A stretch of DNA of 64,000 nucleotides, from assembly GCF_013408175.1 (NCBI RefSeq), contig NZ_JACBYW010000007.1, forward strand, positions 186,001 through 250,000, in the 5' to 3' direction. Origin of the DNA: Actinopolyspora biskrensis. Lineage in GTDB: Bacteria > Actinomycetota > Actinomycetes > Mycobacteriales > Pseudonocardiaceae. This document shows positions 1-64,000 of the stretch, piece by piece; within the stretch, counting starts at the first letter, position 1, and each line of letters starts with the position of its first letter. The notes below the pieces were generated by a model. That model ran no database searches. It was not told where the DNA came from and worked only from the letters and a program-made list of their open reading frames with translations. The translations under genes were made by a program, and so were the position numbers.

Positions 1-25
1 CGTGGCGTCCGGCGCCGCCCGCGGT

Positions 26-493
26 TCACGCGGTGGTGTCGATCTCCGCGATCAGTTCGACTTCCACCGGAGCACCGAGGGGGAGCTCCGCCACTCCCAC
101 GGCGGAGCGAGCGTGGGTGCCCGCGTCCCCGAAGACCTCCCCGAGCAGTTCCGAGGCGCCGTTGAGCACGGCGGGCTGCGCGCTGAACCCCTCGGCCGAG
201 GCGACGAAACCGACGACCTTGACCACACCGGCCAGCGAGTCCAACCCCACCAGACCGTGCACGGCCGCGAGGGCGTTCAACGTGCAGATACGCGCGAGTC
301 GTCGTCCCTCGTCCTGGTCCACCTCCGCGCCGAGCTTGCCCGTCGTGACCAGCTCACCGCCCACGATCGGAAGCTGACCCGCCGTATACACGTGATCTCC
401 GCTGCGTACGGCCGGAGCGTAGGAGGCAACGGGGCGTGCCACCTCGGGCAGCTCCACTCCGATCTCGGCCAGTCGCTGTGTCCACTTGTGCAT
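26..493 (-). CDS. RidA family protein (YjgF/Rv3678c-like)
   Basis: 155 aa protein of the RidA/YjgF/UK114 fold. Family members deaminate reactive enamine/imine intermediates of PLP enzymes in the cytoplasm. The sequence shows the typical layout: VYTAGQLPIVGGELV near residue 37, LARICTLNALAAVHGLVG in the middle and the AELPLGAPVEVELIAE strand near the C-terminus. The catalytic Arg normally found in classical RidA (R105 region) is not evident, so this is probably a non-canonical Rid subfamily whose substrate is unknown. The ATG start sits after GGAG. It lies upstream of a DUF4177 gene and the ArsA pair, the same order as Rv3678c-Rv3680, so it probably belongs to that conserved neighbourhood. Family is sure, activity is not. 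Confidence 0.9.
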   Translation of the reverse strand: MHKWTQRLAEIGVELPEVARPVASYAPAVRSGDHVYTAGQLPIVGGELVTTGKLGAEVDQDEGRRLARICTLNALAAVHGLVGLDSLAGVVKVVGFVASAEGFSAQPAVLNGASELLGEVFGDAGTHARSAVGVAELPLGAPVEVELIAEIDTTA

Positions 494-600
494 TCGGCAA
501 CCCCAATCTCCTGCCCCGCGGGCCGCCCCCGGCCGGTGCTCCGCGGTTCGACGTGCCCTGCCGGGGCCGGGGACGGGACTTCTCGGCGCGATCCCGGAAA

Positions 601-635
601 GCCCTCGGAAGACTACAAAGCCCTCGGAAGACTAC
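601..635. repeat. Short tandem duplication (period 19)
   Basis: A 16 bp unit, GCCCTCGGAAGACTAC, occurs twice in a row with a 19 bp period in the gap between the DUF4177 gene and the RidA gene. Probably replication slippage; no function is evident. Confidence 0.8.
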
Positions 636-681
636 GGAGGGAAACCCGCACGCCGAGCGGACCCGCCGTGCGGGTGCGTGA

Positions 682-837
682 TCATTCCTTGGCGCGCTTC
701 ATGTAGGCGACCATCTGTTCACCGGTCGGACCGGGCAGAACGGCGACGAGCTCCCAGCCGTCCTCGCCCCACTGGTCGAGTATCTGCTTGGTCGCGTGGC
801 TGAGCAGCGGTACTGTCGAGTACTCCCACTTGGTCAT
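682..837 (-). CDS. DUF4177 small protein (Rv3678A-like)
   Basis: 51 aa protein translated from the minus strand; too short for most gene finders. It starts MTKWEYSTVPL, has the WGEDGWELV core and ends MVAYMKRAKE, the signature of the DUF4177 family (small beta-alpha proteins of unknown function). Its position between the RidA gene and the ArsA pair matches Rv3678A in mycobacteria, which strongly supports it being real. The ATG is preceded by TAGGGT with only six bases between, so the transcript is probably leaderless and diverges from the arsA operon. No catalytic residues can be proposed. Confidence 0.85.
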   Translation of the reverse strand: MTKWEYSTVPLLSHATKQILDQWGEDGWELVAVLPGPTGEQMVAYMKRAKE

Positions 838-843
838 GGCGCC

Positions 844-849
844 ACCCTA
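844..849 (-). promoter_or_regulatory. -10 element of DUF4177 gene (leaderless)
   Basis: TAGGGT on the minus strand lies 6 nt before the ATG at 837, placing transcription start at or next to the start codon. Confidence 0.5.
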
Positions 850-995
850 CTAACCGGAGTCCGCGCCGGGTGACTCGCGTGGGCGGCCGCGTCGGCGCGC
901 GGAGTGGGAGAGCACCGCTCCGGGCCGCTGTCGGACCGGGGGCCCGCCGAACGGTGTTTTTCCGCCGCGGGCGGACACGAACCCTCCGCCGGGCC

Positions 996-1001
996 TAGGC
1001 T
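996..1001 (+). promoter_or_regulatory. -10 element of arsA operon (leaderless)
   Basis: TAGGCT lies 6 nt before the GTG start at 1008, and there is no Shine-Dalgarno sequence. Together with the minus-strand element at 844-849 this makes a compact divergent promoter region. Confidence 0.5.
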
Positions 1002-1007
1002 GATCGC

Positions 1008-2012
1008 GTGAGTTCTGAATGGGACCGCCAACTGGACCACGCCAGGCTGCACTTCGTCAGCGGCAAGGGCGGCGCGGGCAAGACGACCGCGGCGGCCTCA
1101 CTCGCCTTGGCGCTCGCCACCGGAGGCCGCAGGGTGCTGCTGGTCGAGGTGGAGGGCAGACAGGGGCTGGCGCAGCTCTTCGACACTCCTCCGCTGGAGT
1201 ACTCGGAGCGCCGGTTGGCCGCCGCCCCCGGCGGCGGTGAGGTGAAGGCGCTGGCGATCGAGGCGGAGGCCGCCCTGCTCGAGTACCTCGCCATGTACTA
1301 CAGCCTCGGCTTCGCCGGTCGCACCCTGCGCAAGATGGGGGCCATCGAGTTCGCGACGACGCTGGCCCCGGGGCTGCGAGACGTCCTGTTCACGGGCAAG
1401 ATCAAGGAGTGCGTCCGGCGGACCGACTCCAACGGGCGGTACAGCTACGACGCCGTGGTGGTCGACGCGCCCCCGACCGGCAGGATCGTCAAGTTCCTGG
1501 ACGTCACCCGTGCGATGGCGGATCTGGCGCGGATGGGGCCGATCCACGGGCAGAGCGAGGACGTGGTCGCGCTGCTGCACTCCTCGGACACCGTGGTGCA
1601 CCTGGTGACCCTGCCGGAGCAGCTACCGGTCAGAGAGACCCTGGAGACGGTGGACGAGCTGGCCGCGGCCGACCTGCGCCCGGGGGCCGTGCTGCTCAAC
1701 CGCGCCCGCCCGGCCCGGCTGGCTACCCGCTCGGTGTCGGCCGCTGCGGATGGCAGAGTGGACGCGAGCCGGATCCGGGGCGGGCTGGAGTCGGCCGGGC
1801 TGGACTGGGACGACGAAGTGCTCGACGGGCTGGTCGCCGAGACCGTCGAGCACGCGACCAGGGCGAGCGCGGAACTCTCGGCACGGGAACAACTCCACGG
1901 CACCGGTCTTCCCTCGCTCGATCTGGCGGAGTACGTGGACGGGATCGATGTGGCCGCGCTGTACGAGTTGGCCGAGGAGCTCGTCGCCCGCGGTGTCGGA
2001 GGAAACGGATGA
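1008..2012 (+). CDS. ArsA/Get3-family ATPase, first copy (Rv3679-like)
   Basis: 334 aa P-loop ATPase of the ArsA/Get3 group (SIMIBI class). A deviant Walker A, GKGGAGKT, lies at residues 19-27 and a switch motif VDAPPTGR at about residue 157. No partner membrane channel gene (arsB) or metal-binding Cys pair is visible, so arsenite pumping is unlikely. In mycobacteria the homologous pair Rv3679/Rv3680 forms interacting ATPases linked to tolerance of metabolic and nitrosative stress. The gene overlaps the second ATPase by 4 bp (ATGA), so the two are translationally coupled and probably form a heteromer. Start GTG is chosen because a -10 box lies directly upstream. Confidence 0.93.
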
Positions 2013-3142
2013 ACGACCGGCCCGGTCCCGAAAGACTCGACGTCGACGCGCTCGTCGACGACCCGGAAACCGGGATCGTCGTGTGCTGCGGCTCGGGAGG
2101 GGTCGGAAAGACCACGACGGCCGCGGCTCTCGGTCTCCGGGCGGCCGCGCGTGGCCGCAAGGTCGTGGTGCTCACGATAGACCCGGCCCGCAGGCTGGCT
2201 CAGGCGCTGGGGCTGGCCGAGTTGGACAACCGCCCGCGGCGCGTGGAGCTGGGCCCCGAGGTGCCCGGGGAGCTGCACGCCATGATGCTCGACATGCGCA
2301 GGACCTTCGACGACATGGTCCTGGCACACGCCGGGCGCGAGCGGGCCAGGCAGATCCTGGACAATCCCTTCTACCAGACCGTGTCCACCTCGTTCTCCGG
2401 AACGCAGGAGTACATGGCCATGGAGAAACTCGGTCAGCTGACCGCGGAGGAGGAGTGGGACCTGATCGTGGTGGACACTCCGCCGAGCAGGTCCGCACTG
2501 GACTTCCTGGACGCGCCCCAGCGGCTGTCCACGATCCTGGACGGAAAGCTGATCAGGATGCTGGCCAGTCCGGCGCGAGCTGGCGGAAAGGGACTCCGCA
2601 AGATAGTCGGTGCGGGGTTCGGCGTGTTCGCCAAGGCCGTTTCGACGGTCGTCGGCCACCAGCTGCTGGCCGACGCGGCCGCTTTCGTGCAGGCCTTCGA
2701 CTCGACCTTCGGCGGTTTCCGGGAACGCGCCGCGCACACCTACCGGCTGCTGCGTTCCCCGGGGACCAGGTTTCTCGTGGTGGCGGCCCCCGAGCCGGAC
2801 GCGTTGCGCGAGGCCTCCTACTTCGTCGAACGGCTCTCCGCGGAGTCGATGCCGCCGGCCGGGTTGGTCGCCAACCGCACGCATCCGGTGCTGGCCGACT
2901 TGCCCGCCGCGCGTGCGGTCTCCGCGGCGGAGGAGCTCGAGTCGGAGGGGAACTCGCCGTTGGCCGCCTCGGTGCTCCGGCTGCACGCGGACCGGGTCGC
3001 CGTGGCCGAGCGCGAGAAAAGGCTGCTGGCCAGGTTCACCCGCGCGCACCCGGAAGTGGAACTCGTCGGCGTTCCGGCCATGCCGCACGACGTGCACGAC
3101 CTGGCCGGACTCACCGAGATCGGGGAGAGGCTGGCCGGGTGA
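2009..3142 (+). CDS. ArsA/Get3-family ATPase, second copy (Rv3680-like)
   Basis: 377 aa partner of the preceding ATPase. Walker A GSGGVGKT is at residues 28-35, followed by [14 protein letters not shown] (the conserved DPA switch segment) and VVDTPPSR. It is longer than the first copy because of an insert after DGKLIRML that is absent there. The start ATG overlaps the stop of the upstream gene, showing an operon. Family knowledge says the two paralogues act together in the cytosol; the cargo is unknown. Downstream lie an intergenic repeat and the convergent whiB4 gene. Confidence 0.93.
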
Positions 3143-3553
3143 ACCGGCGAACCCCTCCTCGGGGAATCGGTGGCTCGGTTTGCTCGGGTGGTTCCGTGGG
3201 GGAACCCCGGTCGGGGTCTCGCTGCGGGTGCCCCGACATCGGGTAGCGGCCTACACGACGTCGGGGCCGTCCTCGCGAGACCCGTGACCGAGAACCCCCG
3301 GCGGTGCCGATCGCGCAGGTGGCGGAAGGCGGCTCAGCCACTTGTGCGCTGTTCGAGCAGGCCGAGCGAGCGTTTACCCGATCCACGTGGGTGTTCGGAA
3401 TCCCGACCTCCTCGGCTCTGCCGAGCCGATCGGGCGGAGTTGTTTCGGCGCGGCAGCACCGAGAAATCCACCCGAGCGACTCGCGCCGCCCGCCGCCCGA
3501 GGTTCCGCTGCGGAACCCCCTGCGCGAACCGAGCGGAAAACCCTGGTGACGGG
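3143..3553. other. Intergenic region with dispersed repeat, between convergent genes
   Basis: 410 bp between the ends of the ArsA operon and whiB4, with no plausible gene. It contains one copy of the 47 bp dispersed repeat (3201-3247). Similarity to the copy near 6524 continues for roughly 70 bp beyond the core. GGTTCC-5 nt-GGAACC at the edge of the repeat may act as a weak terminator. Confidence 0.6.
3201..3247 (-). repeat. Dispersed 47 bp repeat, copy A
   Basis: Read on the minus strand it begins GCTACCCGATGTCGGGG, continues with CGAGACC and ends GGTTCC. Other copies are at 6524, 18602, 31910 and 55380. Sequence beyond the GGTTCC end (…GAGCAAACCGAGCC) is also shared with the copy at 55380. 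Confidence 0.8.
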
Positions 3554-3853
3554 TCAGCCGAGTTGGTAGGCGTCGGGCCGGGTGTAGTCCTCGCGCGCGG
3601 CTTCGAGCAGCTCACGCCAGTTGCCTACGTCCGGGCGCCTGCGCAGCAGTGCCCGGCGTTCGCGTTCGGTCATTCCGCCCCAGACTCCGAATTCGATTTT
3701 CTTGTCCAGTGCCTCGGCGAGGCACTCGGTGCGGACGGGGCATCCGAAGCAGATCGTGCGCGCTTTGCGCTGCTCCGCTCCCCGTACGAATAGCTGGTCC
3801 GGGTTCTTGTCGCGGCATGCCGCGTTAACCCGCCAGTCCCCCTGTTCGAGCAT
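3554..3853 (-). CDS. whiB4: WhiB-family iron-sulfur regulator (WhiB4-like)
   Basis: 99 aa WhiB-like protein from the ATG at 3853. The four cluster-binding cysteines are C13, C35, C38 and C44 (AAC…ICFGCPVRTEC), followed by the GVWGG turn at 56-60 and a basic patch RRALLRRR that contacts DNA or sigma factor. WhiB proteins bind a [4Fe-4S] cluster and sense oxygen or NO. Position between the ArsA pair and ponA2 matches whiB4 (Rv3681c), a redox regulator in M. tuberculosis. An upstream in-frame TTG at 3895 would give 113 aa but its GGAGG abuts the codon; the ATG has AGGAG 12 nt upstream. Start is therefore moderately uncertain; identity is not. Confidence 0.92.
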   Translation of the reverse strand: MLEQGDWRVNAACRDKNPDQLFVRGAEQRKARTICFGCPVRTECLAEALDKKIEFGVWGGMTERERRALLRRRPDVGNWRELLEAAREDYTRPDAYQLG

Positions 3854-4084
3854 CAAAGCCCCCAGCTCCTCACTGGATCGTCGGCGACCGTGCAACCTCC
3901 GGGCCCCCCGGCACCGGCTGTCGTGGCGCGCTCACAGCCCGCTACGACATCTCGTCGCTAGACGTGGACGCACATTAGAAGATCTCGGTTCCAAGGCCAA
4001 CCGACTTTCGTGGGATTTTTCTTTCGCACTCATCACATCGGGCGTTATTGACCGCGACAGCGAGTGGCCTCCCCGCACGCGTCC

Positions 4085-4090
4085 TACCGT
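4085..4090 (+). promoter_or_regulatory. -10 element of ponA2 (leaderless)
   Basis: TACCGT lies 7 nt before a GTG at 4098. There is no Shine-Dalgarno sequence before either candidate GTG (4089 or 4098), which favours a leaderless start at 4098. Confidence 0.45.
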
Positions 4091-4097
4091 GAGTGCT

Positions 4098-6470
4098 GTG
4101 CGGATTCGCAACGGCGTACTCAAGCTGTTCGGTCTCTGTGTGCTGGCCGGTGTCCTGGTCGCCGGCATGCTGTTCCCCGCCGTGGGATCACTGGGAGTGG
4201 TGTCGAACCGCGCCAGCGACGCGGTGAACAGGATCTCGACGGAACTGCTCACCGAGCAGCCACCCCTCGTGAGCACCGTCACGGACCGGGCGGGCAATCC
4301 GATCGCCCACCTCTACGAGCAGTACCGCACGCCCGCGGGCTCCGATCAGATCGCGAACACGATGAAGGCGGCCATGGTCGCGATCGAGGACCAGCGCTAC
4401 TACGAGCACGAGGGCGTGGACTGGCCGGGAACGGTGCGTGCTTTCGTCAGCAACCAGGTGGCGGGGGAGATCACCCAGGGGGCTTCGACGATCACCCAGC
4501 AGTACGTGAAGAACTACCTGGTGCACGTCGACGCGGCCGGTGAACCGGTCGAGCAGGCCGAGGCCAGCGAGCAGACGGTGGCGCGCAAGCTGCGGGAGAT
4601 CCGCATCGCCCTGCAGCTGGAGAAGCGCCTGAGCAAGGACGAGATCCTCACGCGTTACCTGAACGTGGTCCCCTACGGCAACCGGATCTACGGGGTCGCG
4701 GCGGCTTCGCAGGCCTACTTCGGCACCACTCCGGACCAGCTCACCGTTCCCCAGGCCGCGCTGCTCGCCGGAGTGGTCAACCGGCCGGGGTCCCTGAACC
4801 CCGTCACTCAACCGGACGAGGCCAAGTACCGGCGCGATCTGGTGATCGACGCCATGGCCCAGCAGAACCGGATCTCCCCGGAGAGGGCTCGCGAGGCCAA
4901 GCAGGCTCCGCTCGGGGTCGAGGAGCCGCTGTCCAAGTTGCCGAACGGCTGTGTGGGCGCGGGAGCCGAGAACGGCTTCTTCTGCAAGTACGTCGAGAAC
5001 TACCTGCAACGGGCGGGTTTCTCCCTCGAGCAGGTGCGCCGCGGCGGCTACACGATACGCACCACACTGGACCAGCGGATAACGGCGGCGGCGAAGGACT
5101 CGGCGGAGCAGGGGGTGCCCAAGGACAGCGAGCGGATAGCGAACGCGCTGTCCGTGGTGGAGCCGGGCCAGGACAAGCACCGCGTCCGGGCGCTGGTGGC
5201 GAACCGCGACTTCGGGTTCGACAAGGCGGAGGGGGAGAGCGCCTACGCGTTGCCCACCACGATGGTGCAGAAGGGCGCGGGCTCGGTGTACAAGACGTTC
5301 ACGGCCGCGGCCGCGCTGGAGAACGGGATGGGGATAAACGACGTTGTCCCGGCACCCTCCTCCTACACCTCGGCCAAGTTCAGCAACGGGACCAACCCCT
5401 ACACGGTCGGAAACGCCGAAGGGGTCGGAGCGGGACCGCGTTCGATCAAGGAGGCGCTGGCCACCTCCCCGAACACCGCTTTCGTGATTCTCGAGGAACG
5501 CGCGGGGCTGGACGACACCGTCGACATGGCCGCGCGACTGGGGATGCGCCGCACGCTCAAGCACCACGATCTGGCCGGGGTGCCGATGGCGTCCGAGCGA
5601 GCGCGCGAACGCACTCAGGCCGAGGAGATCAAGCAGCGCAAGATCGGAGCGTTCACGCTCGGGTTCAGCCCGACCAGCCCGCTCGAGCTGTCCAACGCCT
5701 CCGCCACGATCATGAGCGGTGGGAAGTGGTGCCCGCCGACACCGATCAAGCAGATCACCGACCGGAACGGTAACCCCGTCTCGATCACCGAACCGCCCTG
5801 TGAGCAGGCCGTGGACCGCGAGCTGGCGGACGCGATGGCCGAGGGCATGTCGGACGACACCATCTCCGGAACCGCGGCCAGAGCGGCCAGCTCGACGGGA
5901 TGGGACCGCCCCACGGCGGCCAAGACGGGAACCACCGAGACGTTCGCCTCCGCGGCGTTCATCGGGGCGACCCCGCAGTTCGCGGGGGCGGCGCTCACGT
6001 TCATCGATCGTCCGCCGTCCTGGTCGGGCGCCGGGATCTGCCTGGGAGGAACCCCCTCGGTCTGCGGCAGCGGGAACATCTACGGCGGCACCATCCCGGC
6101 CAAGACCTGGATGAGAGCGATGAAGAGCGCCCACGAAGGACTGCCCGTCGCCCAGCTGCCGAGCACCACCGATCGCTACCGCAGCGGCGGCTCGGGCAAG
6201 CAGGTTCCCGAAGTCGTGGAGATGAAGTTCGACAAGGCGGCGAAGAAGCTGCGCGATGCCGGTTACGAGGTGGAGCGCCGTAAGGTCAGCAGCAGGGACC
6301 CCCAGGGGACGGTGATCGGCCAGTCCCCGCGCGGTGTGGTCTCCGAGGGGAAGTCGATCAACCTGTCGGTGAGTACCGGCTACGTCCCGCCACCGCGAAC
6401 CGGAACCCAGCGCCCCGAGGCCGACGGCGGGGGTGGCGGAAACGGTTCCGGAGAGGGGTCGGGAGGTTGA
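4098..6470 (+). CDS. ponA2: Class A penicillin-binding protein with PASTA domain (PonA2)
   Basis: About 790 aa bifunctional cell wall synthase. A short cytoplasmic tail and one membrane helix (LFGLCVLAGVLVAGMLF) lead into a GT51 glycosyltransferase with EDQRYYEHEG (the catalytic Glu) and STITQQYVKN. The transpeptidase domain follows with SVYK (about residue 396), SPN (about 457) and KTGT (about 609). A single PASTA domain (about 700-765) binds peptidoglycan or muropeptide, and the protein ends in a Pro/Gly-rich tail. It polymerises lipid II and cross-links peptides outside the membrane. The whiB4-ponA2 divergent order matches Rv3681c-Rv3682. The alternative start at 4089 adds three residues. 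Confidence 0.95.
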   Translation: MRIRNGVLKLFGLCVLAGVLVAGMLFPAVGSLGVVSNRASDAVNRISTELLTEQPPLVSTVTDRAGNPIAHLYEQYRTPAGSDQIANTMKAAMVAIEDQRYYEHEGVDWPGTVRAFVSNQVAGEITQGASTITQQYVKNYLVHVDAAGEPVEQAEASEQTVARKLREIRIALQLEKRLSKDEILTRYLNVVPYGNRIYGVAAASQAYFGTTPDQLTVPQAALLAGVVNRPGSLNPVTQPDEAKYRRDLVIDAMAQQNRISPERAREAKQAPLGVEEPLSKLPNGCVGAGAENGFFCKYVENYLQRAGFSLEQVRRGGYTIRTTLDQRITAAAKDSAEQGVPKDSERIANALSVVEPGQDKHRVRALVANRDFGFDKAEGESAYALPTTMVQKGAGSVYKTFTAAAALENGMGINDVVPAPSSYTSAKFSNGTNPYTVGNAEGVGAGPRSIKEALATSPNTAFVILEERAGLDDTVDMAARLGMRRTLKHHDLAGVPMASERARERTQAEEIKQRKIGAFTLGFSPTSPLELSNASATIMSGGKWCPPTPIKQITDRNGNPVSITEPPCEQAVDRELADAMAEGMSDDTISGTAARAASSTGWDRPTAAKTGTTETFASAAFIGATPQFAGAALTFIDRPPSWSGAGICLGGTPSVCGSGNIYGGTIPAKTWMRAMKSAHEGLPVAQLPSTTDRYRSGGSGKQVPEVVEMKFDKAAKKLRDAGYEVERRKVSSRDPQGTVIGQSPRGVVSEGKSINLSVSTGYVPPPRTGTQRPEADGGGGGNGSGEGSGG

Positions 6471-6523
6471 CGGCCTGTTCTCACGAGGCTTTCTGCGCAG
6501 CTCGTCGTAGGTGCTCGCTGAGC

Positions 6524-6570
6524 GGAACCTCTCGCGGGCTCTCGCTGCGGGTTCCCCGGGATCGGGTAAC
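6524..6570 (-). repeat. Dispersed 47 bp repeat, copy B
   Basis: The most diverged copy together with E: read on the minus strand, GTTACCCGATCCCGGGG then CGAGAGCCCGCG and GGTTCC. It sits in the 356 bp gap (6471-6826) between ponA2 and the flavoprotein gene. That gap holds no other feature except the -10 box at its right end. Similarity to copy A extends about 70 bp past the core. Confidence 0.75.
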
Positions 6571-6812
6571 CATCCACGCGACCTCGGGACCGTCCTCGTG
6601 AGAGCACCACGGGGGAACCCGCGGCGGTGTCGATTGCTCGGATGAGCTCTTCGGCGCCGTCGCGCCGAGGAGCACCGGAGAGCTGCCGCAGTCGAACGGG
6701 ACTTCGCGTGGCTGCTCGGGCTGCGCGGACCGAGCGCTCGTTCCGGAAGAAGTCTTCTGCCGGAGGTTCTTGGTCGCGTCGCCGGTCGGGGCGCCCGTGG
6801 GCTCGAAGGTTC

Positions 6813-6818
6813 TACACT
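6813..6818 (+). promoter_or_regulatory. -10 element of siderophore-interacting protein gene
   Basis: TACACT lies 8 nt before the GTG at 6827; no ribosome binding site is present, so a leaderless mRNA is likely. Confidence 0.45.
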
Positions 6819-6826
6819 GGTCAGCC

Positions 6827-7612
6827 GTGGCGAGTACACAACCAGGGAAGACGCCGGTGCGGTCCCGCTACAGGCAGCTCGAGGTCAGGGCGGTCGAGCG
6901 GCTCACGCCGAGAATGGTGCGTGTGGTTCTCGGGGGCGAGGAGCTCGTCGACTTCGTCAGCAGCGGTAGCGACCAGCGCATCAAGCTGTGTCTGCCCCGG
7001 CCCGGGCTGCCCACGCCGTTGGGCGACAGCCGGGAGGAGGTGTTCGCCGCGCGCCGCGACCAGCAGCCCAAGCAACGTACCTACACCGTTCGCTGGTTCG
7101 CCCCCCAGCGGCGTGAGCTCGCCGTCGATTTCGTGCTGCACGACCACGAGGCGCCGGGGGCCTCCTGGGCGGCGAACGTCCGGGTCGGGGACAGGGTGGT
7201 CACGGTGGGGCCCAGTCCCTCCTACCGGCCTGCTCCCGAGGCGGACCCGCTGGTGCTCGTCGGGGACGAGAGCGCCCTGCCCGCGATCACCGCGATTCTG
7301 GAGGAGCTGCCCGCCACGATTCCGGTGCGGGTGTTCGTCGAGGTGGCCGACTCCGCCGAGCGCGAGTACGTGCCAGCGACGGCGCGGGGGGAGTGGACCT
7401 GGTTGTTCCGCGACGCCGCGTCCGCAGGCGGCCCCGATTCGCTTCCGGACGCGATGAGCGGGGCGAACCTGGGGCCGAACCCTCACGTGTGGGTGGGTGC
7501 CGAGGCCGATGTCGTGCACCGCGTCCGGCGATTCTGCGAAACGGAACTCGCACTGGGGCGTTCCCGGCTGTACGCGTTGGCCTACTGGCGGTCGAACCGG
7601 GCCGAACGGTGA
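6827..7612 (+). CDS. Siderophore-interacting protein (FAD-dependent ferric-siderophore reductase)
   Basis: 261 aa flavoprotein of the SIP/ViuB family. The N-terminal half is the FAD-binding barrel with QRTYTVRWF (the RxYTxR flavin signature). The C-terminal half is the NAD(P)H-binding lobe with VGDESALPAI and the closing YWRSNRAER, where family members have the YWR(xG) ending. Such enzymes reduce ferric siderophores in the cytosol to release iron. There is no siderophore cluster or transporter nearby, so it probably serves a general role. An upstream in-frame extension to 6770 is disfavoured because the -10 box lies within it. Confidence 0.9.
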   Translation: MASTQPGKTPVRSRYRQLEVRAVERLTPRMVRVVLGGEELVDFVSSGSDQRIKLCLPRPGLPTPLGDSREEVFAARRDQQPKQRTYTVRWFAPQRRELAVDFVLHDHEAPGASWAANVRVGDRVVTVGPSPSYRPAPEADPLVLVGDESALPAITAILEELPATIPVRVFVEVADSAEREYVPATARGEWTWLFRDAASAGGPDSLPDAMSGANLGPNPHVWVGAEADVVHRVRRFCETELALGRSRLYALAYWRSNRAER

Positions 7613-7820
7613 GTCCGCCCTCCGGGCGTGCCTCTCCTGCGGAGCCGGCCCGTCCGGTGCGGTGGCCGGGAGTTCACCGAGGCTTTCCGGCGGCCGTTGA
7701 CGGTTGGCCCGGGCCTCCCCGGCGCGGGCGGCGCCGAAACACATCACCCGGGCAGGCGGCGCCGCCGCGGGAGGTTCCGCCACCCACACCTCCGCGCGAA
7801 CCGAACCGGGAACTCCTTCG

Positions 7821-8291
7821 TCAGACGCCGAGCTCGGCTTTCACCGCGGCAGCGACCCTGCCACCTTCGGCACGGCCCTCGACCTTGGCGTTCGCCGCCT
7901 TCATGACCTGACCCATCTGCTTCGGCCCCGGGGCCTCCCCGAGCTCCTCGGCGACCTCCGAGACGGCTTCCCGGGCGAGGCGGGTCAGCTCCGCGTCGTC
8001 GAGCTGGGCGGGGAGGTACTCCCGCAGGATCTCGCCCTCGGCGCGTTCGGACGCGGCCTGGTCGGGGCGCTCGGCCGAGTCGAACGCCGCGGCGGACTCG
8101 TCGCGCTTTTTGACCTCCTTGGACAGCACCGCCCTGACTTCCTCGTCGGAGAGTTCACGGGCCTCCTTGCCCGACACCTCCTCGGCTCCGATGGCCGAAA
8201 GGGCCATTCGCAGCACACCGGTACGTGTGGTTTCCCGCTGTTTGATCGCCGCGGTCAGATCGGTTCGCAGGCGTTCCTTCAACTCGGACAT
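7821..8291 (-). CDS. GatB/YqeY domain protein
   Basis: 156 aa helical protein matching the YqeY family. This family resembles the C-terminal tRNA-binding tail of the GatB amidotransferase subunit. Visible signatures are LRTDLTAAIKQRE, RMALSAIGAEEV, EILREYLPAQLDD and GPKQMGQVMKAANAKVEGRA. The fold is thought to bind tRNA, but the role of stand-alone YqeY is unknown. ATG at 8291 is preceded by GACAAT with 7 nt between, another possible leaderless start. It is transcribed away from the metallophosphoesterase gene and toward the flavoprotein gene. Confidence 0.92.
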   Translation of the reverse strand: MSELKERLRTDLTAAIKQRETTRTGVLRMALSAIGAEEVSGKEARELSDEEVRAVLSKEVKKRDESAAAFDSAERPDQAASERAEGEILREYLPAQLDDAELTRLAREAVSEVAEELGEAPGPKQMGQVMKAANAKVEGRAEGGRVAAAVKAELGV

Positions 8292-8427
8292 ACCCGCGAT
8301 TGTCCCGCGCCGCCCCGCGGATCGGCACAGCAGTGCGCCCGGCGCCCCTCCTGCCGGGGCCGCTCGAGCTGTCCTGCGGCGCTGTCGAGGCGCCGGCTCG
8401 TTCGGCGGTCGCCGAGGTTCCCGGTAG

Positions 8428-8466
8428 CCGGGACGAGTCACCGGGACGAGTCACCGGGACGAGTCG
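8428..8466. repeat. 13 bp tandem repeat x3 between divergent genes
   Basis: The unit CCGGGACGAGTCA occurs three times head to tail, the last ending in G instead of A. It lies between the yqeY-like gene (minus) and the metallophosphoesterase gene (plus). Repeated units in a divergent promoter region can be protein-binding sites; this is only a suggestion. Confidence 0.8.
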
Positions 8467-8521
8467 TCGAACAAGCCCCGAGGCCTTCGCAGGCCGTCGC
8501 ACAGGGCGGCGAAAAGCGCCG

Positions 8522-8527
8522 TAGGGT
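8522..8527 (+). promoter_or_regulatory. -10 element of metallophosphoesterase gene
   Basis: TAGGGT lies 7 nt before the GTG at 8535, implying a leaderless transcript. The 13 bp tandem repeats lie about 55 bp upstream. Confidence 0.45.
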
Positions 8528-8534
8528 GGACGGT

Positions 8535-9497
8535 GTGAACACGCTCGGTCGGATTCTGCTTGCCACGGGGGCGCTGGGCGCCTCCACGCTCGGTTATGCG
8601 GCGGGGATCGAACGCAGGCACTGGACCCTGCGGAAGGCCACGCTGCCGGTGCTGGCCGAGGGAAGTCCCAGACTTCGCGTGCTGCACGTCTCCGACCTGC
8701 ACATGACGCCGAACCAGCTGTCCAAGCAGCGCTGGGTGGCCGGGCTGGACGAGCTCGAACCGGACCTGGTCGTCAACACCGGTGACAACCTGGCCCATCC
8801 GCAGGCGGTCCCGGGGGTGCTGCGCGCTCTGGGGCCGTTGTTGGACCGTCCCGGCGTGTTCGTTTTCGGCAGCAACGACTACTACGCGCCGAAACCCAAG
8901 AATCCGGCTCGCTACCTGGTCCCCTCGGGGAAGAAGAAGCGCATCCGGGGTGAGCCGCTGCCGTGGCGGGATCTGCGCGCGGCCATGACGGAGCGCGGTT
9001 GGGTGGACCTGACGCACCGGCGCAGGCACCTGAACGTGGGCGGGGTGAGCGTGCACGCGGCGGGTCTGGACGATCCGCATCTCAAGCGGGACCGCTACGC
9101 GGAGATCGCGGGAAGGACCCCGGAGGATGTGCGGCTGGGGCTGGGCGTCACGCACTCCCCGGAGCCGCGGGTGCTGGACTCGTTCGACGGCGACGGCTAC
9201 GACCTGGTGCTCGCGGGCCACACCCACGGGGGGCAGCTCTGCCTGCCCGGTTTCGGGGCGATAGTGACCAACTGCGAGCTGGATCGTGCGCGGGCCAAGG
9301 GTCCTTCCGGCTGGGGGGCGCACATGCGGTTGCACGTTTCGGCCGGTCTGGGGACCTCTCCGTACGCTCCCGTCCGGTTCGCCTGCCCGCCGGAGGCTTC
9401 GCTGCTGACGCTCGTTCCGCGCTCGGAAGGCGGCGGTCCGGGGACGGTTCCGAGCGTGGAAGGGGCCCCCGTCGAGGACCGTGTCGGGATCAGATAG
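8535..9497 (+). CDS. Membrane-anchored metallophosphoesterase (Rv3683-like)
   Basis: 320 aa protein with an N-terminal hydrophobic segment (LGRILLATGALGASTLGYAAG) and a calcineurin-type phosphoesterase domain. Metal-binding motifs are in order: HVSDLHM, NTGDNLAHP, GSNDYY (the GNHE box, with S-N-D in place of G-N-H) and GHTHGGQLCLPG. Families of this kind cleave phosphoesters, in some cases UDP-lipids or nucleotides, at the membrane. In M. tuberculosis the orthologue directly follows ponA2, so a cell envelope role is reasonable. It is followed by tRNA-Pro. Confidence 0.9.
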   Translation: MNTLGRILLATGALGASTLGYAAGIERRHWTLRKATLPVLAEGSPRLRVLHVSDLHMTPNQLSKQRWVAGLDELEPDLVVNTGDNLAHPQAVPGVLRALGPLLDRPGVFVFGSNDYYAPKPKNPARYLVPSGKKKRIRGEPLPWRDLRAAMTERGWVDLTHRRRHLNVGGVSVHAAGLDDPHLKRDRYAEIAGRTPEDVRLGLGVTHSPEPRVLDSFDGDGYDLVLAGHTHGGQLCLPGFGAIVTNCELDRARAKGPSGWGAHMRLHVSAGLGTSPYAPVRFACPPEASLLTLVPRSEGGGPGTVPSVEGAPVEDRVGIR

Positions 9498-9559
9498 ACT
9501 TTGAGCTGTCGGTCGGCGGCGATCTGTCGGAGCCGACGGTGAGCCCCGATGGGGCGAGC

Positions 9560-9633
9560 CGGGGTGTAGCGCAGTTTGGGAGCGCGCCTCGTTCGGGTCG
9601 AGGAGGTCGTGGGTTCAAATCCCGCCACCCCGA
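9560..9633 (+). tRNA. tRNA-Pro (anticodon CGG)
   Basis: The acceptor stem CGGGGTG pairs with CACCCCG and the discriminator is A. The anticodon stem CCTCG/CGAGG encloses the loop TTCGGGT, giving anticodon CGG, which reads CCG, a frequent proline codon in GC-rich genomes. The T arm GTGGGTTCAAATCCCGC is canonical and CCA is not encoded. A strong terminator follows directly, and an accessory gene block begins downstream. Confidence 0.95.
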
Positions 9634-9642
9634 CGGTGAGTG

Positions 9643-9687
9643 ATCCGGTTACCGAGTGCCACGGCATTCGGTAACCGGATTTTTTTG
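9643..9687 (+). terminator. Rho-independent terminator after tRNA-Pro
   Basis: A long stem, ATCCGGTTACCGA…TCGGTAACCGGAT with minor imperfections at the loop end, is followed by TTTTTTT. It is one of the few classic U-tract terminators in the window. Confidence 0.92.
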
Positions 9688-9786
9688 GTTTCCTCACGGT
9701 ACGGTTCGCTTGGTCTGTCGGGTGCCTGCACGCGAGTCGGCACCTTGCCGCGGCGGGGCGCTCGAGCGACGACGACTCCTCGTCGA

Positions 9787-10806
9787 CTACTCCCCGGAGC
9801 CTTCTGAGCTCTGCTCGGCCTTGTGCGGTGGGGTCGCGGAGGTGAGGCGTGCCGTGACCGCGTCGACGACCTCCCCGCGCCGGGGATCCTCCGCGTCCAG
9901 TACCGAGCTCACCGCTTCGGCGATCACGGAGCGGAGAGCCTGTTCGTTCTCCGTCTGCTGACCGTCTCCGCCCGCTGCGAGCTCGGCCGCGTTCTTTCCC
10001 TGGGCGAACTGCCGGTGGAGTTCGAAGGTGTGCTTGTCGATCCAGCGCGTGAAGTCCACGAGGGTGAAGCGCTTGGATCCATCCACATAAGACGGCCACC
10101 CCGTGAATTCGCCGGGAGTGCGGCTGGCCGTGAGTTGTTGCAGTATGTCGAACAGGGCGTGCCGTTCGTCGTCGCGCATGTCTTCTCCCTCCGGGTCGAG
10201 CAGGTTTTCCATGTCCTGGCGGGTTCCCAGGTAGGCGTTGGCGTCGACGGGACTCTGCCCCGCCACCGTCGCCGAACTGGTGAACTGCAGAACTGCGACC
10301 TGGTTGCCTCCGTATCCGTTCCAGAAGTGCTCGGGTACGCGCTGGTAGATCTCACTGGCGTAGCCGCCGCGGTTGTCGGGGTACCGGGACTTCCACAGGG
10401 GTGGAAAGCCGGACAGGTCGGGGTTGCCGAGTCGCTGCCAGTACCACTCCGGCAGGTAGAGCAGGGGGGTTCGGAAACCGCGTCCGTGCAGTTCCTGGGT
10501 CAGCGCCCCGGTGAGCCCGGTGCCGCCGCCGCCTTCCTCGACATCGAGGATGACGGGGACGTCGGTGGGCACGGTCGCGGCGACGTGATCGGCCTGTGCC
10601 GCCGCGGAGGCTCCTTCGCGCTGGTAGTGGTAGGCGGCGGGCAGCAGTCCGGCCGATCGTGCCGCGGACAGGTTGTCCCGGAACCGGGGGTCGACGAAGC
10701 CGTCCCCTTCGGTGGCCTTGATGAACACGAACTCGAACGACTCGGCCCGAGCGCGGTGCATGTCGAACGGTCCCTGGTGATGCGAAACGTCGATCCCGTA
10801 GATCAT
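9787..10806 (-). CDS. GH25 lysozyme-like hydrolase without signal peptide
   Basis: 339 aa. Residues 1-190 form a glycoside hydrolase 25 domain with GIDVSHHQG at the N-terminus (D6) and the catalytic pair in ILDVEEG (D88, E90); these enzymes cleave MurNAc-GlcNAc bonds. The remaining ~150 residues (WIDKHTFELHRQF…) are charged, helical and unrecognised. No signal peptide or membrane segment is present, which is typical of phage endolysins needing a holin and unusual for a chromosomal autolysin. It has ATG with GGAG just upstream. It lies directly next to tRNA-Pro, a common integration spot, so it may be a phage relic or tail-associated lysin. Confidence 0.85.
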   Translation of the reverse strand: MIYGIDVSHHQGPFDMHRARAESFEFVFIKATEGDGFVDPRFRDNLSAARSAGLLPAAYHYQREGASAAAQADHVAATVPTDVPVILDVEEGGGGTGLTGALTQELHGRGFRTPLLYLPEWYWQRLGNPDLSGFPPLWKSRYPDNRGGYASEIYQRVPEHFWNGYGGNQVAVLQFTSSATVAGQSPVDANAYLGTRQDMENLLDPEGEDMRDDERHALFDILQQLTASRTPGEFTGWPSYVDGSKRFTLVDFTRWIDKHTFELHRQFAQGKNAAELAAGGDGQQTENEQALRSVIAEAVSSVLDAEDPRRGEVVDAVTARLTSATPPHKAEQSSEGSGE

Positions 10807-11058
10807 TGTCACTCCACGTGTGTTCGCGGTGCGGATCCGCGAGCGCTGCGGCCCCCTCGTGCTGTCGCTCTGCCCTGGCGGGCGGGTACGACGGCCGGCA
10901 TCCGTTCGGTACGCCCGCGTGAGCATGCAGCCGTTCGATCATCTCCCGAGGGAGATGCCCGGGACAATCAACCGACCGGATTGCTTTCCCTCGCCTGGTC
11001 GAGCGACAACGCGTACCCAGTGCCCACCTCGTTGGTCCGATCGGGCAGGATCGGTGGC

Positions 11059-12906
11059 GTGAGCACGTATCCAGGCGCCAACATTCCGGAAAAACTGTTC
11101 GACGATCCGGACAAGGAGGCGCGCTGGCGCGCCCGGTTCAGCGCTCCGCGCGTGTCGCTGCCGGACTGGGCCAGGGACGCCCCCCGGCGGAGTCTGTACG
11201 TGTCGAACGTGAGCGGCACCTGGGAGCTCTACGCCTGGGACCGTTCCGCGGACACGCACCGTCAGGTCACCGATCGGCCGAACGGCACCTTTCACGGCAC
11301 TCTCTCCGCCGACGGCACCCGCGTCTGGTGGTTCGACGACACCGACGGCGACGAGTTCGGGACCTGGAAGAGCGAGCCGTTCGACGAGTCGGACGCGGCA
11401 GGCGCCGAGAACCCCCTGCCCACGACGCACGCAGGCTATCCGGCGGGTCTGGAGCTCGGCTCGCGGGTGATCGCGCTGGGGATGTCCACCGACGACGGGG
11501 TGACCGTGTGGGTCTCCCGCGACGACGAGACCCCGCGAGTGGTGTACCAGCACGAGCAGGACGGCGGTCTGGCGACGCTGTCCTGGGACGAGAGCCTGCT
11601 GGTGCTCTCCCACTCCGAGCACGGCGACAGCCGCCACCCCGCGCTGCGGGTGCTGCGTACTTCGGACGGGTCGAAGCTCGCCGAGAAGTGGGACGGTTCG
11701 GGACTGGGGCTGGCCGCCCTGGACTTCGCCCCCGTGACGGGGGACACGCGGCTGCTGGTCTCGCACGAGCGGCGCGGACGCGAGGAGCTGCTCGTCTGGG
11801 ACGTGGCCACGGACGCGGAGACCGAGCTCGACCTCGGCCTGCCCGGCGAGGTTTCCGCCGACTGGTATCCGGACGGCTCGGCGCTGCTGATCGCGCACAC
11901 CCACCAGGCACGCACGACGCTCCACCGCTACGAGCTCTCCGACGGCGCGCTCACCCCGCTGCCCACCTCGCAGGGGACCGTGGGCGGTGCCTCCGTCCGG
12001 CCGGACTTCGCGGTGGAGTACACCTGGTCCTCGGCCGCCGTTCCCGGCCGGGTGCGTGTGCTCTCCTCGGAGGGCACCGACAGCGTGCTGCTCACTCCGG
12101 GGGGCGAGCGCGCTCCGGAGTCGAGGCCCGTCGAGGACGTGTTCGTGGAGGTTCCCTACGGGCCCAACGACACCGTGCACGCCCTGGTGGCGCGCCCGGA
12201 GGGCGCGGGAGAGGGGCCGATGCCCACGGTTTTCAATCTGCACGGTGGTCCGCACGCCGCCGACGAGGACCGCTTCTCGTCCTACCGCGCGGCGTGGCTG
12301 GAGGCTGGTTTCGCCGTGGTCGAGGTCAACTACCGCGGTTCGACCGGGTACGGCTCGGCCTGGCGCGACTCCATCGAGGGCAGGCCCGGCCTCACCGAGC
12401 TGGAGGACGTCGCCCGGGTGCAGGACTGGGCCGTCAAGGACGGGCTGACCACTCCGGAGCTCAGCGTGGTCTCCGGCGCGTCCTGGGGCGGGTACCTGGC
12501 ACTGCTGGCCCTGGGCACCCAGCCGGACCGTTGGGCGGGCGGTGTCGCCGGAGTGCCGGTGGCCGATTACGTCTCCGCCTTCGCGGACGAGATGGAACCC
12601 CTCCGGGCCTACGACCGGGCGCTGTTCGGCGGCTCCCCCGAGGAGGTGCCCCAGGTATACCGGGACTGCTCCCCGATCACCTACGTGGACGAGGTGCGCG
12701 CCCCCGTGCTGGTGCTGGCCGGGGACAACGATCCGCGGTGCCCGATACAGCAGGTGTTGAACTACCTGGACCGGCTGCAGCAGCGCGATCGGTCGTTCGA
12801 GTTCTACCGCTACGACGCCGGTCATGGTTCCCTCGTGATCGCGGAAACCCTGCGCCAGGTCGCCACCGAGATCCACTTCGCGCGCCGTGCAGTGGGGCTG
12901 GTCTGA
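11059..12906 (+). CDS. S9 family prolyl oligopeptidase / acylaminoacyl-peptidase
   Basis: 615 aa serine peptidase. The first ~370 residues form repeated WD/TolB-like beta-propeller blades (WYPDGSALLIAHTHQ, RVWWFDDTDGDEFG), which gate access to the active site. The C-terminal alpha/beta hydrolase holds the triad: Ser475 in GASWGGY, an Asp in GDNDPR (about 558) and His589 in DAGHGS. HGGPHA is the oxyanion loop. Such enzymes remove short peptides or N-acylated residues, usually in the cytosol; no signal peptide is visible. GTG start at 11059. It is divergent from the GH25 gene. Confidence 0.92.
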   Translation: MSTYPGANIPEKLFDDPDKEARWRARFSAPRVSLPDWARDAPRRSLYVSNVSGTWELYAWDRSADTHRQVTDRPNGTFHGTLSADGTRVWWFDDTDGDEFGTWKSEPFDESDAAGAENPLPTTHAGYPAGLELGSRVIALGMSTDDGVTVWVSRDDETPRVVYQHEQDGGLATLSWDESLLVLSHSEHGDSRHPALRVLRTSDGSKLAEKWDGSGLGLAALDFAPVTGDTRLLVSHERRGREELLVWDVATDAETELDLGLPGEVSADWYPDGSALLIAHTHQARTTLHRYELSDGALTPLPTSQGTVGGASVRPDFAVEYTWSSAAVPGRVRVLSSEGTDSVLLTPGGERAPESRPVEDVFVEVPYGPNDTVHALVARPEGAGEGPMPTVFNLHGGPHAADEDRFSSYRAAWLEAGFAVVEVNYRGSTGYGSAWRDSIEGRPGLTELEDVARVQDWAVKDGLTTPELSVVSGASWGGYLALLALGTQPDRWAGGVAGVPVADYVSAFADEMEPLRAYDRALFGGSPEEVPQVYRDCSPITYVDEVRAPVLVLAGDNDPRCPIQQVLNYLDRLQQRDRSFEFYRYDAGHGSLVIAETLRQVATEIHFARRAVGLV

Positions 12907-13000
12907 GCGCTCCCCGCGAGGACCGTCCACCGGAGTCCCCGGAGCCCGGGCGCGCGTCCCGCTCCGCCTCCGGTGGGTGCCGTCCGGGTGAACCGGCTCG

Positions 13001-13006
13001 TATCCT
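13001..13006 (+). promoter_or_regulatory. -10 element of LysR gene (leaderless)
   Basis: TATCCT lies 6 nt before the ATG at 13013. Confidence 0.5.
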
Positions 13007-13012
13007 GCGAGG

Positions 13013-13933
13013 ATGGTCGATCCCCGTTATATCGGCGTGTTCCACGCCGTCGTGCGCACCGGCTCCTACACGGCGGCCGCGCGCAGTCTCGGTTACAGCC
13101 AGCCCGCCGTCAGCCAGCAGATGCGGGCGCTGGAGCGGAGTCTGGACACTCCGTTGTTCCTCCGCGCCGGAGGCGGGCTGGAGCTCACCGAGGCGGGACG
13201 GATCCTCGCGGCGCACGCCGAGTCGGTCGTCGGCGACCTGACCGCCGCGGGCAACAAGATCGCCGCGGTGCGCGAACTCCGCAGCGGCAGCATCCGGATC
13301 TGCGCCTTCCCCAGCGCGAGCGCGACCCTGGTTCCCAGGGCGGTGGCCCGGGCCACCGAGCGGCATCCGGACCTGCGCATCCGGCTCAGCGAGGCCGAAC
13401 CCCCCGACTCGTTGGAGGCCCTCCGCCGGGGCGACTGCGACATGGCCCTGGCGTTCAGCTATCCGGACACCGCGGAACCGTGCGGCGAGGAGATCGTGGG
13501 CAGGGCCGTGCTGGACGATCCGCTGGTCGCGGTGCTGCCCACCGGGCACGAACTCGCCGGAAGCGAGTCGGTCGAACTGGCCGAGCTGGCGGGGCAACGC
13601 TGGATCGCGGGCTGCCCCCGGTGCCGGGAGCACTTCACCCGGGCCTGTTCCGCTGCCGGGTTCGAACCGGACATCGCCTTCACCACCGATGACAACCTCG
13701 CGGTGCAGGGGCTGGTCGCGGCGGGGGTGGGAATAGCCCTGATGCCCGCGCTGGTGCTGTCGTTCCTGCGGCACCCGAACGTGGTGGGCAGGAGGGTCGC
13801 CGGGCTCGAGCACCGGCGAGTGACCGCCTACGCGCTGCGGGAGCAGCACCGGATCCCGGCCACCGCCTCGATGCTGGACACCTTCGGCGAGGTGGGAGCG
13901 GAGATGAGCCTTGGGGACGACTCCCAGTTATAG
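13013..13933 (+). CDS. LysR-family transcriptional regulator
   Basis: 306 aa. The N-terminal winged helix-turn-helix (residues 1-60) carries AARSLGYSQPAVSQQMRALE, the LysR signature, followed by the linker helix. The rest is the periplasmic-binding-like effector domain (GSIRICAFPSASATLVP…). The effector is unknown. It is followed in the same direction by cysteine dioxygenase after 126 bp, and preceded by the S9 peptidase, so sulfur amino acid control is possible but only inferred from position. Confidence 0.93.
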   Translation: MVDPRYIGVFHAVVRTGSYTAAARSLGYSQPAVSQQMRALERSLDTPLFLRAGGGLELTEAGRILAAHAESVVGDLTAAGNKIAAVRELRSGSIRICAFPSASATLVPRAVARATERHPDLRIRLSEAEPPDSLEALRRGDCDMALAFSYPDTAEPCGEEIVGRAVLDDPLVAVLPTGHELAGSESVELAELAGQRWIAGCPRCREHFTRACSAAGFEPDIAFTTDDNLAVQGLVAAGVGIALMPALVLSFLRHPNVVGRRVAGLEHRRVTAYALREQHRIPATASMLDTFGEVGAEMSLGDDSQL

Positions 13934-14059
13934 GCAAAATCGGAAAGCGGAGGGACCGAGGTGAGACCCCCGCGCGTCGTGCGGCTATAAGCCGGAGTTG
14001 GCCCCCACCCAAGAATCCGGTGGTCGACGGGACCACGAGCCGCTGTGCATGGTTCGAGT

Positions 14060-14629
14060 ATGACCACCATGCGGACCGGACACCGGAATCAGCGCCTGAC
14101 CGAGCTGGCCGACGCGATTCGTGACTGCGTGCGCCCCGGGCACGGCCAGGCACACACCGCCGAACTGGTCAGGGAAGCGCTGCGCCCGTTCCTCGGAGTC
14201 CCGGGGCTGCTCCGGGAGGAGCAGCGCAGGGGAGACCCGGAGCGGTACCTGCAGCACGTGCTGCACGTGGAACCGGACGCGAGCTTCTCCGTGGTCGCGC
14301 TGGTCTGGCTGCCCGGCCAGCAGACACCGATCCACGACCACGTCGCCTGGTGCGTCACCGGCGTCTACCAGGGCGCGGAAAGCGAACAGCACTACGAGCT
14401 GCGGAACTCGCCGGAGGACGGCCCCCACCTGGTCCCGGGCGCGCTGGTGACCAACCACGAGGGAGAGGCCTGCGGTTTCGCCCCGCCCGGTGACATCCAC
14501 CTCGTGCGCAACTGCGGGCAGGACACCGCGATCTCGCTGCACGTCTACGGAGCCGACATCGGCGAGCTGGGAACCAGCGTGCGCAGGACCTACGACCTGC
14601 CCGTCCGCTCGGGGGCGGCCGCGGACTGA
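14060..14629 (+). CDS. Cysteine dioxygenase family protein
   Basis: 189 aa cupin enzyme of the cysteine dioxygenase type I family. The iron ligands are visible as TPIHDHVAWCVTG (two His) and GDIHLVRN (third His), with the HVYGADIG strand after them. The family oxidises L-cysteine with O2 to cysteine sulfinate in the cytosol, controlling cysteine levels. The second ATG (MTTMRTG) is chosen; the ORF opens at 14045, and neither start has a strong ribosome binding site. The convergent murQ gene begins its 3' end 57 bp away. Substrate could also be another thiol (mercaptopropionate), which the sequence alone does not settle. Confidence 0.9.
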   Translation: MTTMRTGHRNQRLTELADAIRDCVRPGHGQAHTAELVREALRPFLGVPGLLREEQRRGDPERYLQHVLHVEPDASFSVVALVWLPGQQTPIHDHVAWCVTGVYQGAESEQHYELRNSPEDGPHLVPGALVTNHEGEACGFAPPGDIHLVRNCGQDTAISLHVYGADIGELGTSVRRTYDLPVRSGAAAD

Positions 14630-14686
14630 GCCCGGAGACAGCGCACCGCTCCGGAGGAGCGCGTCGGATGCTTCCGCGGGAGTCCC

Positions 14687-15643
14687 TCACGAGCCCAGCG
14701 TGCGCAGGGCCTCCCGCACGTGCCCCTCGGACCGGGCCAGGGCCGCGGCCGCTCCGGCCACGTCCACCCCGCCGAGCATGTGCACCAGAGCCGTCTTGAG
14801 ATCACCGTCCGCCTCGTGCAGCGCCGACTCGCACTCCTGCCACGTGGCCCCGGTCGCCTCCCGCAGGATCCGCACGGTGCGCGTGCGCAGCTTCGCGTTC
14901 GTGGCCACCATGCTGACCATCAGATTGGAGTAGGTGCGTCCCAGCCGGACCATCACGGCGGTGGAGAAGGAGGTCAGCACCAGCTTCTGGGCGGTGCCCG
15001 CCTTCATCCTCGTGGAGCCGGTGATCGGTTCCGGTCCGGTGTCCACGGTGACGGCCGCGTCGACGGCGGGACCGCGGGCACGGTTCGGGTTTGACGAGAC
15101 CAGGGCCGTCGAGGCCCCCAGGCCGTGCGCGGCCTCCAGCGCCCCCAGCACGTAGGGGGTGTTGCCGGAGGCGGCCAGACCGATCACGATGTCCGCGCCG
15201 GTCGCCGCTCGCTCCACGGAGGCCGCTCCGGCCGCGGAGTCGTCCTCGGCGTTCTCCACGGCGTTCCACACGGCCGAGCTGCCACCGGCCAGATGCACCA
15301 CGAACCACTCCGGCGGCACGTTGTAGGTCGGCACCAGCTCGGCCGCGTCCAACACGGCGAGCCGCCCCGAAGTGCCCGCACCGACGTAGTGCACCCTGCC
15401 ACCGGAACGCAGCGCGTCCACGGCCAGGTCCACCGCGTGCGCGAGCTCCTGAAGAGCCCCTCCCACGGCCTCCGGCACGGAACGGTCCTCGGAGTTGAGC
15501 CGGTGCAGCAGGTCCAGCGTGTCCAGCCGGTCTATGTCGGTGGTTCGCGGATTGCCGAGCTCGGTCGGTGGCCGTTCCGACGTGTCGTCGTCCACGGAGC
15601 CCTCCCCACCGGCCGACGAGTGTCGTGCCTCGTGGTGGTTCAC
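14687..15643 (-). CDS. murQ: N-acetylmuramic acid 6-phosphate etherase (MurQ)
   Basis: 318 aa SIS-domain enzyme that splits the D-lactyl ether of MurNAc-6-phosphate to GlcNAc-6-phosphate in the cytoplasm. Signatures are HYVGAGTSGRLAVLDAAE (with the catalytic Glu), LAASGNTPY (sugar phosphate binding) and GSTRMKAGTAQK; the C-terminal helical segment is also present. Its GTG start overlaps the stop of the upstream rpiR-type gene by 4 bp (GTGA), so the two are translationally coupled. A ~25 residue acidic N-terminal extension precedes the conserved core. Confidence 0.95.
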   Translation of the reverse strand: MNHHEARHSSAGGEGSVDDDTSERPPTELGNPRTTDIDRLDTLDLLHRLNSEDRSVPEAVGGALQELAHAVDLAVDALRSGGRVHYVGAGTSGRLAVLDAAELVPTYNVPPEWFVVHLAGGSSAVWNAVENAEDDSAAGAASVERAATGADIVIGLAASGNTPYVLGALEAAHGLGASTALVSSNPNRARGPAVDAAVTVDTGPEPITGSTRMKAGTAQKLVLTSFSTAVMVRLGRTYSNLMVSMVATNAKLRTRTVRILREATGATWQECESALHEADGDLKTALVHMLGGVDVAGAAAALARSEGHVREALRTLGS

Positions 15644-16569
15644 CGGTGCTCCTCCCGTTGTCTGCGCCTGTCGGGACGTACCTGCAGGCGGTGTCCGCCG
15701 ACCGCTTTGGAGGTGGCCTGCAGGGCTTCTTTGGCGTCGTCCAGGTGGCGCTGGGCCACCCCGACGAACAGGCAGTCGATCACGGTGAGCTGGGCGATCC
15801 TGCTGGCCATCGCCCCCGAACGGTAGGTGGTCTCCCTGGCCGCCGTCGTGAGCACCAGATCGGCTATCTCGGTGATGGGGGAGCGCTCGAAGTTCGTGAT
15901 GGCGGCCGTGGTCGCCCCGCGGGTGCGGGCCTCCCGCAGGATCTCGACCGTTTCCGTGGTGGCCCCCGTGTGCGAGACGCCGATGGCCACGTCCCCGTCG
16001 CGCAGCAGCGCCGCCGAGGTCAGCGCGTTGTGCGTGTCGGGCCACGCGAAACACGTCAGACCTATGCGGTGCAGTTTCTGCTGCAGGTCGAGCGCGACGA
16101 ATCCGCTGGCTCCGACGCCGTAGACATCGATGCGTCCGGCCCCCGAGACGGCGTCGATCAGCGGAGCCAGCGCGTTCGTGTCGAGCTGTCCGGTGGTTTC
16201 CTCGACCGCTCGCGCGTCCGCGTAGCCGATCTTGTCGACTATCTGGGTGAGATCGTCCTCCTCGGAGATGTCGCTGCCCAGGTCCCGGTCCCGGCTGGTG
16301 GTGCGTGCCGTGTCGGCCGCGAGCGCTATCCGCAGCTCGGGATAACCGGTCACCCCGACCGCCTTGCAGAAGCGGGTCACCGTCGTTTCGCTGGTCTCGG
16401 CCGCTTCGGCCACCTCGGTGATGCTGCGGTGGGCGATCGAGGACGGGTCCGCGAGTACGATCCGTGCCACACGTTGCTCGGCGCGCGCCAGGCCGGGCAG
16501 CAGGGATCGGATCCGCACGAGCGGGCTGTGCTCGCCGGTCTCGGAACCCGCTTCATCGAGTGTGGCCAT
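15640..16569 (-). CDS. murR: RpiR-family regulator, MurR-like
   Basis: 309 aa. Residues 18-95 form the RpiR helix-turn-helix (ARAEQRVARIVL, EVAEAAETSETTVTRFCKAVG) and residues 130-285 a SIS sugar-phosphate sensor domain (DVYGVGASGFVALD, GVSHTGATTETVE). In Escherichia coli MurR represses murQP and responds to MurNAc-6-phosphate. Overlap with murQ supports the same role here. The ATG lies 6 nt after a -10 box, so it is probably leaderless. A symmetrical GTTA-C-TAAC sequence overlaps that box and may be the site of autorepression. Confidence 0.88.
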   Translation of the reverse strand: MATLDEAGSETGEHSPLVRIRSLLPGLARAEQRVARIVLADPSSIAHRSITEVAEAAETSETTVTRFCKAVGVTGYPELRIALAADTARTTSRDRDLGSDISEEDDLTQIVDKIGYADARAVEETTGQLDTNALAPLIDAVSGAGRIDVYGVGASGFVALDLQQKLHRIGLTCFAWPDTHNALTSAALLRDGDVAIGVSHTGATTETVEILREARTRGATTAAITNFERSPITEIADLVLTTAARETTYRSGAMASRIAQLTVIDCLFVGVAQRHLDDAKEALQATSKAVGGHRLQVRPDRRRQREEHR

Positions 16570-16575
16570 GTGGGA

Positions 16576-16605
16576 AAGTTACTAACATCACTGTTGAGCG
16601 GTCAA
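16576..16605 (-). promoter_or_regulatory. murR-murQ promoter and candidate operator
   Basis: On the minus strand TTGACC (16605-16600), an 18 bp spacer and TAACTT (16581-16576) form a good housekeeping promoter. Six bases separate the -10 from the ATG. The dyad GTTACTAAC at 16578-16586 overlaps the -10 and would block polymerase if bound. Confidence 0.6.
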
Positions 16606-16640
16606 ACGCCGTGCCCAACCTCCCCGCTCGGAACCGGCGC

Positions 16641-16669
16641 CGCCGGGGCGGGAGCCACCCGCCCCGGCG
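16641..16669 (-). terminator. GC-rich hairpin after erm
   Basis: A perfect 12 bp stem (CGCCGGGGCGGG and its complement) with a 5 nt loop lies just downstream of the erm stop codon and upstream of the murR promoter. No U tract follows; such stems are common actinobacterial terminators. Confidence 0.65.
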
Positions 16670-16692
16670 AGCCACGTCCCCCGCTCAGGGGG

Positions 16693-17517
16693 TCAGTCCC
16701 GGGACCTGCGGTTTTTCCGCGCGGGCTCCGAGCACAGTCGCCACAACCGTGCCCACTGCTCGGCCGTCAGGTCCTTCGGCAACGCGTCGGTCGGGAGCTC
16801 CCGATCACGCAGCCGGTGCGCGGCACCGGCGCCGTTCAGCTGCCCGGTGCGCACCAGGATCCGTAGTAGTCCGCGTCCTGGGCCGGTGAACACCCGCTTG
16901 ACGAAGCGTTGGTACGCCTCCCGTTCGGTGACCAGCGGACTCGGGCGGCGGTGGATCGTGATCAGACCGGCGTCCACGGAGGGGACCGGGCGGAAGGATC
17001 GCGCGGGGACGCGGGCGTGGAGTTCGAACTCGTACCACGGCCACCAGCTCGCGGTGAGCATGCTGGCACCGCCTACACCGGCGCGCCGGCGAGCGACCTC
17101 CCACTGGACCAGCAGCACGGCCGTCCGCCAGTGCTCCGCGGCGAGGACCCGCCGCAGTATGGGGGTGGTCAGGTGGAACGGCAGATTTCCCACCAGCGTG
17201 TGGGGGTGCCGGGGGAACCGGAAGCGCAGGACGTCATCCCGGACGACGCGCACGTTGTCCGGTGTGCGCTGTTCGAGCCTGTCCGCGTGCCGGGAATCCA
17301 GCTCCACGGCGGTTATCGGCCTTCCCGCCTCACCCAGTGGAACGGTGACCGCTCCACTGCCGGGGCACAGTTCCACTATCGGATCCGGTGCCTGCCCGGT
17401 CAGTCGCGTGATGGTGTCGATCGTCGCCCCGTCGACGAGGAGGTTCTGACCCAGTTCGTGTGGTCCGCCCGGGTGTGCGGCGACAGCAGTGTACGAGCGA
17501 GAACGTCGCTTGGACAT
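16693..17517 (-). CDS. erm: Erm-type 23S rRNA adenine N6-methyltransferase
   Basis: 274 aa SAM-dependent enzyme that methylates the macrolide-binding adenine of 23S rRNA (A2058 in E. coli numbering), giving macrolide-lincosamide-streptogramin B resistance. Visible motifs are ELGQNLLVDGATI at the N-terminus, VELCPGSGAVTVPL (SAM motif I), AVELDSRHADRL, and VGNLPFHLTTPIL (catalytic motif IV). The short basic N- and C-terminal tails match actinomycete Erm proteins better than KsgA. It has GCGGAG 7 nt before the ATG. A leader peptide and competing hairpins upstream suggest drug-inducible translation. No macrolide biosynthesis genes are nearby. KsgA-like dimethyltransferase is a less likely alternative. 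Confidence 0.88.
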   Translation of the reverse strand: MSKRRSRSYTAVAAHPGGPHELGQNLLVDGATIDTITRLTGQAPDPIVELCPGSGAVTVPLGEAGRPITAVELDSRHADRLEQRTPDNVRVVRDDVLRFRFPRHPHTLVGNLPFHLTTPILRRVLAAEHWRTAVLLVQWEVARRRAGVGGASMLTASWWPWYEFELHARVPARSFRPVPSVDAGLITIHRRPSPLVTEREAYQRFVKRVFTGPGRGLLRILVRTGQLNGAGAAHRLRDRELPTDALPKDLTAEQWARLWRLCSEPARKNRRSRD

Positions 17518-17524
17518 GGAGAAA

Positions 17525-17601
17525 CTCCGCTGAAGACGTTTCGGAGCCGGTCGGCCGGGAAAAGCGACCGGACCGGCGATTGCTCCGAAAAGCGGCGGAG
17601 C
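17525..17601 (-). promoter_or_regulatory. Candidate translational attenuator of erm
   Basis: Four complementary segments lie between leader peptide and erm. Read on the minus strand they are: 1 GCTCCG (17601-17596), 2 CGGAGC extending to TTTCGGAGC (17590-17582), 3 GCTCCGAAA (17547-17539) and 4 CGGAG of the erm ribosome binding site (17529-17525). Pairing 1:2 with 3:4 hides the ribosome binding site; pairing 2:3 (9 bp) frees it. This is the logic of ermC-type attenuators. Confidence 0.6.
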
Positions 17602-17618
17602 CGAGAGAAGAAGGGATC

Positions 17619-17643
17619 AGCCCGCCGCCGTCAGCGGCGGGGC
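17619..17643 (-). promoter_or_regulatory. Hairpin over the leader peptide stop codon
   Basis: CCCGCCGC and GCGGCGGG form a perfect 8 bp stem. The leader stop codon TGA lies in its 5 nt loop, so a ribosome on the last leader codons would open this hairpin. Confidence 0.55.
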
Positions 17644-17678
17644 CTGATGTAGAAGCAGCTCAGGTGATGTGCGAACAC
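17631..17678 (-). CDS. Erm leader peptide (15 codons)
   Basis: GTG start, sequence MFAHHLSCFYIRPRR, then TGA. It lies 161 bp from start to start upstream of erm on the same strand. The Arg-rich end IRPRR recalls Arg-containing leader peptides at which macrolide-bound ribosomes stall. TACTCT lies 7 nt before the GTG, so the transcript seems to begin at the leader start codon. Too short to be recognised by homology; support is positional and structural. Confidence 0.55.
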   Translation of the reverse strand: MFAHHLSCFYIRPRR

Positions 17679-17685
17679 ACCGTGC

Positions 17686-17691
17686 AGAGTA
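17686..17691 (-). promoter_or_regulatory. -10 element of the erm leader transcript
   Basis: TACTCT on the minus strand, 7 nt before the leader GTG. The -35 region is not convincing. Confidence 0.4.
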
Positions 17692-17725
17692 GCAGTGCGG
17701 CCAACCGGTTTTCGGTGGCTCGCGC

Positions 17726-18064
17726 TCAGCGGGGTGTTCCCTGGTGGTGCCGCAGGCGCCACCCCGCGCGGGTGCGGACCCACACCGAACTGCGCAGGGT
17801 GGTCACCCCGCCCCGGCTCGCGGTGTAGGTCAGCAGTGCCACGTCCGGGGACAGCCGCGCCGGACGGAAGTCATCGGCGGTGATCCCCTCGGCCGTGGCC
17901 GACGTGGCTTCGGTGACCGTGGTCGGGTCCCACCGCTTTCCCGAAGCCCCGATCTCGGAGAAGTCCTCGTGCAGCAGTCTCCGCACTGCCTCGGGGTCGC
18001 CGCGCACGGCCGGATCCAGCAGTTCGAGCTCGTGCGCGACGACCGCGTCGAGGTCCGGGTCCAT
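17726..18064 (-). CDS. DUF4440 / NTF2-like small protein
   Basis: 112 aa alpha+beta-barrel protein: an N-terminal helix with ELLDPAVRGDPEAVRRLLHEDFSEIG is followed by a sheet with TASRGGVTTLRSSVWVRTRAGWRLRHHQGT, the usual DUF4440 (SnoaL-like) ending. Members serve as small enzymes or ligand-binding proteins; no function can be assigned. The ATG lies 6 nt after TACGAT, so it is probably transcribed on its own without a leader. It sits between erm and the PPOX gene. Confidence 0.85.
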   Translation of the reverse strand: MDPDLDAVVAHELELLDPAVRGDPEAVRRLLHEDFSEIGASGKRWDPTTVTEATSATAEGITADDFRPARLSPDVALLTYTASRGGVTTLRSSVWVRTRAGWRLRHHQGTPR

Positions 18065-18070
18065 GCGGTG

Positions 18071-18076
18071 ATCGTA
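18071..18076 (-). promoter_or_regulatory. -10 element of DUF4440 gene (leaderless)
   Basis: TACGAT on the minus strand, 6 nt before the ATG at 18064. Confidence 0.45.
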
Positions 18077-18115
18077 TCCGGTGCCGCCGTCCCCACGCCG
18101 CTGTGCGATGGGGGC

Positions 18116-18508
18116 TCACATCCGTGTGGAGTGCTCCGGCTCGACGTAGACGATCACCCGGTGGTCGCCCGGCTGGTGGTACGGGTACTCGTCCGCGTCC
18201 ATGTACTTCTTCGCCAGCTTGTTGATGAAGGTGTTGTCCGGATCGTCCTCCACCCGGGCGACCTTTCCGCGGATCTCGATGTAGCGGTAGGGCTGTTCGG
18301 GGTCCAGTGCGGAAAGAGCCAGCCGCGGCTCCCGCTGCAGGTTGCGGTACTTCTGGCGGGTGGTGGTCTGGCTGAACTTGACGTACCGGCCGTCCCAGTC
18401 GATCCACACCGGACTCGACTGCGGTTCCCCCTTCGGACCGGTCGTCGCGATGTGGGCGAACGAGCGCTTGTTCAGAATGTCCTCGAGATCCTGCGGAACC
18501 ACGGGCAC
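18116..18508 (-). CDS. PPOX-class F420-dependent oxidoreductase
   Basis: 130 aa split-barrel flavin/deazaflavin-binding protein related to pyridoxamine 5'-phosphate oxidase. Typical motifs are RSFAHIATTGPKGEPQSSPVW, KFSQTTTRQKYRNLQREPR and YIEIRGKVARVEDD. Mycobacterial relatives (Rv1155 type) bind cofactor F420 and reduce small substrates. The GTG at 18508 is chosen over the open frame to 18649 because GGAGGGG lies about 8 nt upstream and the conserved domain begins there; the longer version would run into the dispersed repeat. Confidence 0.88.
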   Translation of the reverse strand: MPVVPQDLEDILNKRSFAHIATTGPKGEPQSSPVWIDWDGRYVKFSQTTTRQKYRNLQREPRLALSALDPEQPYRYIEIRGKVARVEDDPDNTFINKLAKKYMDADEYPYHQPGDHRVIVYVEPEHSTRM

Positions 18509-18601
18509 GGTGTTCTCCCCTCCGTTGTGCCAACGCCTGGAATCGACCCCGAGATTACCCGAAGTAGTCGCTTGTGCCCGCAAGGAAATCGCCGGTGGGT
18601 C

Positions 18602-18647
18602 GCCACCCGATGTCGGGACACCCGCTCGCGAGACCGCGGGAGGTTCC
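18602..18647 (+). repeat. Dispersed repeat, copy C
   Basis: Forward orientation, 46 bp: GCCACCCGATGTCGGGACA, CGAGACCGCGG, GGTTCC. It lies in the gap between the PPOX gene start and the end of the AmiE-like gene. Confidence 0.8.
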
Positions 18648-18690
18648 ACCAGGTGAGTGTCCTGTCAACCGGAACGGGGAGCTCTCCCGC

Positions 18691-20439
18691 TCAGCGTTGG
18701 GCGACCAGGAATCCGGAACCGGTCAGACCGCTCGGGTCGGCTTCCCCGTCGAGCAGCTTCTCCCCTCCGGAGGTCAGCTTTATCCCGTCCAGGTACACGC
18801 CGCGCCCGACGTAGCGCTCGTCCGGGGAGAAGCGCCAACGCACCAGCAGCGAGTCCGACTCGCCGCCGGGGACCGTGCCGCGCACTCTCCACCAGGAGCG
18901 GTGCCCGGAGCCTGCCAGTTCGGTGACCGGGCCGCGCGGGGCTCCGCGGCCGCGCACGTGCAGGGGAACGGGCTGCCAGCTGTCCCCGCCGTCCCGGCTG
19001 TACTCGAGCCGGAGCGGATCCGCTCCGTCCGGGTCGCGCTGGGTGTCCACGAAGGCGTCGAAGGAGACCCGCACCCGTCCGTCGGCCCGCACCCGGTCGG
19101 TGGTGAGCGTGGCCTCGGTTTCCGTGCTGCCGCCACCGGTGAACCAGGCGGTCGGGCCGTGACGTGGTTCCACGGACATCGAACGGGCCAGCCCTTCGGC
19201 CAGCTCGACGCGGGCCGGATTGTTCGACCCCCACTCCCGCGAGGGATGCACCCGGTTGGTGAGCAGTACGGCCATCGAACGCGAGGCGGGGTCCAGCACC
19301 ATCGAAGTCCCCGTGTACCCGGTGTGTCCCGCCGTACGTGGCCCGGTCAACCCGGCCATGTACCAGCGCTGCCCCAGCTCGAACCCGAGACCGTGGGAGT
19401 GCTCGGGGAACTCGCTGTTGTAGTCGGTCAGCATCAGTTCGACGCTGCGCTCCCGCAGTATCCGCGCTCCCCCGTAGCTGCCCCCGTTGAGGACGGCCTG
19501 CCCGAGCACGGCCAGGTCCCGTGCGGTGGAGAAGATCCCCGCGTGCCCGGCCACACCCCCGAGCGACCACGCGTTCTCGTCGTGCACCCTGCCGCGCAGC
19601 ATCCCGCGCGAGGGCTGTCGCTGGTACTCCGTGGCCGCGATCCGGTCCGCTTCGGACCGGGGAGGGAGATAGCCGGTGTCCCGCATGCCCAGCGGCTCCG
19701 TTATCCGTTCCCGTACCATCCGGTCCAGCGACTTTCCGGAGACCCGCTCGACCAGCTCACCGAGCACGATCATGTTCGGGTCCGAGTAGTTGTAGCTGCT
19801 GCCCGGTTCGTTCACCGGCTCCAGCCCCATCACGTGGGGGACGCGTTCCTCGGCGGGCAGCTCCCACAGGCGCACCACGGACTGCAGCCCCGAGGTGTGG
19901 GTCAGCAGTTGGCGCACGGTTATCCCGGACTTTCCGTGGTTGCCGAACTCGGGCAGATACCGCGCCGCGGGCTCCTCCAGCTCCACCCGGCCCCGTTCGA
20001 CCTGCTGGAGAACGGCGACCGAGGTGAACAGCTTCGTCATCGAGGCGATGTCGAAGATGGTCGAGGTCTCGGCCTTCTCGCGTTCCGCCGGGGGGAGTTC
20101 GGTGCCCGCGTCGTCGGAGTAGCGCAACTCGTAGCCCGCCGCCTCGTGGCTGACCACCCGGCCGTTGTGCGCCACCAGGCTCACGGCCCCGCCGTACATC
20201 GGGTGCTGCCGTCCGGGGACCTCCTCGGTCCAGTCGGCGATCTTCCGGGTGGCCGTGACGAGCGGCCACGGGGCCAGGCCCGCCTCCCGCGGCGACGAGT
20301 CGCGCAGCCGGGTGTCGGCCGGGGCGAACCCCTCCTTCGGCAGGTCGAACCTGCCTTCTCCGCGCGTGGTGGAGGAAGCCGCGCAGGTGGTGACGGCCAG
20401 CATCGAAACCAGCACCGTTGCCAACATCGGTTTGCGCAT
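18691..20439 (-). CDS. Beta-lactamase family serine hydrolase, AmiE-like
   Basis: 582 aa exported protein. A signal sequence (MLATVLVSMLAVTT followed by Cys19, a poor lipobox) precedes a class C beta-lactamase/esterase domain. That domain has SMTK as the nucleophile motif, YSDPN as the Tyr motif and HTGYTG in the KTG position. After residue ~440 there is a beta-rich region of ~140 aa (LEYSRDGGDSWQPVP, VRWRFSPDERYVG) not found in small esterases. In Bacillus subtilis the amiE gene beside nagZ and namZ encodes a serine hydrolase that removes peptide from MurNAc. The same neighbours suggest the same role here. ATG at 20439 follows GAGG; a GTG two codons upstream is possible. Confidence 0.8.
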   Translation of the reverse strand: MRKPMLATVLVSMLAVTTCAASSTTRGEGRFDLPKEGFAPADTRLRDSSPREAGLAPWPLVTATRKIADWTEEVPGRQHPMYGGAVSLVAHNGRVVSHEAAGYELRYSDDAGTELPPAEREKAETSTIFDIASMTKLFTSVAVLQQVERGRVELEEPAARYLPEFGNHGKSGITVRQLLTHTSGLQSVVRLWELPAEERVPHVMGLEPVNEPGSSYNYSDPNMIVLGELVERVSGKSLDRMVRERITEPLGMRDTGYLPPRSEADRIAATEYQRQPSRGMLRGRVHDENAWSLGGVAGHAGIFSTARDLAVLGQAVLNGGSYGGARILRERSVELMLTDYNSEFPEHSHGLGFELGQRWYMAGLTGPRTAGHTGYTGTSMVLDPASRSMAVLLTNRVHPSREWGSNNPARVELAEGLARSMSVEPRHGPTAWFTGGGSTETEATLTTDRVRADGRVRVSFDAFVDTQRDPDGADPLRLEYSRDGGDSWQPVPLHVRGRGAPRGPVTELAGSGHRSWWRVRGTVPGGESDSLLVRWRFSPDERYVGRGVYLDGIKLTSGGEKLLDGEADPSGLTGSGFLVAQR

Positions 20440-20554
20440 CCCCACCTCGCAGGATCTCGTTTCACCGAGGTTCTCGCTCGAATCGATGACCGGGTTTCTC
20501 GTGTTCTCCGGCGCTGCAGGCCCCGAAGCGGGTCACCCGAACGGAAAACTCCAA

Positions 20555-21841
20555 TCAGCGGTACAGCAGGTACGGGTCGCGTGCACGTCGGAACCCGGCG
20601 AGCTCGGCGCGCCAGGCCCCCACGATCTCGGCGGTGTCCGCGCCCCTGTCGACCATGTTCCGCAGCCGGGCCGAGCCGGTGAGCAGATCTATCCAGTTGT
20701 CCGGGCGCCACCCGAACGCGTCCGGGTAGAGCTGCCTGGCGTGCACGATCATGGCCACCGCCGTGCGGATCGCGTCGAAGTCCCCGTCGCCGGTGCGGTG
20801 GATCCGCACCCCACCGCACGTGGAGCCCTCGTGCTTGGAGAAGGTCGGGACGAAGTAGGTCTCGCGGAAGAACACGCCGGGAAGTCCCGCGGCGTTGAGT
20901 CGCTCGGCCCACCGCCAGTCGACCCCGGGGGCACCGATCGTCTCGAAGGGGCGGGTCGTCCCCCTGCCCTCCGAGAACACCGTTCCCTCGAACATCCCCG
21001 CGCCCGGATACACCGCCGCCGTGTCCGGGGTGGGCACGTTGGGGCTGGGGGCGATCCAGGGCAGCCCCGTGTCGGCGAAGCGCAGCCCCCGCGACCAGCC
21101 GCGTGCTTCGACCACGTCCAGTCGCGGCAGGCTCGCGTTCTCGTCCTTCGGCAGGAACTCCGCGTCGAACATGCGGGCGAGTTCCCCGACGGTCATGCCG
21201 TGCTGCTGGGCCACGGGAAGCTCGCCGACCCCGGAGGTGAACTCCGGGCGCAGCACCGGGCCGGACGCGGATCCGCCGAGCGGGTTCGGTCTGTCCAGCA
21301 CGGTGAAGGACACGTCGGTGCGTACGGCGGCCCGCATCGCCGTGTACATGGTCCAGATGTAGGTGTAGAAGCGCGCTCCCACGTCGGCTATGTCGAAGAC
21401 CAGGTGCCGCACCCCGGAGTCGCGCAGCATGCCGGCCAGTTCACCGACGTCGGCACCGTAGGTGTCGTAGACCGGGATCCCGGTGCGCGGGTCGGTGTGG
21501 TCGCCCTCCGACCCCCCGGCCTGCGCGGTTCCCCTGAACCCGTGTTCGGGGCCGAACACCGCGGTCGTGGTGACCCCGTCCGCGGAGTGCATGTCGTCGA
21601 CGATGTGCGGAAGTCCCGCCTCCGGGTCCGAGAGCACGGCGGTGGGATTCGCGATCACCCCGACCGGGGTTCCGCGCAGCCGGCGCCACCCCTCGGCGGC
21701 CAGCACGTCGGCGCCGGTGCGCACCCGCTCGCCCGGTGCGCGCCTGCGCTCGGCAGCGGCGCTCGAGGCCCCGCCCACTCCGAGCATCGGTGCGGTGACC
21801 GCGGAGGAGAGCAGAAACCGCCTGCGGTTCAACTCGCTCAT
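20555..21841 (-). CDS. namZ: Exo-beta-N-acetylmuramidase NamZ (DUF1343)
   Basis: 428 aa. A twin-arginine-like signal (NRRRFLLSSAVTAPMLG) precedes a DUF1343 domain with GVIANPTAVL, FGPEHGFRG (catalytic Glu region), YDTYGAD and DRPNPLGG. NamZ removes MurNAc from the non-reducing end of cell wall fragments and works with NagZ. The gene starts 14 bp after the nagZ stop, so both are co-transcribed. An upstream in-frame GTG at 21853 would add four residues. Confidence 0.92.
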   Translation of the reverse strand: MSELNRRRFLLSSAVTAPMLGVGGASSAAAERRRAPGERVRTGADVLAAEGWRRLRGTPVGVIANPTAVLSDPEAGLPHIVDDMHSADGVTTTAVFGPEHGFRGTAQAGGSEGDHTDPRTGIPVYDTYGADVGELAGMLRDSGVRHLVFDIADVGARFYTYIWTMYTAMRAAVRTDVSFTVLDRPNPLGGSASGPVLRPEFTSGVGELPVAQQHGMTVGELARMFDAEFLPKDENASLPRLDVVEARGWSRGLRFADTGLPWIAPSPNVPTPDTAAVYPGAGMFEGTVFSEGRGTTRPFETIGAPGVDWRWAERLNAAGLPGVFFRETYFVPTFSKHEGSTCGGVRIHRTGDGDFDAIRTAVAMIVHARQLYPDAFGWRPDNWIDLLTGSARLRNMVDRGADTAEIVGAWRAELAGFRRARDPYLLYR

Positions 21842-21854
21842 GCTGCTGAACACC

Positions 21855-23708
21855 TCACCAGGTCACTCCGTGACCGAACGGGTAACGATCCCTGCCGGGA
21901 TGCCGCGGGTCGGGAACCGGCACGGGCAGTTTGCCGACGGGCGAGACCTCGCCGAACAGGACTCGTGCCAGCGATTCCACGGACACGGTGCGGTGCGAGT
22001 AGGTGGTCAACCACGTGCGTACCTGTTCGGCGTGGGCGGCGTCGTAGGGATCGCGCACGGCCACGGCGATCACCGGGGTGTTCGTCTCGCCCAGCGAACG
22101 CACGAGGTCGCGTTGCGCCGAGTTGGCCTCCTTCCAGGCCGCGCTGGTCAACACGATCACCGCTTCGTGCTGCCGAGCCCGTGCCGTCACCCTCTCGACG
22201 GTTTCGCCGTCGGGCGAGGACCCCGTCGGAAGGGCTTCCGCGCGGGGACCGCGCTCCCGCACCAGCCGGGCGAGTTCCGCCACCGTGTCCGCGCCCCAGC
22301 CGGTGACCAGCACGTCGCCCGGTCGTTCCCGCATCGGGAGCAGTCCGGAGTCGTTGCGCAGCACGGTGACGGTGGAGTCGGTGATCCGCCGCGCCCGGCG
22401 CGCGTTCCGCTCGCTGCCGACCGCACGTCCGACCGCACCCGGGTCCACCAGCGGGTCGTCGAACAGCCCGCGCCGGTCCTTCATCCGCAGGATCCGCGTC
22501 ACGCTGCGGTCGATGTCCCGCTCGGACAACTCGCCCGAGCGCACCGCCGCGATGACGGACTCGATGGCGGCCGACAGGTCACGTGGCATCAACAGCTGGT
22601 CCGCCCCGGCGCGGAACGCCAGTACCGACACCGGTTCGTTCGGGTGCAGTTCGAGCACCCCTTCCATGCGCAGCGAATCGGTGATCACCACGCCCTCGAA
22701 GCCGAGTTCCTCGCGGAGCATGCCGGTGAGGATCTCCCGGGAGAGGGTGGCCGGTTCTCCCGAGTCGTCGAGCCGGGGGAACTTGATGTGGGCCGTCATC
22801 ACCGAGTCCGTTCCCGCGTCGATGGCGGTCCGGAAGGGCGGGGCGTCCAGCCGTCTCCACTGCTCCGCGGTGTGGTCGATCACGGGCAGCGAGGTGTGGC
22901 TGTCCACGGAGGTGTCGCCGTGGCCGGGGAAGTGCTTGACGGTCGCGGAGACGGTGTCCACCGCGGATCCGAAGTCCTGGTGACCGTGTACCTGGGCGCG
23001 GGTCAGCCTGGCGACGAGTTCCGGGTCGGAGCCGAACGAGCGGACCCCGATCACCGGGTTCTCCGGGTTGACGTTGACGTCCCCCACGGGAGCGAAGTTC
23101 TGGGTGATCCCCATGGCACGCAGTTCCCGTCCGGTTATGCCCGCGGCCCGTGCGGCCCGGTGCGGATCGCGCGCGGCGCCGAGAGCCATGTTGCCCGGCA
23201 GCGCGGTCGCCGGTTCGCCGATGCGTGTGACCGCTCCCTGCTCCTGGTCGGTCGCGATGGTCAGCGGAATCCCCGCACCCGAATCCAGCGCGGTCCGCTG
23301 GAGGTCGTTGGACAGCTCCGCGATCTGTCGCGGTTCCCGCAGGCTGTCGGTCCAGGAGAAGTGGATGATTCCACCGAGCTGGAACTCGCGCACCACCTCG
23401 GCCGGGGTGTCGACTCCGTAGTCCTCCCGGTTGCCCGGGTGAGGTGAGTCGGCGGTGGAGCCGTGGGCGACCGTGACGAAAAGCTGGCCCACCTTCTGGC
23501 GCAACGACATGGCCGCGAGGATGCTGCTCACCCGGTCGGGGACGGGCCCTTCCGCGGAGTGATCCGTCGGCGCGGAAGTCTTCCCGGGGGAGGCCCGGTC
23601 TGCGTGGGGCGAGGAGGGATCGGTGCTGTTCGTCGATCGCACGGCCCCCAGCGTCACGGTTCCGAGTGCCGCTGCCATCAGGTGGCGTCTGCCTAACATC
23701 CAGGGCAC
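21855..23708 (-). CDS. nagZ: Exported GH3 beta-N-acetylglucosaminidase NagZ
   Basis: 617 aa. It begins VPWMLGRRHLMAAALG (signal segment), followed by a Ser/Asp-rich linker. The GH3 barrel has ATDQEQGAV, the KHFPGHG…DSH loop containing the catalytic Asp-His dyad, and VVITDSLRM with the nucleophile Asp. A C-terminal alpha/beta domain (TVLRNDSGLLPM…FGHGVTW) makes it the long, two-domain type as in Bacillus subtilis NagZ. It releases GlcNAc from muropeptides outside the cell. GGGAGG lies 5 nt before the GTG. First gene of the nagZ-namZ unit. Confidence 0.93.
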   Translation of the reverse strand: MPWMLGRRHLMAAALGTVTLGAVRSTNSTDPSSPHADRASPGKTSAPTDHSAEGPVPDRVSSILAAMSLRQKVGQLFVTVAHGSTADSPHPGNREDYGVDTPAEVVREFQLGGIIHFSWTDSLREPRQIAELSNDLQRTALDSGAGIPLTIATDQEQGAVTRIGEPATALPGNMALGAARDPHRAARAAGITGRELRAMGITQNFAPVGDVNVNPENPVIGVRSFGSDPELVARLTRAQVHGHQDFGSAVDTVSATVKHFPGHGDTSVDSHTSLPVIDHTAEQWRRLDAPPFRTAIDAGTDSVMTAHIKFPRLDDSGEPATLSREILTGMLREELGFEGVVITDSLRMEGVLELHPNEPVSVLAFRAGADQLLMPRDLSAAIESVIAAVRSGELSERDIDRSVTRILRMKDRRGLFDDPLVDPGAVGRAVGSERNARRARRITDSTVTVLRNDSGLLPMRERPGDVLVTGWGADTVAELARLVRERGPRAEALPTGSSPDGETVERVTARARQHEAVIVLTSAAWKEANSAQRDLVRSLGETNTPVIAVAVRDPYDAAHAEQVRTWLTTYSHRTVSVESLARVLFGEVSPVGKLPVPVPDPRHPGRDRYPFGHGVTW

Positions 23709-24354
23709 GGTGACCTCCCGGTTACCGCGAGCGGCCTCGCGCCGCACCACCGTGGCCGATCTCGGCGTGTGGCCCCGGCCGCAACTGTTCCACCGGATAC
23801 CCGGTCGAACTCGTAAGCTACCCACGGACGATCGGGCGGTCAACGTTACGCGCCGGAACAGTTACCCGGGGTTTCGAAGCGCGGTGGCGGAACGAGAACA
23901 CGGGGGTTCAACCGGAGTGGGAGCTCAACCGGGGGCAGCGGGGAGGGCGCGCACGAACGACGGCGCCCGCCGGTTCGACCGACGAGCGCCGCCCCCTGGC
24001 GCGAACTTGCGGGGTACCAAGCGCGTTCTCATCGTCGTATCCTGCGGGCTCGGCGTCCGGCGTCCCGGTACGCAACCCTGAGAACGACCTTGCCTTTATT
24101 CAGCGGCTGCGCGTGGGTTCCCGCCATCGCGCACGGAGCCCTGTGGAGGACGTTGTTTCTCCTCCACAACGTCCCTGTTCAGGGGTCCGTACTTCCTTTG
24201 TAGGCCGTGATGCGCGTCACCGCAAGGCCTGGCGGGGATTTCCCCCGATTGTTTTCGGAGGCTCGGCGGATCGGTTCGCTCGGGTGGTCACGCGGCGGTG
24301 TGAGCCGTTCGGGTCGGCGTCGACTCCGCCGGGTGCCCGAACGCCTCCGGCCGA
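23709..24354. other. Intergenic region upstream of nagZ
   Basis: 646 bp between the nagZ start and the end of the HAD gene, both on the minus strand, with no credible gene. It holds the overlapping hairpins at 24143-24174. It also holds a segment near 24255-24280 resembling the outer part of the dispersed repeat (GTTCGCTCGGGTGGT). The nagZ promoter should lie here but no clear box was found. Confidence 0.5.
24143..24174. promoter_or_regulatory. Two overlapping, mutually exclusive hairpins
   Basis: GTGGAGGA (24143-24150) pairs with TCCTCCAC (24160-24167). GGACGTTGT (24148-24156) pairs with ACAACGTCC (24166-24174). Both stems are perfect, each has a 9 nt loop, and they cannot form together. 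A switch-like RNA or the footprint of a protein is possible. Confidence 0.5.
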
Positions 24355-25200
24355 TCACCTGTAGCGGTGTTTGCGCTGGCGGTGCCACAACCCGTACCAG
24401 GCCGCTCCGGCCGCCGCGGCGCCGACGCCCACCGCGGCGGCCGTGACCGTGGTGGCCGAGGGGGTGGGGAACCGGGCCCGCAGCGAGACCGGGTGCTCGA
24501 AGGCCAGCGAGGGCCAGCCGCGCTGCACGGCTTCCTTGCGCAGCTCGCGGTCGGGGTTGATCACCGTCGGATGCCCCACCAGCTCCAGCAGTGGAAGGTC
24601 GGCTGTCGAGTCAGAGTAAGCGTGGCAGCGGGACAGCTCGTGGCCGTGGCGCCGGGCCGTCTCCTCGACCGCGCGGGCCTTGGCGTCGCCCGAGCAGTAG
24701 AACTCCAGCTCACCCGTGTAGCGCCCGTCCTCGACGCGCATCCGGCTTCCGACCCAGTCCGTGGCCCCCAGCATCCTCGCCATGGGGGCCACGAACTCCT
24801 CCCCGGAGGAGGAGACCAGCACCACGTCGTCGCCGCGCTCCTGGTGCTCGGAGATGAGCTGGGTGGCCTCCTTGTAGACGAGCGGATCGACGATGTCGTG
24901 CAGGGTCTCCTCGACGATCGCGTCGACCTGCTCCACGTCCCATCCCGCGCACAGCGAGGTCAGATGCGCGCGCATCCGCTCGATCTGGTCGGTGTCCGCG
25001 CCGGCCAGCATGAACACGAACTGCGCGTAGGTGCTTTTGAGCACGGCTCGGCGGTTGATGAGGCCTTCCTGGAAGAACGGTCTGCTGAAGGCGAGCGTGC
25101 TCGACCGCGCGGCAACCGTCCTGTCCAGCTCGAAGTAGGCCGCTGTGCCGGCTGTCGTTTCGCGGGGAGGGGTCTCGGACTCGGTCACGAGTCCCAGCAT
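24355..25200 (-). CDS. HAD-IB family hydrolase (Rv3661-like) with altered nucleophile
   Basis: 281 aa SerB-like HAD phosphatase homologue next to the Tad locus, as in mycobacteria (Rv3661). Motif I normally reads DLDKT; here it is FELDRT, so the nucleophilic Asp is Glu24 while the general acid Asp26 remains. Motif II is VLVSSSG, and motif III/IV is in AYSDSTADLPLL. A hydrophobic C-terminal segment (TVTAAAVGVGAAAAGAAWYGLW) probably anchors it to the membrane. The GAG codon is clear in the DNA, so phosphatase activity by the usual mechanism is doubtful. The ATG at 25200 or a GTG five codons later could be the start. Confidence 0.9.
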   Translation of the reverse strand: MLGLVTESETPPRETTAGTAAYFELDRTVAARSSTLAFSRPFFQEGLINRRAVLKSTYAQFVFMLAGADTDQIERMRAHLTSLCAGWDVEQVDAIVEETLHDIVDPLVYKEATQLISEHQERGDDVVLVSSSGEEFVAPMARMLGATDWVGSRMRVEDGRYTGELEFYCSGDAKARAVEETARRHGHELSRCHAYSDSTADLPLLELVGHPTVINPDRELRKEAVQRGWPSLAFEHPVSLRARFPTPSATTVTAAAVGVGAAAAGAAWYGLWHRQRKHRYR

Positions 25201-25409
25201 AGGAGTCTTTCCGACCGCCGGCTCCGTTCGTTCGCGGGGCGGCTCGTCCGGCAGCGGGGTGGGGCACTGTTCGGATCCGGGGAAGCCCGGAAGGGGCCCG
25301 GAGGATTCCTGCGCGGTGATCCCCGCTCCGGAGTGAGTGCGGTGTGTGGTCGTGCCTCACCTGTTCGGACGATCGAGGGCTTCGTTTGAGCGAGAGTTAT
25401 TCCTCCTAA

Positions 25410-25426
25410 TGGACGCAACGCGTCCA
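25410..25426. promoter_or_regulatory. Dyad operator upstream of 6C RNA
   Basis: TGGACGC-AAC-GCGTCCA is a perfect 7 bp inverted repeat with a 3 bp centre. It overlaps where the -35 of the TACAGT (25442-25447) promoter should be, so a bound regulator would control 6C RNA. Confidence 0.55.
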
Positions 25427-25453
25427 CTAGAGAGGGAGCGATACAGTGGGGAG

Positions 25454-25545
25454 GTCCGGTGCACCGGACAGTTCAGCCCGACCCCCCGGGGCTGAACCCA
25501 GGATGGCCCCCGTCCCTCCCCCCTGGCGGGGGCCATCCCCCAAAC
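25454..25545 (+). ncRNA. 6C small RNA (B11-like)
   Basis: Two strong hairpins both present six C residues in the loop, the defining feature of actinobacterial 6C RNA. Hairpin 1 is GTTCAGCCC/GGGCTGAAC with loop GACCCCCCG; hairpin 2 is a 12 bp stem (25501-25512 with 25527-25538) with loop TCCCTCCCCCCTGG. A 16 bp palindrome GTCCGGTGCACCGGAC begins the transcript region. In M. tuberculosis the 6C RNA B11 lies between Rv3660c and Rv3661, and here it lies between the same two homologues. 6C RNAs bind G-rich ribosome binding sites of target mRNAs by their C loops. The ends are approximate. Confidence 0.9.
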
Positions 25546-25925
25546 GACTGGCAGGACTTTGCTGTCCCGGTTCGCGTGACGCCGCCGCGCCGAGGAAGAC
25601 CAGCGAGCTGTCACCGGTCGAAGGGCAGTCAAGACGCGGCAGAGCCCCGTCAGCTGCCGTACCGGCGAGATGCCCCGAGTTGTCCCCGGTCTTCTGAGTC
25701 GTCCACAACTCGCGGTTCTCCCGCTTTGCGACGGAACGGCCGCTCGGGATCGTGGAGCCGACAGCATCCGTCGTCTGCCCTCGACGGCCTCGTGGTGCCC
25801 GTTCCGGAGCGGGACGGGCCCGTGCCCGTAGCCGTGACCGGTGGTCGCGGTCGGGGCTCTTCGTGCCGCGTCGGGTCGTACGGCGGTGCGCGGGGACGGT
25901 AGTGGGACCACACGGGGAGGTGCGG

Positions 25926-27029
25926 GTGACAGCGCGAGATCCGTTGATCGTCACCAGGGACGTCGGACTGGCCGAGGAGCTTTCCCGGATCGCGGCGGCG
26001 GCCGGACGTGAACCGCGCCGGGCCGCACCGGAGGACGTCGGGGAGGGGTGGAGAACGGCTCGGCCGGTACTGCTCGATCCCTGCGCCGCCGCGGAGTGCA
26101 CGGCTGCCGGACTGCCCCGCAGGACGGGGACGGTCCTGGTGAGCAGAGATCCCGAGCCGGACTTCTGGCGCGAGGCGTTCCGGCACGGAGCACGACACGC
26201 GGTGGGGCTTCCCGAGGACGAGCAGTGGTTGGTCGAGCTGTTGGCCGGTCTCACCGAGGAGCCGGTCTCCGGTGCGGGCAGCGTGTTGGCTGTGCTGGGT
26301 GGCTGCGGTGGAGCGGGCGCCTCGGTGTTCGCCGCGTTGACGGCGGTGCTGGCCGCCGGGGAGGGCCGCCGCTGCATGCTGCTCGACTGCGATCCGCTCG
26401 GTGGCGGTTTGGACTTCGCGCTCGGGGAGGAGCGTGCGGACGGGGTGCGGTGGTCGGAGCTGTCCATCGGCACGGGCAGGGTGACCGCGGACGCCCTGCG
26501 GGAGGCGCTGCCGACCAGGCGGTTCGGCTCCGGAGTGCTTTCCCTGCTGTGCCCGGGGCGGTCGGGACGGGGGGAAGGGATCACGAAGAGCTCGGTCGAA
26601 GCCGTCGTCGAGGCCGGGGCGCGAGCGGGTGAGACCGTGGTTTGCGACCTGCCGCGGACGCTCGACGAACCGTCCGCGGAGGTGCTGCGCCGGGCGGATC
26701 TGACCGCTGTCGTGATCCCGGCCGAAGTCCGCGCCTGCGCGGCGGCCGGGAGGCTGTTGACCTCGCTGCGGGAGCGGACCGACGCCGTGCGAGCCGTCGT
26801 GCGCGGTCCGGCGCCCGGTGGACTGGAAGTCTCCGACGTCCGGCGTTCGGTCGATGTGGAGATACTGGCCACCATGCGCGCGGATCCGCGCATGGCCGGG
26901 CTCGTGGACCGATTCGGACTGTACGCGCTGGGGTCGGGAACGCGTGGCCCCTCGGTGCGGGCTGCCCGGAAGGTGCTCGGGGCCCTGGCCGAGACAAGGC
27001 GGGAAACGGGTGACTCGGACTTCCGGTGA
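25926..27029 (+). CDS. ssd: Septum-site determining protein Ssd / CpaE-like
   Basis: 367 aa MinD/CpaE-related protein. An N-terminal receiver-like region (LIVTRDVGLAEELSR…) precedes a P-loop domain whose Walker A is degenerate (GGCGGAGAS instead of GKGGxGKT); MLLDCDPLGGGLD follows. Mycobacterial Ssd (Rv3660c) influences septum formation and sits at the head of the same Tad gene block. The protein may localise the pilus machinery. The GTG has GGGGAGG 5 nt upstream, which fixes the start well inside the open frame beginning at 25752. The 380 bp between 6C RNA and this gene show no further gene. Confidence 0.9.
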   Translation: MTARDPLIVTRDVGLAEELSRIAAAAGREPRRAAPEDVGEGWRTARPVLLDPCAAAECTAAGLPRRTGTVLVSRDPEPDFWREAFRHGARHAVGLPEDEQWLVELLAGLTEEPVSGAGSVLAVLGGCGGAGASVFAALTAVLAAGEGRRCMLLDCDPLGGGLDFALGEERADGVRWSELSIGTGRVTADALREALPTRRFGSGVLSLLCPGRSGRGEGITKSSVEAVVEAGARAGETVVCDLPRTLDEPSAEVLRRADLTAVVIPAEVRACAAAGRLLTSLRERTDAVRAVVRGPAPGGLEVSDVRRSVDVEILATMRADPRMAGLVDRFGLYALGSGTRGPSVRAARKVLGALAETRRETGDSDFR

Positions 27030-27709
27030 ACGCCGTGCTCGCGGTGCCGGTACTCGGCGCCGATCACGGGAGTCGTGCCGCGTCCGGAGAGCAATTCGAG
27101 CGGGGAGATCGAATTTCGATGTCACGATGATTTCGATTCGAGCACCTGATCGATAAATGATCCGGCGGAACCTGTTGAGTGTGGTATGAGTAATGAATGT
27201 GCGGGTCGTTCCGGAGCGGGTCGGCCGCGGTGGTGTGACACAGTGGTGCGAGCGGATCCGCGGGGTGGCGCGGCTCCTTCGGGGGTGATCGCGCCGAAAG
27301 AGCTCTCGGGTGTCACGCGGCGAGCGTTTCGCCTGCTGTGGACGGTTCCGGGCAGCACCCCGCCGGGAGAGGAATTCGGCGTTTCCGGCGGAACCGTTCG
27401 GCGTTTATCCCGGGTCGTTGATCTCGTTCGCGGAAAGATTTCGGGTGGAGGGTAACCGACCGAGCGGTTGTGCGCACGGTGCCTTGGAGAGGTGCGCCAC
27501 GTGGAAACCCGATCGGTTCCGATCATCCGGAGGGTTCCGCGGGTGGGGCCGAATTCGATCCGGCGAAGCGCGGAGGATGCCGGTAAACTTGCCACGGCGT
27601 TCTTCGGGGTGGCCGCTGTTTTGACGAATGAGGCCCTCTTTCGAGGTCACCCGAATGGATCCGTTTTGGATCCGCGGTTAATTCGCACCGTACTGGTAGG
27701 AGGTTCGCG
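27030..27709. other. Region without convincing gene, lower GC
   Basis: 680 bp after ssd. It is visibly richer in A and T than its surroundings (for example around 27095-27200). An open frame 27186-27455 (89 codons) exists but its codons lack the strong third-position GC seen elsewhere, so it is not called. The right end carries the TAGGAGG ribosome binding site for the next gene. Confidence 0.5.
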
Positions 27710-28090
27710 GTGTCCGAGTCTTCCCAGATCGTCCCACGGCCGATGGATATCACGATTGCCGAGAGTGTCGTTCGGACGGCTACCGGTTCCACCGATTCCG
27801 ACTTGGTCGACGAGATCGCCCTGGTCCTGTACCGCCACTCCGCGTTCAGCTCCGAACTGGCCGACAGCGCGGGGCGGGGACTGCTTTCGGCGGAGGAGGT
27901 GACGGAGGTCAGCGCGCGTGCTCACGCCGCGACCGAGCGGGAGATCCAACGTGTTCTGGACACCGCTGTCCGGGAGGAGCGGCACCCGGTCGCTCCGAGT
28001 CCGCGGAAGCAGCCGGCCGTCGAGACCTGTGAAACGAGTTCCCGCTCCTCGTCCCGCACGGCCGCCACGATGCTGGGTGTGCACCCCTGA
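27710..28090 (+). CDS. Hypothetical protein in the Tad locus
   Basis: 126 aa, not recognised. The first 85 residues look alpha-helical and acidic (SDLVDEIALVLYRHSAFSSELADSAG, EVTEVSARAHAATEREIQRVLD); the C-terminal 40 residues are Ser/Arg-rich and probably disordered. No signal peptide or membrane segment. The GTG is preceded by AGGAGG at 6-7 nt, and third codon positions are GC-rich in the first part, which supports a real gene. It lies between ssd and tadA; a link to pilus assembly is only positional. Confidence 0.6.
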   Translation: MSESSQIVPRPMDITIAESVVRTATGSTDSDLVDEIALVLYRHSAFSSELADSAGRGLLSAEEVTEVSARAHAATEREIQRVLDTAVREERHPVAPSPRKQPAVETCETSSRSSSRTAATMLGVHP

Positions 28091-28242
28091 ACTTTTTGTG
28101 AAAAAAATTCGAGTTAGTTCGGCTGGACCCGGATCGGCCAAGCCGGTGAAGACGCGCTGCTGTGAGCGGGCCCCGCTGAACACGGGGCGCGACCTGTACG
28201 GCGGGGTGTGGACGACCGCCGCTCCCGGCCCGGTTTCGCGTC

Positions 28243-28431
28243 TCACGGCCCGGGCAGGCTGAACGGCGAATTGACGTGGTCGATGAGGGAGTCCAGTTCC
28301 GCGAGTCGTTTTCGCAGTTCTTCCGACCTTTCGAGGTCGGTGCTCTCCTCCAGCTCGGCGGCCAGTTCTCCGTAGCGGGTCAGCAGCGTGGCGAAGTCTC
28401 CGGAGGGCGGTTCCCACCTCTGCTCGTTCAC
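28243..28431 (-). CDS. Small coiled-coil protein, hypothetical
   Basis: 62 aa on the opposite strand from its neighbours. The middle is a heptad-like helix (LLTRYGELAAELEESTDLERSEELRKRLAELDSLI) suggesting a short coiled coil, with a polar N-terminus. GTG start with GGAG 7 nt upstream. No family is recognised. It converges on the 126 aa hypothetical gene and diverges from tadA. Confidence 0.5.
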   Translation of the reverse strand: MNEQRWEPPSGDFATLLTRYGELAAELEESTDLERSEELRKRLAELDSLIDHVNSPFSLPGP

Positions 28432-28842
28432 GTCGGTCTCCGTTCTTCCGCGTGTTTTCCGGCTCCCTGCTTACCCGAGTGGCGGTATGACAACACGCCG
28501 TCGGCCGTTGAATCACAACGCCGCCCCGTTTTTGTACTCCCACTGTCGGGTGTTTTTGTGGTGTTTCGGGTTTCAAGTGGCGGTGGTGTTGCCCACTTGA
28601 ATCGATCGAGTGATCGAAACGTTTCCGTGCGTGATTGAACTCCCCTGCATCTCGCCCGATGGTGTCAGGGAGTTGGTTACTCTTCGCGTTTGGGCGGAGC
28701 TCGTCGTGCGAGTTGTCCACAGGAAACGGAGGTCTCCACAGCTCGCGGAATCTCGTATTGGAAACGTCGTCGAAGCGGATCAGTGTGGTTGCTGAGCCCG
28801 AAAGGACGGCTTCCGACCTCCGAGAGAAAGCGAGGAGCTCCG
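28432..28842. other. Intergenic region upstream of tadA
   Basis: 411 bp containing divergent start regions. It holds an inverted repeat TTCAAGTGG (28572-28580) with CCACTTGAA (28593-28601), a perfect 9 bp dyad with a 12 bp centre. It also holds T-rich stretches near 28530-28575. GAGGAG for tadA is at the right end. The dyad is a candidate operator for the pilus operon. Confidence 0.5.
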
Positions 28843-30066
28843 ATGTTCGTGGATCCCGAAGGAGGCGCGGGGAAAACGGCCCAGGCTACGTCGGGCCGTG
28901 TGACGGAGGAACTCGTCTCCCGGGTCCGGGGACGGCTGGTGGCGGCAGGAGGGGATGTCACGGCGCGGGCGATGGCGACGGCGGTACGGGAGGAAGCGGA
29001 GACTCCGCTCGGGGACGGTGAGGTGCTGGCCGCGATTCGGCAGTTGCGGAGGGAGTTCCTCGGGGCGGGTGCGCTGGAGGAGTTGCTGAACGAACCCGGT
29101 GTGACCGATGTCCTGGTGACCGGGCCGCACGAGGTGTGGGTCGATCGTGGACGGGGACTGGAGCGCTCGCACATCGGCTTCGCCGATGAACAGGAGGTTC
29201 GCCGCCTGGCCCAGCGGTTGGCCGCGGCCACCGGACGCAGACTCGATGACGCACGACCGTGGGTGGACGGGTGGTTGCCCGAAACGGCGGAAGGGGCCGC
29301 CGTGCGCTTGCACGCCGTGCTGGCTCCGGTCTCCGCGAAGGGAACCTGCGTCTCACTGCGCGTGCTGCGTCCGGCGACGCACGACCTGGAAAGCCTGCGA
29401 AGACTGGGAACCTTCGACTCGACCACGGCCTGCCTGCTGCGCTCGCTCGTGTCCGCCCGCTCGGCCTTCCTGGTCTCCGGCAGTACCGGAGCGGGGAAAA
29501 CCACCCTGCTGGCGGCGATGCTCGGTGAGGTTTCCGGGAGCGAAAGGATCGTGTGCGTGGAGGAGGCCGGGGAACTGCACCCCGCGCATCCGCACGTGGT
29601 TCGGCTCGTGACCAGGCCGCCGAACATCGAGGGCACCGGAGAGATCCACACCCGTGATCTGGTGCGGCAGGCATTGCGGATGAGACCGGACCGACTGGTG
29701 GTCGGTGAGGCACGGGGTGCCGAGGTGTGCGACCTGCTGGCCGCGCTGAACACCGGACACGAGGGTGGCGCGGGGACCGTGCACGCCAATTCCCCGGAGG
29801 AGGTCCCGGCACGGATGGAGGCGCTCGGGGTGCACGGCGGGATGGGGCGGGACGCGCTGCACAGCCAGCTTTCGGCCGCCGTCCGGGTGGTGCTGCACAT
29901 GCACCGCGATGCCTCCAGGGGCAGGCATCTTTCCGGGATAGGGGTGCTCCGTCGCGACGGAGCACACACCGGCGTGGTTCCGGCCTGGGAACTCGACGGC
30001 GGCTGGGGACCGGCCCGGGACGAACTGCTGGCCATGCTTCCCGAGCACGGTTCGGAGGTCGTATGA
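28843..30066 (+). CDS. tadA: Tad secretion ATPase TadA (CpaF)
   Basis: 407 aa hexameric ATPase that powers Flp/Tad pilus assembly at the inner face of the membrane. An N-terminal helical domain precedes the core with Walker A GSTGAGKT at residues 213-220, EEAGELHPAHPHVVRL (Asp/His box region), RPDRLVVGEARG (Walker B) and HEGGAGTVHAN (His box). The homologue is Rv3659c. GAGGAG lies 6 nt before the ATG. The gene overlaps tadB by 4 bp, starting a tightly coupled operon. Confidence 0.95.
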   Translation: MFVDPEGGAGKTAQATSGRVTEELVSRVRGRLVAAGGDVTARAMATAVREEAETPLGDGEVLAAIRQLRREFLGAGALEELLNEPGVTDVLVTGPHEVWVDRGRGLERSHIGFADEQEVRRLAQRLAAATGRRLDDARPWVDGWLPETAEGAAVRLHAVLAPVSAKGTCVSLRVLRPATHDLESLRRLGTFDSTTACLLRSLVSARSAFLVSGSTGAGKTTLLAAMLGEVSGSERIVCVEEAGELHPAHPHVVRLVTRPPNIEGTGEIHTRDLVRQALRMRPDRLVVGEARGAEVCDLLAALNTGHEGGAGTVHANSPEEVPARMEALGVHGGMGRDALHSQLSAAVRVVLHMHRDASRGRHLSGIGVLRRDGAHTGVVPAWELDGGWGPARDELLAMLPEHGSEVV

Positions 30067-30905
30067 CGGACTTCGACGGGATGCGACAGGTCTTTTCGGG
30101 GCAGGTTCTGCTGCCCGCGCTGCTCGCGATCGCCTCGGCGGTCTGGCCTCTGCCCGGTGCCGCCCGCAGGCTGAACCACGGAGGTGACCCCGCGACTCGG
30201 CGTGCCGGACCGAGTCCCGCGCTCGTCCGTACGGCCGTCCTCGGCGGTACGACCCTGCTCGGGGGCCTGGCGCTGGGACCGGCCGGCTCCGCCTCGGGAG
30301 CGCTGCTGGCGGCGCTGGCGGTGCGGCATCGCGATCGGAGGGTGCGGACCACCCGCGGGCTGCGTTCGCTGGCCGAACTGGCCGCGGGACTACGGGTGCT
30401 GATCGGAGAACTGGGAACCGGGGCTCATCCGAGCGCCGCGGCCGCGAGTGCCTCCGCCGACACGGAAGGGGCGGTTTCCGAACTGTTCGGCGATCTCGCG
30501 GTGACTTCCAGACTGGGCGGTACTCCGGCCGAGAGCCTGGGGGCGAAACGCCCGCCGGAGGAGCTGCTCCCGGCGATGGCCCGTTTCACGCGGTGCTGGC
30601 GAATGTCCGAACAACACGGTGTCGCTCTGGGACGACTGCTGGAGACGGTGCGGGAGGACGTCGAGCACCGGGTACGCGTCGTCCGGGACATCGACTCCAA
30701 ACTGGCCGGGCCACGTGCCACGGCAGCGGTGTTGAGCGGACTGCCGCTGCTCGGGCTGCTGCTGGGCGAAGCGGGCGGAGCCGATCCGCTCGGTGTGCTC
30801 GTCTCCGGGCCGGCGGGGCAGTTTCTGCTGCTGGCCGGAACGGTGTTGCTGTGTGCCGGGGTGCTGTGGATCCAGCGGTTGACCGAGGTGGCGATGCGGC
30901 CGTGA
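30063..30905 (+). CDS. tadB: Tad pilus membrane protein TadB
   Basis: 280 aa polytopic protein with hydrophobic segments near residues 15-30, 58-85, 225-245 and 250-270. These flank a T2SF-type cytoplasmic domain (AELAAGLRVLIGELGTGAHPSAA, RCWRMSEQHGVALGRLLETVRED). It is the platform on which TadA acts. Start overlaps the tadA stop (ATGA), and the end overlaps tadC. Matches Rv3658c in position. Confidence 0.9.
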   Translation: MTDFDGMRQVFSGQVLLPALLAIASAVWPLPGAARRLNHGGDPATRRAGPSPALVRTAVLGGTTLLGGLALGPAGSASGALLAALAVRHRDRRVRTTRGLRSLAELAAGLRVLIGELGTGAHPSAAAASASADTEGAVSELFGDLAVTSRLGGTPAESLGAKRPPEELLPAMARFTRCWRMSEQHGVALGRLLETVREDVEHRVRVVRDIDSKLAGPRATAAVLSGLPLLGLLLGEAGGADPLGVLVSGPAGQFLLLAGTVLLCAGVLWIQRLTEVAMRP

Positions 30906-31687
30906 TCCGAACGATCTACCTCCCCGCTGCTCTGGTAGCGGCGACTTTGGCTTGCGCGATCGCACTGTCCGGGTGCGGGACCGCGCGGAGTCGCCTGGGT
31001 GCGCTCGGAGTTTCGCCGGTGGGTTTCCTGCCCGGCCCGTTCACCGCGAGGCGCGGCGAGCGGAGTGCGCCGCCGAAGGTGGTTTCGCGGCTTCCGCGCG
31101 GAACGCTCGTCTCGTGTGGTGCGGCCGTGCTCACCGCCCTGATGGGTTTTCTGCTGGTTGGTCCGGGGATCGCCGTGCTCGCTGGTACCGGTGTCGGGTG
31201 GTCGGTTTCCAGAGTGCTCGGTCGGAGCGGGGCCCGGAGCACGACCCACCCGCTCGGAGTGGCCTCCGGTTGGAACCTGCTGGCAGTGGGACTCCGAGCC
31301 GGTCTGTCGACGACGGTGTTGCTGCGCGAGGTGGCCGAGGAGTTCGAGGGGGCGGCCGCGGAGGGGCTACGCGAAGTGGCCTGTGCCCTCGAACTGGGGA
31401 CCGATTCCGTGTCCGCTTGGGAACCCGCGCTGCGACACTCCGAGACGGCTGAGCTGGCGCGGGCGGCACGGCGCAGCGCGCGCAGTGGCAGCGGGTTGGC
31501 GAGAGTGGCCGACGAGTTGATCGTACGAGCCCGTGAAGAGGTGCGGGAGGACGCCGCGGCTCGGGCCGGACGTGTGGAGGTGTGGGTTTCGGCGCCGCTG
31601 GGGCTGTGCTTTCTGCCCGCGTTTTTCTGCCTGGGAGTGCTGCCCGTCGTGCTGGGGATGCTGCAGCGTCTCGGTCCGCACTGGTGA
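30902..31687 (+). CDS. tadC: Tad pilus membrane protein TadC
   Basis: 261 aa. An N-terminal hydrophobic segment contains SGC, which could be read as a lipobox but is more likely a transmembrane helix. A central membrane pair and a T2SF domain (GWNLLAVGLRAGLSTTVLLREVAEEF, ARRSARSGSGLARVADEL) follow, and the C-terminus is hydrophobic (APLGLCFLPAFFCLGVLPVVLG). It pairs with TadB to form the assembly platform. GTG overlaps tadB stop (GTGA). Confidence 0.88.
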   Translation: MIRTIYLPAALVAATLACAIALSGCGTARSRLGALGVSPVGFLPGPFTARRGERSAPPKVVSRLPRGTLVSCGAAVLTALMGFLLVGPGIAVLAGTGVGWSVSRVLGRSGARSTTHPLGVASGWNLLAVGLRAGLSTTVLLREVAEEFEGAAAEGLREVACALELGTDSVSAWEPALRHSETAELARAARRSARSGSGLARVADELIVRAREEVREDAAARAGRVEVWVSAPLGLCFLPAFFCLGVLPVVLGMLQRLGPHW

Positions 31688-31850
31688 GCGGAGTTCTCGG
31701 AGCCGAGCGCTCGGAGGGGGCGTTTTCGGGTGACGCCCTCGTGGAGTCGGCGTCGACTCCTCCGGTTCCCCGAGTCGGACGGGCCCGACTCGTCGGAGGG
31801 GAGCTTTTCGGAATGGTTCGTTCGTGATCGATCGGTGAGAGGGGACGACG

Positions 31851-32171
31851 ATGATGCTGATCAGTGGGGTTCTCCGGGCGTGGTGGTGTACGGCCGTGGC
31901 CCGAACGTGGCTACCCGATGTCGGGGTGACCCGCTCACGAGACCGCGGTGGGCTCCGCCGACCGGCGAGCTGGGGCGGGGGAGAGCGGAAGACATCGGTG
32001 ACCCGCAGGATTCGCGGTGGTGACGAGGGGATGAGCACGGCCGAATACGCCGTCGGAACGATCGCGGCGGCCGCTTTCGCCGGATTGCTCTACACGGTCG
32101 TCACGAGTGACGCGGTCACCGAGGCGTTGACCTCGTTGTTGCGCAGCGCCCTCTCCGGGGAGGCCGGGTGA
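31851..32171 (+). CDS. Flp pilin-like protein (DUF4244)
   Basis: 106 aa as called. The conserved part is the last ~46 residues, DEGMSTAEYAVGTIAAAAFAGLLYTVVTSD, a Flp-type prepilin: a leader ending in Gly, then a hydrophobic helix with Glu near its start. The first ~60 residues are unusual because a copy of the dispersed repeat (31910-31956) is read through in frame. GAGGGGAC lies a few bases upstream of the ATG at 31851, so the long form is possible; a shorter form from a later codon is also possible (GTG near 32022 or ATG 32032). The stop overlaps the next gene. Confidence 0.75.
   Translation: MMLISGVLRAWWCTAVARTWLPDVGVTRSRDRGGLRRPASWGGGERKTSVTRRIRGGDEGMSTAEYAVGTIAAAAFAGLLYTVVTSDAVTEALTSLLRSALSGEAG
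31910..31956 (+). repeat. Dispersed 47 bp repeat, copy D, inside a coding region
   Basis: Forward orientation: GCTACCCGATGTCGGGG, CGAGACCGCGG, GGCTCC. It lies within the N-terminal part of the pilin-like reading frame and contributes residues such as WLPDVGV and SRDRGG. Confidence 0.8.
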
Positions 32172-32653
32172 TCGCGGGAGGGGGAACGCGCCTCCGGAGC
32201 GGTGTAGGTGCGGAACTCGAGGACGCGGACACCGGGTACGCGGGAGCGTGGCAACCGGACCCGGGATGTGCGGGCACCGGCTCCGACGAGGGGACGGTCA
32301 CCGTGGAAGCGGCGCTGGGGATCTGTTCGGTGGTGATCGTGTTCGCCCTGGCAGCGGGCGGGCTCGCCACCGTGATCACTCAACTGCGGTGCACCGGTGC
32401 CGCCGCGGAAATCGCCCGTCTCACCGCGCGAGGGGACACGGACGGGATCGCGGAGCGGGTCGGGGGGAGCCTTCCGGAAGGAGCCGATTTCGAGGTCACC
32501 GAAAGCGAGGGGCGGGTCTCGGTCTCGGTTTCGGCTCCGCCGGTCGGGAGGCTGGTGCCGGGGAGGCTGAGTGCCGAAGCGTACGCGGTGCTCGAACCGG
32601 GGGTGAGCGGTTCCGTCGTGCGGCGGGACACCGGTCGGGAGCACCCCGGATGA
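32168..32653 (+). CDS. tadE: TadE-like minor pilin
   Basis: 161 aa. The pseudopilin segment is SDEGTVTVEAALGICSVVIVFALAAGG: leader, Glu, then membrane helix. A small extracellular beta domain (VTESEGRVSVSVSAPPVGRL) follows. Member of the TadE family, processed by prepilin peptidase and needed for pilus function; Rv3655c counterpart. GTG overlaps the preceding stop (GTGA). The ~40 residue leader before the processing site is long and acidic. Confidence 0.88.
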   Translation: MIAGGGTRLRSGVGAELEDADTGYAGAWQPDPGCAGTGSDEGTVTVEAALGICSVVIVFALAAGGLATVITQLRCTGAAAEIARLTARGDTDGIAERVGGSLPEGADFEVTESEGRVSVSVSAPPVGRLVPGRLSAEAYAVLEPGVSGSVVRRDTGREHPG

Positions 32654-33162
32654 ACGGGGGGTGGAGTGGTCGACGGAAACCGTCCCTGGATCCGTGCGCG
32701 GTGTTCGGGAAGTGGGCGAGCGGGGGCCGCCGAAGCGCCGGGCAGCTCCCCGCCGAAGACCGGGGCCCCGATGGAGAGCAGGGCCCCGATGGAGACCGGG
32801 GATCCGGCACTGTCGTGGGAGCCGTGCTGGTCGTGGCGCTGTTGACTCTGTTCTGGACAGGGGTCCAGTTCGGAGCGACAGTGGTGGCCGGGCACCGGGT
32901 CCGGGCAGCGGCGGACCTCGCCGCACTGGCCGCGGCCTCGTACGCTTCCCGGGGTGAGCGCGCTGCTTGTGATCGTGCCGAATGGGTGGTGCGCGGTATG
33001 GACGCGACACTGCTTTCCTGCGAGCGGAACGGGGCGCGCTTTCGGGTGCGCACCGAAGCGGTCCGCGAGAGCGGTATTCCGGGGTCCCGCCGTGTGACGG
33101 GACGGGCGCTGGCCGGTCCGGCACACGGTGAGCGGCATCACTCGGACCACTCGTCACGCTGA
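32650..33162 (+). CDS. TadE-like protein of Rv3654c type
   Basis: 170 aa. The membrane segment is GSGTVVGAVLVVALLTLFWTGVQF, followed by RVRAAADLAALAAASYASRG, the usual flp-locus ending with helicase-like annotation in mycobacteria. The leader contains a small internal duplication (GPDGEQGPDGDRG). It overlaps tadE by 4 bp (ATGA) and is the last gene of the tad operon. Confidence 0.82.
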   Translation: MNGGWSGRRKPSLDPCAVFGKWASGGRRSAGQLPAEDRGPDGEQGPDGDRGSGTVVGAVLVVALLTLFWTGVQFGATVVAGHRVRAAADLAALAAASYASRGERAACDRAEWVVRGMDATLLSCERNGARFRVRTEAVRESGIPGSRRVTGRALAGPAHGERHHSDHSSR

Positions 33163-33295
33163 ATTCTTCGGTCGTGCTGTTGCCTCGATCACGCTCGTCG
33201 CCTTCCGCCTACCGGTCGTCGACGCGGGGGTGTACTCGGCCCCGCCCCTTGACGTTTCTTGGGGGTACGAGCCCGAACCAAGGAGGCGAAACGGA

Positions 33296-33940
33296 ATGGA
33301 TTTGGCGGCGGAAGGTTGGCACAGCGCCTTCCGAATCGAGCTGCGCGTGCAGGTCCTCGAACTGGCTTCGCGTGGCTGGCCGGTTTTCCCCGGAACGTAT
33401 CCGGTCGTCGGTGGCTGGGACGGTCACGAGAGCACGGGCGTTCTCTCCGGACGGGAAGACGTCACGGAGGGACCGCTGCCGGTTCGACGGGACTGGTCGA
33501 ACGAACTCGTGGGGACGGACAACATCGCCGCGTGGTGGTCGGAGCGTCCGTACAGCGTTCTGCTGGCCACCGGGACGGACATCGAGGCGATCGAGGTCGA
33601 CGCCGACCACGGCCGGCGCACCGCCCGCGCACTGCGGGCTTCGGGGAGCCCGGTTCCGATAGCCGCCACCCCGCACGGCCGGTGGTACTTCCTGACCACC
33701 GGAGGACAGCGGTTGGACGGTGAGCTCGCGGACGAGGGGGTGGTGCTGCACTCGGAGGGCAGCTGGATTCCGCTCCCGCCGTCGACCTTCCCGCAGGGAG
33801 TTCTGCACTGGAGAGTCAAACCGCAGGTGTGCGGCTGGCGACTGCCCGAGCCGGAACACGTGCAGGAGGCGCTGCTCACGGGGCTGCACGATCTGGCCGA
33901 GCGCAGTGGTGTGGGTTCTCGACCGCTCGTCGCGGTGTAG
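33296..33940 (+). CDS. Bifunctional DNA primase/polymerase (prim-pol) domain protein
   Basis: 214 aa protein covering only the N-terminal prim-pol type domain. Signatures are RIELRVQVLELASRGWPVFPGTYP, DNIAAWWSERPYSVLLATGTDIEAIEVD and PIAATPHGRWYFLTT, as in many actinobacterial stand-alone members. The Asp/Glu metal ligands expected of an active archaeo-eukaryotic primase are partly replaced, so activity is uncertain. AGGAGG lies 9 nt before the ATG. No plasmid or phage replication genes are near, so it is probably a chromosomal accessory protein. Confidence 0.85.
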   Translation: MDLAAEGWHSAFRIELRVQVLELASRGWPVFPGTYPVVGGWDGHESTGVLSGREDVTEGPLPVRRDWSNELVGTDNIAAWWSERPYSVLLATGTDIEAIEVDADHGRRTARALRASGSPVPIAATPHGRWYFLTTGGQRLDGELADEGVVLHSEGSWIPLPPSTFPQGVLHWRVKPQVCGWRLPEPEHVQEALLTGLHDLAERSGVGSRPLVAV

Positions 33941-34082
33941 GACGGGAGAACTTCGCCGGCTCGGTTCGTGTGACGGCGCCGTCAGCTCGGGTGGTGTTTT
34001 CGGCGCCGGTAGCCCCGGAAGGAAGACCACTGCCCGGTGGGCGAGACGAGCGCACCGGGCACCTGACAGAGCACCACCGGGT

Positions 34083-36461
34083 CTACCGCTCCGAGCCCGC
34101 CGAGTCCTCCGACGCTTCGAGCACCAGGTCCAACACGGCCACAGCACCAGCCTTGTCCAGCGGTTCGTTGCCGTTACCGCACTTCGGTGACTGAACGCAG
34201 GACGGGCATCCGGCCGGGCAGTCGCAGGCAACGATCGCCTCCCGCGTGGCGGCCAACCACGGGAACAGCGCGGCGAACCCGCGCTCGGCGAATCCGGCAC
34301 CGCCAGGGTGACCATCGTGCACGAACACCGTCGCCTCCCCGGTGTCCGAGTGCAGCTCGGTGGACACCCCGCCGATGTCCCAACGGTCGCAGGTCGCGAA
34401 CAGCGGTAGCAGGCCGATCGCCGCGTGCTCGGCAGCGTGTAGCGCACCGGGGATGCGCGCCGGATCCAGCCCGGCGCTCCCCGGTGCGCTACCGGTCAGC
34501 GACTCGTCGTCGAGGGTGTACCAGACGGCCACCGTGGTCAGTGTCCGCGCGGGCAGGTCGAGCGGTGTCTGGTCGAGGATCTCGCCGTTCGGCAGTCGCC
34601 GGAGGTATCCGACCACCCGCGAAGTGACCTCGACCTCGCCGAGGTTGATCGACAGCCAGGGGTGGGGTCGATCGTGGTGTCCGGTGCGCAGCACCGTGAT
34701 GTCGGTTTCCTCGCGCGGGGTGGTGTGCCACTCCGGGTCCTGCTCGTGCACCAGGGCGATCCCCGAGTCCGTGTCCAGCTCGTCGACGACGAAGGACTCC
34801 CCCTGGTGCAGGTAGACCGCTCCGGGGTGAACGGTTCCGTGCGCGGACTCCGGATCCACGGTTCCCAGCAGTCTTCCCGAGTCCCCTTCCACGACGGCCA
34901 CCTGGCTCCCCCCGGAGCCACGCAGTTCCACCTCCCGGTGCGGAAGCCGTCGGGAGGTCCAGTACCAGCCGTTCGGGCGGGCGCGGAGGGCTCCGGCTTC
35001 CCGGAGACGTTCCACGGCCTCTTCGGCCACCGCGCCGCCGAACTCCTCGAGAGCGCCGCTGCTCAGCGGCAGTTCCGCGGCGGCGCAGGTCAGGTGCGGA
35101 CGCAGCACGTGGGGGTTGTTCGGATCGAGCACCGTGGTCTCCACGGGCCTGTCGAACACGGCCGGTGGGTGGTGCGCGAGGTAGGTGTCCAGCGGGTCGT
35201 CCCTGGCGACGAACACCACCAGCGCGCTTTCCCCGGCACGTCCGGCCCGGCCCGCCTGCTGCCAGAAGGAGGCGAGCGTGCCCGGGTATCCCGCTATCAC
35301 CACGGCGTCCAGCCCGGATATGTCCACACCGAGTTCGAGGGCGTTGGTGGTGGCCAGCGCACGCAGCTCCCCGGAGACGAGTTCGCGTTCGAGTTCCCTG
35401 CGTTGTTCGGGAAGATAGCCTCCCCGGTAGGCGGCGACCCCGTCCACCAGTTCGGGGGCCACCTCGCGCAGCGCTCGTTTGGCTCCGAGCGAGGCCAGTT
35501 CCGTACCGCTCCTGGAACGGACGAAAGCGAGGCAGCGGGCCGACTCGACCACGAGATCGGCGATGATCCGCGCGGTTTCCGCGCCCGCGGAGCGCCGTAC
35601 CGGAGCACCGTTCTCCCCGGAGATCTCCTCCAGCAGCGGTGGTTCCCACAGCGCGACCGTGCGTCCGCCCCGCGGGGAGCCGTCCTCGGTGATCGCCAGG
35701 CAGCGTCGGCCGGTGAGCCGCTCACCGAGCGCCTCCGGCTCGGCGATCGTGGCCGAGGCGAGCACGAAGACGGGGGCGGCGCCGTAGTGCCGGGCCACGC
35801 GGTGCAGTCTGCGCAGCAGCAGGGCGATGTGCGAGCCGAACACCCCGCGGTAGGTGTGGCACTCGTCGACCACGACGTATCTCAGGCTTCGGAAGAACCT
35901 CGCCCAGCGGGAGTGCCGCGGCAGGATGCCGTGGTGCAGCATGTCCGGGTTGGTGAACACCCACCTGGCGTGCGCCCTGGTCCAGTCGCGTTCCGCGTAC
36001 GGTGTGTCGCCGTCGTGGACGGCGGGGCGGATCCCGGGGAGGTCCAGTTCCCGGACGGAACGGAGCTGGTCGGCGCCCAGTGCCTTGGTGGGGGAGAGGT
36101 ACAGCGCGGTGGCCCGCGGGTCGGAGTCCAGAGCGGCCAGCACGGGCAGCTGGTACGCGAGGGATTTGCCCGAGGCGGTTCCGGTGGCGACGACGACGTG
36201 GTTGCCCGCGTAAGCGGCTTCGGCGGCTTGCGCCTGGTGGGTCCACGGGCGAGTGGTCCCCTGTTCGTGTAGTGCGTGCAGCACTCGTTCCGGGACCCAC
36301 TCCGGCCAGTCGTCGTACCGGGCCTCCCGCCCCGCCAGCTGTTCGGCATGACGCAGCGGGGATTCCTCGGGCGGTGTTCCGGCCAGCACTCTTTCGAGTA
36401 GTCGTCTGCCACTCTCCTCCCGGGAACGTTCCGCTCCGGTTCCGGGTTCGATCGGGGTCAC
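34083..36461 (-). CDS. DEAD/DEAH helicase with DUF1998 zinc domain (Rv3649/MrfA-like)
   Basis: About 792 aa superfamily 2 helicase. Walker A GTASGKS, DECH box (VVDECHTYRG), ASATI (motif III) and QQAGRAGR (motif VI) are present. The C-terminal DUF1998 domain holds a four-cysteine site CDCPAGCPSC…KCG. This is the YprA/MrfA family, linked in Bacillus subtilis to repair of mitomycin C damage. The tad-helicase-topA order matches Rv3654c-Rv3646c. GTG at 36461 is favoured (GAGG 8 nt upstream); GTG at 36494 adds 11 residues. Confidence 0.93.
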   Translation of the reverse strand: MTPIEPGTGAERSREESGRRLLERVLAGTPPEESPLRHAEQLAGREARYDDWPEWVPERVLHALHEQGTTRPWTHQAQAAEAAYAGNHVVVATGTASGKSLAYQLPVLAALDSDPRATALYLSPTKALGADQLRSVRELDLPGIRPAVHDGDTPYAERDWTRAHARWVFTNPDMLHHGILPRHSRWARFFRSLRYVVVDECHTYRGVFGSHIALLLRRLHRVARHYGAAPVFVLASATIAEPEALGERLTGRRCLAITEDGSPRGGRTVALWEPPLLEEISGENGAPVRRSAGAETARIIADLVVESARCLAFVRSRSGTELASLGAKRALREVAPELVDGVAAYRGGYLPEQRRELERELVSGELRALATTNALELGVDISGLDAVVIAGYPGTLASFWQQAGRAGRAGESALVVFVARDDPLDTYLAHHPPAVFDRPVETTVLDPNNPHVLRPHLTCAAAELPLSSGALEEFGGAVAEEAVERLREAGALRARPNGWYWTSRRLPHREVELRGSGGSQVAVVEGDSGRLLGTVDPESAHGTVHPGAVYLHQGESFVVDELDTDSGIALVHEQDPEWHTTPREETDITVLRTGHHDRPHPWLSINLGEVEVTSRVVGYLRRLPNGEILDQTPLDLPARTLTTVAVWYTLDDESLTGSAPGSAGLDPARIPGALHAAEHAAIGLLPLFATCDRWDIGGVSTELHSDTGEATVFVHDGHPGGAGFAERGFAALFPWLAATREAIVACDCPAGCPSCVQSPKCGNGNEPLDKAGAVAVLDLVLEASEDSAGSER

Positions 36462-36799
36462 GGGGCGAGCCTCGCACAGGCGGATCCGGGGCACCGCACG
36501 TGTGTCCGCGCGGGCCCGCTGCCGAACCGGTCCCGCACGCGTTCGAAGCGACCGCGGCTCTCAATCGATGAATTCCCCCCTGAACGGGTGATCACGCGGA
36601 TGCCTTGATCGATCCACCGTGGAACAATCCGCATCTCGACAGGAGTGAAAGATCACAAAGTGAGCTGAAGCACGTCATCGCGAATGGGGCGGCGGCCCGG
36701 CGCCGTCGGTGGCCGTGGGACGGCCGTGCGGCGTCACCGGTGCCCGGAACCGGAGGCAGCGGGCTCTCCGGACACGACCAGCACAACCGAGGAGGACGG
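36462..36799. other. Divergent promoter region between helicase and hppA
   Basis: 338 bp with lower GC near 36560-36680 and no gene. GTGA-AAGA-TCAC at 36643-36654 is a dyad but its 4 bp spacer does not match the CRP consensus. GGAGGAC before 36800 is the ribosome binding site of hppA. Confidence 0.5.
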
Positions 36800-39217
<2,418 letters not shown>

Positions 39218-39277
39218 CGCCCCGGCCGCGCCGCGGTCGGACGACACGGACCCTGGTGCCGTTCGAACGGGGAGTTC

Positions 39278-39283
39278 TACGAT
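39278..39283 (+). promoter_or_regulatory. -10 element of Rv3647c-like gene
   Basis: TACGAT lies 7 nt before the GTG at 39291; no Shine-Dalgarno sequence, hence a leaderless start. Confidence 0.5.
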
Positions 39284-39290
39284 CACCGAC

Positions 39291-39875
39291 GTGGGCCAGC
39301 TGTCGTTCTTCTCGGCCGAGGCGCGGCCCGCCCGTATCGCCGATCTGGCCGGATTGCTGTGCGGGCCGGGCCAGGCGACCACCTTCGGCCGTGGAACCGC
39401 CGCGCGTCTCTCCGCGGTGGTCGCCGAGTCCTGGAGAGCACACGCGCTGGTCGCGGTGTGCGCGGAGCGAGGAGTGACAGCCGAGCTGGAGCGCACCGAG
39501 CTCGGGGAGCCCCTGATCCGCACCGCTTTCCGCGCCGATCTGACCCAGCTGGCGGCGTGCTGGTTACACGGCGCGGTAAAGTCGGTGCCGAACGGATTCA
39601 TCCCGGACGGTTGGGCGCTCAGAGTTTGGGCGCTCACCTCGGGCACCCCTACCGCTGGGGGCTATCTTCTCGGGCTGGATCCGGGCGTGCCGGAAACGCA
39701 CGGGCCGTTGGCTACATCACTCGGCCGGGCCGGCCTTCCCGCGAGGATGGTTGGCTCAACGGGGAACGACCCCGCTCTGCGGATCGTGGGCAGACGCCGT
39801 CTGATGCGGTTGGCCGAGCTCGTCGGGCCGGTGCCCGAGGGTGCCGCTGGGGGAGTGTGGCCGTTCCAGCCGTGA
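39291..39875 (+). CDS. Conserved actinobacterial protein (Rv3647c-like)
   Basis: 194 aa, function unknown. It begins MGQLSFFSAEARPARIADLAGLL and has a polar alpha/beta composition without signal or membrane segments. A DNA- or tRNA-related role is sometimes suspected because the gene travels with topA across actinobacteria (Rv3647c-Rv3646c), but no domain is recognised. GTG start supported by the -10 box. topA follows after 186 bp on the same strand. Confidence 0.85.
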   Translation: MGQLSFFSAEARPARIADLAGLLCGPGQATTFGRGTAARLSAVVAESWRAHALVAVCAERGVTAELERTELGEPLIRTAFRADLTQLAACWLHGAVKSVPNGFIPDGWALRVWALTSGTPTAGGYLLGLDPGVPETHGPLATSLGRAGLPARMVGSTGNDPALRIVGRRRLMRLAELVGPVPEGAAGGVWPFQP

Positions 39876-40061
39876 GTCATTCGCCACAGGTCACACCGGT
39901 TGTCCCGGAGGAACATCGCCGGGTTCGGAGGCGTTTGCCCCGGTGAAACGAGCGGAGCGGGGTCGACGTGTGTCACGCTGTGCGTTCCCCGGCACGGCGC
40001 ACCGGGCCGTGCACGGTGCACACTGACGAATCGGACACCTCCAGACGAGAGCAGGGTAGGC

Positions 40062-43000
40062 GTGGCTGGCTCGACACGGACGAAGAAGGACAGCGCCGAG
40101 GGGCGCGCTTCTCAGACTTCCACCGGGGGCTCCGGCGGTCGGCGGTTGGTGATCGTCGAGTCCCCGGCCAAGGCGCGCAAGATCGCTTCCTTTCTCGGCT
40201 CGGGCTACCAGGTCGAGTCGTCCCGCGGACACATCAGGGACCTGCCGCGCGGAGCGGCGGACATCCCCGCCGCCTACAAGGGGCATTCGTGGGCCCGTCT
40301 CGGTGTGGACGTGGAGAACGACTTCGAACCGCTCTATCTGGTGACCGACGACAAGCAGGACACGGTCGACGAGCTGCGGGAAGCGCTGTCCGGGGTCGAC
40401 GAGTTGTATCTGGCCACGGACGGCGACCGCGAGGGCGAGGCCATCGCCTGGCACCTGCTGGAGACGCTGCAGCCGTCGGTGCCCGTCCGGCGCATGGTCT
40501 TCCACGAGATCACCGAGTCGGCCATTCAGGCGGCGGCGGCCAACCCGAGGGAGCTGGACCACAACCTCGTCGACGCGCAGGAGACCAGGCGCATCCTGGA
40601 CCGGCTCTACGGCTACGAGGTCAGTCCCGTGCTGTGGAAGAAGGTCATGCCGAAGCTCTCGGCGGGCAGGGTGCAGTCGGTGGCCACCCGGATCGTGGTG
40701 CAGCGCGAGCGGGAGCGCATCCGTTTCGTCCCGGCCTCCTACTGGGACATCGCCGCCACGCTGCGCGTTCCCGAGGAGCAGGGTTCCGGCTTCGGCGCAC
40801 GCCTGGTCAGCGTCGACGGCGCGAAGCTGGCCACCGGGAGGGACTTCGGCCCGGACGGGGAGCTGACCGGCGAGGCGCTCGTGCTGGACGAGCAGCGCGC
40901 CCGCTCGCTCGCCGCGGGGTTGGACACGGCCGACCTGAGCGTGTCCAGCGTCGAGGAGAAGCCCTACACGCGGAAGCCCTACGCGCCGTTCATGACCTCC
41001 ACGCTGCAGCAGGAGGCCGGACGCAAGCTGCGCTTCTCGGCGGACCGCACGATGCGCACCGCGCAGCGGTTGTACGAGAACGGTTACATCACCTACATGC
41101 GCACGGACTCCACGACGCTGTCCGACACGGCGATCAACGCCGCGCGGCAGCAGGCCGTGGAGCTCTACGGCGACAGCTACATCTCCGGGCAGGCCCGGCA
41201 GTACACGCGCAAGGTCAAGAACGCCCAGGAGGCCCACGAGGCCATCCGACCGGCGGGGGAGAACTTCCGCACCCCGAGGGATGTGGGCTCGGAGCTGGAC
41301 GCCGACGGGTACAAGCTCTACGAGCTGATCTGGCAGCGCACGATCTCCTCCCAGATGGCCGACGCCAAGGGGACCACGATGTCGGTCCGGGTGTCCGGAA
41401 CCGCCGGGACCGGGGAGGAGTGCGTTTTCGCCGCCTCGGGCAGGACGATCACCTTCCCCGGGTTCCTCAAGGCCTACGTCGAGTCGGTGGACTCGGAGGC
41501 GGGCGGCGTCGCCGACGACGCGGAGTCGCGGCTGCCGCGGCTGGTCGAGGGCCAGCACCTCAGGGCGGGCGAGCTCGAGCCGGACGAGCACTCGACGAAC
41601 CCACCGGCCCGCTACACCGAGGCCAGCCTGGTCAAGGCGCTCGAGGACCTGGGCATCGGCCGTCCGTCCACCTACGCCTCGATCATCAGCACCATCCAGG
41701 AACGCGGCTACGTCTGGCGGAAGGGGTCGGCGCTCGTGCCGTCCTGGATCGCCTTCGCCGTGATCGGTCTGCTGGAGCAGCACTTCGGCAGGCTGGTCGA
41801 CTACGACTTCACCGCCGCGCTGGAGGACGAGCTCGACCGCATAGCCGAGGGTGCGCAGCAGCGCACCAGATGGCTCCACGGCTTCTACTTCGGCGGTGAG
41901 GTGGGTCCGCAGGACTCCATCGGCCGGGCGGGCGGCCTGAAGAAGCTCGTCGGCTCCGGTGTGGAGGACATCGACGCCCGCCAGGTCAACTCGATCCCGA
42001 TGTTCAGCGACGACGAGGGTCGCACGGTGTACGTGCGTGTCGGTCGCTACGGCCCGTACCTGGAACGTCCGGCGCACGCCACCGAGAACGGCGGCGGGGA
42101 GTCGCAGCGCGCCAACCTTCCGGACGCGCTCGCGCCCGACGAGCTGACGCCCCAGATCGCGGAGAAGCTGTTCGCCACTCCGATGGAGGGCCGCACGCTC
42201 GGAACGGACCCGGACAGCGGCAACGAGGTCGTGGCCAAGGACGGTCGGTTCGGACCCTACGTGACCGAGGTCCTGCCGGAGGGGACCAAGGGCAAGCCGC
42301 GTACCGCCAGCCTGTTCAAGTCCATGTCGTTGGACACCGTCACCCTGGAGGACGCGCTGCGGCTGCTCTCGCTGCCGCGCACGGTCGGCACCGACCCCGA
42401 CACGGGTGAGGAGATCACCGCGCAGAACGGTCGTTACGGTCCGTACCTCAAGCGGGGGAGTGACTCGCGTTCCCTGGACAACGAGGAACAGATCTTCACG
42501 GTCACCCTTGAGGAGGCCCGCCGGATCTACGAGCAGCCCAAGCAGCGTGCTCGCAGGGCGGCCGCCCCTCCGCTGCGGGAGTTGGGCGAAGAGCCCGACA
42601 CCGGCAAGAACCTGGTCGTCAAGGACGGTCGGTTCGGGCCCTACGTGACCGACGGGGAGACGAACGCCTCGTTGCGCAAGGGTGACACGGTCGAGGAGCT
42701 GAGCAAGGACCGCGCGATCGAGCTGGTCGCCGAGCGGCGGGCCAAGGCCCCGGCCAAGAAGAAGGGGACCAAGAAGTCGAAGAGCACGAGTTCGGGCGGC
42801 GGGACCAGGAGTGGTGCCAAGGCCAAGGACAGCGGGTCCGCGGACTCGTCCTCCGGGACGAACGGGACCGGTTCCTCCACGGGCTCGTCCGGCAAGAAGT
42901 CGTCCGGCAAGAGTTCGGGGACTTCCTCCGGGAGCAAGGGTTCCACCGCCAAGAGCGGCACGTCGAAGAGCTCCACGGCCAAGAGCGGCACGTCGAAGAG

Positions 43001-43094
43001 CGGCACGAACGGTGGCTCCTCCGGGAGTTCGCGAACGGGCGGTTCCACCGGGAACAGTGGCAAGCAACGTGCCGCGAGCCGCTCGAAGAGTTGA
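40062..43094 (+). CDS. topA: DNA topoisomerase I
   Basis: 1010 aa type IA topoisomerase that relaxes negative supercoils. The TOPRIM domain begins VIVESPAKARKI and has TDGDREGEAIAWH; the catalytic Tyr345 is in YMRTDST. As in mycobacteria, the C-terminus lacks zinc fingers and carries repeated GRFGPYV/GRYGPYL modules (toprim C-repeat). It then ends in a long Lys/Ser/Thr/Gly tail (about residues 905-1010) that binds DNA or assists processivity. The tail contains a 30 bp DNA tandem repeat. GTG start; a ~27 residue polar N-terminus precedes the TOPRIM. Confidence 0.97.
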   Translation: MAGSTRTKKDSAEGRASQTSTGGSGGRRLVIVESPAKARKIASFLGSGYQVESSRGHIRDLPRGAADIPAAYKGHSWARLGVDVENDFEPLYLVTDDKQDTVDELREALSGVDELYLATDGDREGEAIAWHLLETLQPSVPVRRMVFHEITESAIQAAAANPRELDHNLVDAQETRRILDRLYGYEVSPVLWKKVMPKLSAGRVQSVATRIVVQRERERIRFVPASYWDIAATLRVPEEQGSGFGARLVSVDGAKLATGRDFGPDGELTGEALVLDEQRARSLAAGLDTADLSVSSVEEKPYTRKPYAPFMTSTLQQEAGRKLRFSADRTMRTAQRLYENGYITYMRTDSTTLSDTAINAARQQAVELYGDSYISGQARQYTRKVKNAQEAHEAIRPAGENFRTPRDVGSELDADGYKLYELIWQRTISSQMADAKGTTMSVRVSGTAGTGEECVFAASGRTITFPGFLKAYVESVDSEAGGVADDAESRLPRLVEGQHLRAGELEPDEHSTNPPARYTEASLVKALEDLGIGRPSTYASIISTIQERGYVWRKGSALVPSWIAFAVIGLLEQHFGRLVDYDFTAALEDELDRIAEGAQQRTRWLHGFYFGGEVGPQDSIGRAGGLKKLVGSGVEDIDARQVNSIPMFSDDEGRTVYVRVGRYGPYLERPAHATENGGGESQRANLPDALAPDELTPQIAEKLFATPMEGRTLGTDPDSGNEVVAKDGRFGPYVTEVLPEGTKGKPRTASLFKSMSLDTVTLEDALRLLSLPRTVGTDPDTGEEITAQNGRYGPYLKRGSDSRSLDNEEQIFTVTLEEARRIYEQPKQRARRAAAPPLRELGEEPDTGKNLVVKDGRFGPYVTDGETNASLRKGDTVEELSKDRAIELVAERRAKAPAKKKGTKKSKSTSSGGGTRSGAKAKDSGSADSSSGTNGTGSSTGSSGKKSSGKSSGTSSGSKGSTAKSGTSKSSTAKSGTSKSGTNGGSSGSSRTGGSTGNSGKQRAASRSKS
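42944..43005 (+). repeat. 30 bp tandem repeat in topA tail
   Basis: Two nearly identical 30 bp units encode TAKSGTSKSS and TAKSGTSKSG. The unit includes GCCAAGAGCGGCACGTCGAA. Copy number is likely to vary between strains. Confidence 0.85.
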
Positions 43095-43165
43095 CGCCGG
43101 GGCCGGGGTCCGCCGCGGGCCCGTGCGTTCCGGAACGTCGTCGGAGCTGTGGTGAGGTGTCGTGA

Positions 43166-44443
43166 ATGGCTGCGGAGACCGACTCGTCCCCCGCCGCGGG
43201 AGGTGCTGTGCCGGGTTCCTCCCCCGAACGGGAGGGGCCGGACTCCTCCGGTGAGGGGATCTGGGCCGAGGTCGTCGGACAGCCCGAGGCCGTACGCACG
43301 CTGACGAGCGCCGTGCGTGCCGCGCGGGCCCGTCTTCGAGGGGAGAGCACCACGGGCGGTGCGATGACCCACGCGTGGTTGTTCACCGGCCCGCCCGGCT
43401 CCGGACGTTCGGAGGCCGCGCGCGCTTTCGCCGGGGCGCTGCAGTGCTCCGCCGGGGAGACGCCCGGCTGCGGGGGCTGCCCGGCCTGCGAGACCGCGTT
43501 GGCCGGCACCCACGCCGATGTGACCACGGTGGCCCCGGAGGGGCTGTCGATCTCGGTGGCCGAGATGCGTTCGCTGGTGCAGGCCGCCGCCAGGAGGCCG
43601 ACCACGGGGTACTGGCGGATAGTGCTGATCGAGGACGCCGACCGGCTCACCGAGGGCGCCGCCAACGCGCTGCTCAAGGCGATCGAGGAACCTCCGGAGC
43701 GGACCGTGTTCCTGCTGTGCGCCCCCTCCGACCACCCCGCCGACGTGTCCGTGACGATCCGCTCCCGCTGCAGGGCTCTGCAGCTGCGCACGCCCCTGGT
43801 CGGGGCGATAGCCGAGTCGCTGCGCCGCCGCGACGGCATCGAGCGCTCCACGGCGGAGTGGGCCGCATCGGTCTGCGGGGGGCACATCGGCAGGGCCCGG
43901 CGGCTGGCCACCGATCCGCAGGCGCGGGAGCGGCGGGAGACGGTGCTGAGCATCCCGCGCGGTCTGCGCGATCTGTCCGAGGTCTTCGGCGAGGCCGGAC
44001 GGCTCGTGCGTTCGGCCGAGACCGAGGCCTCCGAGCTCAACGAGGAGCGCAACGAGGCGGAGAAGGAGGAACTGCGCACCGCCATGGGGGCGGGGGGAAC
44101 CGGCAAGGGGACCTCCTCGGCCACCAAGGGGGCCAACGCGGCGCTGAAGGAGTTGGAGCGGAAGCAGAAGGCCCGTGCCACCCGGTCCCAGCGGGACGCG
44201 TTGGACCTGGCTCTGGTCGATCTGGCCGGTTTCTACCGCGACGTGCTGGCGACCAGGTTCGGTGCGGCGGTGCCGTTGAACCATCCCGACTTCGCGCGGG
44301 ACGTGTCCAGGGCGGCGGCCGAGTGGACCTCGGAGACCGCACTGCGGCGGCTGGAGGCGGTGCTGCGTTGCCGCACCGCCTTGAACCGCAACGTCAAGCC
44401 GGTCGTCGCTGTGGAGGCGCTGGCCGCCGAGCTGTACCGGTGA
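43166..44443 (+). CDS. holB: DNA polymerase III delta' subunit
   Basis: 425 aa clamp-loader subunit. P-loop GPPGSGRS is followed by a zinc module CSAGETPGCGGCPACE, IEDADRLTEGAANALLKAIEEPP (Walker B plus lever) and SRCR (sensor 1 region). The C-terminal collar is long, with an Ala/Glu/Lys-rich insert (EASELNEERNEAEKEELRTAMG) of unknown role. The homologue is Rv3644c, also near topA. Loads the sliding clamp with the other tau/delta subunits. ATG start without strong ribosome binding site; 71 bp after topA. Confidence 0.93.
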   Translation: MAAETDSSPAAGGAVPGSSPEREGPDSSGEGIWAEVVGQPEAVRTLTSAVRAARARLRGESTTGGAMTHAWLFTGPPGSGRSEAARAFAGALQCSAGETPGCGGCPACETALAGTHADVTTVAPEGLSISVAEMRSLVQAAARRPTTGYWRIVLIEDADRLTEGAANALLKAIEEPPERTVFLLCAPSDHPADVSVTIRSRCRALQLRTPLVGAIAESLRRRDGIERSTAEWAASVCGGHIGRARRLATDPQARERRETVLSIPRGLRDLSEVFGEAGRLVRSAETEASELNEERNEAEKEELRTAMGAGGTGKGTSSATKGANAALKELERKQKARATRSQRDALDLALVDLAGFYRDVLATRFGAAVPLNHPDFARDVSRAAAEWTSETALRRLEAVLRCRTALNRNVKPVVAVEALAAELYR

Positions 44444-44513
44444 GGTGAGGGCGAGCTCCCCCGCCCGGAAGGTTCAGGACACTTCGCGGGTCGGCCCACA
44501 TCGCGGACGGTGG

Positions 44514-46058
44514 TCAGCGGCGGCGGGGCAGCGCTGCTACGAGCACCGCGCCGAGCAACAGCAGCAGCGTTCCCGTCCAGAAGAGCCCGACCGCGTGGTA
44601 GGCCCCCGAGGTTTCGGCCAGTGGCGGCCCCCCGGCCTCCTGCACCGGCGGTGCCGTCGTGCTCTCCGGAGGGGTGCTCCGTTCGCAGTGGACTCCACCC
44701 TCGGGGGCGCCCGCCCGCGCGAACTGTTCGCCGAACGAGACCTGGGCGAGTGCGGTGGAGAACCCGAGGAAGTCGTTGGGCAGGATCTTCAGGTCGAGCA
44801 GCCGCGCCCCGGCGCGGACCTCACCGTCGGTCTTGTCCTTGGTGAGTTCGCCCAGGCTGAGTCGGAGCACTCCGATGTCGAGGACGTTCTCCCGGTCCGA
44901 GTGCCCCACCAGCGCGGTGCCGGAGTCGTCGCCCGGAGAGGGCAGGGGGAGGCCGATCGGCAGCTCGAACTCGGGGTTGGCCGCGTCTAGGGTGAACAGT
45001 TCCTCCCCGCCGCGGCTGATCCGCAGCACGGGGGCGCTGTAGTCCACCGAGGACGTCTCGGGATCACCCGTCGAGGTGGCGGTCAGCTTGGGGCGGCTGA
45101 CCACGTCGATGCGCAGCTCCTGCGAGGTTCCCGCGAACAGGCGAATGCCGGCCACTTCGAACCGCGAGGTCGAACGGACCGCCTTGCCCTGCTGACCGGG
45201 AACGTCCACCAGCCGAACGCTGGAGTCGGCCCGCATGACGTCGGGCACGCGCAGCAGCGAGCCCCTCCCGCTCGTGGAATCCGCCGCGGGGCCGGTGAGC
45301 AGTCCGCCCAGTCGTTCCAGGGGGCCCAGCTCCTCGCCGAGGGCCGTCCCGTCCGCGGGTGCCGAACCGTTCGACAGCTCGGCGGCCTCGGCCGTCAGCT
45401 TGTCCTCCTGGTTGTTCAGCGCCGGGAGCACGTTCACCGCCGAGATGCCTGCCAGCGAGGTTCTCGCCGCGGATACGGGCTCGACGCAGGGGCCGAGCTC
45501 CTCGTCCCACCTGGCGTGCGCGCTGCCCTCGAGCGCTCCGAGGTCGAGCAGGCTGTCCAGCGGGGTGGACGGGGGTTCGAGGCCGCGGGTCCGCGGTTCC
45601 GCGTGGTCCGGGACCGCTGTCTGGGCCAGCGAGCCGGGCAGCGCCGGGGCGTTGCCGCCCACCGCGAAACCGAGCGGGGCCGACTCCGCCACCGCTTTCT
45701 CCTGGGCCAGGTAGGCCTGCGAGTTGGCTTTGGCGATCGAGATGCCCATCCCGGTTTCGACCAGCGCCTGCCGGGGCAGCTTCTCGTCGAACTCGGGGTC
45801 GTCGATGATCGATTCCCCTGGGACGGCGTTGGGCAGCACGCGCAGCAGTCCTATCCCCGTTCCGGCGCCGCCCACGATCGGCCCCGGCGGGGGGTTGTCC
45901 GGCTTCGAGGAGCCCGGTGGCTGCTCGGGGAACTCGGGCGTGGGGACCGGGGTGCTCGGAGGTGTGCTCTGCGCGGTGGCGGCGGGAAGGCCCAGCAACG
46001 CCACCGCCAGCGAGACGACGGAGCACACGACGACGCGGTGGACAGTGGGTATGCGCAT
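44514..46058 (-). CDS. Secreted, membrane-anchored hypothetical protein
   Basis: 514 aa, not recognised. An N-terminal signal peptide (VVCSVVSLAVALLGLPAATAQS) precedes a Pro/Ser-rich stretch and a large extracellular region with two Cys (about 200 and 460). A C-terminal membrane helix (HAVGLFWTGTLLLLLGAVLVAAL) with RRR stop-transfer ends it, so it is anchored by its tail. The central part has beta-rich pieces (VRLVDVPGQQGKAV, ELRIDVVSRPKLTATSTG) suggesting an adhesin or structural protein. GGAAGGTG precedes the ATG. It converges with holB and diverges from tRNA-Thr. Confidence 0.8.
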   Translation of the reverse strand: MRIPTVHRVVVCSVVSLAVALLGLPAATAQSTPPSTPVPTPEFPEQPPGSSKPDNPPPGPIVGGAGTGIGLLRVLPNAVPGESIIDDPEFDEKLPRQALVETGMGISIAKANSQAYLAQEKAVAESAPLGFAVGGNAPALPGSLAQTAVPDHAEPRTRGLEPPSTPLDSLLDLGALEGSAHARWDEELGPCVEPVSAARTSLAGISAVNVLPALNNQEDKLTAEAAELSNGSAPADGTALGEELGPLERLGGLLTGPAADSTSGRGSLLRVPDVMRADSSVRLVDVPGQQGKAVRSTSRFEVAGIRLFAGTSQELRIDVVSRPKLTATSTGDPETSSVDYSAPVLRISRGGEELFTLDAANPEFELPIGLPLPSPGDDSGTALVGHSDRENVLDIGVLRLSLGELTKDKTDGEVRAGARLLDLKILPNDFLGFSTALAQVSFGEQFARAGAPEGGVHCERSTPPESTTAPPVQEAGGPPLAETSGAYHAVGLFWTGTLLLLLGAVLVAALPRRR

Positions 46059-46142
46059 CCGGCACCTTCCGAGGGATTCGTGATCGACGTCACCGTGATG
46101 TCCAACGAGCCGGGGGTGTGTGAGTGACGTTCGAGCGTCCGC

Positions 46143-46148
46143 TACACT
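46143..46148 (+). promoter_or_regulatory. -10 element of tRNA-Thr
   Basis: TACACT 13 nt before the mature tRNA; TTCGAG about 16 bp further upstream is a weak -35. Confidence 0.45.
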
Positions 46149-46161
46149 CGTGTTCGGTTTC

Positions 46162-46235
46162 GCCGCCTTAGCTCAGTAGGTCAGAGCGACGCACTCGTAA
46201 TGCGTAGGTCAGGGGTTCGACTCCCCTAGGCGGCT
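46162..46235 (+). tRNA. tRNA-Thr (anticodon CGT)
   Basis: Acceptor GCCGCCT pairs with AGGCGGC, discriminator T. The anticodon stem ACGCA/TGCGT with loop CTCGTAA gives anticodon CGT, reading ACG. CCA is encoded directly after (46236-46238). T arm AGGGGTTCGACTCCCCT is canonical. Confidence 0.95.
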
Positions 46236-46244
46236 CCACCGGTG

Positions 46245-46284
46245 ACCGGCCGTTTTCCGCGATGCGGGAGACGGCCGGTTTTTT
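46245..46284 (+). terminator. Rho-independent terminator after tRNA-Thr
   Basis: ACCGGCCGT pairs with ACGGCCGGT, followed by TTTTTT. The 300 bp from here to cydA contain no gene and no clear promoter box. Confidence 0.92.
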
Positions 46285-46591
46285 CGTCGGGCCGGGTGCC
46301 GGTCCCGGTCGTGTCCGGTCGTCGTGCAAGCGGCGACGCCGTGCTCAACCCCCCCGCACCGCCGAGCGAACCAACCCGCCGTCCCCGGACGTCCGCCGGT
46401 CTGTCACCCGAAACGCTGATCGACTCGTCCTGCGAACCCTCCGCGGCTCGGTTAGGTTTCGATCAGCGGGTCGAAGGATTTCGGCACCGCTCGGATTTCC
46501 GGCACGGCTCGATCGGCCAACTCGAAGGGGGCGGTGTGTCGAGCTCGATGTTGTGCGTGCGGGCGCCGTCCCCCGCGCGGTGCGTGATCCG

Positions 46592-47953
46592 ATGACGGGC
46601 TCCTCGGCTGCGGAACTGCTGGCGGAGGCCGCATCACCCGCCGATCTGGTCGCGGCCCGGATCCAGATGGCCCTGTCACTGGGCTGGCACATCGTGATCG
46701 CCTGCTTCGGGGTGGGCATGCCCGCGATCACGGTCTTCGCGGAGTGGCGCGGCAACCGCACCGGGGACGAGGTGTACCGGCTGCTCGCCCAGCGCTGGGC
46801 CAAGGCGATGGGCGTGCTCTTCGCAGTGGGCGCGGTCTCGGGCACGATCCTGAGCTTCGAGATGGGTGTGCTGTGGCCCGGCATGATGGACACCTACGGG
46901 CAGGTCATCGGGCTTCCGTTCACTCTGGAGGGATTCGCCTTCTTCATCGAGGCGATCTTCCTCGGGATCTACCTCTACGCCTGGGACAGGCTCTCGCCCC
47001 GAGTTCACGTGCTGACCGGCATCCCCGTCTGCGTCGCCGGAGTGGCCTCGGCGTTCTTCGTCGTGACGGCCAACGCCTGGATGAACCAGCCCAGGGGGTT
47101 CGACCTGGAGAACGGCCGCGTGGTTCAGGTCGAGCCGTGGGCGGCCATGTTCAACCCTGCTGCCTGGCCGCAGACCGTGCACATGATCATAGCCGCTTTC
47201 ATGGTGGCAGGTTTCGGCATGGCCGCCGTTTACGCCGCGGCGCTCCTGCGCGGTAGCCGCGAGCGCTACCACCGGCTCGGCTTCCTGATTCCCTTCACGG
47301 TCGGCGCCGTGCTCACACCGGTGCAGATAGGAGTGGGGGACTGGGCCGCGAAGTTCCTCGCCGAGAACCAGCCGATCAAGCTCGCGGCCATCGAGGGCGT
47401 TTACGAAACCGCGCGCAACGTTCCGCTGCACATCGGTGGTGTCTACCAGCAGGGCGAGCTGCGGTACGCGCTCGAGATCCCCAACGGTCTCTCGCTGCTG
47501 GCCCACTGGAACCCGAACGGGCGAATCCTCGGTCTGGCCGAGGCCGCCGCGGAGAACCGACCACCGGTCAACATCGTGCACTGGTCCTTCCAGATGATGG
47601 TCGCGATCGGGTTCGGACTGCTGCTGCTCGGCATCTGGTGCGGTCTCGTCTGGTGGCGGCGCAGGAGCTTTCCGCGCAACCGGGTCTTTCTGGCCCTGGC
47701 GACCGCGGCGGGTTTCGCCGCCCCGCTGGCGCTGGAGTTCGGTTGGATCACCACCGAGGTGGGGCGCCAGCCGTGGATCGTCTGGGGCAGGATGCGCACT
47801 GCCGAAGCCGTCACCCCCGTGCCGGGGCTCTACGGCGGGCTGCTGGCCGTGGCCGTGGTGTACCTCGTGATGACCGTCGCCACCATCTACGTGCTGAGGC
47901 GATTGGCCCGGGCCCCGCTGGCCCCGCAGGAACACGACGAGGAACACGCATGA
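46592..47953 (+). CDS. cydA: Cytochrome bd-type oxidase subunit I
   Basis: 453 aa, about nine membrane helices. It contains SLGWHIVIACFGVG (haem-ligand His), FEMGVLWPG (Glu in proton path) and GDWAAKFLAENQPIKLAAIEG (quinol-binding segment). The Q loop after it is short, the form typical of cyanide-insensitive quinol oxidases and of Gram-positive CydA. It oxidises menaquinol and reduces O2 without pumping protons. Overlaps cydB by 4 bp (ATGA). No cydDC transporter follows. The ATG at 46592 lacks a strong ribosome binding site. Confidence 0.93.
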   Translation: MTGSSAAELLAEAASPADLVAARIQMALSLGWHIVIACFGVGMPAITVFAEWRGNRTGDEVYRLLAQRWAKAMGVLFAVGAVSGTILSFEMGVLWPGMMDTYGQVIGLPFTLEGFAFFIEAIFLGIYLYAWDRLSPRVHVLTGIPVCVAGVASAFFVVTANAWMNQPRGFDLENGRVVQVEPWAAMFNPAAWPQTVHMIIAAFMVAGFGMAAVYAAALLRGSRERYHRLGFLIPFTVGAVLTPVQIGVGDWAAKFLAENQPIKLAAIEGVYETARNVPLHIGGVYQQGELRYALEIPNGLSLLAHWNPNGRILGLAEAAAENRPPVNIVHWSFQMMVAIGFGLLLLGIWCGLVWWRRRSFPRNRVFLALATAAGFAAPLALEFGWITTEVGRQPWIVWGRMRTAEAVTPVPGLYGGLLAVAVVYLVMTVATIYVLRRLARAPLAPQEHDEEHA

Positions 47954-48978
47954 GTCTCGCGGAGCTGATGATCGCGGTGATGTGGGCGGGATTGACCGCC
48001 TACGTGCTGCTGGGCGGTGCCGATTTCGGCGGTGGTTTCTGGGACCTGCTGGCCGGAGGCACGCGGAAGGGGGCCGAGCAGCGGGACCTCATCAACCACT
48101 CGATCGGTCCGGTCTGGGAGGCCAACCACGTCTGGCTGATATTCGTCATCGTGCTGTGCTGGACCGGTTTCCCCGAGGTCTTCGCGGCCGTGTCCTCCAC
48201 CATGTACATCCCGCTGACCCTGGTGGCGCTGGGCATCATCGCCAGGGGGGCGGCCTTCGCGTTCCGCAAGGCCAGCACGGAGCTCGGCCATCGCCGGGTC
48301 TACGGGTTCGCCTTCGCGCTGTCCTCGGTGCTGACCCCGTTCTTCCTCGGCACCGTCGCGGGGGGCATCGCTTCCGGGAGGACGCCCGCTGGGATCGCGG
48401 CCGGGGATCTCGTCGGCAGCTGGATCAATCCCACCTCCGCGCTGGGAGGGGTTCTCGCGGTGGCGGTCGCGGCCTACCTCGCGGCGGTGTTCCTGTGCGC
48501 CGATGCCCGCAGGGAGGGGGCGGACGCGCTGGCCGAGACGTTTCGACGCAAGGCTCTCGGAACAGCGGCGGTCACCGGCGTGGTCGCGCTCGGTGGCATA
48601 GCGGTGCTCCACGCGGACGCTCCCCGGCTGTACTCGGGACTCGTCGGCAAGGGGCTGCCGCTGATCCTCGTTTCGGTGCTCGGAGGGGTGGCCTCGCTCG
48701 CTTTGCTGCTGCGCAGAAGGTATCTGCCTTCCCGGGTAGCGGCGGCGGTCGCGGTGGCGGCCCTGCTGTGGGGGTGGGCCGTGGCCCAGTACCCGTTGGT
48801 GTTGCTGCCGGACACCACCATCGAGGAGGCCGCCGCCCAACCGGCCGTTCTGCGGGTGGGCCTGGTGGTCACCCTGGTCGGGGCCGTGCTGCTGCTTCCC
48901 TCGCTGTGGTGGATGTTCAGCCTGTTCCAGCGTGAGCAACCGCACACGCCCGGCCGGGGGGCGAGCGCTTCCGAGTAG
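47950..48978 (+). CDS. cydB: Cytochrome bd-type oxidase subunit II
   Basis: 342 aa, about eight helices, starting MSLAELMIAVMWAGLTAYVLLGGADFGGGFWDLL, the CydB signature. GPVWEANHVWLIFVIVLCWTGFP also matches the family. It forms the heterodimer with CydA. Translationally coupled to cydA. Followed by a 1.4 kb region without genes. Confidence 0.94.
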   Translation: MSLAELMIAVMWAGLTAYVLLGGADFGGGFWDLLAGGTRKGAEQRDLINHSIGPVWEANHVWLIFVIVLCWTGFPEVFAAVSSTMYIPLTLVALGIIARGAAFAFRKASTELGHRRVYGFAFALSSVLTPFFLGTVAGGIASGRTPAGIAAGDLVGSWINPTSALGGVLAVAVAAYLAAVFLCADARREGADALAETFRRKALGTAAVTGVVALGGIAVLHADAPRLYSGLVGKGLPLILVSVLGGVASLALLLRRRYLPSRVAAAVAVAALLWGWAVAQYPLVLLPDTTIEEAAAQPAVLRVGLVVTLVGAVLLLPSLWWMFSLFQREQPHTPGRGASASE

Positions 48979-49257
48979 CGGCGGGGGCGGACCGGGCGAC
49001 GACTGCGGGGGTTCCGGTGCGACGTTGCTCGAGGAGGAGGATCGGTCGGTCCCGCTGTAAACGGGGTGTCACGGGGTGACCGCCGGTGACGCGGCCAGGG
49101 GAGGGCCAGGTCGTGTCACCGGTCCCCCGACGAGCGGTGCCGGTTCCTGGCACCGGCTCGGCGACGCGTCGCACACCGTGGGACGCCGAACCGCCCGGCG
49201 AGGAGACTCCGTCCTGATTCGCGTCCGGGGGCGGTCGGAGAAACCTCGCCCTCGGGC

Positions 49258-49285
49258 GGAGCTTCTCTCGAGAAGGAGAAGCTCC
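49258..49285. repeat. 10 bp inverted repeat
   Basis: GGAGCTTCTC and GAGAAGCTCC with an 8 nt loop, about 280 bp after cydB; possible terminator of cydAB or remnant. Confidence 0.6.
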
Positions 49286-50239
49286 ATCGTGTTCTCCGTG
49301 GCGTGGAACACAACTTTCGTGCCCGTTCCGGGCGGGAGCGGAAATTATTCCGAGGTCGGATTTCTTCGCGGAGCGGTTTCGCGTCGATTCCCGTTCGACT
49401 CGTTCGCCGTGTTCCGCTCGTCGGCCACACGGTCGGGGGAGGTCGTGCCGAGCGGGGGCACGAGGTGGAAGTTCCTGGTGAGGCGGATCGCCGAGTGCGG
49501 GGGGGAACACCCGTGGAGCTCGTGGGACCGTGTAATACGATCCTGCCGTGCGGTGAGATTCGTGGGCTCTGCTCCTCGCCGCGGGATCGAGTCGTGTGGC
49601 CAGACCGGAGGTTTCGAAGGTGGCCCACTGCTGGGGCGGTGCGAATGGGGGAGGGTGTTCCGTGCGGGATTTCCCGAGGGATTTTTCCGGAAACTGTTTA
49701 CGGTGGTTCGTCATTCGATCCGGGGGATCGCTTCCTGTTCCCGCGGAGGGGGCCTTCGGCGTGACCACTCCGGAAACCGGGGCGACGAACTCCCGCTCGG
49801 CCGGTCCGTGGAACTCCGGCGCTGTCCGTGGAGGTCCGGTGGGCCGTGCGCCGTGTCTCCCGTCGCGTCGGTGAGTCGTCCGGTCCGGAGCTCCGGGGCC
49901 GTTCGTTCGGCGCGGCCCCTCGTCCTGGTCGGGGATTTCCCGTGAGCACGCGGAGTTCTTCCCGGGGATGAGCGGCGGAGCCGGTTCGCGCGCCCTGCCG
50001 GGGCGGGGCGTCGCTCGTTCCGGTGGCCGTTCCGCTCGGCGGAGCGATGCTTGGCCGGGGACCCCGTTCCGCCGAGTGCGACCGGAGCTCGCGTCCGTAC
50101 GGTGTGGACCGGTCGCGTACCCGGAGACCGTGTGGGGGCGATCGTCCGGAGTGGTAGAACCCGTGTTCATGGCGCGTGTGCTTCCGCGCGGGAAGCTCGT
50201 GGATGATGTGACGGTTCGGTGATCGCAGGTGAACAATGG

Positions 50240-50263
50240 CAGTTCCTCCGCACGGAGGAACTG
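50240..50263 (+). promoter_or_regulatory. Perfect hairpin upstream of the SLATT gene
   Basis: CAGTTCCTCC-GCAC-GGAGGAACTG is a perfect 10 bp stem with a 4 nt loop, followed by a T-rich GTTGTGTTATT. It may act as a terminator or attenuator in front of the membrane protein gene, whose start is about 105 bp downstream. Confidence 0.5.
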
Positions 50264-50367
50264 AGTGCGTTGTGTTATTCGACCAGCCCGGGCGTCACCC
50301 CGTCAGCCGATTGCAGTAACGCTGTTGAGCTATTTCGATCACAGTGACGCCGTGAAGGGATCGTGTG

Positions 50368-51198
50368 ATGAGCAGTACCGAGGTCAGTACGGGGATAGTC
50401 GGAGGAGGTGTGCTCTCCGCCGATTCGGCCCCTGATGACGTCGCGCGACGCATCGCGGACCTCTCCGAACAGGTGCATCGGGCACTGCTGTTACGACGTT
50501 TGCTGGTCGTGTGGGCCATTCCCGGGAACGGAGTCCTGATCGCGCTCGCTTTGGGGGACCTCGTGTTGCGGGGGACCCCTGTTTGGTGGTTGACGACACT
50601 CGTCTCGGTGATACTGGTGATCTCCGTAGTGGGGTCGGTCTTCCTGCTGTACCGCCAGTACTTCAGGGTACGCGGTATGGCGATCGAACTGCGGGAGTTG
50701 AATCAGGCGCGTCGCGAGCAGTTGCTCGACGACATGGACTCCGGTGACCTGCTGGCCACGCACAAGCGCTATCGCGTGTACCTGCCGGACGCCGTCCGGG
50801 CGTACCGCAGGCAGGCTCGTCGTTACCGGTGTGCCAACAATGCGCTGCAACTGGTGGTCATAGCCGGGTCCATCGTGACCGCGGTGGTGGCGGCCGCTTC
50901 GGTCTCGATGGTGACCGCCCGCTGGTCGGCTGTCGTGCTGAGTCTCGTGGTGGCGTTGACCGCGGCCGTGTCCGGTTACGGCAAGTACCGGGAACGCAGC
51001 GTGAATTTGCAGGTGACCGCTGATGCTTTGGAGCGCGAGTACCATTCGGTGGAGCTCCGCGTGGGCAAGTACGGTCGTTTCGAGGACGAGCGGGCCGCCT
51101 ACGCGGAATTCGCTCACGAAGCCGAGGTGTTGTTGGACGAGCACGCCAAGCGTCAGCAGCAGGTGGGGCCCGCTGTGCTACCGGACAATCTAGTTTGA
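50368..51198 (+). CDS. SLATT/DUF4231-like four-helix membrane protein
   Basis: 276 aa. Two membrane hairpins are visible: LLVVWAIPGNGVLIALALGDLVL with WWLTTLVSVILVISVVGSVFLLY, then LQLVVIAGSIVTAVVAAASVSMV with WSAVVLSLVVALTAAVSGYG. After the second pair come YRERSVNLQVTADALEREY and DERAAYAEFAHEAEVLLDEHA, which resemble the conserved C-terminal part of SLATT (DUF4231) effectors. SLATT proteins are predicted pore-forming effectors in nucleotide-signal conflict systems, usually beside a sensor or cyclase. None is adjacent here. AAGGGA lies 8 nt before the ATG. Assignment is by pattern recognition and needs a profile search. Confidence 0.65.
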   Translation: MSSTEVSTGIVGGGVLSADSAPDDVARRIADLSEQVHRALLLRRLLVVWAIPGNGVLIALALGDLVLRGTPVWWLTTLVSVILVISVVGSVFLLYRQYFRVRGMAIELRELNQARREQLLDDMDSGDLLATHKRYRVYLPDAVRAYRRQARRYRCANNALQLVVIAGSIVTAVVAAASVSMVTARWSAVVLSLVVALTAAVSGYGKYRERSVNLQVTADALEREYHSVELRVGKYGRFEDERAAYAEFAHEAEVLLDEHAKRQQQVGPAVLPDNLV

Positions 51199-51373
51199 CC
51201 TGATCGAGTGAACTGGTCGCTATTGAGGCTGTATTGAGGAGTTCCTGGGGATGTCCGTAATCACATTTCGTGCAAATTGATGTATTGGGTGATCGCTGAA
51301 CCGTGTTGAGGGGTGTTTCCGTAGGCTCTGCTTGGCGCGCAGGACCGCCACCTGTGCAGAGAGGAGCTAGGCG

Positions 51374-51805
51374 ATGAAACGCACTTTGACCGCGGCAGCC
51401 GCTCTGTTGGCAGGAAGCGCTGGTGCCATCGGTTTCGCGGGCACCGCTTCCGCGGCGGACGGCCCCGAACTGCCCGCCGAGCTGTCGACGGACAACAACG
51501 TGGCCCAGGCCACTTACCACACGGCCGCGACCCTGCAGTCGGCCAAACAGGTCGTCGGAGACGTCGTGCCCGCGCCGGACGCCGCGACGAGCCGCTCCGG
51601 TGATGGCGCTCCCGGCGTGCCCTCCGTGGCCGAGACCGGTGAGTCCGTCGGCGACCTGTTGAACGCTCCGCCGGTGGACAAGGCGGGCGACGCGCTCCAG
51701 GAGGGCGTGAGCGGCCGGGACGGGAACTCCGGTCAGTCCGCGGGTGGACTGCTCGGTGGTGAATCACCTCTCGGCGGGATCCTCGGCAACCTGCCGATCG
51801 GCTGA
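51374..51805 (+). CDS. Small secreted protein, hypothetical
   Basis: 143 aa. A clear signal peptide (MKRTLTAAAALLAGSAGAIGFAGTASA, cleavage after ASA) is followed by an acidic, Pro/Gly-rich mature part with no cysteine. The C-terminus GGLLGGESPLGGILGNLPIG is a glycine-leucine rich tail often seen in actinomycete exported structural peptides. GAGAGGAG lies upstream of the ATG. It is followed by a 50 bp palindrome and the convergent ppa gene. No family assigned. Confidence 0.75.
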   Translation: MKRTLTAAAALLAGSAGAIGFAGTASAADGPELPAELSTDNNVAQATYHTAATLQSAKQVVGDVVPAPDAATSRSGDGAPGVPSVAETGESVGDLLNAPPVDKAGDALQEGVSGRDGNSGQSAGGLLGGESPLGGILGNLPIG

Positions 51806-51829
51806 CTCCGCGCGGGGCGTGCCCGAACA

Positions 51830-51879
51830 CTCGAAAGACGTGGGTCCCCACCGGCCGGTGGGGACCCACGTCTTTCGAG
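51830..51879. terminator. 50 bp perfect palindrome, bidirectional terminator
   Basis: The left half begins CTCGAAAGACGTGGGTCCCC and the right half is its exact complement, 25 bp each with no loop. It lies between convergent genes (secreted protein and ppa) and would form a very stable hairpin in either transcript. Confidence 0.85.
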
Positions 51880-51900
51880 ATCACGACGGAGAGCCGGGAA

Positions 51901-52389
51901 TCAGTGCTCCTGCTCCTTGGCGCGCTCGAACGAGCGCTTGATCTCGGTCTCGGCCTCTTCCCTGCCGACCCAGGTCGCGCCCTCCACGCTCTTCGCGGGC
52001 TCGAGGTCCTTGTAGACCTCGAAGAAGTGCTGGATCTCCAGCCGGTGGAACTCCTGGACGTGGTGGATGTCGCGCATGTGCTCCTGCCGCGGATCGTCGG
52101 CCGGAACACAGATGATCTTGTCGTCGCCGCCCTTCTCGTCGCGCATCCGGAACATTCCGATCGCGCGCGCGCTGATCAGGCAGCCGGGGAAGGTCGGCTC
52201 CTGCACGAGCACGAGCGCGTCCAGCGGGTCCCCGTCCTCGCCGAGGGTCTCCTCGATGAATCCGTAGTCGGCCGGATACTGGGTGGCGGTGAACAGCGTC
52301 CGGTCGAGACGGATCCGGCCCGTCTTGTGGTCCACCTCGTACTTGTTGCGGTTCCCCTTGGGGATCTCGATCATGACGTCGAAGTCCAC
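51901..52389 (-). CDS. ppa: Inorganic pyrophosphatase
   Basis: 162 aa soluble family I enzyme that hydrolyses PPi with Mg2+ to drive biosynthesis. Motifs are [33 protein letters not shown] (the DxDPxD metal site) and [11 protein letters not shown] (Lys). GTG at 52389 has GAGGA 5 nt upstream; longer frames to 52683 are not supported. Order ppa-dacB-DUF2342-tilS-hpt matches Rv3628-Rv3624c. Confidence 0.96.
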
Positions 52390-53072
52390 GCGGTTCCTCA
52401 TTCGTCCTGACGGTGTTTCGGACGGCGACCTGTCGTGCGGTCCGCCGACCGCTCGAATGTCGCCGGAACGGCCGTGCCGTTCCCGGCCGTTGCTCGGGGG
52501 GGTCCCCGATCGCCCGCCTGTGGCGGACCATCCGACGTGAGGCCCGACCGGAGCGGCCCGGTGGCCGAACGGTCGACCATCGCCGGTCGCCGGTGGAGTG
52601 CGCGTACAGCCTAATAGGGCTTCGCCGGGCGTGTTTGTTCGGTCGTCCCGGCTCGGTGCTCCGGCATGGCGGTGCCTGAGCACCGCCCCCGTTCGCGTGT
52701 GCCGTAGCGGGCCCTTCCGCGTGGGTGGCCCCGTACCGGGTGTTCCTCCGGAGATCCGGACCGAACATCCGGCGGGAGCGCCCGTCCCGCCCGTGCTGTG
52801 TAGGTTTCATCACACCGCGGGGCGCCCCGGGGCGGGCCGCCACACGGCACCGGCGAGATCGCGGGGCGACACTCGGCCGTGCCGAGCGGATCTCTCCATC
52901 GGACTCCAGAGTTCATCGTTCATCGGATCGCTTCCGGACCGGGTGTGGCCGTACCGCTCCCTCCTCTCGGCGCATCTAGTGTGGAGCAAGTCAGCCGTCC
53001 CAGCCGCATGACAGTGCGCGAGATCGCACAAGCGAGCCGGTGAACCGTCGAGTAACCCCTCGAGGAGGTCCC
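52390..53072. other. Divergent intergenic region between ppa and dacB
   Basis: 683 bp with no convincing gene. GTGCG-CGAGAT-CGCAC (about 53014-53029) is a short dyad shortly upstream of dacB. The GAGGAGG before the TTG at 53073 belongs to dacB. Confidence 0.5.
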
Positions 53073-55265
53073 TTGTCCGATCCCCAGGCTCCGACGGGCG
53101 AGACGGGCGATCACGGGGAGGTCGACTCGTCCGCGGACACCGCAGCGGAATCGTCCACCTCCCCGGGGGAGCACGACGCCACCGGCACGAGTGAGGAGCA
53201 GGACCCGTTCGGCTGGCCCGCCGAGGACCCGGAGAGCACCCCCGGGAAAGCGGACGAGAGCGGGGCCGAAGGGCCCGACCCCGAGTGGCCGGAGCACGAC
53301 GAGGCCCCCGTCGAGAGCACTCAGCGGTTGGAAGCCGTCGGTCGCGCGTCGGAGACGCACGCGGAGGGGACGGGAGCCGGGGAGTCCGGCCCGGACGACC
53401 CCGATTCCGACCCGCCGACCGTGCAGCTGGCCGCCGTCCCACCTTCGGTCGGGGAGGAACCTCCTTCGGGCGGGACCGCTCCCCCGGACGAGCGGTCGGC
53501 CGTCGAATCGTCGGAGGCGGCGGCCCCCGGTTCCTCCGGAGCCACGCGCCCGGCCGATCCGGCCGATTTCGGCATGCCGCCGGGAGGAGCCTCGCGCGGC
53601 GCCCCCCGGCTGCTGGGCGTCGCCGGTGCGCGTGCCGTTCCCGGACCGGCGCGTGCGGTGGGAGACGGCGGAGACGGTGCTGCCGCGGACACCTCCGCGG
53701 TGAGCTCCGGGACGGACTCGTCGGCGGAAACCGCCTCCACCGGCGAGGGGGACGCCGGCGGGGGCGTCGGGCGGGAACCCGACACGGGGACTTCGCGGGG
53801 TGATCCCCCGGAGGTGGCCGGTCCGGGCGGGGACTCCGGTTCCGGTGGGGGGTCCGCCGGGGAGCCCGGCGGGAAGCGGGCTCGCGGACGCATGGGCCGC
53901 AAAAGCGTGATCACCGCGGTTTCCCTGGTCGGTGTGATCGTGCTCGGAGCCGCGGCCGTGCTGGGAGGTACGGTCTGGTTCGGTGACGTGCTGAGCCCCC
54001 GAGCGGACGCTCCCGCACCGGTCCGGCTGAACCCCTCCGTCAGCGGACTGGACTCCTCGGCGCGGATGCCGACGAAGCAGGGGCTCTCGCGAGCGCTCGA
54101 GGAAGTGGTGTCGGACCCGGCTCTGAACGACCTCGGGGGGACCGTCCTCGACTCCAGGACGGGGAAGGTGCTGTGGAGCCGGGACGCTGACCGCAGCATG
54201 GTTCCGGCCTCGACCAACAAGCTGCTCACGTCGTGTGCCGCGCTGCTGGCCGTCGACCACGATTTCCGCTTCAGCACCAAGGTCGTGCGCGGGCAGGACC
54301 CCGGAAGCGTCGTCCTCGTCGGAGGCGGTGACCCGACACTGTCCGCACTGCCGGAGGGGCGGAGCTCGGTCTACCCGGACGCGGCGCGGCTGGACGAGCT
54401 GGTGCGCAAGATCCGTTCGAGCACGTCGGGCGAGATCAGCTCCGTGAAGGTGGACGTGAGTCGTTACAGCGGCCCCACCCTCGCCGCCGAGTGGGAGCGG
54501 GGAGACGTGGCGAACGGCTACATCGCCCCCGTCCGCCCGGTGATGCTCGACGGCGGACGCGAGGACCCGACGGACATACACAGCCCGCGCAGCGAGCACC
54601 CGGCCCTCGACGCGGCCCGCGAACTCGCCTCCCGGCTGGGGGCGCCGACCGAGTCGGTGAGCACGACCACGATGCGGGGGAGCACCTCCACGCTCGCCGA
54701 GGTCCGATCCCCTCCGCTGCGGGACCTGGTGCGCAAACTGCTGCGGGACTCGGACAACGTGCTGGCCGAGGCCGTGGCGCGGCAGGTGGCGGTGACCACG
54801 GGGCACGAGCCCTCCTTCTCCGGCGCCGTGCGCGCGGTGCGTTCCGTCCTCGAGCGCAACGGTTTCGACCTGAGCGGGGTCGACCTCGTCGACGGAAGCG
54901 GGCTGTCCGACACCGATCGGTTGACCCCGAGGCTGCTGGGTGAGCTTCTGCGGACGGCCAGCGCTCCCGCCGACGGTCCGTCCGGGCGCAGCGCCAGGCT
55001 GCGGCCGGTGTTGACCGCTGTTCCCATCGCGGGCGCCAGCGGCAGTCTGGCCGGGCGCTACGACGGCCCCGCTTCGGAAGCGCGTGGTTGGGTCAGGGCC
55101 AAGACCGGAACGCTCACCGGGGCGAACGCCCTGGCGGGGACCGTGGTCACCGCGGACGGCAGACTGCTGAGCTTCGCGTTCCTCTCGAACGGGAGCCAGC
55201 CGAACGAGGCGCGCCCCGCTCTGGACCGAGTGGCCGCGAAACTGCGCTCCTGCGGCTGTCGCTGA
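53073..55265 (+). CDS. dacB: D-alanyl-D-alanine carboxypeptidase (PBP4/DacB type)
   Basis: 730 aa. About 270 residues of acidic, Pro/Ser/Gly-rich, probably disordered cytoplasmic tail precede one membrane helix (SVITAVSLVGVIVLGAAAVLGG). The extracellular penicillin-binding domain has STNK (Ser about 380), SDN (about 565) and KTGT (about 677). It trims or hydrolyses peptidoglycan stem peptides. The TTG start has GAGGAGG at about 5 nt; GTG at 53040 would add 11 residues but lacks a ribosome binding site. The long tail is a point of difference from mycobacterial DacB1. Confidence 0.92.
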   Translation: MSDPQAPTGETGDHGEVDSSADTAAESSTSPGEHDATGTSEEQDPFGWPAEDPESTPGKADESGAEGPDPEWPEHDEAPVESTQRLEAVGRASETHAEGTGAGESGPDDPDSDPPTVQLAAVPPSVGEEPPSGGTAPPDERSAVESSEAAAPGSSGATRPADPADFGMPPGGASRGAPRLLGVAGARAVPGPARAVGDGGDGAAADTSAVSSGTDSSAETASTGEGDAGGGVGREPDTGTSRGDPPEVAGPGGDSGSGGGSAGEPGGKRARGRMGRKSVITAVSLVGVIVLGAAAVLGGTVWFGDVLSPRADAPAPVRLNPSVSGLDSSARMPTKQGLSRALEEVVSDPALNDLGGTVLDSRTGKVLWSRDADRSMVPASTNKLLTSCAALLAVDHDFRFSTKVVRGQDPGSVVLVGGGDPTLSALPEGRSSVYPDAARLDELVRKIRSSTSGEISSVKVDVSRYSGPTLAAEWERGDVANGYIAPVRPVMLDGGREDPTDIHSPRSEHPALDAARELASRLGAPTESVSTTTMRGSTSTLAEVRSPPLRDLVRKLLRDSDNVLAEAVARQVAVTTGHEPSFSGAVRAVRSVLERNGFDLSGVDLVDGSGLSDTDRLTPRLLGELLRTASAPADGPSGRSARLRPVLTAVPIAGASGSLAGRYDGPASEARGWVRAKTGTLTGANALAGTVVTADGRLLSFAFLSNGSQPNEARPALDRVAAKLRSCGCR

Positions 55266-55379
55266 AGCCCGTTTCGACGGCTTCCCGGAAGAAGCGCGGT
55301 TCCACTGCTCGTGACGGGGCTTCGCGCGGCTGGTCGGGCAGCCGTCACGTGAGTCGGCGCTTTGCCGCGTTGGGCCGCC

Positions 55380-55426
55380 GCTACCCGATGCCGGGGACCC
55401 CGCGGCCGGGCGCGGGCTGAGGTTCC
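55380..55426 (+). repeat. Dispersed repeat, copy E
   Basis: GCTACCCGATGCCGGGG, divergent middle, GGTTCC. The flank GAGCAAACCGAGCC after it is shared with copy A, so the mobile or duplicated unit is longer than 47 bp. It lies in the gap between dacB and the DUF2342 gene. Confidence 0.75.
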
Positions 55427-55495
55427 GCCGAATGAGCCGCCGAGCAAACCGAGCCGCGGGCCCTCCAAAGGTTCGCTGCCGGGCTCGTACGCGGG

Positions 55496-55501
55496 TAGGG
55501 T
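55496..55501 (+). promoter_or_regulatory. -10 element of DUF2342 gene (leaderless)
   Basis: TAGGGT lies 7 nt before the GTG at 55509, no ribosome binding site. Confidence 0.5.
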
Positions 55502-55508
55502 CAGTTCT

Positions 55509-56681
55509 GTGAATGTTCGTGCGTCCGCGCTTTCCGTGCCGCTGCGCCGCCCGGCGACCAGGCACGCCACGTCGCAACGTGCCGGTTCTCCGGACGGGAT
55601 CGGCACCGGTGCCGTCGACTGGGACACGGCCGTGAGCACGGCCGCCCGGCTGCTCAAACCGGGGCCGGAGATTTCCCGCACCGAGGCCGCGAGCACGGTG
55701 GCGAGCCTGCGTGAGTTCAGCGCGGGCGCCGAGACGCACGTGCGCGAGCTGACCGGTCTGGGAACCGAGCTCCCGGTCGAGCCCGGTGACGTGGTGGATC
55801 GTCCCGGTTGGCTGCGCGGTGCGGGCCGTGGGCTGGCCGAACTGACCGACGTCGCTTTCGCGAGGACCTCGGGTACCGATTCCGAGGGGGCCGGCGAGTT
55901 GCTGGCGACCATCAACAGTCGGGGTGCGGGGGTCCAGGCCGGGGTGGTGCTGGCATACCTCGGCACCAAGGTGCTCGGCCAGTACGATCCCTTCGCTCCC
56001 GCGCGCCCCGGAGCGAGCGGGGCGGGGAGGCTGCTGCTGGTAGCGCCGAACATCGTGGCCGCCCAGCGCGCCCTGGAAGTTCCCGAGGCGGACTTCCACA
56101 TGTGGGTGTGCCTGCACGAGTCCACCCATCGGCTGCAGTTCAACGCGGTTCCCTGGCTGCGCGAGTACTTCGCGAACGGCGTCGGCGAGCTGATGAGCGC
56201 GATGGACGGCTCCACCGGTGAGCTGTTCGGCAGGCTGCCCTCGGTCGTTCGCGAGGTGCGTTCGGGCCGTTCCGGTGAGTCCGACACCAGTCCGGGGATG
56301 CTCGGTGTCGTGGAGCTGCTGCAGAGTCCGTCCCAGCGTGCCGCCCTGGACAGGATCATCGCCGTCTCCACGTTGCTGGAGGGGCACGCCGATCACGTGA
56401 TGGACGCGGTGGGGCCTCGGGTGGTCCCCAGCGTGCACACGATCAGGGAGCGGTTCACCCGGCGTCGTTCCGGCGGTGGTTTGCTGGACAGGCTGCTGCG
56501 CAGTCTGCTCGGCGTGGACGCGAAGATCAAGCAGTACGCGAAGGGCGCCGAGTTCACCCGGCACGTGGTCGGCGCCGTGGGCATGGACGGGTTCAACGCC
56601 GTGTGGGCAGGTCCGGACAACCTCCCGAGCCGTGCCGAGCTCTCGGATCCGCCCGCCTGGCTGCGCAGGGTGCACGGCTGA
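55509..56681 (+). CDS. Zinc-dependent metalloprotease, DUF2342 family (Rv3626c-like)
   Basis: 390 aa cytosolic protein. The metal site is HESTHRLQF (HExxH) in the middle, and LLEGHADHVMDAVGP supplies the third ligand as in gluzincin-like actinobacterial hydrolases. Family function is not defined; it may be a protease acting with the cell wall or tRNA genes it travels with. Order dacB-this-tilS-hpt is conserved with mycobacteria. Confidence 0.88.
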   Translation: MNVRASALSVPLRRPATRHATSQRAGSPDGIGTGAVDWDTAVSTAARLLKPGPEISRTEAASTVASLREFSAGAETHVRELTGLGTELPVEPGDVVDRPGWLRGAGRGLAELTDVAFARTSGTDSEGAGELLATINSRGAGVQAGVVLAYLGTKVLGQYDPFAPARPGASGAGRLLLVAPNIVAAQRALEVPEADFHMWVCLHESTHRLQFNAVPWLREYFANGVGELMSAMDGSTGELFGRLPSVVREVRSGRSGESDTSPGMLGVVELLQSPSQRAALDRIIAVSTLLEGHADHVMDAVGPRVVPSVHTIRERFTRRRSGGGLLDRLLRSLLGVDAKIKQYAKGAEFTRHVVGAVGMDGFNAVWAGPDNLPSRAELSDPPAWLRRVHG

Positions 56682-56716
56682 GCGGTCCGTGAGGGCCGTG
56701 GTGGGAGAATGACCGC

Positions 56717-57718
56717 GTGTCCCCACCCGCCTGTGTGAGTGAGATTCGTGTCGCGGTGCGTCGGTTGCTCGACTCGGAGGAGGCCGCGGAGCACCGGGGC
56801 GCTCCCCCGTTGGTGGCCTGTTCCGGTGGCCCGGACTCGCTCGCGCTGGCCGCGGCGACCGCGTACTTCGGTCGTCGCCGGGGCGTCCCCGTTCACGGCG
56901 TTGTCGTGGACCACGCCCTGCAGGAGGGGTCCTCCGAGGTCGCGGCCCGTGCTGCCGAACAGCTCGTCGCCCTGGGACTCACCGAGGTGAACACGGTCCG
57001 GGTTCGTCCGGACGGTGCGGGCGGTACCGAGGCGGCCGCGCGGCGCGCCCGCTACGCGGCGCTGCGGCGGTACCGGCCGGAGGGCTCGCCGGTGCTGCTC
57101 GGGCACACCCTCGACGATCAGGCCGAAACGGTGCTGCTCGGTCTGGGGAGGGGGTCGGGAGCGCGCTCCATCGCGGGCATGCGGCCGTTGGACGCGCCGT
57201 GGGCCCGTCCGTTCCTGGGGGTTTCCCGCAGCACCACCGAGGCGGCCTGTTCCGAGCTGGGGCTGGGTCCCTGGCGGGATCCGCACAACGCGGATTCCCG
57301 TTTCACCAGGGCACGTCTTCGCTCCGAAGTGTTGCCCCTCATGGAAGAGGTGCTGCAAGGTGGTGTCGCGTCAGCGCTGTCCCGGACCGCCGCGCAGCTG
57401 CGGGAGGACGCGGACGCGCTGGACTCGGTCGCGGAGGAAACGTGCGAGCGGGTGCGCCGCGCCGGGGGGCTCGACGCGCGTGCGCTCTCCGGCCATCCGT
57501 CCGCGGTACGCAGACGAGTGCTGCGGAACTGGCTCTCGGAGCGCGGAGTTCCCGAGCTCAGCGACTCCCACCTGCGGGCCGCCGACGCCTTGGTCGGTGA
57601 CTGGCGGGGACAGGGTGGTCACGCTCTGCCGGGAGGGTACGAGCTGATTCGAGCTCGAGGCACTCTTCTGGTGGAATGCAGGGGTCGCGGAATCGACCGA
57701 CGATCGAGCGACGGGTGA
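56717..57718 (+). CDS. tilS: tRNA(Ile)-lysidine synthase
   Basis: 333 aa. ATP-pyrophosphatase domain with the PP-loop [21 protein letters not shown], and [15 protein letters not shown]; it attaches lysine to C34 of tRNA-Ile2 so that AUA is read as Ile. A C-terminal domain of ~110 aa is short, as in actinobacteria. GTG start 35 bp after the DUF2342 gene. Its stop lies 33 bp before the favoured hpt start. Confidence 0.94.
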
Positions 57719-57750
57719 ACAGCAACCCAATCGAGAGGGGAAGCCGGGCC

Positions 57751-58308
57751 GTGTACGACGGCGACATTGCCTCCGTGCTCATATCCGAGCAACAGATCAA
57801 CGACAAGGTCACCGAGCTGGCCAAACAGGTCGACGAGGACTACGGGCACCTGCAGGGAGGCGATCTGGTGCTCGTGGGGGTGCTCAAGGGCGCCGTCATG
57901 GTGATGACCGATCTGGCCCGTGCGCTTCCGCTGCCCGCTCAGCTGGAGTTCATGGCGGTCAGCTCCTACGGTTCGTCGACCTCGTCCTCCGGGGTCGTCC
58001 GCATCCTGAAGGACCTGGACAGGGACATAGCCGGTAAGCACGTACTGGTCGTCGAGGACATCATCGACTCGGGGCTCACGCTGTCCTGGCTGTTGAAGAA
58101 CCTCGCCGCGCGCGACCCGGCTTCTCTCGAGGTGTGCACGTTGCTGCGCAAGCCCGATGCGGTCCAGGTCGAGGTTCCCGTCCGGTACGTCGGTTTCGAC
58201 ATTCCGAACGAGTTCGTCGTCGGGTACGGGCTCGACTTCGCGGAGCGCTACCGCGATCTCCCCTACATCGGTAGTCTTGATCCGAAGGTCTACACCTCGG
58301 GGGTGTGA
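57751..58308 (+). CDS. hpt: Hypoxanthine phosphoribosyltransferase
   Basis: 185 aa purine salvage enzyme converting hypoxanthine or guanine plus PRPP to IMP or GMP. The PRPP motif is [14 protein letters not shown], with [16 protein letters not shown] and the flexible loop [16 protein letters not shown] at 57751 is chosen because GAGAGGGG lies upstream and the domain begins there; a GTG at 57715 overlapping tilS by 4 bp is possible. Followed by a hairpin terminator and ftsH. Confidence 0.94.
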
Positions 58309-58320
58309 GCGGCGCGGTTC

Positions 58321-58368
58321 CCGAGCCGTCCCCGTAACGGGTACAACCGGAGGAGACGGGGCGCTCGG
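58321..58368 (+). terminator. Imperfect hairpin after hpt
   Basis: CCGAGC/GCTCGG outer and CCCCGT/ACGGGG inner stems with a small internal loop; no U tract. Possible terminator of tilS-hpt. Confidence 0.45.
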
Positions 58369-58453
58369 CGGTATCCTCGCACCAGTGACGATGGGTCGGG
58401 CGATTCGTGTCGGCCACCGTCGGTGTGTTGTGCCACCTCCGCGGGATGTGGTT

Positions 58454-58479
58454 GGAACTAATCCGGCGTGTGACCCGTT
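58454..58479 (+). promoter_or_regulatory. Candidate SigR/SigH-type promoter of ftsH
   Basis: GGAAC, exactly 18 bp, then GTT: the -35/-10 spacing and bases of disulfide/heat stress sigma factors (SigR of Streptomyces, SigH of mycobacteria). A CTCCAGGG/CCCTGGAG dyad follows at 58483-58505. About 165 bp upstream of ftsH. The rest of the 338 bp gap shows nothing else. Confidence 0.45.
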
Positions 58480-58646
58480 GAACTCCAGGGGCGGGTACCC
58501 TGGAGGGCCTGTGGTTCGGTTCGCGCAGTTTGTCGCTGTCGCGGACGGTACGCTGGGCTGAACCGGGGGTGGACGTTGAATGGACGCCCGCCACCACCCG
58601 ACGTGACAGTCAGGGAGGGTCGAGGCCGCTCGGCGGCCGCAAGTGA

Positions 58647-61214
58647 ATGGACCGAAAGCGCCTGCTCCGCAACCCGCTGCTGTGGCTGTTGGCGGTGTTG
58701 CTGCTGTTCTACGCCTTCAGCGTGCTCTTCGACGACACGCGTGGCTATCAGGACGTATCCACCTCGACGGCACTGCAGCAGATATCGCAGGGCAACGTGG
58801 CGGAAGCCACTATCGAGGACAAAGAACAGCGGCTGAGGCTGACTCTGAACGACGGCGTCCAGGTTCAGGGCAGTGACCGGATCATCACCAAGTATCCGAC
58901 CGGGGCCAACGAGGACATAGTCAACCGGATAGAGCAATCCGGCGTCTCCAACTGGAACACCGAGGTGTCCCAGAGCTCCATCTGGAGTCAGTTGCTGCTC
59001 TACCTCATCCCGGTGGGCCTGCTGGTCCTGCTGGTGATGTGGATGATGAACAACGCCCAGGGCGGCGGCAGCAAGGTGCTGAACTTCGGCAAGTCCAAGG
59101 CGAAGCAGTTCACCAAGGACATGCCCAAGACGTTGTTCGGCGATGTCGCCGGTGCCGACGAGGCCGTCGAGGAGCTGCACGAGATCAAGGACTTCCTGCA
59201 GTACCCGACGCGCTACCAGGCCCTCGGCGCGAAGATCCCGAAGGGCGTGCTGCTCGACGGCCCTCCGGGCACGGGTAAGACGCTGCTGGCCCGCGCCGTG
59301 GCGGGCGAGGCCGGGGTGCCGTTCTACTCGATCTCCGGCTCGGACTTCGTCGAGATGTTCGTCGGCGTCGGTGCCTCCCGGGTGCGGGACCTGTTCGAGC
59401 AGGCCAAGCAGAACGCACCGTGCATCGTCTTCGTCGACGAGATCGACGCCGTCGGCAGGCAACGCGGTGCCGGTGTCGGTGGTGGCCACGACGAGCGCGA
59501 GCAGACGCTGAACCAGCTCCTGGTCGAGATGGACGGTTTCGACTCGCGGGGCGGGATCATTCTGATCGCCGCGACGAACCGTTCGGACATTCTCGACCCG
59601 GCCCTGCTGCGCCCGGGCCGCTTCGACCGGCAGATTCCGGTCGCCGCCCCCGACCTGCGCGGCAGGCGTGCGATCCTGAACGTGCACTCCAAGGGCAAGC
59701 CGCTTGCTCCGGACGCCGATCTGGACGGCTTGGCCAAGCGCACGGTCGGTTTCTCCGGCGCGGACCTCGAGAACGTGGTCAACGAGGCGGCTCTGCTGAC
59801 CGCGAGGGAGAACTCGCAGCTCATCACCGGGGCGGCTCTCGAGGAGTCGGTGGACCGCGTGATCGGTGGTCCACGGCGCAAGAACAAGGTCATATCGGAG
59901 CGGGACAAGAAGATCACCGCTTATCACGAGGGCGGGCACGCCCTGGCCGCGTGGGCCATGCCGGATCTGGAGCCGGTCTACAAGCTCACGATTCTGCCCA
60001 GGGGCAAGACCGGCGGGCACGCTCTTGTCGTCCCGGAGGACGACAAGGACATGATGACCCGTTCGGAGATGATCGGGCGGCTCGTCTTCGCCCTCGGCGG
60101 CCGCTCCTCCGAGGAACTGATCTTCCACGAGCCGACCACCGGTGCCTCCAGCGACATCGAGCAGGCGACGAAGATCGCCCGTGCGATGGTCACCGAGTAC
60201 GGCATGACGGCCCGGCTGGGCGCGGTGAAGTACGGGAAGGAGGAAGGCGACCCCTTCCTCGGCCGCTCCGCCGGGCAGCAGCCGAACTACTCCCTGGAAG
60301 TGGCCCACGAGATCGACGAGGAAGTGCGCAAGCTCATCGAGGCGGCGCACACCGAGGCCTGGGAGATCCTGAGCACCTACAGGGACGTGCTCGACAACCT
60401 CGTGCGGGAGGTCATCGAGAAGGAGACGCTCAACCGCAACGATCTGGAACGGATCTTCGCCGAGGTCGAGAAGCGCCCCCGGATCACCGCGTTCAACGAC
60501 TTCGGTGGACGCACCCCCTCGGACAAACCTCCGATCAAGACACCGGGCGAGCTGGCGATGGAGCGGGGCGAGCCGTGGCCGCCACCGGTCAACGACCAGC
60601 CGAGTCCCGCTCCGGTCGGAGCCGTTCCGGGGGCGAACGGATACGGTCCCCAGCAACCCGGCCAGCAGTACGGTCCCGAGCAGCAGGGGCAGCAGCCCCA
60701 GGGTTACCCGACGCAGCAGCCGCCGCCGGGGAACCAGCCGCCGGGGACCGCGCAGATGCCCTACCCGGGGGCTGCCGGTCAGCCGCAGCAGCCACCGCAG
60801 GGGTACCCGCCGCAGGGACAGCAGCCTCCGCAGGGAGGGCAGCCCCCGCAGGGGGTTCCGCCGAACTACGGTGCTCCTCCCGGCTGGACCCCTGCCACTT
60901 CACCCGGTGGACAGTCCGGCTACCAGCCTCCCGCGCCGAATCAGCACAACTGGGTTCCTTCCTGGGAGAACGGTGGGCGACCGGAGAACGGTCAACCCGT
61001 GCAGCAGGAGGGCCCCCGAACCGAGCAGATTCGGCAGGGGCAACCCGAGCAGCCCTCCGGGGAGTCGGAGGGCTCGACCACCGGTGAGCAAACCGGAAAA
61101 CCGAGCACCGGAGCCGAGCAGGACACGTCCGAGGGATCTCAGGACCCCGGGCGGAGTTCCGGAGGCGATTCGGGGACCACGGGCGAGAACGGGAACGGTA
61201 CCGAGAACCGCTGA
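58647..61214 (+). CDS. ftsH: ATP-dependent zinc metalloprotease FtsH
   Basis: 855 aa. Two N-terminal membrane helices ([18 protein letters not shown] and [19 protein letters not shown]) flank a small extracytoplasmic domain. The AAA domain has Walker A GPPGTGKT (205-212), IVFVDEID (Walker B) and the [23 protein letters not shown]. The protease site is HEGGH (427-431). It degrades membrane and short-lived proteins and forms a hexamer. The ~215 residue Gln/Pro/Gly-rich tail after residue 640 is disordered and unusual in length. ATG start; stress-type promoter upstream. Confidence 0.97.
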
Positions 61215-61286
61215 CGGTGGACCTCGGTGGTGAGCGGCATCCGGTCGACGAGACCGGATGCCGCGCCGCTGTGGAGGGAACGACAC

Positions 61287-61925
61287 GTGACAGGTGAAAG
61301 CGTGCCGGTGGGGCCGGACGCCGAGTTCGGCTCCGACCCCGCCGAGTTCGTTGATCAAAGGTTCGACAGGCCCAGAGCGGCAGCGGCGATCCGCGAACTG
61401 CTGTTGGCCGCGGGGGAGGACCCCGATCGTGAGGGGCTGCGGGAAACTCCGGAGAGAGTCGCTCGCGCTTACGAGGAACTGTTCACCGGGCTCTACACCG
61501 ACCCGGACGAGGTGCTGGACCGGACTTTCGACGAGTCCCACGAGGAGCTCGTACTGGTTCGTGACATCCCGATGTACTCCCAGTGCGAGCATCATCTGCT
61601 GCCTTTCCACGGCATGGCCCACATCGGTTACATCCCGAATGACCAGGGCCGGGTGACCGGCTTGTCCAAGCTCGGGCGGTTGGTCGACCTCTACGCGAAG
61701 CGTCCGCAGGTACAGGAGCGGTTGACTTCGCAGATCGCCGACGCGCTCACACGCAAGCTGGAACCGCGTGGAGTGATCGTCGTGGTGGAGGCCGAGCACC
61801 TCTGCATGGGGATGCGCGGGGTGCGCAAGGCGGGTTCGGTCACCACCACTTCGGCGGTGCGCGGAGTGTTCCGGTCCTCGGCTTCGTCCCGCTCCGAGGC
61901 ACTGTCATTGATTCGGGGGAAGTAA
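61287..61925 (+). CDS. folE: GTP cyclohydrolase I
   Basis: 212 aa first enzyme of folate synthesis, making 7,8-dihydroneopterin triphosphate from GTP. Zinc ligands are in [10 protein letters not shown] and [26 protein letters not shown] and [17 protein letters not shown] are typical. GTG with GGAGGG about 9 nt upstream. Its stop overlaps the folP start by 1 bp (TAATG). The ~50 residue N-terminal tail is longer than in E. coli. Confidence 0.96.
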
Positions 61926-62773
61926 TGGCCGCTGGGCTACCGGAAGCGTCCCGCTGCCTGGTCATGGGCGTGCTGAACGTTACGCACAACTCCTTTTCCG
62001 ACGGTGGGCGCTACCTGGACCACGAGGCCGCCGTGGCTCACGGGAGGCGGTTGCGGGAGCAGGGCGCCGACATCGTCGACGTGGGTGGGGAATCCACCCG
62101 TCCCGGGTCCGAGCGGGTCGCCGCCGACGTGGAGTCGGAGCGGGTTCTTCCGGTGATTCGCGAGCTGAGCCGTGCCGGGGTTCCGGTCAGCGTGGATACG
62201 ACGCGTGCCGAGGTGGCGACCGCTGCCGTACGTGCGGGGGCCGGTCTGGTCAACGACGTTTCCGGCGGACTGGCCGACCCGGAGATGGCCGGGGCGGTAG
62301 CCGACGCGGGGGTGCCCTGGGTGCTCATGCACTGGCGGGGGCACAGCCGGGAGATGAACTCCCTGGCGGTTTACGAGGACGTGGTCTCCGAGGTGCGCGC
62401 CGAGTTGTCCGCGCGCGTGGAAGCCGCCCTGGACGCCGGGGTTTCGGAGGACGCGCTCGTGCTGGATCCGGGACTCGGCTTCGCCAAGACCGGCGAGCAC
62501 GACTGGCAGCTGCTGCACAACCTGGAAACCTTCCTGGGGATGGGGCCTTCGGTGCTCGTGGGAGCCTCCCGCAAGCGCTTCCTCGGCGGCCTGCTGGCCG
62601 ATTCCGAGGGGGCACCGCGTCCCGCACCCGAACGTGACGTGGCCACCGCCACGGTTTCCGCGCTGGCCGCGGAACGCGGTGCCTGGGCGGTGCGGGTGCA
62701 CGACGTGGTCGGCTCCCTGGACGCGGTGCGGGTCACCGCTGCCTGGCAACGCGGAGGTGAGGACTTTGGCTGA
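61925..62773 (+). CDS. folP: Dihydropteroate synthase
   Basis: 282 aa TIM barrel that joins p-aminobenzoate to the pterin. Motifs are [15 protein letters not shown] (loop 1, with HN where most enzymes have PD), [12 protein letters not shown] (pterin site), and GASRKRF (pABA/phosphate Arg and Lys). The sulfonamide target. It overlaps folB by 8 bp. The loop 1 change is described among the findings. Confidence 0.95.
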
Positions 62774-63158
62774 CCGGATCGCCGTCACCGGTTTGCGGTC
62801 GTTCGGCTACCACGGGGTGTTCGAGCGGGAGAAGCAGGAGGGGCAGGAGTTCGTCGTGGACATCACCGTCTGGGTGGACCTCGACGAAGCCGCCGCCGAC
62901 GACGATGTGAACCGGACCCTGCACTACGGGGTACTGGCCGAACGCGCCGCGGCCGTGGTCGCCGGTCCGGCTCGTGACCTGGTCGAGACCGTCGCGGCGG
63001 AGATCGCCGACGACGTCATGGCCGACGGCAGGCCGCACGCCGCGGAGGTCACGATTCACAAACCCGCTGCGCCGATCCCGCTCACCTTCGACGACGTCTC
63101 GGTGACCATCCGCCGTTCGCGGCGCGGTGGGCGCGGGGCGAAGGCGGCTTCGGCATGA
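62766..63158 (+). CDS. folB: Dihydroneopterin aldolase
   Basis: 130 aa; splits dihydroneopterin to 6-hydroxymethyl-dihydropterin and glycolaldehyde. Signatures: [28 protein letters not shown] and [20 protein letters not shown]. Start TTG is chosen because GGAGG lies 7 nt upstream, it yields [10 protein letters not shown], and the conserved domain begins there. Overlaps the end of folP. Confidence 0.93.
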
Positions 63159-63649
63159 GTCGGGCGGTGCTCTCGCTGGGGTCGAACGTCGGTGACCGCC
63201 TCGGGTACTTGAGACTGGCGGCACGCGGTTTTTCCGATGTGCTGGTCGCGGCTTCCTCGGTGTACGAGACGGCGCCGTGGGGGGTCACGGACCAGCCCGA
63301 TTTCCTCAACGCGGTGCTCGTCGTGAGCTCTTCCGACTTCGACGAGTGGGACTGGTTGCGTCGGGGGCAGCGGCTCGAGCAGGAGGCCGAGCGCACGAGG
63401 AAGCAGCGTTGGGGACCGCGCACACTGGACGTGGACGTGGTCACTGTGGACGACGTGCGCAGCAACGATCCTGAACTGCTGCTGCCGCACCCCGGAACGC
63501 CCGAGCGGGCGACCGTGCTGATTCCCTGGGCCGAGGTGGAGCCGGAGGCGGTTCTTCCCGGGCACGGGAAGGTGTCCGAACTGCGCGGGCGGCTTCCGGA
63601 CGAAGAGGTGGCCGGGGTGCGCAGGTATCGGGACCTGAGTCCGGACTGA
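63155..63649 (+). CDS. folK: 2-amino-4-hydroxy-6-hydroxymethyldihydropteridine pyrophosphokinase
   Basis: 164 aa; transfers pyrophosphate from ATP to the hydroxymethyl pterin, giving the substrate of folP. Motifs are [30 protein letters not shown] and [12 protein letters not shown] (Mg and ATP site). Overlaps folB by 4 bp (ATGA). The order folE-folP-folB-folK equals Rv3609c-Rv3606c. Confidence 0.95.
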
Positions 63650-63797
63650 TGGCGGTTTTCCGGACCGGTGCGCGTCGGGGCGGACACACGGACCGTGGCT
63701 CGTTTCCGGGCAGGAACTCGTAACAAAGGCAGTGAGCCGTCTCCGCGGTGTCCGAGGTGCGATTCCGGGTCGACGGCGGTGCCGGCACGGAGGACGA

Positions 63798-64000
63798 ATG
63801 GGCTACACCAGGATTCGTGATCTCGTGGCCGCGGCTCTGATCGCGGCCGTGTTGGTCTACGGCGCTGTGCAGGTGGGCTACGGTGCGCTTCCCCCGCTGC
63901 CGCTCGCCGCGGGCGCGACCCTGTTGGTGGTCGCGTCGGTGGAGGTCGTGCTGGCGTTCGTGGTGCGGCCGAAGGTGCAACGCAAGCCGGGAATCGAACC
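63798..64000 (+). CDS. DUF3180 membrane protein, 5' part (Rv3605c-like)
   Basis: The window ends inside this gene; 67 codons are visible. MGYTRIRDLVAAALIAAVLVYGAVQVGYGALPPLP and LPLAAGATLLVVASVEVVLAFVV give two membrane helices, matching the start of DUF3180 proteins, which follow folK in actinobacteria (Rv3605c). GGAGGAC lies upstream of the ATG. Function unknown. Confidence 0.85.
   Translation, partial: MGYTRIRDLVAAALIAAVLVYGAVQVGYGALPPLPLAAGATLLVVASVEVVLAFVVRPKVQRKPGIE

Follow-up and report, generated by a model that had tools for sequence, protein, structure and literature searches.

A probable translational attenuator upstream of erm in Actinopolyspora biskrensis, with related leaders before other resistance genes of Actinomycetes

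In the attenuator of ermC, four RNA segments can pair either as 1:2 together with 3:4 or as 2:3, and the leader peptide ErmCL carries the arrest motif IFVI. An arrest motif of another type, +X+ (RLR), is found in ErmDL, the leader peptide of ermD of Bacillus, on which the ribosome stalls with X in the P site and the second Arg in the A site (PMC8298421). For erm(X) of Corynebacterium plasmids, a short leader peptide gene has been described that might act via erythromycin-inducible translational attenuation (PMC3350403). A survey of regions upstream of erm genes reports that uORFs and palindromes are not universally conserved and postulates that they may have arisen independently (PMC11264731).

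Here, we describe the region upstream of an erm gene in a 64,000-nt stretch of Actinopolyspora biskrensis DNA (the window). The complementary segments found there probably belong to a conserved translational attenuator of erm, and the window copy is most readily assigned to the already known ermX/ermD-like RxR class of erm attenuators. Wide joint conservation of its parts and recurrence before ABC-F and MFS genes appear to be new: no description of either was found in the portions of the open-licence PMC literature covered by the search, and among titles on the leader peptides of erm(36) and erm(X) nothing related was found.

The erm gene, its leader ORF and start signals

The window encodes on the minus strand a 23S rRNA (adenine-2058) N6-methyltransferase of 274 aa (16693..17517), which belongs to the Erm family by NF000499 (254.7 bits; curated cut-off 212), matches PF00398 and has Erm(38) as its closest solved structure (7f8a, E 7.7e-69). 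This erm is carried by nine of the ten Actinopolyspora genomes searched, its own included, and was not found in the tenth (G006). The scanned neighbours of the gene include a MurR/RpiR-type regulator, a DUF4440 protein and an F420-dependent oxidoreductase. A second match to Erm in the same genome (L002, C6 440921-441574), 38% identical, is possibly the housekeeping RsmA/KsgA.

Upstream on the same strand lies a leader ORF of 15 codons (17631..17678; GTG at 17678, TGA at 17631), whose peptide is identical in two genus mates (L037 and L038). A first reading of the letters alone (the sequence-only reading) had rightly recognised the architecture of ermC, here in a GC-rich actinomycete, and the position of the leader ORF. 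The peptide, MFAHHLSCFYIRPRR, does not contain the IFVI motif of the ErmCL class; unlike ErmCL, it carries RPRR, with a +X+ motif (RxR, Arg/Lys-X-Arg/Lys) at R12-P13-R14. In this respect it is like ErmDL, in which, unlike in the window leader, further residues follow the motif. An extra hairpin and a probable leaderless start also set the window apart from ermC.

A -10-like hexamer, TACTCT (17686..17691, minus strand), with TGC in front of it as in an extended -10 (TGn), stands 7 nt before the leader GTG. Because the GTG is only 7 nt past this hexamer, the leader start is probably leaderless, transcription beginning at or beside the GTG. Most transcripts activated by WblC in Streptomyces start 7-8 bp downstream of the -10 (PMC7157823), and therefore translation of the leader probably begins on a leaderless mRNA. 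No promoter was returned for 17450-17850 by a strict sigma-70 scan.

These start signals bear on a different explanation, in which erm is controlled transcriptionally, by WblC/WhiB7 activation or by a terminator, and the hairpins have no part in regulating translation. Promoters of the WblC/WhiB7 regulon have the elements GAAAWY, TKG and TANNNT (PMC7157823), which are strictly present before 8 of 65 erm leaders and in none of 200 shuffled sets; a WblC-like half-site, GAAAAC-CGG-TTGGCC (17699..17713, minus strand), lies upstream in the window, and uORF-driven transcription attenuation has been described for other actinomycete resistance genes (PMC12421871). However, the window does not conform to the consensus GAAAWY-N3-TKGMNN-16..19-TANNNT, because its spacer to the -10 hexamer is 7 nt (counted by eye). 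Moreover, no terminator-like site (stem then U-run), the mark of a transcription attenuator, was found in 17450-17850, and control of this kind leaves the conserved pairs that hide the ribosome binding site unexplained. We consider it unlikely as the whole account, and the two layers could coexist. The WblC-like site lies about one helical turn (10 bp) too near the -10, which resembles a loss of spacer.

How widely such leaders occur was examined in a collection of 34 genome loci and 54 further loci, some from the same genomes. Seven of 89 loci lacking the N-terminal Erm anchor motif (L047, L050, L051, L053, L077, L082, L087) were excluded; 73 of the 82 anchored loci passed a looser leader filter, and removal of identical and short upstream regions reduced the 82 to 75. 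A fixed rule required TANNNT ending 6-8 nt before ATG, GTG or TTG, an ORF of 8-25 codons, and [RK]x[RK] within the last six residues. It was matched by 65 of these 75 distinct loci, which accordingly have the short upstream ORF of an ermC-like attenuator; 20 shuffled sets gave 0-2 matches each (mean 0.25) and the reverse complements 0/75. The -10 is separated from the leader start by 7 nt in 44 of the 65 loci, by 8 in 14 and by 6 in 7, and is TGn-extended in 31 (shuffles average 3.25, maximum 8). The 58 distinct peptides all contain RxR, for which they were selected, and 45 contain RxRR; aligned on RxR, the commonest residues are [F/Y/V]-[T/I/V]-R-[I/L/P]-R-R-A-stop. In 57 of them the stop codon comes no more than two residues past RxR, where the rule allowed three.

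The plasmid genes erm(36), erm(55), erm(X), erm(50) and erm(51) and a plasmid Nocardioides erm also have RxR leaders with a -10 located 6-7 nt upstream; in the last three of these, the RxR is far from the stop. The erm(X) leader, MLISGTAFLRLRTNR, resembles that of the window in its RLR, in a -10-like hexamer that precedes the ATG by 7 nt and in a stop about 100 nt before the gene, whereas its peptide ends in RLRTNR instead of RPRR and its Erm is ~43% identical to the window Erm. Similar too are the leaders of erm(36) of Micrococcus luteus pMEC2, MGSPSIAVTRFRRF, and erm(55) of Mycobacteroides chelonae, MGITSVAVIRIRRF, both with RxRR plus F and stop, the -10 being 7 and 6 nt upstream, respectively; their Erm proteins are ~51% identical to that of the window. 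Neither leader ORF is present in the PLSDB annotation tables, which are incomplete. The erm(46) leader (L094), MGNTNIAVTEFRRF, has a GTG start with TAGGGT 6 nt upstream and, read by eye, EFRR in place of RxRR, the first Arg missing. In a Halopolyspora locus (L017 2276-2386), two tandem short ORFs precede erm, MSIDMGSVFSIRIRRA and MGTLFSAAP, each ending in an inverted repeat CCGCCGC...GCGGCGG.

Alternative pairings and the proposed ribosome stall

Between the leader and erm, the sequence-only reading had noticed four segments (17525..17601) alternating between GCUCCG and CGGAGC. All are present on the minus strand as GCUCCG (17601-17596), CGGAGC (17587-17582), GCUCCG (17547-17542) and CGGAG (17529-17525), and the pairings described for them are confirmed: 1:2 has 6 bp, 3:4 has 5 bp (6 counting a G-U) and 2:3 has 9 contiguous bp, UUUCGGAGC with GCUCCGAAA. 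Segment 4 contains GGAG, 7 nt upstream of the erm ATG at 17517. The arrangement exceeds chance, because the same arrangement recurs in relatives. The 179-nt RNA from 17690 to 17512 folds at -73.8 kcal/mol, compared with -59.5 +/- 3.9 for 200 dinucleotide shuffles (z -3.7), none of which is equally stable.

The range of that reading is incomplete, in that it leaves out two further segments, a (17634..17648; 17648-17634 in the sense of transcription), which is the last five leader codons AUC AGG CCC CGC CGC, and b (GCGGCGGGCUGAU; 17616..17628, or 17628-17616). This omission matters because only a and b are directly reachable by a stalled ribosome: in a scheme of 1:2 and 3:4 against 2:3 alone, a ribosome stalled near 17640 would miss segment 1. 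We distinguish, all on the minus strand, segment a, identified by its duplex with b and by the swap test described below; segment b, which pairs with a in the off state or with c in the on state; segment c (UCGGCUCCGCCGC; 17592..17604), which includes segment 1 and pairs with b (on) or f (off); the hairpin d:e (17542..17587), formed by segments 2 and 3 and identified by folding and the swap test; and segment f (GCGGAGUU; 17523..17530), with the erm Shine-Dalgarno (SD) GGAG, whose predicted off-state partner is c at 17602-17595. The duplex energies are -21.8 kcal/mol for a:b, -23.0 for b:c, -16.1 for d:e, -11.3 for c:d, -8.9 for c:f and -8.5 for e:f. Mutually exclusive pairings, one of which hides the ribosome binding site (RBS), are accordingly found both by sequence and by folding.

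What the computations show is the leader with its motif, the spacing of the promoter, and the alternative pairings together with their conservation. From them we infer a transcription start site, a ribosome stall, the kind of drug and induction, as follows. Transcription would start at or beside the leader GTG. Without drug, ribosomes would complete the 15-codon leader, so that a:b re-forms, c pairs with f and the erm RBS is hidden. With drug, a ribosome would stall on R12-P13-R14, its P site at Pro13 and its A site at Arg14; codon 13 is the Pro of R-P-R, at which an arrest of the ErmDL type would be predicted to stop the ribosome. It would cover a, leaving most of b open; b would then pair with c, freeing f, and Erm would be made. 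This has the four-segment logic of ermC, played here by a, b, c and f.

Folding of the window leader with pairing limited to 100 nt agrees with such a switch. The free RNA forms c:f (0.985) and d:e (0.994), with a:b at 0.52 by its indicator pair. When a ribosome is walked along the leader, c:f dominates at codons 1-8 and 14-16, returning to 0.82-0.99 from P-site codon 14 onward, and a P site at codons 9-13 gives b:c (0.98-1.0) plus d:e. Folding with and without a stalled ribosome therefore yields the b:c/c:f switch at 100 nt, but other limits differ. With no distance limit, b:c is favoured in the free leader (0.83), the SD being 37% unpaired; at 70 nt, c:f is impossible, and c:d (0.45) and d:e (0.54) divide the free RNA. 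The c:f off state is thus a prediction that holds for local or co-transcriptional folding over about the right range. At two of the three limits, the predicted folds of both states contain the hairpin d:e, which speaks against 2:3 as the switching pair in the window.

Is the RBS then opened by the stall? In 37 leaders hand-picked for folds from c onward, with no shuffle control, this region pairs the SD in every case (c:f in 25, e:f in 12). By energy sum in the same leaders, a free a gives the off state in 32 and a covered a the on state in all 37, the on state being lower in five even when a is free. Taking c away does not free the SD: in 37/37 minimum-energy folds it still has a partner, which is e in 17, a local one in 9 (the window included) and one elsewhere in 11. 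In the predicted on state of the window, the SD pairs with CUCC of its own spacer and is unpaired at 0.22 with codon 13 in the P site. Because these on-state folds keep the SD paired, our confidence in an attenuator was lowered by a small step.

The unpaired probability of the SD showed little signal, rising by more than 0.2 in 6 of 64 leaders and falling in 4 (shuffles 4.4% and 5.7%). The cost of opening the RBS, a measure adopted after that result was known, is in the window 8.2 kcal/mol for free RNA, 5.3 with a ribosome at RPR and 8.1 once the P site has reached the stop codon. For 62 leaders, selected for GGAG upstream of a start codon that a script assigned, perhaps wrongly in some, the means are 8.46 free, 7.09 at RxR and 9.37 at the stop codon. 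The stalled cost is lower than that at the stop codon by at least 2 kcal in 35 of the 62 (the opposite in 2), against 11% of 310 shuffles, and lower than the free cost by the same amount in 23 of the 62, against 10.6% of shuffles. That the hairpins only stabilise or protect the mRNA, the leader being incidental, has a precedent in that mRNA stability matters for ermB (PMC5118997), but a stall that lowers the opening cost beyond shuffles and an RxR conserved near the stop codon argue against it, and we hold it to be very improbable. A translational attenuator of erm that senses ribosome-bound macrolides or related drugs is, on these models, the likely identity of the feature.

Comparative support for the pairings

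Whether the pairings are maintained among relatives was examined by a swap test, which is register-free and compares how well a segment pairs with its native partner and with the corresponding one of another representative. From 51 non-identical leader rows, 29 sequences of <75% identity were drawn; 14 divergent or long leaders had been removed by hand (L030, L052, L054, L062, L067, L078, L081, L083, L084, L085, L086, L088, L089 and L090). Among the 29 representatives, none of 20000 permutations was as good for b:c (z -6.3), e:f (z -5.6) or a:b (z -4.1). Support is moderate for c:f (z -3.0, 66/20000), a pair that would be 1:4 in the numbering of the sequence-only reading and was not proposed there, and some support exists for d1:e (z -2.7, 49/20000), which is 2:3. 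P5:P3 is not significant (z -1.5, 1426/20000). Seven of eight other segment pairs lie at -1.6 to +1.9; the eighth, the control b:f, is mildly above chance (z -2.0, 488/20000), which counts against the model.

The sequence-only reading accordingly holds in its architecture and less so in its pairing details. Across relatives, 2:3 and 3:4 find some support; the latter (e:f) is strong there, yet reaches no more than 0.01 at any of the three limits in the window. Its off-state pair 1:2 (c:d1) finds none (z 0.0, 9628/20000). Extended upstream, that scheme becomes a domino of six segments, off as a:b + c:d + e:f and on as b:c + d:e. The strong e:f and moderate d1:e of the swap test, the 12 of 37 leaders that fold with e:f and not c:f, and the c:d of 0.45 in free window RNA at 70 nt are in its favour; it is opposed by the lack of support for c:d1, by the near absence of e:f from the window, where c:d also stays at or below about 0.05 at the other two limits, and by the folding of the window region from c onward with c:f. 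We regard the domino as possible but doubtful, and prefer the switch between c:f and b:c.

Column by column, covariation is weak on the erm leaders because most pairs are invariant: in 20 of them, double changes number 0 for a:b, c:f and d:e, and two b:c pairs show them. In A3, an alignment of non-erm leaders fitted to the structure and containing one weak antisense row (L115 228-342, E 0.0048), 9 of 22 pairs have changed on both sides (shuffles 3.7 +/- 1.1, 0/500 as high), including 6 of 7 pairs of c:f, the structure to which the alignment was fitted. Sliding A3 by +2 and +3 leaves 7 and 6 double-change pairs, as against 9, and paired cells fall to 24% and 38% from 91%. The swap test and A3 together are the main comparative evidence.

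Related leaders before other resistance genes

A covariance model (R1) was built from 20 hand-picked erm leaders (alignment A2; 132 positions) that include no Actinopolyspora sequence. It matches the window over its full length (positions 1-132 of 132) from the last leader codons to the erm ATG (17515..17651, minus strand; 77.0 bits, E 2.4e-18). Searched with R1, the family (120 genomes) yielded 36 matches at E up to 0.001 and the class (296 genomes) 23 at E up to 0.0001, amounting to 58 distinct matches because that of the window is in both searches. In the window itself, a weak second match at 40230-40326 on the plus strand (18.5 bits, E 0.004) is probably noise; its score equals that of the antisense match in L115. 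Rfam 15 gave no match at E up to 1 in 16500-18700, and phage records gave none.

All but one of the distinct R1 matches (57/58) precede erm, ABC-F or MFS genes: 30 were assigned to Erm, 12 to ABC-F, 7 to LmrA-like MFS, 8 to a second MFS group and 1 (L150) to none, the basis being BLAST against one reference each, NCBIfam or Pfam for part, adjacency to known erm places for 12, and inspection by eye of near-identical sequences for L115, L116, L117, L120, L122 and L125. Five ABC-F proteins tested match best NF000171 (TlrC/CarA/OleB/SrmB) or NF000355, below the curated cut-offs; TlrC has been placed in an ABC-F group conferring macrolide and streptogramin B resistance (PMC10201436). Against NF000031, the three LmrA-like MFS proteins tested reach 3e-136 or better but stay under the cut-off, and four of the second MFS group all match PF07690. 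L150, a member of the class, has an erm-type leader, MGICVVFIRDRRF, with hairpins and no match to Erm, ABC-F or MFS nearby by tblastn; our reading is an orphan or decayed locus.

Leaders were examined in 26 of the 27 non-erm loci, L129 being excluded as a partial match. A short ORF with a -10 located 6-8 nt upstream is present in 23 of the 26 under a loose rule with no shuffle control, by which short leaders such as L148, L149 and L123 may be chance. Three loci have no such leader, 13 no RxR and one no SD; six of the nine testable leaders gained at least 2 kcal (shuffles 6%). One ABC-F leader, MYTGTAFMRPRLRA, resembles that of erm(X), and many non-erm leaders are without RxR. Seven leaders of LmrA-like MFS genes (L115, L117-L120, L147, L155) have VTRTxR and no RxR, which hints that the arrest signal or the drug differs, and three of ABC-F genes (L121, L122, L130) end in MPPxxAA, not RxR, the -10 spacing being again 7.

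To what would the leader respond? It might sense a ketolide, streptogramin B or a lincosamide more than 14-membered macrolides: arrest on ErmDL is strictly dependent on RLR for telithromycin and less so for erythromycin (PMC8298421), and related leaders precede LmrA-like and TlrC-like genes. Against this, Erm acts alike on macrolides, lincosamides and streptogramin B. We keep this preference only as a tentative alternative to a sensor of macrolides and related drugs in general.

The recurrence before unrelated resistance genes suggests a shared, reusable drug sensor. We incline to the view that one antibiotic-sensing 5′ module, namely a three-hairpin RBS switch plus a leaderless short ORF that almost always terminates in RxR(R) when erm follows, is common to unrelated resistance classes of Actinomycetes: Erm (target methylation), ABC-F of the TlrC/CarA type (target protection), and LmrA-like and second-group MFS (efflux), and would have spread by exchange of 5′ regions between genes. 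If so, one and the same ribosome stall could set off several lines of defence in a cell. Leader peptide, promoter spacing and RNA switch have been conserved jointly within a single large actinobacterial Erm clade. Should the response to drug be borne out, inducible resistance in actinobacteria could be searched for by this signature, and it could be tested directly whether regulatory leaders pass from one resistance gene to another.
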